Shown one piece after another: positions 1 through 64,000 of a DNA stretch of 64,000 bases. This DNA is from an uncultured Bacteroidales bacterium (lineage in GTDB: Bacteria > Bacteroidota > Bacteroidia > Bacteroidales > UBA932). The translations under genes and the position numbers were made by a program. How positions within the stretch are numbered: the first letter of the stretch is position 1; each line of letters opens with the position of its first letter. The stretch lies in NCBI GenBank assembly GCA_905234485.1, contig CAJOHV010000003.1, positions 16,020-80,019 of the forward strand. The letters run 5' to 3'. The notes beneath the pieces were generated by a model. It had not been told where the DNA came from. It saw nothing but the letters and a program-made list of their open reading frames with translations, and ran no database searches.

Positions 1-1
1 A

Positions 2-1552
2 GAGAACGGCAACCCCGACTTCCAGCTTAAGGAAAGGGACGCCGTCCGCGTTCTCCAGATGGCTCAGTTCCAGGATATGGGCAGCATCTCCGTCCGGGGA
101 GAGGTCCGCAGCCCCTTCACCCGCCAGTTCGGTCTGAACGACTCGATGACCCTGCGTCAGGCTATCGAATACGCCGACGGCGCCAGCTATACTGCCCGTA
201 AGGACTATGTATTCGTAGAGCGCACCCGTCCCGATCAGACTGTCGAAGTTCTTACAGTTCCCTTCCCTGCAGAAGGTACCCCCGAGTTCCAGCTCCAGTC
301 AAGGGATGTAGTGACAGTTCTCGCGCTGTCTACATACCGTGATACCGACAACATCTCCGTCAGCGGCCAGGTCCGCAGCCCCTTCACAAGGGCCTTCAGC
401 CTCAACGACCGTATGACAGTAGCCCAGGCGATCGAGTATGCGGGCGGACTCAGGCCTACCGTTTATCCGGTAGCCTACATCTTCCGCAAGGATGTCACCA
501 ACCCTACCAAGAGGGAGTATATCGCAGTCAACATCGAGTCTGAAGGCGACACTCTCCTCCAGCCCGGCGACGAACTCCGCGTCTACGACAACACTACCTA
601 CACGAATATCGGCGAGCTGCGCGTAAGCGGAGCCGTTAAGAATACGGTCAACATCACCTTCGACCCTTCAGTAGATGTCCACGACCTCCTCACTATGGCT
701 GGCGGCTTTACAGTAGGCGCCGCATATGACAAGGTTCAGGTATTCCGTATGAATATCTCGAAGAAGGATGAGGTTCACTTCGATACTATCGTCCTCGAGG
801 TCGACGAGAATTACTATCCTCTGGACAAGAGCTTCCAGCTCCAGCCTTACGACCACATCGTCGTACGTATGACCCCGAACTTCACACAGGGCCGTACGGT
901 CGAGATCAACGGCCGCGTCAAGTACCCGGGCGTTTATGTCATCGAAGACAGCAAGACCCAGCTCTCGCAGATCCTCAAGCTCGCGGGCGGCCTGCTGGAC
1001 GATGCCTCGCCTTATTGCTCGCTCTTCCGTACCTTCAACGGCAGAGGTCAAATCGGAATCGATCTTAAAGACATTACCAAATTCCGCTCAAAGAAGAACT
1101 GGGACGATCCCATCCTTATGGACGGTGATGTAGTCAACATAGTCCGTGCAGAAAACATAGTCGTAATCCGTGAACTTGGTACCCGTATGGCTCAGTATGT
1201 TCCTGCAGACTTTACTTCGACCCAGAAAACTTTGGTTTTCCACGGCTCACACAACGCTAAGTGGTATATCGACAATTACGCCGGCGGTCTTGTAAAGACA
1301 GCAGACAAAAACAGTATCACTGTTACCCTGCCCAACTACCAGACTAAGGGAACCAAGCGCTTCCTCGGAATCCGCAACTATCCTACTGTTGAGCCCGGCA
1401 GTACTATTACCGTTATGATCGATCCGGAGAAGAGGGCGAAAGTCGAAGAGCCCAAGGAGAAGACTAAGGTCGACTGGGATCAGGTTCTCTCAAGGACTAT
1501 GGCCTCCATCACCTCCATCGCATCCTTCATCCTGCTCATAGAAAGACTCTAG
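2..1552 (+). CDS. Polysaccharide export protein with repeated SLBB domains (5'-truncated by window start)
   Basis: Frame is open to the window edge upstream of the listed Met (ENGNPDFQLKERDAVRVLQMAQF...). Repeated SLBB-like units (ISVRGEVRSPFTRQFGLND..., ISVSGQVRSPFTRAFSLND...). Followed by a Wzz-like gene. Confidence 0.85.
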   Translation, partial: ENGNPDFQLKERDAVRVLQMAQFQDMGSISVRGEVRSPFTRQFGLNDSMTLRQAIEYADGASYTARKDYVFVERTRPDQTVEVLTVPFPAEGTPEFQLQSRDVVTVLALSTYRDTDNISVSGQVRSPFTRAFSLNDRMTVAQAIEYAGGLRPTVYPVAYIFRKDVTNPTKREYIAVNIESEGDTLLQPGDELRVYDNTTYTNIGELRVSGAVKNTVNITFDPSVDVHDLLTMAGGFTVGAAYDKVQVFRMNISKKDEVHFDTIVLEVDENYYPLDKSFQLQPYDHIVVRMTPNFTQGRTVEINGRVKYPGVYVIEDSKTQLSQILKLAGGLLDDASPYCSLFRTFNGRGQIGIDLKDITKFRSKKNWDDPILMDGDVVNIVRAENIVVIRELGTRMAQYVPADFTSTQKTLVFHGSHNAKWYIDNYAGGLVKTADKNSITVTLPNYQTKGTKRFLGIRNYPTVEPGSTITVMIDPEKRAKVEEPKEKTKVDWDQVLSRTMASITSIASFILLIERL

Positions 1553-1555
1553 TAT

Positions 1556-2686
1556 ATGGACGAAAACAAGAATTACAACGTTCCCGTAGAGGAGGAAGAG
1601 GGCGGAATAGACATAATGGCTATGGTCCGCAGCCTCTGGGACGGTCGCAAGACGATAATCATCGTTACTGCAGTGTTCATCGTCCTCGGACTGGTCGCCG
1701 CGCTTACTATGAAGCGCACCTACACCGTACAGTCTACGATGGTTCCTCAGATGAGTTCCCGTTCGAACTCGTCTCTCGGTAGCCTTGCAGCCCTTGCGGG
1801 CGTAGACCTCGGAATGGCGAACAATACTGCCGATCTTTCGCCGCTTATCTATCCTCAGATAGTAAACAGCGTTCCATTCCGTAAAGAGCTCCTTTATACT
1901 CCGCTCCACTACGCAAAGGCAGACACCGCGGTAAGTATGTTTACTTACCAGAAAGAGTATGTCAAGCCCAGCGTAATGAGCTATGTCCTGAAGTACACAA
2001 TAGGCCTGCCCGGAGTGATAATGGGCGCGATCCGTGGGGAGAAGCCGGAAATAACTCTTCCCTCGGGAGAAGCAGACAACGCTCCCAAGCCTATTCTTCT
2101 GACCAAGGACGAGGAGAAGTTTATGAAAATCCTTGCTCAGAATGTGACTCTGTCCGTAGACAAGAAAGAGGGTTATATAACTCTTTCTGTTACAGGATCA
2201 GAACCCATTCAGACAGCAGAACTGGCGATGGCAGCCCAGACCCTTCTCCAGAAAGAGGTTACCCGTTTCCGTACGGAGAAGGCCCAGGACAACCTTGATT
2301 ATATCCAGGCCCGCTACGACGAAAGCAAGGCTGAAGCCGAGTCCTATCAGAGCCAGCTCGCTACTGTTCGCGACCGCTCCCAGCAGATGAGTTCTTCAAG
2401 GGCTCGCATCGAGCAGGAGAGGATCCAGATGAAGTACAATGTCGCTTCCTCGATCTACTCCGAGATGGCAAAACAGCTCGAGCAGGCGAAGATGCAGGTA
2501 AAGAGGGATACTCCTATCCTTACCGTAGTCCAGCCCGTTACAGTACCCGCTAAGCCTTCCAACAGCCGTGCGAAGACCCTTATAGTGTGGACCTTCCTCG
2601 GATTCGTTCTGGGATGTGGCTGGGTTATCGGAAAGGGTTACCTCCCGAAACTTAAGGAAATGTTTTCAGCTAAAAAGGATCAGTAA
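1556..2686 (+). CDS. Wzz/GNVR-type chain-length determinant (exopolysaccharide biosynthesis)
   Basis: N-terminal and C-terminal TM segments, central coiled coil, C-terminal PxxPxxSNSRAKTLIVW motif; 3 nt downstream of the SLBB export gene. Confidence 0.85.
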   Translation: MDENKNYNVPVEEEEGGIDIMAMVRSLWDGRKTIIIVTAVFIVLGLVAALTMKRTYTVQSTMVPQMSSRSNSSLGSLAALAGVDLGMANNTADLSPLIYPQIVNSVPFRKELLYTPLHYAKADTAVSMFTYQKEYVKPSVMSYVLKYTIGLPGVIMGAIRGEKPEITLPSGEADNAPKPILLTKDEEKFMKILAQNVTLSVDKKEGYITLSVTGSEPIQTAELAMAAQTLLQKEVTRFRTEKAQDNLDYIQARYDESKAEAESYQSQLATVRDRSQQMSSSRARIEQERIQMKYNVASSIYSEMAKQLEQAKMQVKRDTPILTVVQPVTVPAKPSNSRAKTLIVWTFLGFVLGCGWVIGKGYLPKLKEMFSAKKDQ

Positions 2687-3600
2687 GAGAGTTTATTGAA
2701 AGTCCTTTCAGACAGAGTAAAGCTGCTTCCGGAAATGGGGCAGCTTTCTTTATTCTCTCCTACGGTAAGAGTAAGAGTACCGCCGCTTTCGCTGTATGTT
2801 CCGCTTGCTATATCGAAGATAATAGGACTTACGCGGGAATCAGACACGGTCCCGGCGTAAAGGCCGGAAATACGGACGAAACTGTCCTTGCCGTTGAAAA
2901 TGTAGGCGATAGGAATATCTGCGGGGTGGCCGGTATTGTTGTAGGTCCATACGGTACCTTTTAGACCGGACGTTCCCTCTTCTTCTTCGAGGGGATCGTC
3001 TACTATCTGAAGCGCGTAGACGCCGCTGGTCATAATCCCTTTATAAAGAGTTGCGGAAAGCCCGCCTGCCTCGACCGTATTGCCGCTGATTTTCGCGGAA
3101 TTTCTCACTCCGCTCCATCCGTAGGGGGCTGAGGCGTCAACGCGGGTTAGGTTGGCGTATAGAATATCTACACACTCAGTATCGGAAAGGAAATAGGCTA
3201 TGTGGAGATCGCCATGGATCGGAGTCGACCATACTGAACCCGCCAGGGTCGGATAAGAACAAGGCGAGATCTGGGTGTAGTTGTCGTTTTTATTGACACG
3301 CTTCAGATTGAAGAAAGTCCTGTTGATAGTGTATTCCGAAGCATATTCAGTCTTGACCGTAAGGACATGGCCGTCTGCAGTGTAGGTACCATGGTCTGCC
3401 TGAACGCGGCCGAGCGCAGCGTTGTGTTGGAGAAGGCTGGCGCTGTCTGAATTGTGGAAACAGACCCAGGTGGTTACGTCGTCTATCTTCAGGGTCCAGG
3501 TAGTTCCCTCTACCGGAAGGAAAAGGTGTTCCTTGTACGAGCAGGAATTCAGAGTCAGGAGCAGCGCTGCCGACAGGACGGGGATAAGAGACTTTCTCAT
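2680..3600 (-). CDS. Putative lipoprotein with three internal repeats
   Basis: Signal MRKSLIPVLSAALLLTLNSC (lipobox); start trimmed from the ORF track (4062) to Met at 3600. Three GT/SxW-type repeats. Confidence 0.7.
   Translation of the reverse strand: MRKSLIPVLSAALLLTLNSCSYKEHLFLPVEGTTWTLKIDDVTTWVCFHNSDSASLLQHNAALGRVQADHGTYTADGHVLTVKTEYASEYTINRTFFNLKRVNKNDNYTQISPCSYPTLAGSVWSTPIHGDLHIAYFLSDTECVDILYANLTRVDASAPYGWSGVRNSAKISGNTVEAGGLSATLYKGIMTSGVYALQIVDDPLEEEEGTSGLKGTVWTYNNTGHPADIPIAYIFNGKDSFVRISGLYAGTVSDSRVSPIIFDIASGTYSESGGTLTLTVGENKESCPISGSSFTLSERTFNKLSY
2719..2751 (+). terminator. Rho-independent terminator of the EPS genes
   Basis: AAAGCTGC-13nt-GCAGCTTT perfect 8-bp stem followed by CTTTATT; lies over the 3' end of the opposite-strand CDS. 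Confidence 0.55.
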
Positions 3601-4976
3601 TACTGTATGAAGCCGGCGAAATAACCGGGGAAGAAAACGTTTGTAATCAGGTAGCCGATGATAGTCGAGACGAACACGCTGATAAGGCCAGGCATCATGA
3701 AGCTGTGGTTCAGCAGGTACTTTCCGATTACCGTCGTTCCGCTTCGGTCGAAGTTGACGGTAGCGATATCGGAAGGATAATTCGGGATGAAGAAGTATCC
3801 GTAGACGCTGGGGAGAACTCCGAGAAGGACTGGCCCGGCGATACCGAGCTGATAGGCGAGCGGAAGCATCGCGACTACGACTGCGCCCTGAGAGTTGATA
3901 AGAACGCTGACGAGGAAGAACACGAAAGCGATAGACCAGGGATATGCGGTAACAAGACCTGTAAGCATTTCCTTCATCTGGTCCAGGTAGTTGCCGAAAT
4001 AGGTGTCTGCCAGCCAGGCGATACCGTAGATGGCGATTACTGCGACCATACCGGACTTCCACACCGAACCTGAAACGGTGTTGGGAAGGTTGACCTTACA
4101 GAAGATAATATTGAGAGCTGCAGCGCAGAGCATGATGATCTGGATGCAGAGGTTCATCTTGGGAAGATTGATAGACTTCGCGACCGGAATACCTTCCGAA
4201 GTCTTAATCATCTGGAGGAAAGCAAAGAAGACAATAACAAGCAGGGCTCCAAGGAAGATAAATACGGAGGCCTTGGCTTCTTTTGTGATTTCCTTGTCGA
4301 GAGTAGTCGCGGTATTGCCGTACATGTATTGGTGGATCTTGGGATCCGCAACTCTTTTCTGGAACTCGGGATCTTTGTCGAGGTCCTTGCCTCTGTGCCA
4401 CGAAGCGAATGAAGCGCAGATAATACCGCAAAGACAGGCCGGGATAGTAACCATCAGGACCTGAGGGATGCTGACCATATAGCCGTTGGCATTCGAGATG
4501 GTTACGAAAGCTACTACGGCGGCTGCGATAGGCGAACATGTAATACCTACCTGCGAGGCTATAGAAGACACGCCGCAGGGCCTTTCGGGCCTGATATTCT
4601 TCTTAAGGGCGATATCGCAGATAATAGGCATGATAGTATATACGACGTGGCCCGTACCTACAAGAACCGTCAGGAAGAAGGTCACTAGCGGTCCAAGGAA
4701 AGTAATTCTGTTGGGATGCTTTCTCAGGATCTTTTCCGCCAGCTGTATCATCCAGTCCATACCGCCTGAGGCCTGGAGGGTACCCGCGCAGGTTACTGCG
4801 GCGATGATGATGTAGATTACGTCTGTAGGAGGAGTTCCGGGCTTCAGACCGAAGCCGAATACCAGAATCGCAAGGCCGATACCGGATATTGCACCAAGGG
4901 CGAGGGACCCGTAGCGGGAGCCTACATATAGAGCTGCAAGAACAATCAGCAGCTGGATAATCATTGTGAAAGTCAT
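3600..4976 (-). CDS. Anaerobic C4-dicarboxylate transporter (DcuA/DcuB family)
   Basis: Multi-TM protein with the family-typical VGTGHVVYTIMPIICDIALKKNIRPERP region. Confidence 0.9.
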   Translation of the reverse strand: MTFTMIIQLLIVLAALYVGSRYGSLALGAISGIGLAILVFGFGLKPGTPPTDVIYIIIAAVTCAGTLQASGGMDWMIQLAEKILRKHPNRITFLGPLVTFFLTVLVGTGHVVYTIMPIICDIALKKNIRPERPCGVSSIASQVGITCSPIAAAVVAFVTISNANGYMVSIPQVLMVTIPACLCGIICASFASWHRGKDLDKDPEFQKRVADPKIHQYMYGNTATTLDKEITKEAKASVFIFLGALLVIVFFAFLQMIKTSEGIPVAKSINLPKMNLCIQIIMLCAAALNIIFCKVNLPNTVSGSVWKSGMVAVIAIYGIAWLADTYFGNYLDQMKEMLTGLVTAYPWSIAFVFFLVSVLINSQGAVVVAMLPLAYQLGIAGPVLLGVLPSVYGYFFIPNYPSDIATVNFDRSGTTVIGKYLLNHSFMMPGLISVFVSTIIGYLITNVFFPGYFAGFIQ

Positions 4977-5028
4977 TGACTAATCCTTTTTACGATTTGT
5001 AAAGATAAGCATCTTTCGCAACAAATCG

Positions 5029-5064
5029 AAATAAAACAGCCGCGTCCGGCAAAGGACGCGGCTG
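5029..5064 (-). terminator. Rho-independent terminator downstream of pckA
   Basis: CAGCCGCGTCC-GGCAAA-GGACGCGGCTG perfect 11-bp stem, T-rich on the minus strand just beyond it (TTTTATTT). Confidence 0.85.
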
Positions 5065-5088
5065 CTATAATTAAGGGTAAACCCTGAA

Positions 5089-6686
5089 TTAGTCAACCTT
5101 AGGACCAGCCTTTACGAGGGCCTTGCCTGCAGCGTTGGTCTCGTACTTCTTGAAGTTCTTGATGAAGCGGCCAGCGAGGTCTTTTGCCTTGACTTCCCAC
5201 TCCTCGGGCTTTGCGTAGGTGTCGCGAGGATCGAGAATTCCGGTATCAACTCCCTCAAGCTTGGTAGGGACTTCGAAATCGAAGAAAGGAATCTTCTTGG
5301 TAGGAGCCTTGTCGATCGAGCCGTTGAGGATGGCGTCGATGATTCCGCGGGTATCCTTAATGGAGATACGCTTTCCTGTTCCATTCCAGCCGGTGTTGAC
5401 GAGGTAGGCCTTTGCGCCGCTCTTCTTCATCTTCTTTACGAGCTCCTCGGCGTACTTGGTCGGGTGAAGCTCAAGGAAGGCCTGGCCGAAGCAGGCGGAG
5501 AAGGTGGGAGTAGGCTCGGTAATACCGCGCTCGGTACCTGCGAGCTTGGCGGTAAATCCGCTGAGGAAGTAGTACTTAGTCTGCTCGGGGGTAAGGATGG
5601 AGACCGGAGGAAGAACTCCGAATGCGTCTGCGGAAAGGAAGATGACCTGCTTTGCTGCGGGGCCCTGGCTCTCCGGACGGACGATCTTCTCGATGTGGTA
5701 GATAGGGTAGCGCTCTTGTCGTTGAAGTCGATAACTCCGTTCTTGTCTACTGTTACGTTCTCGAGGAGGGCGTCGCGACGGATTGCGTTGTAGATATCGG
5801 GCTCGGACTCTTTGTCCAGTTTGATGACCTTGGCGTAGCAGCCGCCTTCGAAGTTGAAGACTCCCTTGTTGTCCCAGCCGTGCTCGTCGTCGCCGATGAG
5901 GAGACGCTTAGGGTCGGTGCTGAGGGTGGTCTTGCCGGTTCCGGAGAGACCGAAGAAGATGGCGGTGTTCTCGCCGTTCATATCTGTGTTCGCAGAGCAG
6001 TGCATAGCCGCGATGCCCTTCAGAGGAAGATAGTAGTTCATCATGGAGAACATACCCTTCTTCATCTCACCGCCGTACCAGGTGTTGAGGATAACCTGCT
6101 CACGGGAAGTGACGTTGAAGGCGACGCAAGTCTCGCTGCGGAGGCCGAGTTCCTGATAGTTGTCGACCTTGGCTTTAGCGGCGCAGTAGACCACGAAATC
6201 GGGCTCCTGGTCGAACTCCTTCTGATTCTTCGGACGGATGAACATGTTGGTCACAAAGTGGGCCTGCCATGCAACCTCCATAATGAAGCGGACCTTCATG
6301 CGGGTGTCTGCGTGTGTTCCGCAGAAACCGTCAACCACGAAGAGCCTCTTGCCGCTGAGTTGGCCGAGGGCGAGTTTCTTGACTGCTTTCCAGGTCTTCT
6401 CCGACATTTTGTGGTTATCGTTGGGATAGCCTTCGGTAGTCCACCAGATTTCGCCGGGAGCGCCTTCTTTGGTGGTCTTGTCGTAGACGATGTACTTGTC
6501 TTTAGGAGAACGGCCGGTGTAGATTCCGGTCATAACGTTGATAGCGCCGAGTTCGGTAACCTGTCCTTTGTCAAAGCCTTCAAGGCCGGGCTTGGTTTCT
6601 TCGTTGTAAAGGACTTCGTAGGTGGGGTTGTAGAGGATTTCCTTGACCCCTTTGATACCGTACTTGCTGAGATCGATATTTGCCAT
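5089..6686 (-). pseudogene. pckA: ATP-dependent phosphoenolpyruvate carboxykinase, interrupted by about 22-nt deletion/frameshift near 5710
   Basis: N-terminal part [14 protein letters not shown]...VIDFNDKS and C-terminal part [35 protein letters not shown]...KAGPKVD are in different frames; the family segment VTENTRVS between them is missing. Confidence 0.85.
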
Positions 6687-6779
6687 AATGTGTATGTAAG
6701 AATTTAAGATTTTGCCGTGGCTTGAAATCGGGAACAAATTTAGCATAAATTTGCTAATAGACAAATCATAACAATTTGG

Positions 6780-6787
6780 TATTTTTG
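6780..6787 (+). promoter_or_regulatory. Bacteroidota -7 box TATTTTTG upstream of recQ
   Basis: Matches TAnnTTTG, 5 nt before ATG. Confidence 0.5.
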
Positions 6788-6792
6788 CAGTA

Positions 6793-8637
6793 ATGACAGC
6801 GCTTGAGACATTAAAGCGGTTTTGGGGCTACGAAACCTTCCGTCCGATGCAGGAGCAGATAATCGATTCCGCCCTTGCAGGGAAGGATGTGCTCGCCGTG
6901 CTGCCGACCGGCGGCGGCAAATCGGTCTGTTTCCAGGTCCCCGCGCTGATGAAGGACGGCCTGGCCCTCGTGGTCACGCCCCTCGTGGCGCTGATGAAGG
7001 ATCAGGTGCAGAACCTCGCCGCGCGCGGCATCAAGGCCCTGGCGATCCACGCCGGAATGGAGAGAAGGGAAGTGGACCTCGCGCTGAACAATGCCGCCTA
7101 CGGCGAGGTGAAGTTCCTCTACGTCTCGCCCGAGCGTCTCAGTACGGCACTTTTCCGCTCGTATCTGGACATCCTGCCGATTTCGCTGATTGTCGTGGAC
7201 GAAGCGCACTGCATCTCGCAGTGGGGCTACGATTTCCGTCCGGACTACCTCCAGATCGGCGCGCTTCGTGAGTTGGTCGACGCTCCCGTCATCGCCCTCA
7301 CGGCCACAGCCACGCCACCGGTGTGCGCGGACATTATGGACAAGTTGCGCTTTCGCGAACCGCTCGTGCTCAAATCTGGCTTCGAACGCCCTAATCTCTC
7401 GTACATCGTGCGGGAAACCGAGGATAAAATCGGCCAGATCGCTGGCATATGCAATTCCGTCGCGGGCTCGGGTATCGTCTACCGCCGCAGCCGTCGTGGA
7501 TGCGAAGAACTCGCCTCGCAACTCCGCGCGCTCGGGGTGAGCGTGGACTATTACCATGCCGGACTCTCAAGCGCCACTCGCAATTCCCGTCAGGAAGCGT
7601 GGAAGGCAGGCCGCACGAGGGTGATGGTGTGCACGAACGCATTCGGCATGGGCATAGACAAACCGGACGTAAGATTCGTTATCCACTGCGACCTGCCGGA
7701 CTCGCCTGAAGCGTATTTCCAGGAAGCCGGGCGCGCCGGAAGGGACGGGAAACGCTCCTATGCGGTGCTGCTGTGGAATGCGAAGGACGCGGACCGTCTG
7801 CGCCAACTCGAAAGTGCGAGTTTCCCTTCGCTGACCTATATCGAAGACATATACCAGAAACTTCATGTCTTCTACGGCATACCCTATGAGACTGGAATCG
7901 GACGCGAACTCAAATTCACGATTGAAGAATTCTGCAAGCGCTTCAGTCTGAGCAGTTCGAGCGTTCACTACGCCCTGCATTATCTCGAAACTTCGGGGCA
8001 TATAGTCTACAGCGAGGATGTGGACATCCCGACCCGCGTGAAGATAGTGCCCGACCGTTCGCGGCTCTACGAAATCGAACTGGGAGACGCGGCGCAGGTC
8101 AGTCTGCTGGAGACACTTATGAGGCACTATACGGGAATCTTTACCTACACTGTGCCGATAGACGAAGAATATCTCTGCCACCAACTCGGAGTGACGGTAC
8201 CCACGCTGCGCAAAATGCTTTACGAACTCTCCGTTGCGCATATCATACGTTACGTTCCCTGCGACAACAGCACTATCATCATGCTGCGTCATAACCGCCT
8301 GGAACCTGGAAATCTTGATCTTCAGAAAGATAAGTACGATATGCTGCGCAGCGCCTTCCACGCGCGCGGCGAGGCCGTTCTTGACTACGTCAGCGAGACG
8401 GACGAGTGCCGCGCGTCGTTCCTTCTGCGCTATTTCGGGCAGGCCGACGCGCAGCCTTGCGGCACCTGCGACGTCTGCCGTCGCCAGCGCTCCTCCGACC
8501 GCAAAATACTCAAACATTGGTTCGCGGAACATCCCTCCTGGACCGAAACCGATCTTCAAAACTATCTGGTCGATCCCGCCAGCGGCTTATCTCCTAATGC
8601 CCCCGAAATCGCCCGCGAACTTCTGGATAGAGAATAA
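6793..8637 (+). CDS. recQ: ATP-dependent DNA helicase RecQ
   Basis: Walker A TGGGKS, DEAH, RecQ Zn-binding Cys cluster (CGTCDVC). Confidence 0.93.
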
Positions 8638-8724
8638 TAAGTCACCAGACGCGCTTCGCGCTAGTGGTCCCCCCTCCCTCTATCAGACCTAGGGTGGCCA
8701 GAGTCGTTGGAACTTGGTAACTTG

Positions 8725-8884
8725 TTCTTTTCGCAGAGATGCCACACATCGACCACGTGCAGAAGGTGTTGTGGTGGGGGGCGGTGTGTTTGGACAGGCA
8801 TTTTTGCCCTTAGCCACACATTAACCTGCCCCATAGCCATGTCTGTTGGGGGTGAGCGTGTGACTGTTCTGCGAAAAATAAGAA
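8725..8884. repeat. Long imperfect palindrome (about 160 nt) in a convergent intergenic region
   Basis: Ends TTCTTTTCGCAGA / TCTGCGAAAAATAAGAA are inverted repeats; further interior matches lead to apex GGCA-TTTT-TGCC at 8797-8808. Confidence 0.6.
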
Positions 8885-8885
8885 T

Positions 8886-9749
8886 CTACTCTATAACGAG
8901 TCCATCATAAGCGGGATGGACGTTGGCGGGGAGTTCGGAGTCGAGTTCGGCGTGGGAGGGGAGAAGGTGAGAGATGTGCGTGATGTAGGATTGCTCCGCG
9001 CCGACGCGCTCGAAGAAGGCGAGGGCTTCGTCCAGCGAGAAGTGCGAGAAGTGCGGGGTGCGCTTGACGCAGTTGATGGTGACGGCTTTCAGTCCGCGCA
9101 GTTTTTCGAACTCGGCATCTTCGATCAGGTTCATATCCGTGAGATAGGCGATGTCGCCGAAACGGTAACCGAGCACCGAGAGGGTCTTCTGCTTGTGATG
9201 CCAGCCCTGGATGGGGATTATTTCGACCTCGGGGACGGGACCTTCGACGGCCGGACGCTCATAGTGATATCCTTTTCCTGAAACCCACACGAGAGTGGGC
9301 TCTGATGCATTTGAATGCACTTTGAAGGGGTGCGCGCCGTCGATGTTGTGCACACGCCATTCGGGCGATCCGGGGTAGCGCGGCTCGGCAAACGCATAAC
9401 TGTACTCCTGGCGCATCGAATGCTCCACATACGGCTCGCAGTAGACGTTAACTGGCTTTCGCTCCATCAGGTTGAACGAGCGCAGTTCATCCAGCCCTCC
9501 GGTGTGGTCTTTATGGTTGTGCGTCAGCAGCACGGCGTCCAGATGATGGACTCCGGCGCGGAGCATCTGGAGGCGGAAATCCGGACCGCAGTCCACGACT
9601 ATCGTGAGTCCGCCGTATTCGACGAGCACGGAAGCGCGAAGACGCTTGTCGCGCGGATCGGTTGATCTGCAGACGGGGCAGTCGCAGGCGATTATGGGAA
9701 TGCCCTGCGAGGTGCCGGTGCCCAGAAAAGTAAGTTTCGCTTTCGTCAT
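8886..9749 (-). CDS. MBL-fold metallo-hydrolase (PhnP-like)
   Basis: FLGTGTSQGIPIIACDCPVC and THNHKDHTGGLDELR metal-binding motif. Confidence 0.88.
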   Translation of the reverse strand: MTKAKLTFLGTGTSQGIPIIACDCPVCRSTDPRDKRLRASVLVEYGGLTIVVDCGPDFRLQMLRAGVHHLDAVLLTHNHKDHTGGLDELRSFNLMERKPVNVYCEPYVEHSMRQEYSYAFAEPRYPGSPEWRVHNIDGAHPFKVHSNASEPTLVWVSGKGYHYERPAVEGPVPEVEIIPIQGWHHKQKTLSVLGYRFGDIAYLTDMNLIEDAEFEKLRGLKAVTINCVKRTPHFSHFSLDEALAFFERVGAEQSYITHISHLLPSHAELDSELPANVHPAYDGLVIE

Positions 9750-10975
9750 AACTCAACCTCCACTATACGGCCCGAAAGAGCCGGATCAAAGGGCCTGCTG
9801 ACCCTGATGTAATTGCCTGAATATCCGCCCATTGTGCCGTCTTTCTCCTTCGATTCGAACAGGACCTTCACGCGGGTTCCTTTCTGCGACCGGACAAACT
9901 CTTCGTGAAGTCGCGCGCACAGTTCTTCGAGCACGGCGACCCTGCGCTTTTTCTCTTCTTCGTCCACCTGCCCCGGCATCGAAGCCGCCGGAGTGCCGGG
10001 TCTACGGGAGTAGGGGAAGACATGGATGAAAGCCGGACGTATCCGTTTCAGAAATGCCACCGTCTCTTCGAAAAGTTCTGGCGTCTCGCCCGGAAGACCG
10101 ACCATCACGTCGATTCCAAAAAAGACCCCGGATCCCATAACGCGCCTGATGTAAGCCAGTTTGTCCGCGAAAAACGCGGTGTCATAGTGGCGTCCCATAG
10201 CCTCCAGAAGGCGGTCGGAGCCGGTTTGGAGGGGAATATGGAAGTGCGGCTGGAACTTGGTGCCGGAGGCTATCCAGTCTATGATTTCGGCGCTGAGCAG
10301 ATTCGGTTCTATGCTGGATATGCGGTAACGCTCTATTCCTTCGACCTCGTTCAAGGCCTTCAGGAGGCTGAGGAAACTCTCGCCTGTGGTTCGGCCGTAA
10401 TCTCCGGTGTTCACGCCGGTGAGGACTATTTCCTTCACGCCCTGTGCGGCTATCTCCCGCGCCATCCTTACGCATTCGCAGACTGGGATGTTGCGGCTGC
10501 CTCCGCGGGCATAGGGGACAGTGCAGTATTTGCAGTAATTGTCGCAGCCGTCCTGGACCTTGAGGAAACTTCTGGTGCGTTCGCCGGTGCTGTAGGCCCC
10601 GAAGACGGCATCCTCGGGGACATTCTCGGCCCGGAGTCCCAGACCCTTGAGGCATTCCGGGACCACCTGAGCCTTCTCCTTGCAGCCGAATACCTTCCAC
10701 ACGCCCTCGATGGCTTCGATTTCAGCGCGGCGGAGTTCGGCCGAGCAGCCCGTGACGATTATCTTCGCGGACGGATTAACTCTATGGAGTTTGCGTATGA
10801 GGCTGCGCGACTTCTGGTCGGCAGTGGCTGTCACGGAACAGGTATTAACCAGGTATAGGTCCGCTTTTGAACGCCAGGTCACCACCTCGAACCCCGCCGC
10901 GCGAAAGCCCCGTTCGTAGGTGGAGGTTTCCGCGTAGTTGAGTTTGCAGCCGAGGGTGGTGAACGCTATCTTCAT
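9746..10975 (-). CDS. mtaB: tRNA (N6-L-threonylcarbamoyladenosine(37)-C2)-methylthiotransferase MtaB
   Basis: Methylthiotransferase N-terminal Cys motif, radical SAM CDNYCKYCTVPYARG, C-terminal TRAM region. Confidence 0.9.
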   Translation of the reverse strand: MKIAFTTLGCKLNYAETSTYERGFRAAGFEVVTWRSKADLYLVNTCSVTATADQKSRSLIRKLHRVNPSAKIIVTGCSAELRRAEIEAIEGVWKVFGCKEKAQVVPECLKGLGLRAENVPEDAVFGAYSTGERTRSFLKVQDGCDNYCKYCTVPYARGGSRNIPVCECVRMAREIAAQGVKEIVLTGVNTGDYGRTTGESFLSLLKALNEVEGIERYRISSIEPNLLSAEIIDWIASGTKFQPHFHIPLQTGSDRLLEAMGRHYDTAFFADKLAYIRRVMGSGVFFGIDVMVGLPGETPELFEETVAFLKRIRPAFIHVFPYSRRPGTPAASMPGQVDEEEKKRRVAVLEELCARLHEEFVRSQKGTRVKVLFESKEKDGTMGGYSGNYIRVSRPFDPALSGRIVEVEL

Positions 10976-11325
10976 CAGTCTTCTACAGTGATGGTCGCAG
11001 AATCAAGACCCTCCACGGGCGGGTACTTTTTCGTTATTCTAAGGCTTATATGGCCGGCTTCCGGATATTCCTTCCTCACGGCGGCGATTATGCGCCCCGC
11101 GACATGCTCCAGAAGATTGGAGGGAATGTCCATCTGCTCGGCGATAATGTCGCAAACGCGGCCGTAGTCCAGGGTGTCCTCGAGCCTGTCGGTCTCTGCG
11201 GCCTTGGAGATATCCAGTTCGGCTTCGAAATCCACGATATAATCAGTGCCTTCCTCGCGCTCGAAATCGAAGCAGCCGTGGTAGGCGTGGAATTGAAGTC
11301 CTTTGAGTTCTATCGTTCCTTTCAT
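10975..11325 (-). CDS. folB: Dihydroneopterin aldolase
   Basis: IELKGLQFHAYHGCFDFEREEG and LEDTLDYGRV motifs. Confidence 0.88.
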   Translation of the reverse strand: MKGTIELKGLQFHAYHGCFDFEREEGTDYIVDFEAELDISKAAETDRLEDTLDYGRVCDIIAEQMDIPSNLLEHVAGRIIAAVRKEYPEAGHISLRITKKYPPVEGLDSATITVED

Positions 11326-12035
11326 TACTTGAGTATCAGGAATACGCAGGGCCTTTTGCCTATCGTGAAATGTTCCTTTTTCCAGCGTCCGACGCTGAGG
11401 GTGCGGATGAACTGGGTGGGCAGGGTTATGTCCGCAGCAAGGCAGAGCATAGTGCTTTCGCTGAGTCCGGCAAGCAGGTCAGCAAACAGGGAGTCGTTGC
11501 GGTAGGGGGTCTCGATGAAAATCTGAGTTTGGTGGAGTTGGCCGGATAGGCGCCCGGCGTCCTTAATGGCGGCGCGGCGGGCGTCGGTCTTCGCCGGGAG
11601 ATAGCCCCTGAATGCGAACGACTGACCGTCCAGGCCGCTGCCCATAAGGGCCATCATGAGCGACGACGGGCCCACCTGAGGCACGACTTCGATCCCGCGG
11701 CGATGGCAGAGCGCTACGAGGGCGGCGCCGGGGTCGGCCACCGCAGGAAGCCCCGCTTCGCTTATCAGCCCGACGCTCGCGCCGCCCTCGAAGAGGGACG
11801 CCATCGCCTCCACCTCCTGCTCGGAAGTGTGCTCGCTCAGTTCGACCATCTTCAGTTCGTCGATATGGCCTTTGAGACCTGCGCGGGAAAGATAACGGCG
11901 CACGGTGCGGGCATCCTCCACCACATAGGTTTTGATGCTCTGAAGGAGCGCCAGAGTGGGGCCGGGGATAACCTCCGCAGGGTCGTTGTCGCCCAGAGGC
12001 GAAGGAATCAGATACAGTTTTCCGTAAGGCGTCAT
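11325..12035 (-). CDS. SAM-dependent methyltransferase, RsmI-like (tetrapyrrole methylase fold)
   Basis: LYLIPSPLGD..., VGLISEAGLPAVADPGAALV, QVGPSSLMMALMGSGLDGQSFAFRGYLP. Confidence 0.85.
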   Translation of the reverse strand: MTPYGKLYLIPSPLGDNDPAEVIPGPTLALLQSIKTYVVEDARTVRRYLSRAGLKGHIDELKMVELSEHTSEQEVEAMASLFEGGASVGLISEAGLPAVADPGAALVALCHRRGIEVVPQVGPSSLMMALMGSGLDGQSFAFRGYLPAKTDARRAAIKDAGRLSGQLHQTQIFIETPYRNDSLFADLLAGLSESTMLCLAADITLPTQFIRTLSVGRWKKEHFTIGKRPCVFLILK

Positions 12036-15000
12036 TCTATCGTGAGTGTCTGCTGCCCGGGAGGAGTCTCGAGCTCAGGTTGTTTTTTCTTGAAAATACC
12101 CTTGAAGAAGTCCCACATATTGTCGAACTCCCTCTGGTAGGAGATACCTGCGCCGCTTCGCTGGGAATTGTCAAGGTAATTGGTGTAGTCGTCCGCGGAG
12201 TGCGAGAAGAGTTTGGCTCTGAGCCTTCCGGACTTGTCCATCTTGATCTCCACGTCGATGTCTCCCACCAGGTTGTCGTCGCTGGTGGTGCTGTACTGCC
12301 TGTTGCCCACTGAACCGTTGACTATTACCCTGTTGTCGAAGAACTGGGTGGATAGGTTGAGGTCCACTATGTCGTTGCCGGCTTCGTTCTGGGTGTAGTT
12401 CACGCCAAGGTCCACGGGGATACCCGCCCGCTGAAGGAGCGAACTGATCTGGCCTGAGGCTATTGCCGTGAGGTTGTTGAGGATAACGCCGGAGCCGAAC
12501 TGGTTGTTGACGCCGCTCTGGTCGCCGGGCAGGAAGGAGCCGGTGGCCACGAGCGCCAGGAACTGCTTCTGAATCTTGTCTTCAGTGTTGAGTTCGCTTC
12601 GGACTAGAGCGTCGGTAGTGGGATCAAGGTCGGGGACGTCCACACTGAACTTGAGTTGAGGGTTGCGCAGACGGTCGCTCACGGAGATACCGCAGATGAC
12701 GTCGCGGCGGGTGGACACCGAAGTAGTGTCGGAAATGAGCGTGCCCACGGATGCCTTCACCGTGTTGGTGGCGGTGATGTCCAACTCCGTATCCATAAGA
12801 TCGCCTGCAAATCTGACCGAACTGCCTTCAGCGATATCGAAATCCTTGCTGAAGATTCCTGCGGCCGAGAGTTTGAATTTGCCTTCCTGGATGGTGTAAT
12901 CGCCGCCGAGCGTCAGTTCTTCCGTGCGGGAGTCGTAGTTGACCTTCACGGTGCCGTTGCCGCCCACGGTGACTACGTTGTCGCCGCCGGCGTCTATCTC
13001 GGCGCTGAGTTTCACCTGAGGGGTGGTGGTGATGCTCACGTCTGCCAGAAGTCTGCCGCCTTCTTCTTCAAGCACCTGCTCGGCAGCCTTGACCACCTGC
13101 TTGGGCTTCTTGGCCTCTTCCTCTTCTTCTTCCTCGTCTGAAGGAGGCGGCAGGAAGGTGAGGGTGGCGGATTCCTGCTTCGCCATTCCTCCGAGCGAGA
13201 CTGTGAGATTGCCGCTTCGGGCGGTGGAGAGCGCGGCTGCGAGGCGCATCACTTTGTCTTCGTCGGCCACGAGAGACACATCGCCATTGGCATAAAGTTG
13301 GCCGCTGAACATATCGGCCTTGCCCTTGTCGCTGATGAGTTGCAACTGATGCAGTTTCGCGTTCAGTTCGCTGAAACGGCCGGTGATGGTCGCTTCGCCC
13401 TTGCTCTGGTCCGTGAGGGTGATTATATTGATGAGAAGGCCTTCTTTGTCGCCGCTGATAGTGCCGCCCACGGCATAGCGCACACCCGTCGGCACCACGG
13501 TGAGGTCGTCTGCCAGGGTGATACGGGTTCTGCTGAGGTCTATCTTGTCTGCGCCCAGGGTGTAATCCACGCTCAACTTGCCGTCGATGCTTCCGCTCCC
13601 GAATGTGACCACATCATTGAGAAGCGGCTGCAGCAGGGCGGGATCCAGTTTGTCCAGAAGCATCACGGCCATCAAGTTCTTCGAGTTGAGGTCCAGATGC
13701 GATTCGTCGCGCCGTATGCGGAGGTCTTCCACACCCGCGGGTGAGAAGTGCGAGGCGCTGAAACTTATGCGGTTGTCGTATTCGTCGTCCATGCTCGCGT
13801 CCATGCTAACGCGGCCGATGGAGGCGCCGCTCAGCGTGAGATCGGGGCAGACGAGGGCTATATCAAGCCCGGCGTTGCTCTCCAGCGGAGTCCTGTAAAG
13901 GGCCTCGCCGCTGAGCAGGCCGCCGATTTCCACTATTGCCTCATCGCTGAGGAAACTGTTCACCATCGAAAGGTCGAAGCCATTGAGCGTGAGTCTCATC
14001 TCTGCCGGCTCTTTTCTGGACATCGAGCCTTCGACATCGAGCGTCTGGTCTCCGAGATACAGGCCCATATCGCTGACATGGAGATTGCCGGTAGTGTGGT
14101 AATCCACGGTGCCCTTACGGAATGACCATGCCTGGCCGTTGAACACCACCTCGGAATCGCCCATACGTCCGCGTATGGCGAGTGAATCCGCTTCGTCGCG
14201 GTAGAACCCTGCCCCGAGCGAGAGTTTGGCCGACTCGATGCGCGTGCTGAGGGCGGAGGCGTCGAGGGTAAGGCTGTCTCGCATAAAGCTGGAGGAAATC
14301 TCTATGCCGGAAATCTGCATTTCCGGGAGAGTCACCGTGATAGGGTTGACCGTCCTGAGCCTGAGGGCCTTCGCGCTCTCGCTGCCTTTGATTTCTATGC
14401 CTTTGATGCGCATATCTCCTATCCTCACGTTTTCAGACTCTACCGAGGCGTCCAGATTGCCGGCCTTGCTCATGGCGAACTTCATCTTGGAGCCGGAGTT
14501 GATGTAGATATCTTTCTTGAGAGGGGAGAGCAGCGCCCTGGTGTCTTCCAGGTTCACGTCGATAGTAAAACTCTGCCCGTCGTGCCCGCTCGTGTCGTCA
14601 TCGCCGGTGAGCGCCGGGACATACTTGTTCAGCACGGCTTCGCGCAGGAATTCGGGGAATTTGGTAACCGGGATGACCGAACTGTAGGATGCCCGCCCGA
14701 AGCGGGGGCTCCACAGGACCATTTTATGGTTGGCCGAGCCGGCGGCGCCGCGTTCGGACATATCGTTGAACGATAGGGTGAAATTGCCTATGTCGTTGGA
14801 GGCGTCGTCCGTTATGTAGCGGAAATTCTGTCCCGAGATGTTACCGAAGATGTTCCCGAGCGTGTCCAGCGCAGCGTTCGCCCTGATGTTTCCGCGCACG
14901 GCGGATCCGCCTCCGCGCTTATCCAGCCCGGTCTTTTCCAGGTCCAGATTGGCGAGGTTGAGGTCGCCTCGAGCGAAATAATATCCGCGAGAACTTTTCT

Positions 15001-16624
15001 TGGTGCTGACTCGTCCGCTGAACAGGATGTTGGCATTGGGGTCGGAACTGATGATGTTTGCATCGAACACTCCGTCGTCGAAGGTGCCCCTGCCCCTGAT
15101 GCCCGTGTATGTGTAGTCCAGGAACTTGATGTTGTCTATCTTGAAGGTGTCCACCCTGGCGCGGGTCACTTCGCGGTTGAAGTCGCCGGCGGCAGTGATG
15201 GTCATCGAAGTGCGTCCGAGGGCATCCATGTTCATGAACTGGCCGAGGTCGGCATCTTCCAGCGCGAGTTTGCCGTCGAAACTGAAGGCGTTGCGGTTGT
15301 CCGGGATGGTGTCTATCCTGCTGGTGCTGGCATTCACCACGAGGTCGCCGTAGTTGGTCGTCAGCGCGCCGTCCGTGCGCATATGGGTTAGCCAGCCGCT
15401 CGCGCTTCCCGAGAATCTTGCCTTCACGTCCTTTGCGAACTCCGATATGTCTATTCCGGCTTCCGGGGCGAACGCTTTGAGCAGATCGGTCAGCGAACGG
15501 GATGTGAAATCCAGGTAGCGCACCTCGGCGGCAATCTCAGGCTCCATATCGCTCAGGATGAGGTTGGTCATCTCGAAGTCCAGGTCGGCCGCGGTGCCGC
15601 TGAACTTGTCAGTCAACTCGAGTTCGCGGACGCGAAGGTCGTTGACCGGGCCGTAGGCCGTGCCCTTGCGTATGTCGAACACCACGGGGCAGTCCCCGAA
15701 GTAACCGGCATAGGCGGCTATGGTCTTCATAGCGAGCGTGCTGCGGCGCAGCCTGAGCGTCATATCCACGCAGTTGATATAGTCCTGGAAGTCCAGGATG
15801 CGGCTGTAGCGCATCGAATAGTAGGGAATATCCAGATCCGACCATTCGTCCCAGATATGAGCGCCCGTCACCTCGGTCAGGCCGAGCCTTTCCGCGCCTT
15901 TGTCGTACCCTGTGGACATCTGGCCCGAAGCGTTGAGGGTGTAACCGCACTTGTCCGTGGCCCTTATTTCGTCTATGTCCATCGAGAATCGGCCGCCCAC
16001 ATACTTCATATTGCGAAGTTTTGCGTAGGGAATCGCCAGGTCCACATCGGCCCAGTTGATACCCACTCCGGTGTACTTGAAATTAAGGTCTGTGCAATAG
16101 TTCAGCATTACCACACGGGAGTTGCGCAGGTCCACCTTGCCGATGGTGAATAGATCCGGCAATTCCACGGGGTATCTTTCCTTGTCCTCGGGGATTCCGA
16201 AAGCGCGGGTAAGATTGCAGGTATAGCCGTCGGAGTCTTCGTCGAAGAGGACATAGACGAAGACCAGGCCATCCGTGCGAAGGCGGTCCAGGCACACTCC
16301 TCCGAGTCCTTCTTTCCTGATGTTGAGCAGTCCCTTGAGGGAGAAAGTGGCGCTGAGTCTCTTCGCATAGAGGAGGGTGTCCGCGTCCTCGCGGCCTTCT
16401 TCGACCACTGCGACATCCTCGAGCACGAGCGTCCTGAACGGGACGAAACGTATGCCGGAGAAGGACAATTTGCCCTGAAGCGATTCGTTAAAGGAATCGG
16501 CGGCTTTCAAGGCTATCTTGCGCTGCACGGCGGGGAGGTGCAGAACCAGAAGTCCTGCAGCCAGAATCACGGCGATCGCCTCGAAGATGCGCGCGATGAT
16601 TTTTAAGCCCCGTTTTTTAGCCAT
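12032..16624 (-). CDS. Translocation/assembly module TamB family protein
   Basis: Very large protein with N-terminal TM and C-terminal DUF490/TamB domain (ending SGAGISYQREFDNMWDF). Start trimmed to MAKKRGLK. Confidence 0.85.
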   Translation of the reverse strand: MAKKRGLKIIARIFEAIAVILAAGLLVLHLPAVQRKIALKAADSFNESLQGKLSFSGIRFVPFRTLVLEDVAVVEEGREDADTLLYAKRLSATFSLKGLLNIRKEGLGGVCLDRLRTDGLVFVYVLFDEDSDGYTCNLTRAFGIPEDKERYPVELPDLFTIGKVDLRNSRVVMLNYCTDLNFKYTGVGINWADVDLAIPYAKLRNMKYVGGRFSMDIDEIRATDKCGYTLNASGQMSTGYDKGAERLGLTEVTGAHIWDEWSDLDIPYYSMRYSRILDFQDYINCVDMTLRLRRSTLAMKTIAAYAGYFGDCPVVFDIRKGTAYGPVNDLRVRELELTDKFSGTAADLDFEMTNLILSDMEPEIAAEVRYLDFTSRSLTDLLKAFAPEAGIDISEFAKDVKARFSGSASGWLTHMRTDGALTTNYGDLVVNASTSRIDTIPDNRNAFSFDGKLALEDADLGQFMNMDALGRTSMTITAAGDFNREVTRARVDTFKIDNIKFLDYTYTGIRGRGTFDDGVFDANIISSDPNANILFSGRVSTKKSSRGYYFARGDLNLANLDLEKTGLDKRGGGSAVRGNIRANAALDTLGNIFGNISGQNFRYITDDASNDIGNFTLSFNDMSERGAAGSANHKMVLWSPRFGRASYSSVIPVTKFPEFLREAVLNKYVPALTGDDDTSGHDGQSFTIDVNLEDTRALLSPLKKDIYINSGSKMKFAMSKAGNLDASVESENVRIGDMRIKGIEIKGSESAKALRLRTVNPITVTLPEMQISGIEISSSFMRDSLTLDASALSTRIESAKLSLGAGFYRDEADSLAIRGRMGDSEVVFNGQAWSFRKGTVDYHTTGNLHVSDMGLYLGDQTLDVEGSMSRKEPAEMRLTLNGFDLSMVNSFLSDEAIVEIGGLLSGEALYRTPLESNAGLDIALVCPDLTLSGASIGRVSMDASMDDEYDNRISFSASHFSPAGVEDLRIRRDESHLDLNSKNLMAVMLLDKLDPALLQPLLNDVVTFGSGSIDGKLSVDYTLGADKIDLSRTRITLADDLTVVPTGVRYAVGGTISGDKEGLLINIITLTDQSKGEATITGRFSELNAKLHQLQLISDKGKADMFSGQLYANGDVSLVADEDKVMRLAAALSTARSGNLTVSLGGMAKQESATLTFLPPPSDEEEEEEEAKKPKQVVKAAEQVLEEEGGRLLADVSITTTPQVKLSAEIDAGGDNVVTVGGNGTVKVNYDSRTEELTLGGDYTIQEGKFKLSAAGIFSKDFDIAEGSSVRFAGDLMDTELDITATNTVKASVGTLISDTTSVSTRRDVICGISVSDRLRNPQLKFSVDVPDLDPTTDALVRSELNTEDKIQKQFLALVATGSFLPGDQSGVNNQFGSGVILNNLTAIASGQISSLLQRAGIPVDLGVNYTQNEAGNDIVDLNLSTQFFDNRVIVNGSVGNRQYSTTSDDNLVGDIDVEIKMDKSGRLRAKLFSHSADDYTNYLDNSQRSGAGISYQREFDNMWDFFKGIFKKKQPELETPPGQQTLTIE

Positions 16625-16630
16625 ATCCTC

Positions 16631-16638
16631 CAAATTTA
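16631..16638 (-). promoter_or_regulatory. -7 box TAAATTTG upstream of tamB-like gene
   Basis: TAnnTTTG on the minus strand, 6 nt before ATG. Confidence 0.45.
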
Positions 16639-16659
16639 GTAATATTCGGTGAATATTGC

Positions 16660-16667
16660 TAACTTTG
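16660..16667 (+). promoter_or_regulatory. -7 box TAACTTTG upstream of tsaD
   Basis: TAnnTTTG, 8 nt before ATG at 16676. Confidence 0.45.
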
Positions 16668-16675
16668 ACCCCGCT

Positions 16676-17698
16676 ATGGCAGATATTATCCTTGGGATCG
16701 AGTCTTCTTGCGACGACACCTCGGCCGCCGTTATCGCGGACAGGGTGTTGCTCTCCAACGTGATTGCAAGCCAGGACGTTCACCGCGCTTTCGGCGGGGT
16801 CGTTCCGGAATTGGCGTCCCGCGCGCACGAACTCAACATCGTTCCCGTGGTCAGTGAGGCTCTCTCCCGCGCGAAGGTGCAGCCTTCGGACGTGTCAGCG
16901 ATAGCGTTCACCCGCGGTCCCGGTCTGCTGGGATCGCTGCTTGTGGGCACCTGCTTCGCCAAGTCGCTCGCAATCTCGTTGGAAAAGCCTCTGGTGATGG
17001 TCAATCACCTTCAGGGCCATATCCTTGCGGGTTTCGTCCGCCAGCCGGACGTGCCGGTGCGCGAGCCATCGTTCCCGTACCTTTGCCTGCTGGTCTCCGG
17101 CGGCAATTCGCAGATCGTGAAGGTCAATTCTCCCCTCGATTTTGAGATTCTGGGGCAGACCATCGATGATGCGGTGGGGGAGGCTTTCGACAAATGCTCG
17201 AAGATGATGGGCCTGGGATATCCCGGAGGGCCGATTATCGACAAACTGGCCAAACTTGGCGACCCCAAGCGTTTCAGTTTCGCAAAGCCTCATATACCCG
17301 GACTGGACTACAGTTTCAGCGGAGTGAAGACCTCTCTTCTGTATTTCGTTCGCGACGAGATGGCGAAGGATCCGGAATTCATGGAGAAGAACAAGGAAGA
17401 CATCTGCGCTTCGTTCCAGAAGACCCTGATCGACATTCTTCTCGACAAGTTGGTTAAGGCGGCTAAGCAGACCGGCATAAAGGAGATCACGATAGGCGGC
17501 GGCGTGTCGGCGAACAGCGGACTGCGCTCCCGCATTATGGAAGAGGGCGCGAAACGCGGCTGGAACGTCTATCTTCCTGAATTCAAGTTCACTACGGACA
17601 ATGCCGCTATGATAGCCATAGCAGGCTATTTCCACTATCTCGCCGGGGAACGCTGCCCGCTGGACGTGGCGCCTGTTTCCCGTATCGCCGATTTCTAG
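16676..17698 (+). CDS. tsaD: tRNA N6-adenosine threonylcarbamoyltransferase TsaD
   Basis: ILGIESSCDDTSAAVI, VNHLQGHILAG, GGGVSANSGLR. Start trimmed to MADIILGIE. Confidence 0.95.
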   Translation: MADIILGIESSCDDTSAAVIADRVLLSNVIASQDVHRAFGGVVPELASRAHELNIVPVVSEALSRAKVQPSDVSAIAFTRGPGLLGSLLVGTCFAKSLAISLEKPLVMVNHLQGHILAGFVRQPDVPVREPSFPYLCLLVSGGNSQIVKVNSPLDFEILGQTIDDAVGEAFDKCSKMMGLGYPGGPIIDKLAKLGDPKRFSFAKPHIPGLDYSFSGVKTSLLYFVRDEMAKDPEFMEKNKEDICASFQKTLIDILLDKLVKAAKQTGIKEITIGGGVSANSGLRSRIMEEGAKRGWNVYLPEFKFTTDNAAMIAIAGYFHYLAGERCPLDVAPVSRIADF

Positions 17699-17702
17699 AC
17701 CC

Positions 17703-19253
17703 ATGCGCACGCTGGAACTCACTTGCCCGATCGACCGGCCGATGAGCCGTGAGGCCGTCCAGGCCCGCATTTCCCGTATAACGGGCAGGCGTGACCTGAG
17801 CGCGGTGGTCGTAAAGCGCAGCATAGACGCTCGCGGAGAGCCGGTCTACCGCTATAGGGTGGATGTCTACGAAGCCACGGAGCGCTATGATGAGACGCCG
17901 CTGGCGCCGTTTCGGGACGTGCATAATGCCGAACCGGTCATCGTCGTGGGCGCAGGCCCCGCAGGGATGTTCGCCGCGCTGAGGCTGCTCACCCTTGGAC
18001 GCAAGCCTGTGGTGCTCGAAAGAGGCAAGGACGTGCATGCGCGCAAAATCGATATGGCGCTGCTTTCGCGTGAGGGCGCTGTGAATCCGGATTCAAACTA
18101 CTGCTTCGGCGAGGGCGGGGCCGGCGCGTTTTCGGACGGGAAACTCTACACACGTTCTACGAAGAGGGGCGACAATATGGAGGTCCTGCGCAGGCTGGTC
18201 CAGTTCGGCGCCTCTCCTGATATTCTGATAGACGCCCATCCCCACATAGGTTCGGACAAATTGCCCGTCGTGGTGGAGAACATACGCAAGTGCGTTGTGG
18301 ACCACGGCGGAGAGTATCATTTCGATTCTCGAGTGGTGTCAGTTGCGAAAGGCGCTGACGGACTTTTCACAGTGCGGACCGCGGCAGGTTCGGAGTTCAA
18401 GGCAGCGGCGGTCATACTCGCCACCGGCCACTCGGCGCGCGATGTCTATGAGATGCTCGCTGCGGATGGGGGGGCGCTGGAGGCCAAGGGCTTCGCCCTC
18501 GGCGTGCGCGCCGAGCATCCGCAGAGCCTCATCAATCGCGCGCAGTTCCATGGCCGCTGGCACCCGGGCATTCCCGCTGCCGAATACAGTTTCGCCCTTC
18601 AGGAAGACGGCAGGGGAGTATTCTCATTCTGTATGTGCCCCGGAGGCATCCTGGTGCCTTCTGCGACCGAGCCTGAGACGGTGGTCCTGAACGGAATGTC
18701 AAATTCTGCGCGAAATTCCCGCTGGGCCAACGCCGGAGTAGTCGTCCAGATAGAGCCTGAAGACATCCCAGGAGACTCTCCGTTCAAGCTCTATGATTTC
18801 CAGCAGAAGGTGGAAAGAGATATGTACAAGGCCGTCCGTGAGGCGGTTAAAGGCGCAGACTTAAACCCGATGGCAGCCCCTGCCCAGCGAATGACAGACT
18901 TCTGCGAAGGACGCCTTTCCGGAACTCTTCCGGAGAGTTCTTACCATCCGGGTGTCGTCAGCGTCCGTCTGGACAAGGTCTTGCCACCCATAGTCGCCGA
19001 CCGTCTCCGCAAGGCCTTCCCTCAGGTCCGTATTCGCGGCTACTACTCCTCCGAAGCCCTGCTGCTCGGCGTGGAATCCCGCACCTCCTCTCCAATCCGT
19101 ATCCCCAGAGACCCGGAAACTCTATCCTACGTCTCCATCCCAGGACTCTACCCCTGCGGTGAAGGCGCCGGCTACTCCGGCGGCATCGTCTCCTCCGCCA
19201 TCGACGGCCTCCGCTGCGCCGAAAAGGCCGCGCGCTTTTTCGTAACGCGCTAA
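17703..19253 (+). CDS. NAD(P)/FAD-dependent oxidoreductase (COG2509-like)
   Basis: VIVVGAGPAGMFAALRLL dinucleotide-binding motif and FGEGGAGAFSDGKLYTR. Confidence 0.85.
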   Translation: MRTLELTCPIDRPMSREAVQARISRITGRRDLSAVVVKRSIDARGEPVYRYRVDVYEATERYDETPLAPFRDVHNAEPVIVVGAGPAGMFAALRLLTLGRKPVVLERGKDVHARKIDMALLSREGAVNPDSNYCFGEGGAGAFSDGKLYTRSTKRGDNMEVLRRLVQFGASPDILIDAHPHIGSDKLPVVVENIRKCVVDHGGEYHFDSRVVSVAKGADGLFTVRTAAGSEFKAAAVILATGHSARDVYEMLAADGGALEAKGFALGVRAEHPQSLINRAQFHGRWHPGIPAAEYSFALQEDGRGVFSFCMCPGGILVPSATEPETVVLNGMSNSARNSRWANAGVVVQIEPEDIPGDSPFKLYDFQQKVERDMYKAVREAVKGADLNPMAAPAQRMTDFCEGRLSGTLPESSYHPGVVSVRLDKVLPPIVADRLRKAFPQVRIRGYYSSEALLLGVESRTSSPIRIPRDPETLSYVSIPGLYPCGEGAGYSGGIVSSAIDGLRCAEKAARFFVTR

Positions 19254-19320
19254 TTATCAATTATATCTGCAGCTATTGTAGAAGGATTAGAGCAGCGAAG
19301 CTGCGAAAGGCAGGGGAGTT

Positions 19321-19340
19321 TGAGGGGGTACGCCCCCTCA
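19321..19340. repeat. Perfect hairpin TGAGGGGG-TACG-CCCCCTCA
   Basis: 8-bp perfect stem with tetraloop, intergenic. Confidence 0.7.
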
Positions 19341-19361
19341 ATCAAAGTAGCCCTTGTGGCC

Positions 19362-19391
19362 AAAAAAGGTCGGTTTAGACCGACCTTTTTT
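19362..19391. terminator. Bidirectional rho-independent terminator
   Basis: AAAAAAGGTCGGT-TTAG-ACCGACCTTTTTT: 13-bp perfect stem with T-run on both strands, between the FAD oxidoreductase (+) and tRNA (-). Confidence 0.9.
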
Positions 19392-19392
19392 G

Positions 19393-19465
19393 AGCCACAT
19401 AACAGGCTTGAACTGTTGACCTTCGCGTTACGAATGCGATGCTCTACCAACTGAGCTAATGTGGC
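19393..19465 (-). tRNA. tRNA-Thr (anticodon CGT)
   Basis: Cloverleaf readable on minus strand: GCCACAT acceptor, GCTCAGTTGGTAGAGC D-arm, TCGCA-TTCGTAA-CGCGA anticodon arm, GTTCAAG T-loop, ATGTGGC 3' acceptor. Confidence 0.9.
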
Positions 19466-19474
19466 TTGGGAGCG

Positions 19475-19482
19475 CAAAGATA
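19475..19482 (-). promoter_or_regulatory. -7 box TATCTTTG for the tRNA-Thr gene
   Basis: TAnnTTTG on the minus strand 9 nt before tRNA position 1, downstream of the lacZ-like stop. Confidence 0.5.
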
Positions 19483-19493
19483 GAAAAAAACTT

Positions 19494-24684
<5,191 letters not shown>

Positions 24685-24685
<1 letters not shown>

Positions 24686-25404
24686 CAGAATTTACGGAAC
24701 CTGAGTCCTATGACGCCCCAGAACGCTTCGCCGAAGATGCTTCCGGACATCTTGGATGTGCCGGCTTTGCGGTTGACGAAGATCACGGGCACTTCTGCCA
24801 CCTTGAATCCTTTGCGCACGGCGGTGTATTTCATTTCGATCTGGAAGCCGTAGCCTTTCATCTTGACCGCGTCCAGGTCTATGCCCTCAAGGACCTTGCG
24901 GGAGTAGCAGAGAAAACCGGCCGTGCTGTCTTTGATCTTGGTCCTGAGCACGGTGCGGGTGTACACCGATGCATAATAGGACATGATAATACGGCCGATA
25001 GGCCAGTTCACCACACTCACACCGTCGGCATAACGGGAGCCGATGGCGAAGTCCGCGCCGCCCTCCTCGCAGGCCGCAAGCAGGCGGGGAAGGTCGTTGG
25101 GGTCATGCGAGAAGTCAGCGTCCATCTCGAAGATGTAGTCGTAGCCTTTCTTGAGAGCCCATTTGAACCCTGCGATATAGGCCGTTCCCAGCCCGAGTTT
25201 GCCGCTGCGTTCAATGATGAAGATCCTTCCGGGGAATTCGGGCGCCAGGCGCTTGACCGCCTCGGCGGTGCCATCCGGAGAGCCGTCGTCGATTATCAGG
25301 ATATGGTATTCGCCTTCGAGAGCGAGAACGGCGCGAATGATGTTCTCGACGTTCTCGATCTCGTTGTAGGTCGGAATAATTACAAGTTTACTTTTTTTCG
25401 CCAT
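24685..25404 (-). CDS. Polyprenol-phosphate mannosyltransferase-like GT2 (Dpm1 type)
   Basis: IIPTYNEIENVENIIRAVL, EMDADFSHDPNDLPRLL, MKYTAVRKGFKVAEVPVIFVNRKAGTSKMS. Confidence 0.88.
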
Positions 25405-28400
25405 CTATCTGGAGGAGCATTTCAGCAACTGCCGCTTCGAGTTGCAGGTCCTGGCCCTTGAGCATACTTTCAGGAGTGTTGTAAACGAGGATGTCCGGTT
25501 CGATCTGGAGGTTCTCCAGAGGCCTGCCTTCAGCGAGTCCCCAGCTGGTAACCTGAGGAATGCCGAATACGAGAGTCTGATCTATCTGGGTCTCCCACCA
25601 AACTGCGGTCATAGTGCCGGGCACGGGCGCTCCGATGAGTTTGCCGATTCCGAGTGCTTTGTAGACGTAGGGGAACCCACAGGCGTCGGAGTAGTTGTCC
25701 TCACCGATCAGAACGCAACTGGGCTTTGTCCATTTGTTGAACGGCTCGGTGCCGATGTACTGCCCGCGAGGGCGGAATTCGATGTAGGCCTTGCCTGAAA
25801 GGAAGGTGGCCAGATCGTCGTGGAGCCATCCGCCTCCGTTGTGACGGGTGTCCACGATAAGGGCTTCGCAAGTGCGGTACTTGCCGAGAGCATTGGAATA
25901 GACCTCGCGGAAACTCGCGGAATTCATGCCTTCGACATGGACATATCCCACACGGCCGTTGGACAGTTTTTCGACTATCTGCTCACGCTGGCGGACCCAT
26001 CTCTTGTACAGGGCGTCGCCGTCCGATCTGGTGGGCGTCACAAAGAGTTCAACCGGCTCTTTGACCTTGTTCTTCTTAACCTTGACAAGGATTCTCTTGC
26101 CGGCTTTGTTAAGGAGGGCGTCAAACCATTCGGTTCCTTCTTCGATCTCCTTGCCGTCGATGGCGAGAATGACGTCACCAGCCTTGATTTCAGGATCAGC
26201 CACTGCGAGAAGGCTTCCAGGAAGGATTTCGGCTATGCCGAGGCCCTTGCCTTTGCGCCGGGTCTCAAAGAGCACTCCGAGGTGTCCGACGTTGACCTGA
26301 GCGGGAGCGCGGTAGCGGGCTCCCGTGTGTGAGCCGTTGAGCTCTCCGAGCATTTCGCTCAGAAGATCCTGGAAATCAAAATTGTTGGTTATGTAGGGGA
26401 GGAACTGTTCGTAGTTGGACTTCATTGAAGCCCAGTCGAGGCCGTGAATGTTGACATCGTAGAACTTTTCGTTCACCTGCTTCCAGGCGTGGCTGAAAAT
26501 GTAAGCGCGCTCGGCAGCCGGCTGATACTCGTACTCGCTGCTGAATCTGACGGGCTCGATCTTATCCGGCCCCACGCTCAACTTGCTGATGCCTCGTCCG
26601 AGTATGTACAGAGTCTTGCCGTCCTTGGAGGGGAATATGCTTCCGCCTGCACCCGGCCTGACGACTTTGATTTCACCTTCCTTAAGGTCTATGCAGCAAA
26701 GGTCGCGGCCTTTGTCCCCTCTGCGCACGAAATAGAGTTTCGTGCCGTCCTCGGTAAGATAATAGTCGCCGTAGCCGCCGGAATAAGGGGTAAGACGGAG
26801 GGACTTGTCCTCAAGGTTTTCGAGATTGAGTTCTATGGGCTTTTCCTTCTCGACCTTGGTGCTGTCTTTCTTCTCGTCTTTCTTAGGCTCTTTCTTGGGA
26901 TTCTTCTTGGGATCTTTCTTATCGTCGGGAGCCAGAAGTTTGGCTATGCTGTCTTCTTCTTTGCTGCGGGTGAATTCCTGGAGGGCCTTGTTATCGAAGA
27001 ACATTACGAAGATGTCTCCTTCCGCGCCCCAGCTGCCGTGGCTTCTGTAACCGAGTTTATCCGTCATCCAGGTCATGGCTTTGCCGCCGAGAGCCCAGCG
27101 GAACGAGCCGTCGGAGTAGCCGCTGCGGGTGAGGTCGGTAACCTTGCCGCTCTCGATGTCGATCAGGGCCACGTCGCTGTTGTTCCAGCCGCCGTTGGCC
27201 TCATAGCCGACGAGAATCGAACGGCTGTCCGGGCTCCATTCGAACTCCTGGTCGCCGTCCTGATATGAATAATTGGTGCCCTTGAGGAGGGATTTCTCCT
27301 TGCTGCCGCTGGTGCTCTTGATTACGAGCTCGGTGCGGTTGCGAAGGAACGCCACCCACTTGCCGTCAGGCGACACCTGGGGCTGGAAGCAGGTCTGGCC
27401 CTTCTTCGTGAAGCGGGTCTCCTTGGTCTCATAGCTGAAGGTGAAGTATTTGTCTTCCTTGCGGACGAGCTCCGTCTTCCAGATGGCCCACTCGCCGTCG
27501 CGCTCGGCGGCATAGTAGATCGACTTGCCTTCATCGCCGAAGCTCACTCCGCGCTCCTGCTCGGGAGTGTCCGTGATGCGGCGGGTAGTCTTCTGGTCGG
27601 GAGCGATCACATACACGTCTCCATGGGCCACCACGGCGATCTCCTTGCCGTTCGGGCTGACCGCCAGCTCTCTGACGCCGTCGGAGATATCCCTGAGTAT
27701 CTTCTCGCGCTCGCCGCTGTCTTTGCGGATGGTGATCGCCACCTTCGCGGGCTGCTGGCCGGGCACGCAGGTGTACAGTTCACCGTTGTAAGAGAAAGCG
27801 AGCACACCGTTCTGCGAGATGGAAAGGTTCCTAACGGGGTGAGTGGGGAGGTTTGTGACCTGATCGATTACTTCCGGAGCGTTGAGGATGGCGTGCCACA
27901 CGTTGAAGTTGCCGCCCTTCTCGCTGAGGTAATAGAACTCACGGCCGTCTCTCGTAAAGACGGGGTTGCGGTCTTCGCCCTCGAAGGTGGTAAGTTTCTG
28001 ATACTGGTTTTTCTTGGGAAGGTATTTCCAGACATCGCGGGTGACCGAAGAGGTGTGGTGCTTGCGAAGAGGGTCCTCGTATCCCTTATAATCCTCGTAG
28101 AGGATGATTCCGTTCGAATTGACTGATAAGTTCGCCATGGTCACGGAGCTCACGAGGCTGATTATGCCGTTCTTCAGACTGACGGTGTACACCTGGGGGT
28201 CTCCGGGGAAGCCGCCGTAAGCGGGATCGGCCTGAATCGAGGCGGCGAAATACACCAGGCCGTCATCGGAGACGGCGAGGGGAGTCTCGGCGCCGGCGTA
28301 GGTCGTAAGGCGCTTGGCGGGACCTCCCTCTGCGGGAACCACCCATATATCCTTGGAGAGTTCGCGCACGGAACTGAAAACTATCTGCTTGCCGTCCGGG

Positions 28401-28615
28401 GTCCAGAGGGGATCCGAGTCGTAGGCCGCATTTGCGGTGATCTGCCTTGCCTCTCCGCCGGCGCTGGGGACGGTGAAGATGTCTCCCTGATAACTGAAGG
28501 CGATGACGCTTCCGTCGGGGGAGATAGCGCTCTTGCGGAGCCAAAGGGGATTTTCTTGAGCGAACAGAGCCGCGGAGATGAGCGCGGCCGCGATGAATGT
28601 AAATACTCGTTTCAT
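25388..28615 (-). CDS. Tricorn-like S41 family peptidase (beta-propeller, PDZ, protease)
   Basis: Signal peptide, WD40-like repeats, PDZ, LIVDTRHNGGGWLHDDL and GEDNYSDACGFPYVYK. Start trimmed to MKRVFTFIAAAL. Confidence 0.88.
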   Translation of the reverse strand: MKRVFTFIAAALISAALFAQENPLWLRKSAISPDGSVIAFSYQGDIFTVPSAGGEARQITANAAYDSDPLWTPDGKQIVFSSVRELSKDIWVVPAEGGPAKRLTTYAGAETPLAVSDDGLVYFAASIQADPAYGGFPGDPQVYTVSLKNGIISLVSSVTMANLSVNSNGIILYEDYKGYEDPLRKHHTSSVTRDVWKYLPKKNQYQKLTTFEGEDRNPVFTRDGREFYYLSEKGGNFNVWHAILNAPEVIDQVTNLPTHPVRNLSISQNGVLAFSYNGELYTCVPGQQPAKVAITIRKDSGEREKILRDISDGVRELAVSPNGKEIAVVAHGDVYVIAPDQKTTRRITDTPEQERGVSFGDEGKSIYYAAERDGEWAIWKTELVRKEDKYFTFSYETKETRFTKKGQTCFQPQVSPDGKWVAFLRNRTELVIKSTSGSKEKSLLKGTNYSYQDGDQEFEWSPDSRSILVGYEANGGWNNSDVALIDIESGKVTDLTRSGYSDGSFRWALGGKAMTWMTDKLGYRSHGSWGAEGDIFVMFFDNKALQEFTRSKEEDSIAKLLAPDDKKDPKKNPKKEPKKDEKKDSTKVEKEKPIELNLENLEDKSLRLTPYSGGYGDYYLTEDGTKLYFVRRGDKGRDLCCIDLKEGEIKVVRPGAGGSIFPSKDGKTLYILGRGISKLSVGPDKIEPVRFSSEYEYQPAAERAYIFSHAWKQVNEKFYDVNIHGLDWASMKSNYEQFLPYITNNFDFQDLLSEMLGELNGSHTGARYRAPAQVNVGHLGVLFETRRKGKGLGIAEILPGSLLAVADPEIKAGDVILAIDGKEIEEGTEWFDALLNKAGKRILVKVKKNKVKEPVELFVTPTRSDGDALYKRWVRQREQIVEKLSNGRVGYVHVEGMNSASFREVYSNALGKYRTCEALIVDTRHNGGGWLHDDLATFLSGKAYIEFRPRGQYIGTEPFNKWTKPSCVLIGEDNYSDACGFPYVYKALGIGKLIGAPVPGTMTAVWWETQIDQTLVFGIPQVTSWGLAEGRPLENLQIEPDILVYNTPESMLKGQDLQLEAAVAEMLLQIDGEKK

Positions 28616-28731
28616 ATTTTGTCTCATTTCATTTCCAGTCCTACAAATATACCAAATTGCGACCTTATTGCAAAATTTCTCAAAAAACAGTATTTTTGTC
28701 GGCTCAATAACGAAAATTAAACAACAGAAAT

Positions 28732-29403
28732 ATGGCAAAAGCAAACATCAAGGAGGAAAAACTCCAGAAAGAGGAAATGGCCGCCACCATCTCGCAGGCG
28801 GAAGTGTTTTACAATGAACATAAGAAGACTATCTGGGGCGCTGTTATCTGCGTCCTCGCAGTAGGCCTCATCATTCTGGGCTACAGCAAGTTCATTTACG
28901 CTCCCGCAGCGAAAGAGGCTCAGGAAGCCGCTTTCCCCGCCGAGATCAGTTTCCAGCAGGGCGAGTTCGAAATCGCGCTGAACGGAGACGGCAATATCCT
29001 CGGTTTCGCTCAGATTATCGACGAATACGGTGCGAAGGCCGGCAAGGCAGTGTATCTCTACGCCGGTGCCTGCAGCGCTCAGTTGGGCAACTGGGAAGAG
29101 GCTCTTTCTTATCTTAAGAAGTACAACGGCAAGGATTCCATCCTCGCAGCCCGCGCTCTCGCGCTTCAGGGCGACTGCTATGTGGCCCTCGAGGACTGCG
29201 GCAAGGCCGTGAAACTCTATGAGAAGGCAGCAGCCAAGGCCGACAACATGTTTGCCGCCGCCTATCTGGTGAAGGCCGGTCAGGTGTATCTAGAACTCGG
29301 AGAGAACGCCAAAGCCCTCCAGGCTTTCGAGACCGTCAAGGACAAGTATCCCCAGAGCATCGAGGGATATGAAATCGACAAATACATCAACCTCGCAAAA
29401 TAA
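28732..29403 (+). CDS. Tetratricopeptide repeat membrane protein (YfgM-like)
   Basis: N-terminal TM and TPR-like repeats. Confidence 0.75.
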   Translation: MAKANIKEEKLQKEEMAATISQAEVFYNEHKKTIWGAVICVLAVGLIILGYSKFIYAPAAKEAQEAAFPAEISFQQGEFEIALNGDGNILGFAQIIDEYGAKAGKAVYLYAGACSAQLGNWEEALSYLKKYNGKDSILAARALALQGDCYVALEDCGKAVKLYEKAAAKADNMFAAAYLVKAGQVYLELGENAKALQAFETVKDKYPQSIEGYEIDKYINLAK

Positions 29404-29408
29404 GTCCT

Positions 29409-30161
29409 ATGGGAAGAGCATTTGAGTTCCGCAAGGAGCGTAAGTTGAAGAGGTGGGGTCATATGGCCCGCACCTTCACCAAACTTGGAAAGGAAATCAC
29501 CATCGCAGTGAAGCAGGGAGGTCCGGATGTGACCGGTAACCCCCGTCTTCGCGCCCTTATGGCCGAAGCCCGCGCAGAGCAGATGCCTAAGGAGAACATC
29601 GAGCGCGCCATCAAGAAGGCCACCGAAAGCAAGCAGGGAGACTTCAAGGAGATCATCTACGAAGGCTTCGGTCCTTTCGGCATCGCCTATCTGGTGGAGA
29701 CCGCCACAGACAACAACACCCGCACCGTGGCCAATGTCCGCAGTTATTTCAACAAATGCGGCGGTTCGCTCGGCACTAACGGCAGCGTGGCGTTTATGTT
29801 CGACCGCAAGTGCACCTTCCGCGTGAAGGAGAAGGAGGGTATCGACCTCGAGGAACTCGAACTCGAACTCATCGACTTCGGTGTGGAGGAACTCTTCGAG
29901 CAGACCGAGGTGGATAAGGACGACAACGAGACGAAGGTCATCTGCATCTACGGCGAGCCTACCTCCTACGGAGCAATCCAGAAGTACATCGAGGAGAACG
30001 GTTTCGAACTCATCTCCGGAGGTTTCGAGCAGATCCCCAACGTGGACCTCAAGGATGTCACGCCCGAGCAGCGCGCGACCCTGGACAAACTCACGGGTCT
30101 GCTTGAGGACGACGAGGATGTCACCAACGTCTACACCACAATGAAACCGGCTGACGAATAA
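29409..30161 (+). CDS. YebC/PmpR family regulatory protein
   Basis: MGRAFEFRKERKLKRWGHMARTFTKLGKEI, ENIERAIKKA, YEGFGPFGIA. Confidence 0.93.
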   Translation: MGRAFEFRKERKLKRWGHMARTFTKLGKEITIAVKQGGPDVTGNPRLRALMAEARAEQMPKENIERAIKKATESKQGDFKEIIYEGFGPFGIAYLVETATDNNTRTVANVRSYFNKCGGSLGTNGSVAFMFDRKCTFRVKEKEGIDLEELELELIDFGVEELFEQTEVDKDDNETKVICIYGEPTSYGAIQKYIEENGFELISGGFEQIPNVDLKDVTPEQRATLDKLTGLLEDDEDVTNVYTTMKPADE

Positions 30162-30173
30162 GCCGGTTTTTTT
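30144..30173 (+). terminator. Rho-independent terminator of yebC
   Basis: AACCGGCT/AGCCGGTT stem followed by TTTTT; overlaps the stop codon. Confidence 0.8.
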
Positions 30174-30185
30174 AGTTTTGACCGT

Positions 30186-31352
30186 ATGCAGTACAAAAGA
30201 AGCATCATAATCACCGGCGGAGCCGGATTTATCGGATCCCATGTGGTTCGCCTGTTCGTTAACAAGTATCCCGAGTACAGGATTATCAATCTCGACAAGT
30301 TGACCTACGCCGGCAACCTCGCCAACCTCAAGGACATCGAGTCTTTGCCGAACTACCGCTTCGTAAAGATGGACATCTGCGATTTCGAGGGCGTCCTGGC
30401 CTTGATGCAGGAGGAGCATGTGGACGGTATCATCCACCTCGCCGCCGAATCGCACGTTGACCGTTCGATCAAAGATCCTTTCACCTTCGCCCAGACCAAC
30501 GTTATGGGTACGCTGTCTCTATTGCAGGCCGCGAAAGCGTGCTGGGAACCGCTGGGCTGGAGGATGCCGGTTGCGGCTGCGGAACCGGCGATCGGGTGCA
30601 GGTTCTACCATATTTCCACGGACGAGGTTTATGGGGCGTTGGAGATGACGCATCCGGAAGGTATCGAGCCTCCGTTCACCACGAAGGCCTCTTCCGGTGA
30701 GCATCATCTGGCATACGGCGAGAAGTTCTTCACTGAGGACCTGAAGTACCAGCCCCATAGCCCTTATTCAGCGGCCAAGGCTTCTTCGGATCATTTCGTG
30801 CGCGCATTCCACGACACCTTCGGAATGCCGACCATCGTGACCAACTGTTCGAACAACTACGGTCCTTATCAGTTCCCCGAGAAACTTATCCCTCTGTTTA
30901 TCAACAACATACGCCATCGCAAACCCCTCCCGGTCTACGGTAAGGGCGAGAACGTTCGCGACTGGCTCTATGTGGAGGACCACGCCAGGGCTATCGACCT
31001 TATTTTCCACAAAGGCACTGTGGCCGAGACCTACAACATCGGAGGTTTCAACGAGTGGAAGAACATAGATATCATCAAGGTTCTGATCAACACCGTCGAC
31101 CGCCTTCTCGGCCGTCCCGAGGGTGCAGATATGGACCTCATCACCTATGTGACGGACCGCGCCGGACACGATCTGCGCTACGCCATCGATTCCTCGAAAC
31201 TTCAGCGCGAACTTGGCTGGGAACCCTCTCTCCAGTTCGAGGAGGGAATCGAAAAGACCGTCCGCTGGTACCTGGACAACCAGGCCTGGATGGACAACGT
31301 CACTTCCGGCGACTACCAAAAGTACTACGATGATATGTACAAGGGAAGGTAG
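30186..31352 (+). CDS. rfbB: dTDP-glucose 4,6-dehydratase
   Basis: IITGGAGFIGSHVVRLFVNKYP, AAESHVDRSI, STDEVYG, YSAAKASSDHFVRA, NCSNNYGPYQFPEKLIPL. Confidence 0.93.
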   Translation: MQYKRSIIITGGAGFIGSHVVRLFVNKYPEYRIINLDKLTYAGNLANLKDIESLPNYRFVKMDICDFEGVLALMQEEHVDGIIHLAAESHVDRSIKDPFTFAQTNVMGTLSLLQAAKACWEPLGWRMPVAAAEPAIGCRFYHISTDEVYGALEMTHPEGIEPPFTTKASSGEHHLAYGEKFFTEDLKYQPHSPYSAAKASSDHFVRAFHDTFGMPTIVTNCSNNYGPYQFPEKLIPLFINNIRHRKPLPVYGKGENVRDWLYVEDHARAIDLIFHKGTVAETYNIGGFNEWKNIDIIKVLINTVDRLLGRPEGADMDLITYVTDRAGHDLRYAIDSSKLQRELGWEPSLQFEEGIEKTVRWYLDNQAWMDNVTSGDYQKYYDDMYKGR

Positions 31353-31374
31353 GTTGCCTTCCTCCGTACTTGAG

Positions 31375-31417
31375 ACCGCCCCGGTGGAGCCTTTGGCGCC
31401 CTTCCGGGGCGGTTTTT
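31375..31417 (+). terminator. Rho-independent terminator of rfbB
   Basis: ACCGCCCCGG...CCGGGGCGGT perfect 10-bp stem followed by TTTT. Confidence 0.85.
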
Positions 31418-31527
31418 GTTCAAGGTTTGATTGTAAGGCACATACCTTGAACACCAAATCCTGCACTAACGATACTGAAAATGCGATTAGGCGTTCAAGG
31501 TCTCACATAAAAAATCAAACCTTGAAC
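31418..31527. repeat. Composite REP/BIME-like palindromic element 1 (35-nt unit, 40-nt spacer, inverted 35-nt unit)
   Basis: Units 31418-31452 and 31493-31527 each GTTCAAGGT-17nt-ACCTTGAAC; outer 20-nt perfect inverted repeat TTTTTGTTCAAGGTTTGATT (31413-31432 / 31513-31532). Confidence 0.85.
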
Positions 31528-31578
31528 AAAAACGCTGATAATTAGACTGCAAAACTTGGTTTGAAGCTGCTCTTTTAC

Positions 31579-31586
31579 TATGTTTG
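31579..31586 (+). promoter_or_regulatory. -7 box TATGTTTG for the ORF117-RAYT cassette
   Basis: TTG (31556-31558)-N20-TATGTTTG. Confidence 0.45.
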
Positions 31587-31619
31587 CCTTAACAAAACTT
31601 TTTATTAACCTTTTCTGCT

Positions 31620-31973
31620 ATGAAAAAGATCTTAGAAGTGCTCCAATATGGAGACAATGACATCCGTTTTAAAACAGACCTTGAAGTTGAGAAGAACCCG
31701 GAAATGGTTCTTGAACTGACATCCAAATTCGCGTTCGCAATGGTAACAACTCTTTGGGGCGGAAATGAACGCACCGTTTTGGCCATGATACGCTCCCTTG
31801 CAATTGCCGACCTCGCAGTGAGCGTGAACAGGAAAGAAATGGTAGGCTTTCTTGACGACAGTTCAGGCATGCTGGCTAAGAGTATGCAAGAAGCGAAACA
31901 AATGATGGAGCGAGAGGGCGTCAAGTTCACCTATTTCGCCCCCGGAGTGCAACCCCCGAAAATGAGGAGTTAG
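31620..31973 (+). CDS. Hypothetical 117-aa protein, candidate accessory gene of the RAYT transposase
   Basis: Intact ORF ending 2 nt before the transposase start, same strand; no family recognised. Confidence 0.7.
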   Translation: MKKILEVLQYGDNDIRFKTDLEVEKNPEMVLELTSKFAFAMVTTLWGGNERTVLAMIRSLAIADLAVSVNRKEMVGFLDDSSGMLAKSMQEAKQMMEREGVKFTYFAPGVQPPKMRS

Positions 31974-31975
31974 TC

Positions 31976-32890
31976 ATGAGGCGCTCAGTAGTCAGGGCCT
32001 TGCCTGATGGCAGAGTCATTACAGTCTACCCTTTCCATATTTGCATCAAGGGATTGGAAACAGCGATTTTGTGCCGCGACGATGATGACTATGATGCGAT
32101 GGTCAAGGTTCTTTGCGTTTCCGCTTGGAGGTGCAATGTGATAATTATTATTTATGCGGTCGTATCGAATCATTGCCACGTTGCCGTGCTTGCTGCCAGT
32201 AGGGAAGATGCTGATAAATACGGAAGGGATATCAAGAAGGTTTATTCTATGTGGTTCCGTCGGAGATATGGGGTCGGGAACGTCTTGATGAGAATCGAGA
32301 CGAAAGCCATTATGCTCGATTCAGATTGGTATGTTAGAAACGCCCTGGCGTACATTCCGCGAAATGCATTGGATAATGGCTGCAACATCAATGACTATGA
32401 GTGGTCTGGATACAAAGCGATGTTTGCCGGCGAAAAGAAAGTGATGGGTGCCAGAAAAGTATCTCAACTTGACGCACGTTCAAGAAAGCGCATCATGCAC
32501 ACCGGCGATCGTCTGGACCGGGTGCCGTGGCTCATCGATTCGGCGGACCATTTGATCCCGGCGAGTTTCTGCGACCACACGTATTTGGAACAGGCATTCA
32601 ACAATGACCAGAGTTTCTTCCTTAAAACCATAGGCGCCCTTAACACGGCGGAGATTTCGTACAAACTCGAGGAGCGCCCATACCGTATGGTCAATGACAC
32701 GGAATTGCAAAAAACCGTGGAAGAGATATCAGAGCGATGGTTCGCAAAGCCGGTCGCGGCTCTGAGCATCGAACAGAAAAACAGGCTGATTCCGTATGTC
32801 TATCACATCATTAAAACGACCCCCAAACAACTTGGCCGTGTGTTCGGTTTGCCTGCCGATAGGATGTCGGGGATGCTGGAACGCAATTAA
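31976..32890 (+). CDS. REP-associated tyrosine transposase (Y1 HUH, RAYT/TnpA_REP-like)
   Basis: HUH-type motif SNHCHVAVLA, tyrosine motif DWYVRNALAYIPRNAL; nearby palindromic units. Confidence 0.85.
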   Translation: MRRSVVRALPDGRVITVYPFHICIKGLETAILCRDDDDYDAMVKVLCVSAWRCNVIIIIYAVVSNHCHVAVLAASREDADKYGRDIKKVYSMWFRRRYGVGNVLMRIETKAIMLDSDWYVRNALAYIPRNALDNGCNINDYEWSGYKAMFAGEKKVMGARKVSQLDARSRKRIMHTGDRLDRVPWLIDSADHLIPASFCDHTYLEQAFNNDQSFFLKTIGALNTAEISYKLEERPYRMVNDTELQKTVEEISERWFAKPVAALSIEQKNRLIPYVYHIIKTTPKQLGRVFGLPADRMSGMLERN

Positions 32891-32894
32891 TGAG

Positions 32895-32902
32895 TATCTT
32901 TG
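32895..32902 (+). promoter_or_regulatory. -7 box TATCTTTG upstream of the YiiX-like gene
   Basis: TAnnTTTG, 5 nt before ATG at 32908. Confidence 0.45.
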
Positions 32903-32907
32903 CGGAT

Positions 32908-33582
32908 ATGAAACGCATTTTTCTTTTGGCAGTATTGGCTTGCGCGGCGGCCTGCGCGCCGAAGCCGGAGGGCCTCCGCACCGGAGATCTGATTTTCCTC
33001 GGCATTCCCGGCGATTATTCCCTGGGCGAAGACGATATGGACGGTGCGATTGCTGCCGCGACGGGCGACGGAGAGTTGAATCTGATTCATGTGGCGATAG
33101 CCGATGTGGCCGAAGACGGCACGTATATCATCGACGCGACCCTGAAGTACGGAGTGGACCGCCACCTGATAGACACGACATACAAGCAGTTCACGCTGAA
33201 GGATGGCTCCCAGCCAGTGTACATAGTCAAGCGCCTCAAGGATGACAAACTCGCCGAAGAGTGGGTTGCGCGGGCGAAATCCTTCTGCGGCCAGCCCTAC
33301 GACCAGGCCTTTTTGCCCGACAACGGCGCTTTGTATTGCACCGAACTGGTCCGGGATAGTTATCTGGGTCCCAATGGCGAGTATCTGTTCGACGAGAAAC
33401 CAATGAACTGGAAAAACGAAAAGGGCGAAATACCGGTCTACTGGACTCAGTTATTCGCTCTTCTCGGTATGGATGTGCCTCAGGGAGTTCCCGGCACCAA
33501 TCCTCAGGATATGTCGCGCAGCCCCCTGCTCAAGGCAGTGGATGTGGATATTCTCAGTTACTCTGATTCAAGGGCATTGTAA
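32908..33582 (+). CDS. YiiX/YebB-like permuted NlpC/P60 cysteine hydrolase, probable lipoprotein
   Basis: Lipoprotein signal LAVLACAAACAP; GDLIFLGIPGDYSL, HVAIADV, LYCTELVRDSY. Confidence 0.78.
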   Translation: MKRIFLLAVLACAAACAPKPEGLRTGDLIFLGIPGDYSLGEDDMDGAIAAATGDGELNLIHVAIADVAEDGTYIIDATLKYGVDRHLIDTTYKQFTLKDGSQPVYIVKRLKDDKLAEEWVARAKSFCGQPYDQAFLPDNGALYCTELVRDSYLGPNGEYLFDEKPMNWKNEKGEIPVYWTQLFALLGMDVPQGVPGTNPQDMSRSPLLKAVDVDILSYSDSRAL

Positions 33583-34757
33583 GCCTCGAGAGCCTTCGCA
33601 AGCACGATAAGCGCCTTGCCGAGGTCCTCCTTGTTCAGCACGTAAGCCATACGGACCTGGTTGCGTCCTTCAGCCGGATCGGTGTAGAATCCGGAACCGG
33701 GCGCCATCATTATCGTCTGACCTTCGTAGTTGAAATCAGTCAGGCACCAGATGCAGAACTTCTCCGCATCGTCCACCGGAAGTTGGACCATAGTGTAGAA
33801 CGCTCCCATCGGGGTGGGTGAAAACACTCCTGGGATCTTGTTCAGGCCGTTGATCAGGAAGTTGCGGCGGCTGAGATACTCGTCGTACACTTCGTCCATA
33901 TATTCCTGAGGAGTCGAAAGACTGGCCTCGGCGATAATCTGACCGACGAGGGGCGGGCTGAGGCGCGCCTGGCAGAATTTCATCACCGCCTCACGGACGG
34001 CCTTATTCTTGGTGATGAGAGCGCCGATGCGTATGCCGCACTCGCTGTAGCGCTTGCTCACGGAGTCGATAAGCACCACATTCTCCTCGATGCCCTCCAG
34101 ATGGCAGGCGCTGATGTACGGAGCCTTGGTGTAGATGAACTCGCGGTAGACCTCGTCGCTGAACAGATACAGGTTGTATTTCTTCACGAGATCGCGCAGA
34201 CGCAGCATCTCTTTCTTGCTGTAAAGGTAACCGGTCGGGTTGTTAGGATTGCAGATCAAAATCGCCTTCGTCTTCTCGGTGATCTGCTCTTCGAACTTCT
34301 CCATGGGCGGGAGTTTGAATCCGTCTTCGATGGAGGTCTTGACGGACTTTACCACCGCGCCGCAACTGATGGCAAAAGCCATATAGTTGGCGTACGAAGG
34401 ATCCGTAACGATAATTTCATCGCCCGGATTCAGGCAAGCCATGTAAGCAAACATCACGGCCTCGGAGCCGCCGGAGGTGATGATAATCTCGTCCGGGCTG
34501 AGGTCTATGCCATAGTTGGCATAGTAACTGACCATCTTCGTGCGGAGCGCTTTGTAACCCTGAGACGGGCTATACTCCAGAATCGAGCGGTCCAGATGCC
34601 TTACGGCCTCGAGAGCGCATTCCGGGGTCTTGATGTCCGGCTGACCGATGTTCAGATGGTAGACGTGGATGCCGTTGCGCTTCGCCGCGTCGGCGTATTT
34701 CGCGAGTTTGCGGATAGGCGAACTCGGCATATTGTCGGCTCTCTGTGAAATCTGCAT
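33558..34757 (-). CDS. Pyridoxal-phosphate-dependent aminotransferase (class I/II, AspC-like)
   Basis: HLNIGQPDIKTPE, ICNPNNPTGYLYSKKEM, SDEVYREF, IDSVSKRYSECGIRIG. Confidence 0.9.
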   Translation of the reverse strand: MQISQRADNMPSSPIRKLAKYADAAKRNGIHVYHLNIGQPDIKTPECALEAVRHLDRSILEYSPSQGYKALRTKMVSYYANYGIDLSPDEIIITSGGSEAVMFAYMACLNPGDEIIVTDPSYANYMAFAISCGAVVKSVKTSIEDGFKLPPMEKFEEQITEKTKAILICNPNNPTGYLYSKKEMLRLRDLVKKYNLYLFSDEVYREFIYTKAPYISACHLEGIEENVVLIDSVSKRYSECGIRIGALITKNKAVREAVMKFCQARLSPPLVGQIIAEASLSTPQEYMDEVYDEYLSRRNFLINGLNKIPGVFSPTPMGAFYTMVQLPVDDAEKFCIWCLTDFNYEGQTIMMAPGSGFYTDPAEGRNQVRMAYVLNKEDLGKALIVLAKALEAYNALESE

Positions 34758-34758
34758 A

Positions 34759-35385
34759 TTAGATAATGATGTCTTCTACTCTGAGTTTGGGAACGTAATG
34801 CACTCCGTTTTCGCGGTAGTACTTGATCGACTCGCCGGCCTTGATCTCGACGAGTTCAATCTTTTCGGCGCTTTTGCCCACGGCCACGACGCAGATCGGT
34901 TCGAGCGGCAGACCCAGCCCGGCCTGAAGCGCTGCGTGGTCGAAGTTGCGGATAATCAGCCCGTTAAGCCCGAGGTCCACGGCCTTGAGCAGCATCGTCT
35001 GAACCGAAATGCCGAGGTCTATGAGCAGGCCCGGATTCTCCGGCTTGGTCGTGCAGACCACGATGAAGGCCTCCGGTTCCGTACCCGGGAACGGGAGATG
35101 CAGTTCGGGCAGCGCGCGGCCCATCTTGATATGGCGGTTCACTTCGTCCGCCTCCGGGCCCTTGGTCACCAGATGGAACCTCAGCGCCTGCTGGTTCACG
35201 GACGAGGCCACTTTCGGGTTCACGGCGACCATTGCGGTCAACTGCCGGCTATGCACCACATAACTCTGATCGAAGCCGCGAACGCTGCGGTTGCGCCTTA
35301 TTAGAGTCTCGAGGGAAGGGCGGTTCGAGACAGTCGCCGCCTTGCCGATTTCTTCCTGTCTTTTCTCCAGATAATTGTCTGCCAT
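34759..35385 (-). CDS. Nitroreductase family protein
   Basis: RNRSVRGFDQ, Nitro_FMN-like architecture. Confidence 0.8.
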   Translation of the reverse strand: MADNYLEKRQEEIGKAATVSNRPSLETLIRRNRSVRGFDQSYVVHSRQLTAMVAVNPKVASSVNQQALRFHLVTKGPEADEVNRHIKMGRALPELHLPFPGTEPEAFIVVCTTKPENPGLLIDLGISVQTMLLKAVDLGLNGLIIRNFDHAALQAGLGLPLEPICVVAVGKSAEKIELVEIKAGESIKYYRENGVHYVPKLRVEDIII

Positions 35386-35390
35386 GGCGT

Positions 35391-35398
35391 CAAAGTTA
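35391..35398 (-). promoter_or_regulatory. -7 box TAACTTTG upstream of the nitroreductase gene
   Basis: TAnnTTTG on the minus strand, 5 nt before ATG. Confidence 0.45.
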
Positions 35399-35447
35399 GA
35401 AATTTAATATGTATATTTGAAATTGTTTTAATCTAAAACATTTAGTT

Positions 35448-36803
35448 ATGTCAGCGTTTACCGAAAAGTATGTGAAGGAGTTTATGGGCGAATTAATCGC
35501 CAAAAACCCTGGAGAATCCGAATTTCATCAGGCAGTCAAGGAAGTTCTCGAGGCGGTAGCGCCGACCCTCGAAGCGTATCCCCATTTCCTGGACGCCAAG
35601 ATTATGGAGAGAATGGTGGAGCCTGAGCGAGTGATTATCTTCCGCGTTCCCTGGATGGACGACGAGGGCAATGTGCGCATCAACCGTGGTTTCCGCGTGC
35701 AGATGAACAGCGCGATCGGCCCTTACAAGGGCGGCATCCGTTTCCACGCCAGCGTTAACCTCTCCATCATGAAGTTCCTCGCATTCGAACAGACTTTCAA
35801 AAACGCGCTCACGACCCTGCCTATGGGAGGAGCCAAGGGCGGTTCGGACTTCAGCCCGCGCGGCAAGTCCGACGCCGAAGTGATGCGCTTCTGCCAGAGT
35901 TTTATGACCGAACTCCAGAGGCATATCGGTCCGGATACGGACGTGCCTGCGGGCGATATCGGAGTCGGCGGCCGTGAGATCGGCTTTATGTTCGGCCAGT
36001 ACAAGCGCCTGCGCGACGAGTTCACGGGCACGCTGACGGGTAAGGGCCAGACGTGGGGCGGCAGCCTCATCAGGCCGGAAGCCACCGGCTATGGCCTCTG
36101 CTATTTCGCCGAGCAGATGCTGGCCACACGCGGCAAGAGTTTCAAGGGACAGACGGTCCTCATCTCCGGAGCCGGCAACGTGGCCCAGTATGCGGCGCAG
36201 AAGGCTATGAGGCTCGGCGCCAAGGTCGTGACCCTCTCGGACAGCGACGGTTTCGTCTATGATCCCGACGGCCTCACCGAGGAGAAACTCGAATACGTGC
36301 TCTTCCTCAAGAACGTCAAGCGCGGCCGTATCAGCGAGTACGCTCAGAAATATCCCACAGCAACATATTACCCCGGCGAGCGCCCCTGGAAGATCAAGTG
36401 CGACATAGCCTTGCCTTGCGCAACCCAGAACGAAATCGAAGCGGCGGATGCGCAGAAACTGGTGGACAACGGCTGCTGGTGCGTGGCAGAAGGCGCGAAC
36501 ATGCCTTCGACTCCCGAAGCGATCGAGATATTCAAGAAGCACAAACTTCTCTATTCTCCGGGCAAGGCCTCGAACGCGGGCGGAGTCGCCACATCAGGTC
36601 TCGAAATGAGCCAAAACTCCATGCGCCAAAAGTGGACCGCCGAGGAAGTGGACAATTATCTGCGCCGCATCATGTCGGACATCCACGCCAACTGCCTCAA
36701 GTACGGCACTGACCCGGACGGTTACATCGACTATGTCCGCGGAGCGAATGTCGCCGGCTTCATGAAAGTCGCGACCGCTATGATGGATCAGGGATTGGTG
36801 TAG
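35448..36803 (+). CDS. gdhA: NADP-type glutamate dehydrogenase
   Basis: GPYKGGIRFHASVNLSIMKFLAFEQTFKNALTTLPMGGAKGGSDF, PAGDIGVGGREIGFMFGQYKR. Confidence 0.95.
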   Translation: MSAFTEKYVKEFMGELIAKNPGESEFHQAVKEVLEAVAPTLEAYPHFLDAKIMERMVEPERVIIFRVPWMDDEGNVRINRGFRVQMNSAIGPYKGGIRFHASVNLSIMKFLAFEQTFKNALTTLPMGGAKGGSDFSPRGKSDAEVMRFCQSFMTELQRHIGPDTDVPAGDIGVGGREIGFMFGQYKRLRDEFTGTLTGKGQTWGGSLIRPEATGYGLCYFAEQMLATRGKSFKGQTVLISGAGNVAQYAAQKAMRLGAKVVTLSDSDGFVYDPDGLTEEKLEYVLFLKNVKRGRISEYAQKYPTATYYPGERPWKIKCDIALPCATQNEIEAADAQKLVDNGCWCVAEGANMPSTPEAIEIFKKHKLLYSPGKASNAGGVATSGLEMSQNSMRQKWTAEEVDNYLRRIMSDIHANCLKYGTDPDGYIDYVRGANVAGFMKVATAMMDQGLV

Positions 36804-36824
36804 GGACTATTTCTTTGACTGTTT

Positions 36825-36934
36825 GTGCAAGGTTTGTTTTTACGTGACAGACCTTGCACATTCATTTTGCCCTACACGTAATTGTGGGAGCATTCATTCG
36901 TTCAAGGTCTGACTACTAAAAACAGACCTTGAAC
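36825..36934. repeat. Composite REP/BIME-like palindromic element 2 (35-40-35)
   Basis: Units 36825-36859 (GTGCAAGGT-17nt-ACCTTGCAC) and 36900-36934 (GTTCAAGGT-17nt-ACCTTGAAC); outer inverted repeats 36822-36842 / 36917-36937 match at 19 of 21 positions. Confidence 0.85.
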
Positions 36935-36962
36935 AAAAATAGAAAATAACTACCGGGTAATC

Positions 36963-38276
36963 CTACCTCAACCCTTTCAGGCGGGCCTGGAGGGAGCCGT
37001 CCATGGCCATCTTCATCATTTTCTGCGAACCTTCGAACTGCTTGATGAGGCGGTTCACGTCCGCGATGCTGGTGCCTGAGCCGGCGGCGATGCGGCGACG
37101 GCGCGACCCGTTGAGGGATTCGGGGTGCTCACGCTCGTAGGGGGTCATGCTCTTGATTATGGCTTCGGTGCTCTTGAAGGCTTTGTCGTTGTCGATATCC
37201 ACGTCTTTCATCGCGTTGCCCACTCCGGGTATCATCCCGGCGAGTTCCTTGATGTCGCCCATTTTGCGCACCTGCTGGATCTGGTCGTAGTAGTCGTTGA
37301 AATTGAACTTGCCCTTGGCGATTTTTTTCTTGACTTCGCGGGCTTGCTTCTCGTCGAATTGCTCCTGGGCGCGCTCGACCAGGGAAACCACATCGCCCAT
37401 GCCGAGGATTCTGTCCGCGATACGGGAGGGATGGAAGACATCGATGGCCTCCATCTTTTCTCCGGTGCTGACGAACTTCACGGGTTTGCCGCTGACGGCC
37501 TTCACAGAGAGGGCCGCGCCGCCGCGGGTATCGCCGTCCAACTTGGTGAGGACGATGCCGTCGTAGTCGATCGCTTCGTTGAAGGCCGTTGCGCTCAGAA
37601 CTGCGTCCTGACCGGTCATGGCGTCCACAACGAACAGGGTCTCGCTCGGACTGCAGGCCTTGTGCATCGCGCGGATCTCGTCCATCAGTTCCTGATCCAC
37701 GGCGAGACGGCCGGCGGTATCCACAAGCACCACGTCATACGAACGGCCTTCGGCTATCGCGGCCAGGGCTACCTTCACGGGGTCCGATTCGCCGTCGATC
37801 GAGAAGACGGGAAGACCGATGCCTTCGGCGAGGGTCTTCAACTGCTCGATCGCGGCCGGACGGAAGGTGTCGCACGCCGCGAGCAGGACCTTCTTGCCCT
37901 TCTTCTTCAGCCAGAGACCCAACTTGGCAGTGAATGTGGTCTTACCGGAACCGTTCAGACCTGCGATGAGGACCACGGCGGGGTAGCCTTTGAGATTGAT
38001 TTCAGATGACTCGCTGCCCATAAACTCCACGAGTTCGTCGTGGACTATCTTGACCATCATCTGCTGGGGCTTCACGGCTGTGAGCACGTTCTGCCCGAGC
38101 GCTTTCTGCTTGACATTGTCGCAGAATTCCTTGGCCACTTTGTAGGACACGTCTGCATCCAGCAGGGCGCGGCGTACGTCTTTCAGGGTCTCGGAAATGT
38201 TGATCTCGGTGATTTTGCCTTCACCTTTGAGTATCTTGAATGAGCGCTCCAGTCTTTCGCTGAGGTTTTCGAACAT
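36963..38276 (-). CDS. ffh: Signal recognition particle protein Ffh
   Basis: GLNGSGKTTFTAKLG, LLAACDTFRPAAIEQL, VDTAGRLAVD, C-terminal M domain with GSRRRRIAAGSGTS. Confidence 0.95.
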   Translation of the reverse strand: MFENLSERLERSFKILKGEGKITEINISETLKDVRRALLDADVSYKVAKEFCDNVKQKALGQNVLTAVKPQQMMVKIVHDELVEFMGSESSEINLKGYPAVVLIAGLNGSGKTTFTAKLGLWLKKKGKKVLLAACDTFRPAAIEQLKTLAEGIGLPVFSIDGESDPVKVALAAIAEGRSYDVVLVDTAGRLAVDQELMDEIRAMHKACSPSETLFVVDAMTGQDAVLSATAFNEAIDYDGIVLTKLDGDTRGGAALSVKAVSGKPVKFVSTGEKMEAIDVFHPSRIADRILGMGDVVSLVERAQEQFDEKQAREVKKKIAKGKFNFNDYYDQIQQVRKMGDIKELAGMIPGVGNAMKDVDIDNDKAFKSTEAIIKSMTPYEREHPESLNGSRRRRIAAGSGTSIADVNRLIKQFEGSQKMMKMAMDGSLQARLKGLR

Positions 38277-38336
38277 AGTGATTTCTTTTAACGAGTCGCA
38301 AATTTACACAAATTCTGCTTAAATTTGAGCCTGAAT

Positions 38337-39401
38337 ATGAAAAGGCTGGTTCTCATCCTGTTGCTTGCTCTCAGCAGCGCCTGCGCCCTCGCCCAGGTGA
38401 AATTCTTCACGGGCTCGGGCCTCGGCTATGTGTTCGATAACCACGAATTCGATCCGTCGCACGGCACATACATTCCCTCGGAAACGATTCACTTCGTCAG
38501 AGTCAGCAATATCTTCGGCTGGGAATTCCCTCAGAGCGATAACCTTACCCATAAACTGGTCTTCGGAGTGGATCTGGTCAAGCAGATGGGAACTGAAATC
38601 GAAGCGCTCAAAGATGTGGTCGCTGACATCCCTATCTACTACAACGCCGTGTCGGATAACGGGCGGAGGACTTTCACTGCCGCTATGGGCTCTTTCCCCA
38701 GGCGTTTCGTCAAAGGCAAGTACAGCGAGGCCCTGATGAGTGAGGAGACGGTGGAGACGGACTTCAACCTGGACGGAATGTACCTGTCCTGGGACAAGGA
38801 ATCGTTCTTCACTGAACTGGCTCTGGACTGGATGGGCAAGTATGGCAACACCCGTAAAGAGCGTTTCCAGATACTCAGTTACGGTTCGTGGAACCTCGCC
38901 CCGGCCCTTTCCTTCGGCTGGGCCGGCAGTTTCTATCACTATGCCGGAAGTGTGGCGGCCCCCGGCGTCGTGGACAATCACCACCTCCAGGTGTTCGGCA
39001 AACTTGACCTTGCGGCAGACAGCGCGGACAGCGAACTCAGTCTAAAACTCAGCGCGATAGGAAGTTATCAGAAAGACCGTCGGCGCGACGACCTTCGCCT
39101 TCCGTTCGGAGGCGAGGCCGAGGCGACCGTTCGTTGGAAGAGTCTGGGCTTGAAGAACGTGACGGCCTACACCAAGGACATGCTCCCGTTCTATAAAGAC
39201 CTGGATTTCGCAGGGAATCCTTATGGAGATATGCTCTACCGCGGATCCAAGTTCTACAAAGGTTTCTATGATCTCGCCGAACTGTACTGGACCCCGAAGA
39301 TCACTAAAAAACTGGACCTCAAGGTGAGTTTCCGCTTCCACTTCGGCGCCGAAGGTTTCCTCGGCTCGGAGCAGCGCGTCGCCCTATTTTTCGATATATG
39401 A
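38337..39401 (+). CDS. Predicted outer-membrane beta-barrel/porin-like protein
   Basis: Signal peptide MKRLVLILLLALSSACALAQ, alternating beta-strand pattern, C-terminal RVALFFDI. Confidence 0.55.
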   Translation: MKRLVLILLLALSSACALAQVKFFTGSGLGYVFDNHEFDPSHGTYIPSETIHFVRVSNIFGWEFPQSDNLTHKLVFGVDLVKQMGTEIEALKDVVADIPIYYNAVSDNGRRTFTAAMGSFPRRFVKGKYSEALMSEETVETDFNLDGMYLSWDKESFFTELALDWMGKYGNTRKERFQILSYGSWNLAPALSFGWAGSFYHYAGSVAAPGVVDNHHLQVFGKLDLAADSADSELSLKLSAIGSYQKDRRRDDLRLPFGGEAEATVRWKSLGLKNVTAYTKDMLPFYKDLDFAGNPYGDMLYRGSKFYKGFYDLAELYWTPKITKKLDLKVSFRFHFGAEGFLGSEQRVALFFDI

Positions 39402-41143
39402 AAAATCTGAACAAATACCTTCTAGCGCTTGCGGTTCTCGCCGCATGCGCCTGCCAGCCTCGTGAAGGCACCATCCACATCATCACCACCAACGACGTGC
39501 ACGGAGCATGGTTCGACAGCACCTATGTCGGTGGCCGCCAGGTCCCCAGCCTGATGGCCATAAATCACTACGTTGACAGCATCCGCGCCGCCGTGGGCAA
39601 ATCCAATGTGCTGCTGCTGGACGCCGGCGACTGCCTTCAGGGCGACAATGCGGCCTACTATTTCAACTATGTGGACACGCTGAGCGAGCATCTCTTCGTG
39701 CGTCTGGTAGACTATATGGGCTACGATGCGATAGTGGTCGGGAACCACGACGTGGAGACGGGGCATCCCGTCTACGACCGCGTCACCCGCGGGCTCGAGG
39801 CCCACGGCATTCCTTTCCTCGCCGGCAACGCCCTGAAAGCGGATGGAACTTCGTACTGGCCAGAATATAAAGTTTTCAAGAAAAGCGGCCTGAAAGTGCT
39901 CGTGCTCGGTTACACCAACGCCAATATGGCGGCCTGGCTGGACGAGAGCATCTGGTCCGGAATGCATTTTGTCTCTCTCGTGCCCTTCGTTCAGGAAAGG
40001 GTGGACGCGCTCAAGGCTCAGATCAAGCCGGACGTGACGATAGTGGCAGTCCACAGTGGAGTGGGCTCCGGGAATGGGGAAGTGCTTGAGTCACAGGGGC
40101 TTGACTTATTTAAAACGCTGCGCGGAGTGGATTTGGTGGTCACATCGCACGACCATCGTCCGAGGATGGAGAGCACAGACAGCATAGCGCTAGTGAACTC
40201 GGGTTCGAAGGCCAATAATATCACCCACACAGTGATCACCGTCGGCCCCGACGGCGGCAGGACCATCACCCCCGAAATCATCAGGGTGGACAAGTCCAAG
40301 ACGGATCCCCGTATGCGCGAGGCGTTCGCTTACGAATTCTCTGAGATCAGGCAGTTCACGACCATGGAGGTCGGCTCCATCAGCGAGCCCATGCTCACCC
40401 GCGAGTCGTTTGCCGGCCGCTGCTTCTATATGGACTTTATCCACTTCATCGAGCGCGATTTCTCGGGGGCGGAGATTTCGTTCGCGGCGCCGCTTTCCTT
40501 CAACAAAAAGGTGGATTCTGGAAAGATTATCTTCAACGACCTGTTCACGATATATCCCTTCGAGAACGCCCTGTGCGTGATTCGTCTGAGCGGACGCGAG
40601 ATAAAGGACTACCTGGAGTATTCCTACGACAAATGGATCCAAACCTGGAAGCCCGGAGGCCACGTGTTCAATATGAGCAACCGCGCCGATGCGCGTTACT
40701 CGCAGGGGAGATGGTCGTTCAACGCGCCGAGTTACAACTTCGACAGCGCGTCCGGTATCAACTACACGGTGGATATCACCAAGCCGTTCGGCAAACGTGT
40801 GAGCATAGCCTCCATGGCCGACGGCAGCCGCTTCGATCTGAACCGTGAATACACCGTGGCGATGACCTCGTACCGTGCTGCCGGCGGTGGAGATATGCTA
40901 TTCAAGGGCGCGGGGCTTACCCGTGAGGAACTCGACGGGCGTCTGGAGGCCCGTTTCCCGGAAATCCGCGACCTTATCTACCGCTACTTCATGATCCACG
41001 ATTCGGCGGATCCCAAAACTCTGGAAGAACCGCAGGGAGAGATGGATGACTCGCGCATCCTTCTCGGCGACTGGAAGTTCGTCCCCGAAGCGGCAGCAAA
41101 AAAGGCCATATCCGAGGATATGACCTTGATGTTCGGGAATTAA
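39398..41143 (+). CDS. 5'-nucleotidase/UshA-like metallophosphoesterase lipoprotein
   Basis: IHIITTNDVHGAW, DAGDCLQGD, VGNHDVETG, C-terminal 5_nucleotid_C domain; ATGA overlap with previous gene. Confidence 0.88.
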   Translation: MKNLNKYLLALAVLAACACQPREGTIHIITTNDVHGAWFDSTYVGGRQVPSLMAINHYVDSIRAAVGKSNVLLLDAGDCLQGDNAAYYFNYVDTLSEHLFVRLVDYMGYDAIVVGNHDVETGHPVYDRVTRGLEAHGIPFLAGNALKADGTSYWPEYKVFKKSGLKVLVLGYTNANMAAWLDESIWSGMHFVSLVPFVQERVDALKAQIKPDVTIVAVHSGVGSGNGEVLESQGLDLFKTLRGVDLVVTSHDHRPRMESTDSIALVNSGSKANNITHTVITVGPDGGRTITPEIIRVDKSKTDPRMREAFAYEFSEIRQFTTMEVGSISEPMLTRESFAGRCFYMDFIHFIERDFSGAEISFAAPLSFNKKVDSGKIIFNDLFTIYPFENALCVIRLSGREIKDYLEYSYDKWIQTWKPGGHVFNMSNRADARYSQGRWSFNAPSYNFDSASGINYTVDITKPFGKRVSIASMADGSRFDLNREYTVAMTSYRAAGGGDMLFKGAGLTREELDGRLEARFPEIRDLIYRYFMIHDSADPKTLEEPQGEMDDSRILLGDWKFVPEAAAKKAISEDMTLMFGN

Positions 41144-42789
41144 TCCAATTCTTCGAGCCACAAATCCGGACTCGCGTCAGTGGGCATCATCCAGTCTCCG
41201 CGAGGGGAGAGGCTTATGTCCAGGACCTTGGGCCCGCAGGGGCTGCAGGCGCGCTTGAATTGCTGGCTGAAGAAACGTTTCAAGAAGATATTCAGCCAAT
41301 TCTTGACGGTGTCCTTGTCGTAAGTGCCGGCGAATTCCTTACTTGCCGCCAAGAGGATATCCTTCGGTGATTCGCCCTTGCAGACATGCCACAGGAAGAA
41401 ATCGTGGAGCTCGTAGGGCCCGATTATGCCCTCAGTGGGCTGCGAGCCGGGGAGGAGTTCGGGCGAAACGGGCGTGTCCAAAATATCCAGCAGGGCGGCC
41501 TCGCAGGGGTGGCCCTTTGAGAGCATACGGACGATGGCCCTGATGAGGGTCTTCGGCACACCGGCGTTCACTCCGTACATGCTCATATGGTCGCCGTTGT
41601 AGGTGCACCAGCCGAGCGCTATCTCCGAAAGATCGCCCGTGCCGATCACGATTCCGCCGACTTTGTTGCCCAAGTCCATGAGCACCTGAGTGCGTTCGCG
41701 GGCCTGCGCGTTCTCGAACGTGACATCGTGCATCGAAGGGTCCTGGCCGATGTCCTTGAAATGCTGGCTTACGGCATTGCCGATTCCTATCTCCATGGCG
41801 GTGATTCCCAGCCTTTCCATAAGCACCCACGCATTCGAGCGCGTCCTGTCGGAGGTGCCGAAGCAGGGCATGGTCACGCCGTAGATGCCCTTGCGGTCCA
41901 GACCGAGCCTGTCGAAGGATTCGCAGATTACGAGCAGCGCGAGCGTGCTGTCCAGACCGCCCGAAACGCCTATCACGCATTTGCTGCAGTGGATATGCTC
42001 CAGGCGGCTCATGAGCGCGGTCACCTGAATATCGAAGATTTCGCGGTTAGTGTCTTCCGGCTCGGACGGCTCGGCCGATACTTGTTTATCAGGGTCTATT
42101 TCAGCGCAAATCCAACTTGATTCCTTCTGGAATCTCTTGTTCTCGGCGAGTTTGACGCCATTGGAGTAGATTAGCGAAGAACCGGCCCACACGAGGTCGT
42201 CAGTGGATTCGCCGTAGCCGTTGCAGCAATAAATGTTGCAGCCGGGGAGCGCGGCCAGAGAGGCCTTGCGGCGGTCGTGTTTGCCCGCTACTTCGAAGGA
42301 CGCGGCGGGGCGGACGGTGATGCCGGATTCGGAGGCGGATGTGAGGTCGTCGCCTATCACTATGCCGAAAGCGAGACCGCCTGCATCGAATGGCTGCGAC
42401 GGGCTGCCGGGCTGGAACCAGCGTTGTTCCATGGGCGAAAGGGCGGTTTTTGCAGCCATCCCCACTATGTCGCCCCCGCGGATTACGAGCGCGGCATCCA
42501 GCAGTTTGCCTTCAAAGACTATAGGGCAACCGACCACCAGAGTCTGGGTGAGGCCCGAGGTCTCCGAGCAGAGTCTCTTAACCCCGCTTTCCGCCTTGTT
42601 GATCAAGGCTTGCTGGAGGAAAAGATCCCCGCAGGTGTATCCTGTTACTGCAAGTTCGGGAAAAACGATGAGATCCGGGTTGCATTTCCCGGCGATTTCC
42701 TTGCTTAGCCTGACGATTTCGCCGATATTCCAATCGACGTGCGCGACCTTAACTTTCGGGGTCGCCGCCGCTGCTTTGAACGCTTTCAT
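41140..42789 (-). CDS. nadE: NAD+ synthetase with N-terminal nitrilase-like domain (glutaminase site apparently degenerate)
   Basis: N-terminal VFPELAVTGYTCGDL, synthetase P-loop GVSGGLDSTLALLV, GTGDLSEIALGWCTYNGDHMSMYGVNAGVPKTLI. Confidence 0.9.
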   Translation of the reverse strand: MKAFKAAAATPKVKVAHVDWNIGEIVRLSKEIAGKCNPDLIVFPELAVTGYTCGDLFLQQALINKAESGVKRLCSETSGLTQTLVVGCPIVFEGKLLDAALVIRGGDIVGMAAKTALSPMEQRWFQPGSPSQPFDAGGLAFGIVIGDDLTSASESGITVRPAASFEVAGKHDRRKASLAALPGCNIYCCNGYGESTDDLVWAGSSLIYSNGVKLAENKRFQKESSWICAEIDPDKQVSAEPSEPEDTNREIFDIQVTALMSRLEHIHCSKCVIGVSGGLDSTLALLVICESFDRLGLDRKGIYGVTMPCFGTSDRTRSNAWVLMERLGITAMEIGIGNAVSQHFKDIGQDPSMHDVTFENAQARERTQVLMDLGNKVGGIVIGTGDLSEIALGWCTYNGDHMSMYGVNAGVPKTLIRAIVRMLSKGHPCEAALLDILDTPVSPELLPGSQPTEGIIGPYELHDFFLWHVCKGESPKDILLAASKEFAGTYDKDTVKNWLNIFLKRFFSQQFKRACSPCGPKVLDISLSPRGDWMMPTDASPDLWLEELD

Positions 42790-42796
42790 ATCATTG

Positions 42797-42804
42797 CAAA
42801 GTTA
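42797..42804 (-). promoter_or_regulatory. -7 box TAACTTTG upstream of nadE
   Basis: TAnnTTTG on the minus strand, 7 nt before ATG. Confidence 0.45.
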
Positions 42805-42816
42805 AGCAAATTTGGC

Positions 42817-42824
42817 TATTTTTG
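42817..42824 (+). promoter_or_regulatory. -7 box TATTTTTG upstream of UpxY-like gene
   Basis: TAnnTTTG, 6 nt before ATG at 42831. Confidence 0.45.
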
Positions 42825-42830
42825 TGTGGT

Positions 42831-43346
42831 ATGAACGAACTGCACTGGTACATAGCCTGCACACGCTCCTGTCAGGACAAAAATGTGGCTGCGGCCCTGT
42901 CTGCGAAGGGGTATGAGGTGTATGTGCCCGTGCGTAGGGAGGTCCGCCAATGGTCGGACCGCAAGAAGGTGGTGGAGTCGCTCCTGACTCCCCGCATCGT
43001 GTTCGTCCGCTGCACCGAATTGGACCGCCGCCGTTCCGTAGAAGAAATCCCGTACCTGACGCATTACCTCTCGGAGTATCCCGGGAAGGGTAAGCCGGCG
43101 CGGGTACCGGATGATCAGATGAGCGCCTTTATGGCGATGGTGGACAGCGTGAACGGCGAGGTGACGGTCTTGAACCGCCAGTTGCGTCCCGGCGATATGG
43201 TCCGCGTCAAAGAAGGCGCCCTGGAAGGCCGGATCGTGGAACTCGTCAATGTGGACGGCCGGGACTGCCTCGCGGTCCGTCTGCCCCTTTTGGGCACCGC
43301 CTGCATCCAAATCGAAAGGAAATCGGTGGAATTGTTAGACAAATAG
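42831..43346 (+). CDS. UpxY-family/NusG-like transcription antiterminator
   Basis: NGN domain (HWYIACTRSCQDKNVAAALSAKGYEVYVPVRREVRQWSDRKKVVESLLTPRIVFVRC) and C-terminal KOW region. Confidence 0.85.
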   Translation: MNELHWYIACTRSCQDKNVAAALSAKGYEVYVPVRREVRQWSDRKKVVESLLTPRIVFVRCTELDRRRSVEEIPYLTHYLSEYPGKGKPARVPDDQMSAFMAMVDSVNGEVTVLNRQLRPGDMVRVKEGALEGRIVELVNVDGRDCLAVRLPLLGTACIQIERKSVELLDK

Positions 43347-43357
43347 GGAAAAATCAT

Positions 43358-43365
43358 TATATTTG
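43358..43365 (+). promoter_or_regulatory. -7 box TATATTTG upstream of small coiled-coil gene
   Basis: TAnnTTTG, 6 nt before ATG at 43372. Confidence 0.45.
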
Positions 43366-43371
43366 TAGGGT

Positions 43372-43641
43372 ATGATAGACGACCTCCGTAAAGACATCGA
43401 ACGCCTGATTTCTCTGTATGAAACGGAGAAGCGCCGTGGCGACGAGCTCGCCGCAAAACTCGTTGTCAAAGAGTCGGAGTCGGCTAAGTACAAACAGCAG
43501 ATAACTGAATTGACAAAACAGATAGACCGGTACAAACTCGCGGGCGCTTTCACTGCGGAGGGAGACAAAACAGCCGCAAAGGAAAGGATAGACAAACTCA
43601 TCCGGGAGATAGACAAATGTATCCGTCTGATCACGAACTAG
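43372..43641 (+). CDS. Small coiled-coil protein preceding zapA
   Basis: Heptad-rich 89-aa ORF, 1 nt upstream of zapA. Confidence 0.7.
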   Translation: MIDDLRKDIERLISLYETEKRRGDELAAKLVVKESESAKYKQQITELTKQIDRYKLAGAFTAEGDKTAAKERIDKLIREIDKCIRLITN

Positions 43642-43642
43642 T

Positions 43643-43945
43643 ATGGCAGACCAGACCAAACACAGCATCACACTCAAGATAGCCGGCAAGGAGTACACCT
43701 TGGTGGCCACTCAGGAGTCTGAGCACTATATGCGTCTGGCATCTGACAAGATTAACGCGATGCTGGCAGATTATGACCAGAAATATCCGGACCAGACTGT
43801 GGCGGATAAACTCGTGTTCGTGGCGCTGATGAATACTATCTCGATGCTTGTCGCAAAGAAAGGCCTCGCGCAGAATACCGATGAAACAGCCAAACTCGAG
43901 AAGGAGTTGAAGGCCTATCTGAACAAAATAGAGACTAACCGTTAG
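43643..43945 (+). CDS. zapA: Cell division protein ZapA
   Basis: ITLKIAGKEYTLVATQESEHYMRLASDKINAML, C-terminal coiled coil. Confidence 0.85.
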   Translation: MADQTKHSITLKIAGKEYTLVATQESEHYMRLASDKINAMLADYDQKYPDQTVADKLVFVALMNTISMLVAKKGLAQNTDETAKLEKELKAYLNKIETNR

Positions 43946-44081
43946 TTCCTCCTTGCTCTAACAAACAAGTTCTACGGAACCGGGTAAGTTCTCGCCGTCG
44001 ATAGCACGCCTGCCGCGAGCAGGAAGCCTGAACCGGGAGGCCCCCAAATCTTTCTTTAAGAAAGTTTCAGCCAAGGACTAA
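43942..44081 (+). ncRNA. ssrS: 6S RNA candidate
   Basis: About 140-nt structured intergenic RNA between zapA and rny; closing stem TTAGT..CCTTG.CT / AGCCAAGGACTAA, internal GC helix around a large bulge, followed by a terminator. Position after zapA is a known 6S RNA context. Confidence 0.65.
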
Positions 44082-44092
44082 CGGTCTTTTAC

Positions 44093-44130
44093 AAAACAGT
44101 ATCTGCAATTGAAAGCAGGTGCTGTTTTTT
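44093..44130 (+). terminator. Rho-independent terminator after the 6S RNA candidate
   Basis: AAAACAG-CTGC / GCAG-CTGTTTTTT hairpin. Confidence 0.8.
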
Positions 44131-44159
44131 GTTTGACAATTTGACTCAATATACACAAT

Positions 44160-45698
44160 ATGTTACTTTACATCATCATCGCAGCCGTCGCAGGCGCAGT
44201 CCTGTCCCTGGCAATTTACATAGGGGCTACCCGTATCGTCAGCAAAGGACGCGGGGACGCCATCATCCAGAAAGCCACTCTCGAGGCCGAGTCGCTCAAG
44301 CAGAAGAAGATGCTCGAAGCCAAGGAGCACTTCCTCCAACTCAAGGAAGAGTACGAAGCGAAAGTGAGCGAGAAAAACAACCAACTCCGCGACCGCGAGA
44401 ACAACGTCCGCGCGAAGGAGACCCAGCTGAACCAGATGCAGTCCGAACTCGGACGCCGTCAGCACGACCTCGATTCCCAGAAGGGCCAGTTGAACGCCCA
44501 GCGCGAGCAACTTTCGAAGAAAGAAGCCGAGTGCGCTGCCCTCACTGCCCAGGCCAACAAACAACTTGAAACCGTAGCCGGAATGAGCGCGGAAGACGCC
44601 AAGAAAATGCTCGTCGAGAACATGAAGGCCGAAGCCCGCTCCGAGGCGCTCTCATACATTAACGACACGATGGACGAGGCCCGTCTGAACGCGGCCAAGG
44701 AAGCGAAGCGCATCGTTATCAACACTATCCAGCGCACCGCCACTGAAACCGCGATCGAGAACGCAGTCACGACCTTCCCGATTGAGAACGACGAAGTCAA
44801 GGGCCGCATTATCGGACGCGAAGGCCGCAACATCCGCGCGCTCGAGGCGGCGACCGGCGTGGAGATAGTCGTGGACGACACCCCGGACACGATCCTTCTC
44901 TCCGGTTTCGATCCCGTCCGCAGGGAAGTGGCCCGTCTGGCGCTGCATCAGCTGGTGACCGACGGCCGTATCCACCCCGCACGTATCGAAGAGGTGGTGG
45001 CGAAGGTGAGCAAGCAACTCGAAGACGAAATCCTCGAGACCGGCAAGCGCACCTGCATAGACCTTGGAATCCACGGTCTGAACCTCGAACTCGTCCGCCT
45101 CATCGGCCGTATGAAATACCGTTCGTCGTACGGACAGAACCTTCTGCAGCACTCGCGCGAAGTGGCGTCGATCGCCAGCATCTTCGCCGCTGAACTCGGC
45201 CTGAACCCGAAAATCGCGAAGAGGGCTGGTCTGCTGCACGATATAGGTAAGGTCAGCACTGAAGACGAAGAACTGCCGCACGCCCTTCTGGGAGCGAAAC
45301 TCGCGGAGCAGTACAAGGAGCGTCCCGAGATCGTGAACGCGGTGGGAGCTCACCACGAAGAGATGGAGATGACCTCGATTTACGCGCCGCTCGTGCTGGT
45401 GGCCGACGCCATTTCGGGAGCTCGTCCCGGCGCGCGCCGCGAGGTTATCGAGAGTTACATCAAGCGCCTCAAGGGTATGGAAGACCTCGCCGCGTCGTAC
45501 AAGGGAGTCACCAAGTCCTACGCCATCCAGGCGGGTCGCGAACTCCGCGTGATCGTGGGCGCAGACGAAATCACTGACGAGCAGGCAGCCCGTCTCTCGA
45601 CTGATATCGCACAACGCATCCAGGACGAGATGACTTATCCCGGCCAGGTGAAGATCACAGTGATCAGGGAAACCAGATCGGTCGCTATCGCTAAATAG
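44160..45698 (+). CDS. rny: Ribonuclease Y
   Basis: N-terminal TM, coiled coil, KH domain [30 protein letters not shown] domain [20 protein letters not shown]. Confidence 0.95.
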
Positions 45699-46509
45699 CG
45701 GCGATCATCTTTTCGAACAGGGCGGTCATCTTGCTTGTAGCCTGATTGGCCGCCTTTACTATTTCTTTGACATAGTCGTCCGGCATATCCTCGCGGGCGA
45801 GATCGGTGATTACGGACATTCCGAAGACTTTCAGGCCGCAGTGACGCGCGACGATGACCTCGGGCACAGTGCTCATGCCCACGGCGTCGCTGCCTATCAC
45901 GCGGAAGAACTTGTACTCCGCCCTGGTCTCGTATGAAGGACCCGTGCAGGCCACATAGACGCCGTCCTGGAGGTGGATACCCATCTCGCGGGCGAGCCTG
46001 AAGGCCAGCCTGCGGAGTTCCACGTCGTAGGGATGAGTCATATCCGGGAACCTCGGTCCGAACTCCTCGGCGTTGGGGCCGATGAGCGGATTGGGCATCA
46101 TGTTGATCTGGTCCTTGATGACCATAAGATCGCCCACGCGATAACTCAGGTTGAGGCCGCCGGCGGCATTGGAGACGAAGAGATAATTGATGCCAAGGAG
46201 TTTGAGCACCCTGATGGGGAAGGTGACCTGCTCCATCGTGTAACCCTCATAGAAGTGGAAACGGCCCTGCATGGCCACCACTTTCTTTCCGCCTAGATCG
46301 CCTATCACGAGGCGGGATTTGTGGCCTATCGCAGTGCTGACGGGAAAACCGGGAATCTCGTTGTAAGGGATGATCGAAGGGTTTTCAATCTGCTCTCCGA
46401 GCGAACCGAGTCCGCTGCCGAGTATCACTCCGATTTCGGGCTTGGCGCCGCCGCTTTTCGAACGTATGTATTCAACTGCTTTGAGGTAAGGTGCTAGTAT
46501 TTCTGACAT
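45691..46509 (-). CDS. Purine-nucleoside phosphorylase (paralog A)
   Basis: [87 protein letters not shown]. Confidence 0.93.
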
Positions 46510-46511
46510 GG

Positions 46512-47342
46512 TTATAATGATGCTATTAGTTCTTTGAAAATTCGGGTGAGTTTGGAGGCCGCCGCGTCCGCTGCCTTCACCACATCATCGCCGTCGTTCT
46601 GATAGTCGTCCGCGAAATCGCCGGAGGCTTCGTTGGTGACGACGGACATTCCGAAGACGCGCATACCGCAATGGCGGGCCACTATGACCTCCGGGATGGT
46701 GCTCATTCCCACCACATCGCCGCCCACAGTGCGGTAGAAGCGGTATTCGGCCGGGGTCTCGTAAGAGGGACCGGTGTCGCCGAAGTACACGCCTTCGTGC
46801 AGCGGCCAGCCGAGTTTCGCCGCTATCTCGCGGGCTTTACGGATGAGGGCGGGGTCGTAGGGGCGCGTCATATCGGGGAAGCGCGGGCCGAGTTCGTCCA
46901 GATTCGGGCCGATGAGCGGATTGGGCTGCAGGCTGATATGGTCGTTGATGATCATAAGGTCGCCTATATGGTACTCCGGGTTGATGCCGCCCGCGGCGTT
47001 GGACACGAACAGGGTGCGCACGCCGAGCAGGTACATAACCCGCACCGCCATGGTGACTATGAACATAGGGTAGCCCTCATAATAGTGGAAGCGGCCCTGC
47101 ATCGCGATGACCCTTTTCCCTGCGAGCGTGCCGATTATGAAGTTGCCTTTATGGCCCACGGCGGTGCTGACGGGGAAGTTGGGGATCTGCGAGTAGGGGA
47201 GGACCTGAGGGTTCTCTATGCTGTCCGCGAGCGATCCCAGGCCGCTGCCCAGGACTATGCCCACCTCCGGCATAGGCCCCGAAATGAAATCAGCCACGTA
47301 AGACGCGGCTGCTTTCAAGGTGTCCATATCAATAGTTCTCAT
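46512..47342 (-). CDS. Purine-nucleoside phosphorylase (paralog B)
   Basis: [79 protein letters not shown]. Confidence 0.93.
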
Positions 47343-47661
47343 CGGTGGATTCGTCTTTCTGACGCTGGGGAATCTCGCCGCCGAAGCAATTATCCTTGAT
47401 GTAGGTGATGACGTCGTCCAGTCCTTCGCGGAACTTTTCGAAATCTTCTTTATAGAGGAAAATCTTATGCTTGTCGAAGGTGAAACTTCCGTCTGCGTTG
47501 TTATGACGCTTGCTTTCCGTGATAGTGAGATAGAAGTCTTTCTGGCCCCTTGTGGACTTTACATCGAAGAAATATGTACGTTTTCCTGCTCTGACGGGTT
47601 TGGAGAACACGTCATCTGAACCTCTTTCTTCCCTGAACGAATCGTAATCTTCCTTGTACAT
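47329..47661 (-). CDS. DUF3276 / PUR-alpha-like nucleic-acid-binding protein
   Basis: [26 protein letters not shown] ... [24 protein letters not shown] repeats. Confidence 0.82.
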
Positions 47662-47751
47662 AGTGATTAATTGGTTATTTTACTTAATGCAAAATTAGAA
47701 TTTTTTTCGATTACTGATTATATTTGCAGGAATTAATTGACATACCATAGG

Positions 47752-48672
47752 ATGCTTAACAGAAGAATCTTGCGTATCAAGGCGTTCAAGACAGTGTACG
47801 CCCTGGCAGAAAATCCGGAAATGACCCAGGCGGAGGCGCTTGCGCAACTCGAAGCCTCGTGTCAGGCTACCCGGGACCTGTATCTCTTTATGCTGGCCCT
47901 TGTGCCCGCCCTCACGGATTTGGCGAAAAGCCGCATCGAAGCCGCCAGGGGAAAGTTCAACCCCACAGAGGAAGAAAAGCATCCGAATATGAAATTTGCG
48001 GAGAACGGCATCGCGCCGCTTCTGTCTTCGGATCCCGATTTCCGCAAACTGGTGGAAAAGAAAAAACTCTCCTGGGATCAGTACGACGCATTCCTGTGGC
48101 ATCTCTACGACACTCTTAAGGCCTCATCCTATTACGCCGATTATATGGCTTCAGAGGAAAGGAGCCTTGAGTCCGACGCCAAACTCTGGATATCGGTATT
48201 CGAAAACGAACTTGTGGACAATAAGGAACTCGAGGACATACTTGAGAGCCTCTCCATCTGGTGGAACGACGATCTGGCCTACGCGCTGACATATTGCTGC
48301 CACGCTATGGACGATTTCGCCGCCGGAAAGCGCTGGGCTCTCCCCGAACTCTATCTCAGCCAACTCCCCGGTCAGGAAGGCAAGGATTCGGACAAGGATT
48401 TCGTGGAGGGAATAGTTCGCAAGGCTGTGGCCACCTTCAGCAAGTCTGTCGAGGAGATAGCGAAACTCACTCCCAAGTGGGACATCAACCGTATCTGCAC
48501 CACAGACCTCGCGCTGATAGTCACAGGTATGGCCGAGTCCGCGGCTTTCCCGGCAATCGCTCCGAAGATCATTATGAACGAGTATGTGGAAATCAGTAAG
48601 TTCTACAGCACTCCGGAAAGCAAGGCCTTCGTTAACGGCCTTCTTGACAAGTTGATAAACAAAACTAAATAA
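47752..48672 (+). CDS. nusB: Transcription antitermination factor NusB
   Basis: MLNRRILRIKAFKTVYAL and C-terminal WDINRICTTDLALIVTGMAE...NEYVEISKFYSTPESKAFVNGLLDKL. Confidence 0.88.
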   Translation: MLNRRILRIKAFKTVYALAENPEMTQAEALAQLEASCQATRDLYLFMLALVPALTDLAKSRIEAARGKFNPTEEEKHPNMKFAENGIAPLLSSDPDFRKLVEKKKLSWDQYDAFLWHLYDTLKASSYYADYMASEERSLESDAKLWISVFENELVDNKELEDILESLSIWWNDDLAYALTYCCHAMDDFAAGKRWALPELYLSQLPGQEGKDSDKDFVEGIVRKAVATFSKSVEEIAKLTPKWDINRICTTDLALIVTGMAESAAFPAIAPKIIMNEYVEISKFYSTPESKAFVNGLLDKLINKTK

Positions 48673-48680
48673 AAGCAATT

Positions 48681-49007
48681 ATGACACTTATTTCTTTACT
48701 TCAGGCGGCTCCCGCAGCCGGCCAGGCTCAGGGCAGCCAGTGGAGCTTCTGGATTATGATCATCGCGCTCTTCGCGATTATGTGGCTCTTTATGATCCGT
48801 CCGCAGCGCAAGCAGCAGAAGGAACTCGAGAAGTTCCGCAACGAACTCAAGAAGGGCGACAAAGTGATTACCGCCGGAGGTATCTACGGCAGCATCGCTG
48901 AAATCGAGGAGAGGACAGTTCTTCTCAAGGTGGACGGTGATGTGAAACTCAGGGTTGACAAGAGTTCTATCGTTCGCGACAGTTCAGACGCTCAGATGCA
49001 GAAGTAA
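48681..49007 (+). CDS. yajC: Preprotein translocase subunit YajC
   Basis: WLFMIRPQRKQQKELEKFRNELKKGDKVITAGGIYGSIAEI. Confidence 0.93.
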   Translation: MTLISLLQAAPAAGQAQGSQWSFWIMIIALFAIMWLFMIRPQRKQQKELEKFRNELKKGDKVITAGGIYGSIAEIEERTVLLKVDGDVKLRVDKSSIVRDSSDAQMQK

Positions 49008-49013
49008 TCACCC

Positions 49014-49949
49014 GTGAAAAGGTCTACCTCATTCGTGCTGGCCGTGGTGGCTTCTCTGGCCATCTGGCTGATCGGCAATCTCTCGCAGGAGACCACCGGT
49101 CTGGTGAGCGTTCCCGTGGTTGCGCACAGTTCCATAGTCGGCCGCAGCGATGCCGCGATGGAGAGCGTGCAGGTCACGGCGAACGTGACCGCGTCCGGCT
49201 TCCGCCTGCTGGGGCTGTCGCTGCGCGGAGGCAGGCCTGTGAACGTGGTGATGGATCCCGAGCATTTCCGCCACACCGAAGGTGATTTCTTCACCGTTTC
49301 GGCCAATAATCTCGTTCGCTACACGGAGTCGATTTACGGCGCTCAGACCAAAGCCCAGTTCGCATCTGACTATATCACCGTGCGTTTCGCCCCCGAATCC
49401 TTCAAGAAAGTGCCAGTCGTGCCCGTCAGGCAAATCCGTTTCCGCGAGCAGTATATGCCCACGGCGGATATGAGGCTCGAGCCGGATTCGGTCCTGGTCT
49501 ACGGTATTCCTTCGCGTATTGCCGGCATCGATCAGGTGCTGACCCGCCAGATTTCGAAGTACGATGTGGACAGAAGCCTCCACGGCAAAGTCAGGCTGGA
49601 AATCCCCGCAGGGACTCGTCTGTCTGAAAAGGAGGCGTCCTATTCGCTGGACGTGTCGCGTTATGTGGGCATCAAAGAGAAGGTGAAGGTGGGCGTGCGC
49701 AACGTCCCGGAGGGGAAAGTCCTTTCCGTGTATCCTTCCACCGTGGATGTCAGTTTCCGCTTCATCTTTCCTATCAGCGGCAATCCGGCCGGTTCGGCGG
49801 ATTTCTATGTGGACTACAACGAGTTCGCCGCTTCGATAGGAGGGAAGTGTATGGTCAGGGCTGAGGGCCTCCCGGAGATGACTATTTCCTGGGAAGCGGA
49901 TCCGCAGTTCTGCGACTGTGTGGAATCCGAGGCTGCAGGACGTGAATAA
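49014..49949 (+). CDS. YbbR-like domain protein
   Basis: N-terminal TM plus YbbR-like repeats; GTG start; between yajC and coaE. Confidence 0.75.
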   Translation: MKRSTSFVLAVVASLAIWLIGNLSQETTGLVSVPVVAHSSIVGRSDAAMESVQVTANVTASGFRLLGLSLRGGRPVNVVMDPEHFRHTEGDFFTVSANNLVRYTESIYGAQTKAQFASDYITVRFAPESFKKVPVVPVRQIRFREQYMPTADMRLEPDSVLVYGIPSRIAGIDQVLTRQISKYDVDRSLHGKVRLEIPAGTRLSEKEASYSLDVSRYVGIKEKVKVGVRNVPEGKVLSVYPSTVDVSFRFIFPISGNPAGSADFYVDYNEFAASIGGKCMVRAEGLPEMTISWEADPQFCDCVESEAAGRE

Positions 49950-50469
49950 GATACTCGTCACAGGGCTGATTGGTTCGGGGAAATCGGAGGTTTGCTCTTA
50001 TCTCGCCGGTCAGGGTTATCCTGTCTACGATTCTGACCGCGCCACCAAGTTGCTCTATGAGACCATTCCCGGCCTTAAGGCCGAGGTCGAACGTGCCATC
50101 GGGCGTCCGTTTTCGGAGATAGGTTCGATTTTCAGCGATTTCTCGGCCCGTAATGAACTGGAGGCTTTGGTTTATCCCCTAGTGAAGGCGGACTTTCGCC
50201 GTTTCGCGGCATCCTGCGGGGCTGAGACAGTGTTTTTCGAGTCAGCGGTGGCCTACGGAAAGGCGCAGTTCAAGGGCGAATTCGACAAAGTGGTGCTCGT
50301 GCGCGCTCCCTACGAAGTGAGGCTTGGACGTAATCCCAAGGTGGCTCAGAGGGATGCGGCGCAGCAGGAAATGCCCCTGGAAGAGGCTGACTACATAATT
50401 GAGAATAATTCGGGTCTGCAGGAATTGCACGACCAGGTTAAGGAAATGATAAAAACGTTTAAGATATGA
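49942..50469 (+). CDS. coaE: Dephospho-CoA kinase
   Basis: KILVTGLIGSGKSEVCSYLAGQGYPVYDSD; GTG start chosen at 49942. Confidence 0.88.
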   Translation: MNKILVTGLIGSGKSEVCSYLAGQGYPVYDSDRATKLLYETIPGLKAEVERAIGRPFSEIGSIFSDFSARNELEALVYPLVKADFRRFAASCGAETVFFESAVAYGKAQFKGEFDKVVLVRAPYEVRLGRNPKVAQRDAAQQEMPLEEADYIIENNSGLQELHDQVKEMIKTFKI

Positions 50470-50885
50470 AAACAGATCTGTCAAAGATTCTTTCGGTTTC
50501 GGGACAGCACGGACTGTACCGTTATCTCGCTCAGGCTCGCGGCGGCATCATCGCCGAGGCTCTCGCAGATGGAAAGAGGACGGTGTTCGACGTAAGGAAC
50601 CGAATCACCACCCTCGCGGATATTTCCATCTTCACGGATGAAGGTGAAATGAAACTTGCCGACGTGTTCCTCGCGCTTCAGAAGGCGCTGGATGGCAAGG
50701 AGGCCCCTTCCTCCAAGGCGGCTGACGCAGACCTTAAGGCAGTCTTTAAGAAAGCGGTTCCCACCTACGACGGAGACCGTTTCTATGTGTCCCATATGCG
50801 TAAGATCGCAGACTGGTACAACGAACTCTTAAAGTACGCTTCTTTCGATTTTGAAACCGAAGAAGAACAGCCCGCTGAGGCTTAG
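50466..50885 (+). CDS. DUF5606-family protein
   Basis: Bacteroidota-conserved ILSVSGQHGLYRYLAQARGGIIAEAL..., ATGA overlap with coaE. Confidence 0.75.
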   Translation: MKTDLSKILSVSGQHGLYRYLAQARGGIIAEALADGKRTVFDVRNRITTLADISIFTDEGEMKLADVFLALQKALDGKEAPSSKAADADLKAVFKKAVPTYDGDRFYVSHMRKIADWYNELLKYASFDFETEEEQPAEA

Positions 50886-52176
50886 GGCAGTTACTCTCGG
50901 TTGTTCGAAAAACCGCGTGGACACCGAACATCTCCTCTCGCAACTGGGAGGAGATTTCGTCGTTGTCCCCGAAAGTTCATCGGAAGCGGTAGATTACCTT
51001 TTGATTAACACCTGCGGCTTTATCGGCGATGCCAAACAGGAAAGCATAGATGCCATCCTGGAGGCCGTGGAACTCAAGAAACAGGGCTCGGTTCGCAGGC
51101 TGGTGGTGTTCGGCTGTCTCAGCCAACGCTATTCCCGGGAACTGCCAGGGCTCATACCGGAGGTGGACGCCTGGTTCGGCGCGCGCGATTTCGATCCGCT
51201 GCTGCGCTATCTGGGAGTCACTCCGGACCATTCAAAGTGCGTCAAACGTGTCCCGACCGACTGCGGACCGGGAACGGCCTATCTTAAGATTTCCGAGGGT
51301 TGCGACAGGCGCTGCTCATATTGCGCCATTCCTTTCATCCGCGGGGCTCATCGCTCTGTGCCTATGGAGGAATTGGTTGAGGAGGCTAAGAATCTCGCAT
51401 CCAATGGCGTCAAGGAACTGGTGCTTATCGCACAGGACACAACCTACTACGGCCTTGATCTTTATCGCCGCCGAGCTCTGGCGGAACTGATAAGGAAACT
51501 CTCCGAGATTCCGGAGATCGAATGGATACGTATCCATTATTCCTACCCGGCCGATTTCCCCGATGACGTGCTCGAGGAGATGGCTGTGAATCCGAAAGTG
51601 TGCAAGTACCTGGATATTCCTCTCCAGCATATTTCCGACGATGTGCTCGCCAAAATGAGGCGCCATGTGGACGGGGCGTGGACTCGTCATCTGATCTCGG
51701 AGTTACGCTCGCGTGTGCCGGGCGTGGTCCTTCGCACCACTATGATTGTGGGCCATCCGGGAGAAGGGGAGAAGGAGTTCTCTGAACTGCTTGATTTCTG
51801 CCGGGAGGCAGGATTCGAGAGGCTGGGCGCCTTTATATACAGCGAGGAAGAAGGCACCTACGGTGCGGAGCATTTCGAGGATGATGTGCCTTCTGAAGTA
51901 AAGCAGCAGAGGCTGGACACCCTGATGCAGCAACAGGCGGACATCTCTTTGGCGTTCAATAAGGGACGCATTGGCTCCATCGAGCGCGTGATGGTGGATT
52001 CCGTCGCTCCCGGCGGAAAACTTGTCTGCCGCAGCCAGTACGAAAGTCCGGATGTGGACGGGGAGATAATAGTTTCTGTTCCGGACGGAGTCGATCTGAA
52101 TTCTATGCCGGGCAAGTTCGCTCAGGTGCGCATCACGGGGGCGGATCTTTATGACTTGGCGGCGAAACTGATCTGA
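50851..52176 (+). CDS. rimO: Ribosomal protein S12 methylthiotransferase RimO
   Basis: VTLGCSKNRVDTEHLLSQL, radical SAM CDRRCSYCAIPFIRGAHRS, C-terminal TRAM. Confidence 0.93.
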   Translation: MKPKKNSPLRLRAVTLGCSKNRVDTEHLLSQLGGDFVVVPESSSEAVDYLLINTCGFIGDAKQESIDAILEAVELKKQGSVRRLVVFGCLSQRYSRELPGLIPEVDAWFGARDFDPLLRYLGVTPDHSKCVKRVPTDCGPGTAYLKISEGCDRRCSYCAIPFIRGAHRSVPMEELVEEAKNLASNGVKELVLIAQDTTYYGLDLYRRRALAELIRKLSEIPEIEWIRIHYSYPADFPDDVLEEMAVNPKVCKYLDIPLQHISDDVLAKMRRHVDGAWTRHLISELRSRVPGVVLRTTMIVGHPGEGEKEFSELLDFCREAGFERLGAFIYSEEEGTYGAEHFEDDVPSEVKQQRLDTLMQQQADISLAFNKGRIGSIERVMVDSVAPGGKLVCRSQYESPDVDGEIIVSVPDGVDLNSMPGKFAQVRITGADLYDLAAKLI

Positions 52177-52559
52177 CCATTTTCCACCTGTCTTTCCTTC
52201 TTATAATCAGGCATTTGCGTTATTCGCGACAATTTTGTTTTTGATACATCGTACCTAATGTCGAAGCATTCGCAGCGTATGCTTCCGCTTCCTATTTCCA
52301 CCAGTCTCGTGAAATAATCAGGCTTGAATCCCATCGCCTCTACCAACGGGGTAATCCAGACTGTCCGGCCGGACTGGAGCAGGGCGGTCAGTATTTCGTG
52401 GTTATTATTCAGCACGCTCATCACTGATGCGCGTTTCTTTCTGATCCGGCTTTTCCTTTTGTTGTGCCAGGTGTCCTTGCAATGCTCGCTGCAGTACAAC
52501 TTGTCCATTCTGCCGTGCAGCGGCGCTCCGCAGTTCAGACAATACTTTTGCTTTTCCAT
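52149..52559 (-). CDS. Small zinc-ribbon protein of unknown function
   Basis: YCLNCGAPLHGRMDKLYCSEHCKDTWHNKRK zinc ribbon; 3' end overlaps rimO by 28 nt. Confidence 0.7.
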   Translation of the reverse strand: MEKQKYCLNCGAPLHGRMDKLYCSEHCKDTWHNKRKSRIRKKRASVMSVLNNNHEILTALLQSGRTVWITPLVEAMGFKPDYFTRLVEIGSGSIRCECFDIRYDVSKTKLSRITQMPDYKKERQVENGQISFAAKS

Positions 52560-52850
52560 AGCGGCAAACTAGCGAATACTCCGTCACTACGAACACCCTA
52601 AAAAATTATTTTTCATAATAATATTTCTTTAGGTCGTAAAGATTTCTTTTCGGTGGGGGATCTACTTCAATTAATTATCGTTTGAAGTGAAAGAAAAGGC
52701 ATAATTCTTAAAGATTCGTATTTATTTGCCGAATCCCGTCACAATCGCATCTCTGGCCGATTATTACTCCCCACCTTTGCATTACTCCCTTCGGGCCGCG
52801 GACCTACGGGGAGAGGAAAAGTTAAACCTATAATACTAAAGAAAAACTTT

Positions 52851-53198
52851 ATGGAACAATTAAACCGAATCGAGTTGAGAGGAGTCATAGGCACCATCAA
52901 GACTCAAACCGTCTCCGGAAGTAAGATGTCGAGGTTCTCAGTTGCCACATCGAGGGCCTACAAAGACAAAGAGGGCGTAGCGCAGATAGACACGACATGG
53001 CACAATGTCATCGCCTGGGAAAACGACAGGATCAAGGATCTGGATAAACTCAAGCAAGGCAGCAAAGTGTATGTGCTCGGAAGACTCCATACTCAGAAAT
53101 ATGTGGGGCAGGACGGAATTGAGAAAACCTCTTTTGAGGTCGTAGCCTTGAGGGTATCGATTATAGAATCCGACGAACCTCTCCAGTACGAAATGTAA
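52851..53198 (+). CDS. Single-stranded DNA-binding protein (SSB) paralog
   Basis: OB fold: LNRIELRGVIGTIKTQTVSGSKMSRFSVATSRAYKDKEG...TTWHNVIAWE...KLKQGSKVYVLGRLHTQKY. Confidence 0.85.
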   Translation: MEQLNRIELRGVIGTIKTQTVSGSKMSRFSVATSRAYKDKEGVAQIDTTWHNVIAWENDRIKDLDKLKQGSKVYVLGRLHTQKYVGQDGIEKTSFEVVALRVSIIESDEPLQYEM

Positions 53199-53237
53199 CC
53201 CTTTTTATTTTTAACCTGACTAAACTTTTATATAAAA

Positions 53238-54215
53238 ATGAAACACGTATTAAGCAATTATTTCTTAACGGCATTGGCTCTGACCGCGCTCTTTTCTTCT
53301 TGCAACAAGTTTGAGGGAGCCGCCCCTGAAAGCGCTCCAGAGCAAAGATATAACATAGATGTTACTTTGGGCGGAGCGGCCATGGAGGTGGAAACCAAGG
53401 CTACGGGAGAGGCTGCGACAGTGGCTGCAAACGAGGCGAGTGTAACCTCCCTTCAGGTACTCGTTTTCAGAGGTGATTTCCTGGACGCCTACGGCACGTC
53501 GAACTCCACTTCGGTCTCGGTTTCCTGCACTGCGGGAACCAGGACGATCTATGCTGTCGTGAACGGACCGGATCTTTCAGCAGTAACTTCGCTTGCCGCT
53601 CTTGAAAGCACGGTCGTGGACTTGTCTGCAAACTCCACAAATTCGTTCGTGATGGTGGGAAAGACGTCGACTACTCTTCCCGGGACGAAGTCGGTCACTG
53701 TCCCCGTGTCGAGGATGGTATCGAGAATAGTCCTCAAGAAGATAACGCGTAATTTCCTCGCCCCGTCACTTCAGGGTTTGTCGTTCAGGGTGGATTCCAT
53801 CTATGTCGTCAACGCAGCCGGCAATATCAATTACAAATTGGACGCGGCTCCCGGCAAATGGTACAACCAGTCCAAAGACAAAGGAGAACTGCCGGCGCTG
53901 CTCAGAGACACTCCAGGTGCGACTATCGCGAACAACGCCTCTTATTCGACCCCTCACTATTTCTATGTGATGCCGAATCCGGCGACATCGAAAACCACAA
54001 GACTGGTGATTGTGGCCACTGTGGGCACACATAAGTACTATTATCCTGTGAATCTGCCTGCGATGCAGAATAACAAGTCTTATGAGATAGCGGGAGTGAC
54101 AATAAAGAGAGGAGGCAGCGACAACCCGGATAATCCGGTTTCTTCGGATGATATTTCCTTCAGCGTGACGGTCTCCGGCTGGACGACCAGCGACATCGCG
54201 GAACAGATAATCTAG
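53238..54215 (+). CDS. FimA/Mfa1-like major fimbrial subunit
   Basis: Lipoprotein signal (LFSSC), fimbrillin-type domains, C-terminal SFSVTVSGWTTSD. Confidence 0.78.
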   Translation: MKHVLSNYFLTALALTALFSSCNKFEGAAPESAPEQRYNIDVTLGGAAMEVETKATGEAATVAANEASVTSLQVLVFRGDFLDAYGTSNSTSVSVSCTAGTRTIYAVVNGPDLSAVTSLAALESTVVDLSANSTNSFVMVGKTSTTLPGTKSVTVPVSRMVSRIVLKKITRNFLAPSLQGLSFRVDSIYVVNAAGNINYKLDAAPGKWYNQSKDKGELPALLRDTPGATIANNASYSTPHYFYVMPNPATSKTTRLVIVATVGTHKYYYPVNLPAMQNNKSYEIAGVTIKRGGSDNPDNPVSSDDISFSVTVSGWTTSDIAEQII

Positions 54216-54222
54216 CGGAAAG

Positions 54223-54993
54223 ATGAGAACCTTACCTTTCATATGTATGTGCACCTTTTGTTTGGCCTCTTGTTCGATTAAGACAGACAGAACTGCCTGT
54301 CCGGGCCTTGTGTGCCTGACGCTCAGAGGCGGGGACGAAGACCTTATGCAGGTGTTTGCCGAGGGAGTATCCTCATGCTATGAAGGGCAGATATCCAAGG
54401 ACGGCGACGCAGCGGAGTTGAGTTTCGAAATCGAAAGAGGTCCCCTCAGCCTCTCGGTTATGAGCGGCCTTCACTCCTGCACGCTGGAAGACGGAAAAGT
54501 GATGATAGAGCAGGGTTCCGAGATGGACCAGTTATATGCATTCTCGGATAGTTTAGGAGTTTATTCAGATATAGAGGAATACTCAGGTGTTGTTCATAAG
54601 CAGTTTGCCCTGCTCTATCTCACGATTATCGAATCCGAAAGCGATGCCTATCCTTTCTATGTCAAGGTCAAAGGCAGCGTCTGCGGAATGGATCGCAAAA
54701 GCCTGTCACCTGTTAGGGGGCCATTCTCCAGGATAGTCCATCCGGTGATTGGTGAGTACCACGTCGTCTGCCTCCCTCGTCAGTCCGACGATTCGCTGGA
54801 ATTAGAATTCTACGATAAGGATATGACCAAGGCGGACGATGCTCCCGTGGACAAGATCGCCCTTGGTGATTATATCAGGGCTGCCGGATACGATTGGGGA
54901 AGCGAAGACCTTGAGGATTTGTATGTGAAAGTGGATTACACCAATGCAGGAGTGTCGGTTCAGATTCGCGAATGGGAAAAGATAGTATTATGA
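54223..54993 (+). CDS. FimB/Mfa2-like fimbrial anchor lipoprotein
   Basis: Lipoprotein signal CLASCSIKTDRTACPGLVCLTLRGG; operon position between FimA-like and tip protein. Confidence 0.75.
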   Translation: MRTLPFICMCTFCLASCSIKTDRTACPGLVCLTLRGGDEDLMQVFAEGVSSCYEGQISKDGDAAELSFEIERGPLSLSVMSGLHSCTLEDGKVMIEQGSEMDQLYAFSDSLGVYSDIEEYSGVVHKQFALLYLTIIESESDAYPFYVKVKGSVCGMDRKSLSPVRGPFSRIVHPVIGEYHVVCLPRQSDDSLELEFYDKDMTKADDAPVDKIALGDYIRAAGYDWGSEDLEDLYVKVDYTNAGVSVQIREWEKIVL

Positions 54994-57809
54994 GAAAGAT
55001 GATAATAATAGGGGCGATGACGGTCCTTTCCGTGCTGTCGTGCGAGCCGCTGGAAAAAAGCCCCGAGGTGCAGACTCAGCAGGAAGGCAAAGTCTGCGTT
55101 TCCGTCAAGGCGGCCGGTGATACGAAAAGTTCGATGTCAGTCTCTGAAACAGCCGTGTCGAACATCAACGTGTATGCCTACCGCAGTGGCGTTCTGGAAA
55201 TGGAAACCTATGCTGCCGCTGATGAGGTGGAACTGCTGCTGGTCAGAAACGCTGTCTATAAGATATATGCCCTTGCAAACTGCGGCGAGGTCCACGCGCC
55301 CCTTCAAGAGAGCGACCTTGCCTCTCTGAGCCTGTCTCCCTCTGATATGGCGATGTGTTTTCGCGAAGGGCGTGAAATCACTGCCGGCGCATCCCAAGCC
55401 CCGCTGATAATCCCTCTCACGCGACTTTTCGCCCGCTACATACTCTTGCTGGACAAGAATCTCGAGAAATGCGACTATCGTATTACTTCAGTAAGAGTCA
55501 GGCAGCAGGCGGCCGCCGTGAATCCTTTCGCGTCGGCGAGCGCGGCAGCGCAGACTGCCGACGGCGACAGCGCCTCGGCGGCCGATCTTATAGCACTGAA
55601 CAATGGTCAGGCCGCAGTGTTCTACGTTCCGGAAAACTGCCAGGGAGTACTTCTTCCCGGCAATTCGGATCCTTGGGCAAAGATTCCCGCGAATATAGCT
55701 GCGGATAAGCGCAGTTTGTGTTCTTATCTCCATATAGAAGGGGAGTGGACTACCAATGGGGCTACAGCCGATCTCAGTTTAAACTTGATGCTGGGGGCGG
55801 ACAATTGCTCTGATTTTAACATTGTCAGGAATTCCTCAGTGACCATCACGCTTTCGCTGAGTGATTCCGGAACGATCAAGAGCAGCTGGAAGGTGGATAT
55901 GGATAATCTGGACGATCAGAGAGTCCTTTCGTTCCCGAACTCGAACTATGTGGTGATGCAGGAAGACGGATGGACCATGATTCCTCTTACCGTCAGTCCG
56001 GCCAACCTCTCGTACACAGCCAGTCTCAGCGGTTCAGAGTATCCCTTCATGGAGGTGAAGGTGGAAAACGGCGTGGTATATGTCCGCGGAATATATTACG
56101 GCGACCTGCGGCCGGTGTCCGTTCTTACGGTAACCACGTGGGACGGCAGAGTTTCGGCCTCCACCAACTTGACGCTCAACTATAAGATGGGGGCCTTCAC
56201 AAACTACACTTATTCCCGTCCAGACCATCCGGGGCAATATGGTTATTTGCAGCTCTATGGGGTGGGCGAGTCGGATCCCGTGATGATAGAGACGGACGAG
56301 TGGCACACTACCATCGCCGGATTTAAAACAGCTGCGGAGAATATCGAGTATCACTACGACTCGGGGCGAAATGTGGAGTACTATATCGCGCATAACCAGC
56401 GAAAAGTCTATATCAGGAAGCTGGGTACCGATGGCGGAACATCGTATGTGCAGATGACTCAGCACCACACAAGAACGAAGATTTTTATGTCCTCGGCGGT
56501 GAATCCCGGCCTTAAGATAGACGACGCTGTGGTGTGCGAATCGGGCAATCTGCAGTACGATCAGTCACGAGCTCTTTATTATGATTCTGTGGCATACATA
56601 TATCTGTTGGATAAAAAAGGCGTACGCCTGGATCTGGCGTCCTTCAAAGTCCCTGATGATCTGCTTTCATATAAGAATCTGACGACATCGCAGCAGGATC
56701 GCCTCGGCGAGTTCCTGACCATGTACGGAGCCCCGTCTTTTAGCAGTGGATCTGAAATCGGTTATGTGAATGAAACGATTGCGGGAGCGAATTGCGCGGA
56801 AATAGCACAAACGGGTAACCTTGCGAAAGTCTTTCTTTACGGAATGGCTGACTTCGGTTCATCCTATCCTACCTACACGATAGGTGCAGAGATGACGTTG
56901 GCAAGCGGCGATAGTTTGAGCGGAAGCGGAACCGTCACTGGAAAACCGGCTTTCCCCTCCCAACGATATCTGGGCTCCTTTTATAATTATCAAGTCGCTT
57001 CAGGTACATTGAGAAGCAATACGACTATTCTGGATTTTACTTCAGGAGGGACGTATGCGGCCCCGACCCCGAACGGCGTGAGCTGGAGGGTGGTGCATAT
57101 TGACGGTAATTCGGCCGATAACCCGTCGACTGCCTACTTGTCCGGTTCAGTGGACAATTACTCTGAGGGCGCATCTTTGTCCGGAACCACTCTGACATTC
57201 GCACCAATGAGCAGTAATATGTTTCCTGCATGCGGATCTCTAGGGCTGAGGGGGAAGGTTACTAATCCTCATTCAGGCAAGTCGTACATGGGCTATTATA
57301 CGCTGGATCTCGTGCTTTATCTTTCTTTTGGCTGCTCGGTGCAATTTATGCTGAAGAGAATGTACGTGCTTTTCGTACCCTTCTGTGAATATGCGCTGGC
57401 GAATGACAACCAGACCATGTGGACTAATTGTTTCCCGTCCGGAATAGGTGTAACCAGCGCCTACAACTCAAATAATTATCCGATCTGGAATCTCCTTTTG
57501 AGCCCCGGCAGTAAACTGTGGGTCAGCCAAGATCCTCTCCCGTCCACTCATGAGGAACTCCTGCAAGCTATTAACTCCCATCCGGAGTTGTTCCGCTTCA
57601 CTTTTCATCTGAACGGAGCCGACTATAATTCCTTGATTCTGGACCGTTCGGCGACAGCGCTGTCAGGCGCGGGGGATTGGAATGTTGACGGCAGCAAAGG
57701 ATACTACCGCATAATGAGGCAATATGATTTAGGGAATCTGGATAATGATAAATACAACGGCCTCGAAAACTACATTCTCGAGGCCGCGTATGACAGTTTC
57801 AATCTGTAA
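54990..57809 (+). CDS. Fimbrial tip/accessory protein (DUF4906-like)
   Basis: Lipoprotein signal VLSVLSC, large beta-rich protein, ATGA overlap with anchor gene; third gene of the fimbrial operon. Confidence 0.7.
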   Translation: MRKMIIIGAMTVLSVLSCEPLEKSPEVQTQQEGKVCVSVKAAGDTKSSMSVSETAVSNINVYAYRSGVLEMETYAAADEVELLLVRNAVYKIYALANCGEVHAPLQESDLASLSLSPSDMAMCFREGREITAGASQAPLIIPLTRLFARYILLLDKNLEKCDYRITSVRVRQQAAAVNPFASASAAAQTADGDSASAADLIALNNGQAAVFYVPENCQGVLLPGNSDPWAKIPANIAADKRSLCSYLHIEGEWTTNGATADLSLNLMLGADNCSDFNIVRNSSVTITLSLSDSGTIKSSWKVDMDNLDDQRVLSFPNSNYVVMQEDGWTMIPLTVSPANLSYTASLSGSEYPFMEVKVENGVVYVRGIYYGDLRPVSVLTVTTWDGRVSASTNLTLNYKMGAFTNYTYSRPDHPGQYGYLQLYGVGESDPVMIETDEWHTTIAGFKTAAENIEYHYDSGRNVEYYIAHNQRKVYIRKLGTDGGTSYVQMTQHHTRTKIFMSSAVNPGLKIDDAVVCESGNLQYDQSRALYYDSVAYIYLLDKKGVRLDLASFKVPDDLLSYKNLTTSQQDRLGEFLTMYGAPSFSSGSEIGYVNETIAGANCAEIAQTGNLAKVFLYGMADFGSSYPTYTIGAEMTLASGDSLSGSGTVTGKPAFPSQRYLGSFYNYQVASGTLRSNTTILDFTSGGTYAAPTPNGVSWRVVHIDGNSADNPSTAYLSGSVDNYSEGASLSGTTLTFAPMSSNMFPACGSLGLRGKVTNPHSGKSYMGYYTLDLVLYLSFGCSVQFMLKRMYVLFVPFCEYALANDNQTMWTNCFPSGIGVTSAYNSNNYPIWNLLLSPGSKLWVSQDPLPSTHEELLQAINSHPELFRFTFHLNGADYNSLILDRSATALSGAGDWNVDGSKGYYRIMRQYDLGNLDNDKYNGLENYILEAAYDSFNL

Positions 57810-57812
57810 GGA

Positions 57813-59090
57813 TTATGCTTTGCTCACTTTCTTTGAGGGGTCCTTAAACAGGACGGCAAAGAGCAGTCCGACCACGAGAGCGTAGCCCGCGAAGATATAC
57901 CAGGCGGTGCTCCAGTTGGCGGGGGTGTTGAACACGTCGCAAGCTTCCACAACCTTTCCGGCGGCGAGGGTGCCGACTGTGGCTCCCAGACCATTGGTCA
58001 TCAGCATAAACACGCCCTGAGCGCTGGAACGGATGTCTGCCGAGGTGTTCTCATTCACATACAGCGAGCCGGAGATGTTGAAGAAATCGAAAGCCACGCC
58101 GTAGACGATGCAACTCAGCACGAACAGCAGCACGCCCGGCCAGGCGGGATTGCCAAGGCCGAAGAGGCCGAAGCGGAAGACCCATGCGAACATGGCAAGC
58201 AGCATCACTTTCTTGATTCCCAATTTCTTCATACAGAAGGGGATAAGGAGGATGCAGAGGGTTTCCGAAGCCTGGCTGATGGCGATCAGCGCGTTCGAGT
58301 TCTTCACTGCAAAGGTGTCTGCCAGAGCAGGATTCTGGGCGAAGGAGCCGAGGAAGGTGTTGGCGTAGCCGTTGGTAATCTGAAGCGACGCTCCGAGCAG
58401 CATCGAGAAGATGAAGAAGATTGCGAACTGAGGGTCCTTGAAGAGGCTGAAGGCCTTGAGCCCGAAAGCCTCTGCAAGGCTCTTGGATTCGCCGCGGTTA
58501 GTCTCGCAGGCCGGCATCGAGAGCGCATATCCGCAGAGGATGAGCGAAATGAGACCGGAGGAGAACAACTGGGTGTAGGAATCCTGCATAGCCACTCCGC
58601 CTATCTTTACGAAGTTGGTGAGGAGCATGCTGCAGATAAAGCCGACTGTTCCGAACACGCGGAGCGGAGGGAATTCCTTCACGGGATCCATTCCGTTCTT
58701 GCCCATGGCGTTGTACGCCACTGAGTTCGAGATGGCGATGGTGGGCATGTAGAATGCCACGCTGAGGCTGTAGAGAACGAAGAGCGGGGTGAACTGGACG
58801 CTGCCGCCTGCGCTGAGGCAGTACAGACCGGCTCCGATCATAAACAGACCGGCGAGACCGTGGCACAGTGAAAGGGTCTTCTGGGCCTGGATATAGCGGT
58901 CTGCCACTATGCCCATCAAAGTCGGCATAAAGATGGAGACGATGCCCTGCATCGCAAAGAACCACTTGATTTGGGGGCCTAAACCGGCATTGCCAAGATA
59001 CCTGCCGAGAGACGTAAGATAAGCGCCCCACGCAGCGTACTGAAGGACGAGCATCAGGACCAGCCTGAACTTGAGTTGTGAACTTTTCAT
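57813..59090 (-). CDS. MFS nucleoside:H+ symporter (NupG/XapB-like)
   Basis: 12-TM; FRLVLMLVLQYAAWGAYLTSLGRYL, GIVADRYIQAQKTL. Confidence 0.88.
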   Translation of the reverse strand: MKSSQLKFRLVLMLVLQYAAWGAYLTSLGRYLGNAGLGPQIKWFFAMQGIVSIFMPTLMGIVADRYIQAQKTLSLCHGLAGLFMIGAGLYCLSAGGSVQFTPLFVLYSLSVAFYMPTIAISNSVAYNAMGKNGMDPVKEFPPLRVFGTVGFICSMLLTNFVKIGGVAMQDSYTQLFSSGLISLILCGYALSMPACETNRGESKSLAEAFGLKAFSLFKDPQFAIFFIFSMLLGASLQITNGYANTFLGSFAQNPALADTFAVKNSNALIAISQASETLCILLIPFCMKKLGIKKVMLLAMFAWVFRFGLFGLGNPAWPGVLLFVLSCIVYGVAFDFFNISGSLYVNENTSADIRSSAQGVFMLMTNGLGATVGTLAAGKVVEACDVFNTPANWSTAWYIFAGYALVVGLLFAVLFKDPSKKVSKA

Positions 59091-59151
59091 TATAGTGTTA
59101 TTTGAATAATCTTGTAACTAACAAATTTACGAGTTTTTCGTGGGATTTCAC

Positions 59152-59159
59152 TATCTTTG
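59152..59159 (+). promoter_or_regulatory. -7 box TATCTTTG upstream of tgt
   Basis: TAnnTTTG, 4 nt before ATG at 59164. Confidence 0.45.
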
Positions 59160-59163
59160 AGCG

Positions 59164-60294
59164 ATGATTTTTCAGGTTCTCGGTAAAGATCCCTCAAGTG
59201 CTGCCAGGCTCGGTATGATCACGACCGATCATGGCCAGATACGCACTCCCATCTTTATGCCGGTCGGCACTGTCGGCTCGGTGAAGGGCGTGTATCATCG
59301 CGATCTGAAGGAAGATATCGGGGCCGAGATTATTCTGGGCAACACTTATCACCTCTACCTCCGCCCGGGACTTGATATCCTCAAGGAGGCAGGCGGCTTG
59401 CATAAGTTTGAGAACTGGGACCGTCCGATACTCACAGACAGCGGCGGTTTTCAGGTCTTCTCCCTGACCGGCATCAGAAAGCTTACGGAAGAGGGATGCA
59501 CCTTCCGCAGCCATATTGACGGCTCGAAGCACATCTTCACTCCCGAGAACAACGTGGACACGCAGCGCATAATCGGAGCGGACATCATGATGGCTCTGGA
59601 CGAATGCTGCCCGGGAGATGCGGACAAACGCTATGCGAGAAAGTCGCTGGACCTCACCAAGCGCTGGCTGGAGCGTTTCGCCAAGCGTTTCAGTGAGAGC
59701 GAACCCCTCTATGGCTACTCGCAGACCTTTTTCCCCATCATCCAGGGGTGCGTGTATCCGGACCTCAGAGTGGAGGCGGCCGAGCATGCTCTCGAATATG
59801 CGGACGCGGGCGTGTCCATAGGCGGACTCGCAGTGGGCGAGCCGACCGAAAAGATGTACGAAATGCTAGAAGTGCTGAATCCTGTCATCCCGCAGGATAA
59901 GGCGCGCTATCTGATGGGAGTCGGGACTCCGGCAAATATCCTGGAGGCCATTTCGCGCGGTGTGGATATGTTTGACTGCGTGATGCCCACCAGAAACGGA
60001 CGCAATGGTATGCTCTTCACCTGGGACGGCGTAATGAATATGCGCAATGCGAAGTGGGAGAACGATTTCTCCGAACTCGACCCTCGTGGCACTTCGTTTG
60101 TGGACCATACCTACACGAAAGCCTATCTCAGGCATCTCTTCATAGCGGGGGAGATGTTCGCGGCGATGATCGCGAGCGAACACAACCTCGCCTTCTATCT
60201 CGACGTGGTCCGTCAGGCCCGCGCCCACATAGAAGCCGGCGATTTCGCCGCGTGGAAAGATGCGGCGGTTAAGAAACTCACGGCCAGGCTATGA
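59164..60294 (+). CDS. tgt: tRNA-guanine transglycosylase
   Basis: DSGGFQVFSL, GGLAVGEPTEKMYEML, GVDMFDCVMPTRNGRNG. Confidence 0.95.
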   Translation: MIFQVLGKDPSSAARLGMITTDHGQIRTPIFMPVGTVGSVKGVYHRDLKEDIGAEIILGNTYHLYLRPGLDILKEAGGLHKFENWDRPILTDSGGFQVFSLTGIRKLTEEGCTFRSHIDGSKHIFTPENNVDTQRIIGADIMMALDECCPGDADKRYARKSLDLTKRWLERFAKRFSESEPLYGYSQTFFPIIQGCVYPDLRVEAAEHALEYADAGVSIGGLAVGEPTEKMYEMLEVLNPVIPQDKARYLMGVGTPANILEAISRGVDMFDCVMPTRNGRNGMLFTWDGVMNMRNAKWENDFSELDPRGTSFVDHTYTKAYLRHLFIAGEMFAAMIASEHNLAFYLDVVRQARAHIEAGDFAAWKDAAVKKLTARL

Positions 60295-61373
60295 TAAAGA
60301 AACTGGACTGGTACATATTCAAAAGGTTTTTGGTGACGTTCTTCGTCGCCCTTCTCCTTATTATCTTCATCGTGATCATCTTCGATATCTCGGAGAAGAT
60401 CGACGATTTCGTGAAAAATGAGGCTCCGCTCAAGGCAATCATCTTCGATTACTACCTGAACTTCATTCCGTACTTCGTGAATATGTACAGCCCGCTGTTC
60501 GTCTTCATCACCGTGATTCTATTCACGTCCAGACTCGCAGCGAACTCGGAGATAATCGCAATCCTCTCCGGAGGTATCAGTTACCACCGTATGATGGTGC
60601 CATACATAGCGGCTTCTTTGATAATCGCCGCTTTGTCATTGGGTCTGAACCTGTACGTCATCCCACACGCGAACAGAGACCGAACTGAGTTCGACGACCA
60701 GTATCTGAAAAAGAAATCCGGTCCGAAGGAAAGAAATATCCACTATCAGATCGCCCCTGGCCAGTTTGTCTATGTGGAATCGTTCAGCAACTGGAACAAG
60801 ACGGCCTACAAGTTTACTCTGGAGTCTGTGGAGGACAACCAGTTGGTGAGTAAGTTATCTGCCGAATCCGCCCAGTGGGACACCACCATTAAGGGCTGGA
60901 AACTTAAGAGATACTTCCTCCGCGACTACACGTCCGGACTTGAAGACAAGGTGGTCTACGGCGAGAAACTGGACACCGTGATCGCCCTGACCGTGGACGA
61001 TTTCCGTTTCAATGAAAACACGGTCCAGACCCTCAATGCAGACGAACTCGACCAACTCATAGAAACCCAGAAGATGAGGGGAGACGCCAATGTGATGTAT
61101 GCTGAGATCGAGAAGAACACCCGCTGGGCTTTGCCGTTCTCCGCTATCATCCTGACTATAATGGGTGTTGCCCTTTCATCGAAGAAGAAGAGGGGAGGAA
61201 TAGGCTGGAATCTGGGAATAGGTATCGCTCTGGCGTTCTCGTATATCCTGTTCCTGCGTTTCTCTCAGATGTTCGTGTACACAGGATTGCTCCCTCCCAG
61301 CATAGCATTGTGGATACCGAACGTTCTCTATGCGATAATCACGGGAGTATTGTACCATATAGCGCCCAAGTAG
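60291..61373 (+). CDS. LptF/LptG-family permease
   Basis: [37 protein letters not shown]; YjgP/YjgQ topology. Confidence 0.9.
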
Positions 61374-61374
61374 A

Positions 61375-61809
61375 ATGACAGTAAAAGTTATCAACCGCGG
61401 CAGGAACGGCCTGCCCGCATATTCAACCAAGTTCGCGGCCGGCATGGATGTCCGCGCGGACCTTTCCGAACCCATAACGCTGGCTCCGCTTGAGAGGGCT
61501 ATGGTGCCCACGGGCCTGTATCTGGAGATTCCCGTAGGTTACGAAGTGCAGGTGCGTCCGCGCAGCGGTCTCGCGGCGAAAAAAGGCGTGACCGTGCTGA
61601 ACACCCCCGGAACCATCGATGCGGATTACCGTGGGGAAGTGAAAGTCATCCTGGTAAACCTTTCGAATGAGCCGTTCGTGGTGGAGCCGGGCGAGAGAAT
61701 AGCCCAATTGGTACTGGCCAAGCACGAAGTGATAGAATGGGAAGAGGTGGAGGAACTGGCCGATTCCGCTAGGGGCGAGGGCGGTTTCGGAAGCACAGGC
61801 GTGAAATAG
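61375..61809 (+). CDS. dut: dUTP diphosphatase
   Basis: [54 protein letters not shown]. Confidence 0.95.
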
Positions 61810-62377
61810 CGCTGAGCGCTTCGGCGAAGATCAGTCCCACTACAAATCCGGTCAGCACATCGCCAAGGAAGTGTTTCCCCACGAATATGCGGCTGAATCC
61901 CACAAGCACAGCCCAGACAACGATTAATACCGAATAAACCGAGCAGAGGCCTTTCCAGGGTCTCTGTTTTGCATCTCGGCCCATCCTGAGGGCATTGAGC
62001 GTGCAGATGGCGAAAGCCATCGCGTTGCCGGCGTGGGCGGAGAAAAAGCCGTAGGAATTCTTGCCGCTGGGTATCAAAACATAAAGACCGCGCTCCAGCA
62101 TTCCCGGATCGCAGCCCGGGCGCAGGCGCATAACTGAATTCTTGATAAGATTCGCGAATTGGTCCACGCAGAGGATGCAGAGGGCTGTGGTGAGTATCAT
62201 CACCAGTCCCTTCTTCCAGCCCAGCCTCCAGATAAGAAGGATTATCACCAGCACATACAGGGGAATCCACTCAGTCCTGCCGCTGAAAAACATCCACATC
62301 CTGTCCGTGAAGGGTGTGTGGAGGCTGTTGATGGCAAGAGTCCAAGTCTTGTCGATTTGCTCGAGCGCGCTTATCAT
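61769..62377 (-). CDS. PAP2-family phosphatase
   Basis: [10 protein letters not shown]...[16 protein letters not shown]...[18 protein letters not shown] phosphatase signature. Confidence 0.88.
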
Positions 62378-63366
62378 TTGTGCAGGGCCTGCCAGAGTGT
62401 GTCCTTGAGTTCTTTAAGTCCCTCCTGAGTGAGCGAGGAAATGAAGACGTGAGGAAGATCCTTGGGAAGCGACTTTTCAAGATCCTTTTCGATGTCTTTG
62501 TCAATCAAGTCGCATTTCGTCACCGCCAGCACACGGTCTTTATCCAGCAGTTCGGGATTGTACATCTCGAGTTCGTTCAGGAGAGTCTGATATGCCGCGG
62601 ATATGTCTTCTTCCAGGGCGGAGACCATAAACAGTAGCACGGAGTTGCGCTCGATATGGCGAAGGAAGCGAATGCCGATGCCGCGGCCTTCATGGGCGCC
62701 CTCGATGATACCGGGGATGTCCGCCATCACGAACGACTGGTCGTCGTAGTAACTGACGATACCGAGATTCGGCTCGAGAGTGGTGAAGGCATAAGACGCG
62801 ATCTTGGGTTTGGCGGAAGTTATGGTCGAGAGCAGGGTGGACTTGCCGGCGTTGGGGAAGCCCACGAGGCCTACGTCGGCCAGGAGCTTCAGCTCAAGGA
62901 TGTACCAGCCCTCGACGCCGTCCTCGCCCGGCTGGGCGAAACGCGGAGTCTGGAGGGTCGCCGTCTTGAAGTTGTTGTTTCCTAGGCCGCCACGGCCGCC
63001 GGGGCAGAGGATGCGCTCCTCTCCCGGTTCGACCAGTTCGAACAGCACTTCGCCCGTCTCCGCATCCTTCACGACCGTGCCCACGGGCACCTGGAGCGTG
63101 ATATCCTCGCCGTTCTTGCCGTGGCGGAGACCGCCGCTACCATTCTCGCCATCCTCGGCCTTTATGTGCTTGCGGTACTTGAGGTGGATGAGGGTCCAGA
63201 ACTGCGGATCAGCCTTAAGGATAATATGGCCTCCACGGCCCCCGTCTCCTCCGTCCGGCCCTCCCTTCGGCACATACTTGGCGCGGTACAGATGCATCGA
63301 TCCCGCCCCACCGTGTCCGGAGTGGCAGAATATCTTGACGTAGTCTATGAAGTTGCTGTCTGGCAT
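62374..63366 (-). CDS. obgE: GTPase Obg/CgtA
   Basis: Glycine-rich OBG domain ([13 protein letters not shown]), [28 protein letters not shown]. Confidence 0.95.
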
Positions 63367-63438
63367 ATCCCTGCAAATGTACGATTATTTTTTGTAATAC
63401 ATGGTGGACAGGCCGCCGAGAGTGAACTGCCGTCCGTG

Positions 63439-64000
63439 TTATTTCAATTTCAGATTCACCTGCATCTTCAGTTCGTATTTGGGCTCTTTGTCGGGAGTCC
63501 ACGGGTAGCGGGTGGTGGAGGCGCGAAGGGAGAACCAGCGCCAGCGGGCGTAGAGGCTGAGCGCCCAGCCGCGGCCATAGTAGGCCGGGACGTTGAAGTT
63601 TCCGGGAGAGTCCCGTTCGTAGGAGTAAATCCGGTCGTTCCATTTGTCCACTTTGAATAGTGTCCCACGCAGGTAGAGCGCGGTCTTTTCGATTTTGTAA
63701 CCTGTTTCGAAGTAACTGAGCCAGGCCCACTGTTCGCAGCGTAGGGCGTTAAAGCGGCCGTGGAGCACCCATGGACCGGTTTGAGCGTCCAATTCCGCGC
63801 GCAAGTCGTTTCGCCAGCAAAACTTCTCTTCAGGACGGTAACGGGAATTAAAGCGAAAGGATGGTTTCAAGGTCCATGACCCGAGTTCGAATGTGGGATT
63901 GCAGAGCGCAACCGTTCGGAGTTGGCGGGTATCTTTCAGGCGGTTGAGAGATGCTTCGGAGGTGATGGACGCCCAGCGTGTCTCTGCTCCGAGAGCGGCC
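63439..64000 (-). CDS. Outer-membrane beta-barrel-like protein, C-terminal part (N-terminus beyond window end)
   Basis: Frame stays open from the listed start (TTG at 63870) to 64000; beta-barrel-like pattern ending YELKMQVNLKLK. Confidence 0.6.
   Translation of the reverse strand, partial: AALGAETRWASITSEASLNRLKDTRQLRTVALCNPTFELGSWTLKPSFRFNSRYRPEEKFCWRNDLRAELDAQTGPWVLHGRFNALRCEQWAWLSYFETGYKIEKTALYLRGTLFKVDKWNDRIYSYERDSPGNFNVPAYYGRGWALSLYARWRWFSLRASTTRYPWTPDKEPKYELKMQVNLKLK

Follow-up and report, generated by a model that had tools for sequence, protein, structure and literature searches.

A conserved gene translationally coupled to a divergent RAYT in uncultured Bacteroidales encodes a probable accessory protein

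In a 64-kb stretch of DNA (the window; contig CAJOHV010000003.1, assembly GCA_905234485.1), we identified a gene for a 117-aa orphan protein (P117) that directly precedes, and is translationally coupled to, a gene for a RAYT (REP-associated tyrosine transposase). Homologues of P117 are under strong purifying selection and mostly occupy this same position. We propose that P117 probably serves a lineage-specific RAYT as a co-expressed accessory protein, most likely with a regulatory role. All coordinates refer to the window (Table 1).

Table 1. Features of the P117–RAYT locus and of a second REPIN copy in the window
Feature	Position	Strand	Evidence
rfbB terminator hairpin ACCGCCCCGG/CCGGGGCGGT, then T run	31375..31413	+	sequence
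REPIN-like element	31412..31533	no strand	inverted repeat, aligned genomic copies, DNA fold
Candidate Bacteroidetes -7 box TATGTTTG (TAnnTTTG)	31579..31586	+	sequence; enrichment upstream of family members
P117, 117-aa orphan protein, family type A	31620..31973	+	homologues, alignment, model, dN/dS
Coupling junction AGGAG TTAG TC ATG	31962..31978	+	sequence; RAYT HMM match positions
RAYT (REP-associated tyrosine transposase), 304 aa	31976..32890	+	motif, alignment, model, fold match
Second REPIN copy, same family, 3′ of glutamate dehydrogenase-like gene	36825..36934	no strand	pattern search, alignment

The gene pair and its RAYT

The preliminary description of this DNA had drawn the two ORFs with a 2-nt gap between them, and its coordinates proved exact. 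At the junction, a Shine-Dalgarno-like purine-rich stretch lies within the last P117 codons and is followed by the stop codon, 2 nt and the RAYT start. A separate candidate promoter for P117 had also been suggested; in agreement, the box type is enriched upstream of the family, with TAnnTTTG present within 90 nt upstream in 33/121 members compared with ∼5 in shuffles. The same box occurs at only 3/95 P117 3′ ends. Being enriched upstream of P117 and rare at the P117–RAYT junction, it fits a single promoter for both genes, which are presumably co-transcribed. The neighbouring gene, earlier called YiiX-like, indeed matches PF05708, and no such gene was found beside the other P117–RAYT loci inspected.

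P117 had been assigned to no family, and Pfam, NCBIfam and PADLOC likewise gave no match. Searches against PHROGs returned no reliable match, and comparison of the P117 model with the PDB and viral folds returned chance matches only. Its predicted fold comprises an N-terminal β-hairpin (residues 6–18), three helices (28–43, 50–66 and 71–98) and a flexible tail ending in Ser. With >100 homologues of conserved length and dN/dS values mostly of 0.05–0.15, P117 is a real gene.

The window transposase is a divergent RAYT. H66, H68, Y126 and N130, which make up an HUH motif and one catalytic Tyr, are invariant in an alignment of 84 sequences, and the Y motif reads YIPRNA. The structural model (pLDDT 94.7) has as its top PDB match 4er8_A (E 3.3e-4, TM 0.66 by target length), the structure of the E. 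coli RAYT in complex with a REP hairpin, and carries a helical C-terminal region of ∼140 residues. Curated models place the protein below their thresholds: it scores 18.3 bits against the Y1_Tnp cut-off of 23, and NCBIfam REP_Tyr_transpos gave no match for it and sub-threshold scores for three relatives (16–32 of 80 bits). Since these family cut-offs were missed, RAYT membership rests on motif, fold and REPs. RAYT paralogues in the same genome are divergent, sharing at most 49% identity with the window RAYT. Cleavage of single-stranded REP DNA is its proposed activity.

REPIN-like elements accompany the RAYT

Between the rfbB terminator and P117 lies a feature absent from the preliminary description, a 21-nt perfect inverted repeat (31412–31432/31513–31533). 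Within it lie two REP hairpins in inverted orientation (GTTCAAGGT...ACCTTGAAC) and a spacer that varies between copies; the element has its core at 31418–31527 and folds strongly as single-stranded DNA (z −8.06). By pattern search of the same genome (82% complete), the REP arm had 47 matches at ≤3 mismatches compared with 20 for a reversed control, and the close matches were mostly paired, 95 nt apart on opposite strands. Ten aligned copies have conserved arms and a variable middle. The element thus has the two inverted REPs and the dispersal of a REPIN, but about ten doublets in this 82%-complete genome rather than a high copy number (>100). The REP core in the stem is [AC]AGGT, and no canonical GT[AG]G foot was seen when the flanking arms and the 10 copies in the alignment were inspected.

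A second RAYT of the same clade, encoded on contig C44 of this genome, is accompanied by a REP type of its own, whose pairs are spaced by 81 nt. The genome therefore holds two partner–RAYT–REPIN modules with different REPs, and the partner on contig C44 belongs to a divergent form of P117 (form B, described below; the window P117 is form A). Across loci, AGGT-core inverted repeats flank 41/55 A loci, 27/38 B loci and 13/18 same-clade partnerless RAYTs, compared with 5/52 other partnerless RAYTs, 2/27 solo P117 loci and 0/240 shuffles. REPs go with the RAYT, not with the partner. Since 13 of the 18 same-clade partnerless RAYTs keep these REPs, P117 is not required for a RAYT–REP locus to persist.

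The REPIN arm also has a 15-nt exact match inside the P117 coding sequence (31671–31685). Autoregulation of P117 through this match was rejected, as the REPs of a locus match its own P117 gene no better than do the REPs of other loci.

Linkage, partner types and losses

The P117 profile matched in 108 of 400 same-genus genomes and, among 388 Bacteroidia genomes, in the window's own only (0/387 others). Named records bearing P117 are uncultured Bacteroidales, many from ruminant guts, and one short contig labelled Clostridia is probably misbinned. No viral contig with P117 was found, and a phage origin of the protein was rejected on this basis.

Linkage was scored on 124 P117 matches at E ≤ 1e-20, of which two were cut by contig ends, leaving 122 classified. 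A RAYT lies directly 3′ on the same strand in 95 of the 122 (one odd tandem copy included), counting RAYT HMM matches that start −32 to +66 nt after the P117 stop (mostly 7–14 nt; negative distances are HMM matches starting in an overlapping or mis-started ORF). For a random gene, we estimate <1% adjacency (up to 11 RAYTs among ∼2000 genes). The other matches comprise two with a RAYT directly upstream, about 18 solo copies, and fragments or tandem short copies. Because these loci were found via P117, they give no measure of partner frequency among RAYTs. That frequency comes from a RAYT-first sample, drawn by RAYT and not by partner, which comprises the 33 distinct genes most similar to that of the window RAYT: 16 of these same-clade RAYTs have a partner (7 A, one of them split over two contigs, L006/L025, and 9 B) and 17 have none. 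Among all RAYTs of the genus, a partner is a minority feature.

The central claim of the preliminary description, that the RAYT has a conserved partner to which its translation is coupled, withstands the refutation tests proposed there. P117 homologues, far from lying mostly away from RAYTs, sit directly upstream of one in most cases; RAYT orthologues carry a partner in about half of the clade sample and in a minority genus-wide. The linkage stands, but ‘dedicated’ was too strong a word for the partner, given the solo P117 copies, the several RAYTs that have lost P117 and the occurrence of form A with other RAYT lineages.

Other arrangements were also seen. In L235, L237, L238 and L239, P117 relatives that are short and divergent occur as tandem pairs, in most cases with no RAYT. 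In L009 (1080–1493) and L014 (1081–1470), an ORF that looks Myb/SANT-like by eye lies directly upstream of a P117 relative, with a repeated-sequence array further upstream in L014. Several same-clade partnerless RAYTs adjoin a gene judged DprA-like by eye from its translation (L028–L031; downstream in L023).

Form B (126–182 aa) is a divergent relative of A that shares its N-terminus and an IRxLxxA[DE] helix, and holds the same place upstream of the RAYT, including at the second RAYT–REPIN locus of the window's own genome. In a third type, a similar N-terminal hairpin is followed by an HRDC domain (PF00570 match in L036). Profile comparison aligned the hairpins over 22 columns at 83% probability, a short match, and their homology is no more than probable. 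Of 19 small HRDC genes examined, 9 lie near a RAYT, in some cases separated from it by a B gene. Small HRDC proteins with a P117-like N-terminal hairpin were noted in L202, L213, L215, L216, L223, L086, L087, L084 and L331–L349, beside P117-B and/or a RAYT; several others stand alone.

A quick tree of 170 RAYTs contains a single strongly supported clade of 100 rows, of which 82 have a partner in this partner-enriched sample. A and B partners fall mostly in separate subclades, with A also found alongside other RAYT lineages. Distances of P117 and RAYT correlate (Mantel r 0.72 for A and 0.87 for B; 0/1000 permutations as high), although correlated divergence is also expected for any two genes inherited as a unit. 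Pairwise dN/dS (Nei–Gojobori, own script; dS near saturation in several pairs) falls mostly in the range given above for both P117 and RAYT, indicating strong purifying selection, and this includes solo P117 pairs (0.05 for L153/L156; 0.135 for L009/L198).

Losses on both sides led us to reject a strictly obligatory partnership. L002, L145 and L229 have flanks ∼90% identical to those of L146 and L148, yet no RAYT directly after the P117 stop. In L146, a 32-bp direct repeat of the P117 3′ end occurs beyond the RAYT (2971–3002 vs 1826–1857) and may be a route for clean RAYT loss. Behind 18 solo P117s, weak traces of a RAYT remain at two (L009 and L198), and in L177 a RAYT follows 154 nt on. Conversely, P117 was lost and the RAYT kept in L024 (vs L003) and L087 (vs L213).

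Clean loss of the RAYT with P117 kept, and purifying selection on solo copies, would be expected if P117 had a host function of its own and the RAYT locus merely borrowed its promoter and translation, the pair being linked in inheritance. We regard this as unlikely, because linkage alone would hardly explain ∼78% adjacency to RAYTs, the association with several RAYT lineages, or divergent B and HRDC families in the same place.

Possible role of P117 and comparison with known systems

The last residue of the P117 family is Ser or Asn in 113/117 members, compared with 10% for Ser and Asn together at internal positions. The last codon is ARY in most members, and a terminal Ser is encoded by AGY in 69/75 (31968–31970 in the window). 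This pattern fits a requirement at the level of the protein as well as one at the level of the mRNA, where ribosome binding for the RAYT would be served; solo P117 copies mostly keep the terminal Ser/Asn, which leans to the protein. Together with the junction geometry and the Shine-Dalgarno-like last codons, this codon bias could mean that P117 is mainly a leader ORF that, when translated, exposes the RAYT start site and restrains RAYT output, with the protein itself of secondary importance. We give this little credence, given the low dN/dS across the whole gene, its conserved length and its predicted fold. Two small coupled genes with a patchy distribution and repeated loss also recall a toxin–antitoxin or selfish addiction pair with no part in REP processing, but this is very improbable: the second gene is an HUH transposase with an intact motif and matching REPINs, either gene can be lost with the other left intact, and P117 matches no known toxin or antitoxin family in Pfam, NCBIfam or PADLOC.

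The accessory role is favoured by the adjacency far above random expectation, the dN/dS values, the Mantel correlations, the grouping of A and B partners in one RAYT clade together with the presence of A in other RAYT lineages, the two REPIN modules, the HRDC partners and the promoter box upstream of P117. Against it stand the partnerless half of the clade RAYTs, the solo P117s under selection and a fold that matches nothing. If P117 is an accessory protein, it would form an operon with the RAYT inside a REP-flanked locus, and coupled translation would have the two proteins produced jointly. P117 would most likely act by direct binding, with the N-terminal β-hairpin, which appears to have a counterpart in all three partner types, docking on the RAYT. 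The variable remainder (a helical bundle in A and B, the HRDC domain in the third type) would then tune the site or the strength of RAYT action in cleaving and rejoining single-stranded REP hairpins, and REPIN movement would be held low. More tentatively, A, B and HRDC proteins might constitute a modular family of RAYT cofactors, with a common docking hairpin and a differing module that selects or restrains the DNA substrate. If so, a domesticated REP transposase would for the first time be seen to have protein cofactors, and these would offer a way to study how hosts limit their REPIN populations.

RAYT–REPIN systems have been described as one gene with passive repeats, and their retention by hosts still calls for an explanation. 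Our search of the open-access literature, with subscription papers outside its scope, found no report of a RAYT protein partner, and P117 may be the first to be recognised. A coupled partner under selection makes this directly testable, since the activity of the RAYT on its REP can be compared in the presence and absence of that partner.

The locus shares with IS200/IS605 elements (TnpA and TnpB) an HUH/Y1 transposase, hairpin DNA substrates and, as in some of those, a second gene alongside. In contrast, its second gene is not TnpB, and the RAYT paralogues are divergent rather than recent near-identical copies. TnpAY1 subclass 2.6, mostly from Bacteroidetes, is described in passages of PMC6006769 as having atypical secondary structures on either side of its genes, with further copies of these structures in the same genome, and the window RAYT is similarly flanked. 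According to the same passages, however, subclass 2.6 has a mean length of 179 aa and the Y motif YIH[QN]NP, and YIPRNA also departs from the Y-x(3)-NP motifs given there for subclass 2; the passages mention no partner gene, whereas the window RAYT has one.

The closest likeness is to RAYT/TnpAREP with REPINs (the ‘REPtron’ of E. coli, Pseudomonas and Stenotrophomonas), in the HUH motif with a single catalytic Tyr, the fold nearest to 4er8, the REP-flanked RAYT gene and the inverted REP doublets dispersed in the genome. The window system differs from the REPtron in its REPs, with the [AC]AGGT stem core in place of the canonical foot and about ten REPINs, in the large helical C-terminal region of its 304-aa RAYT, and in having a coupled partner gene.
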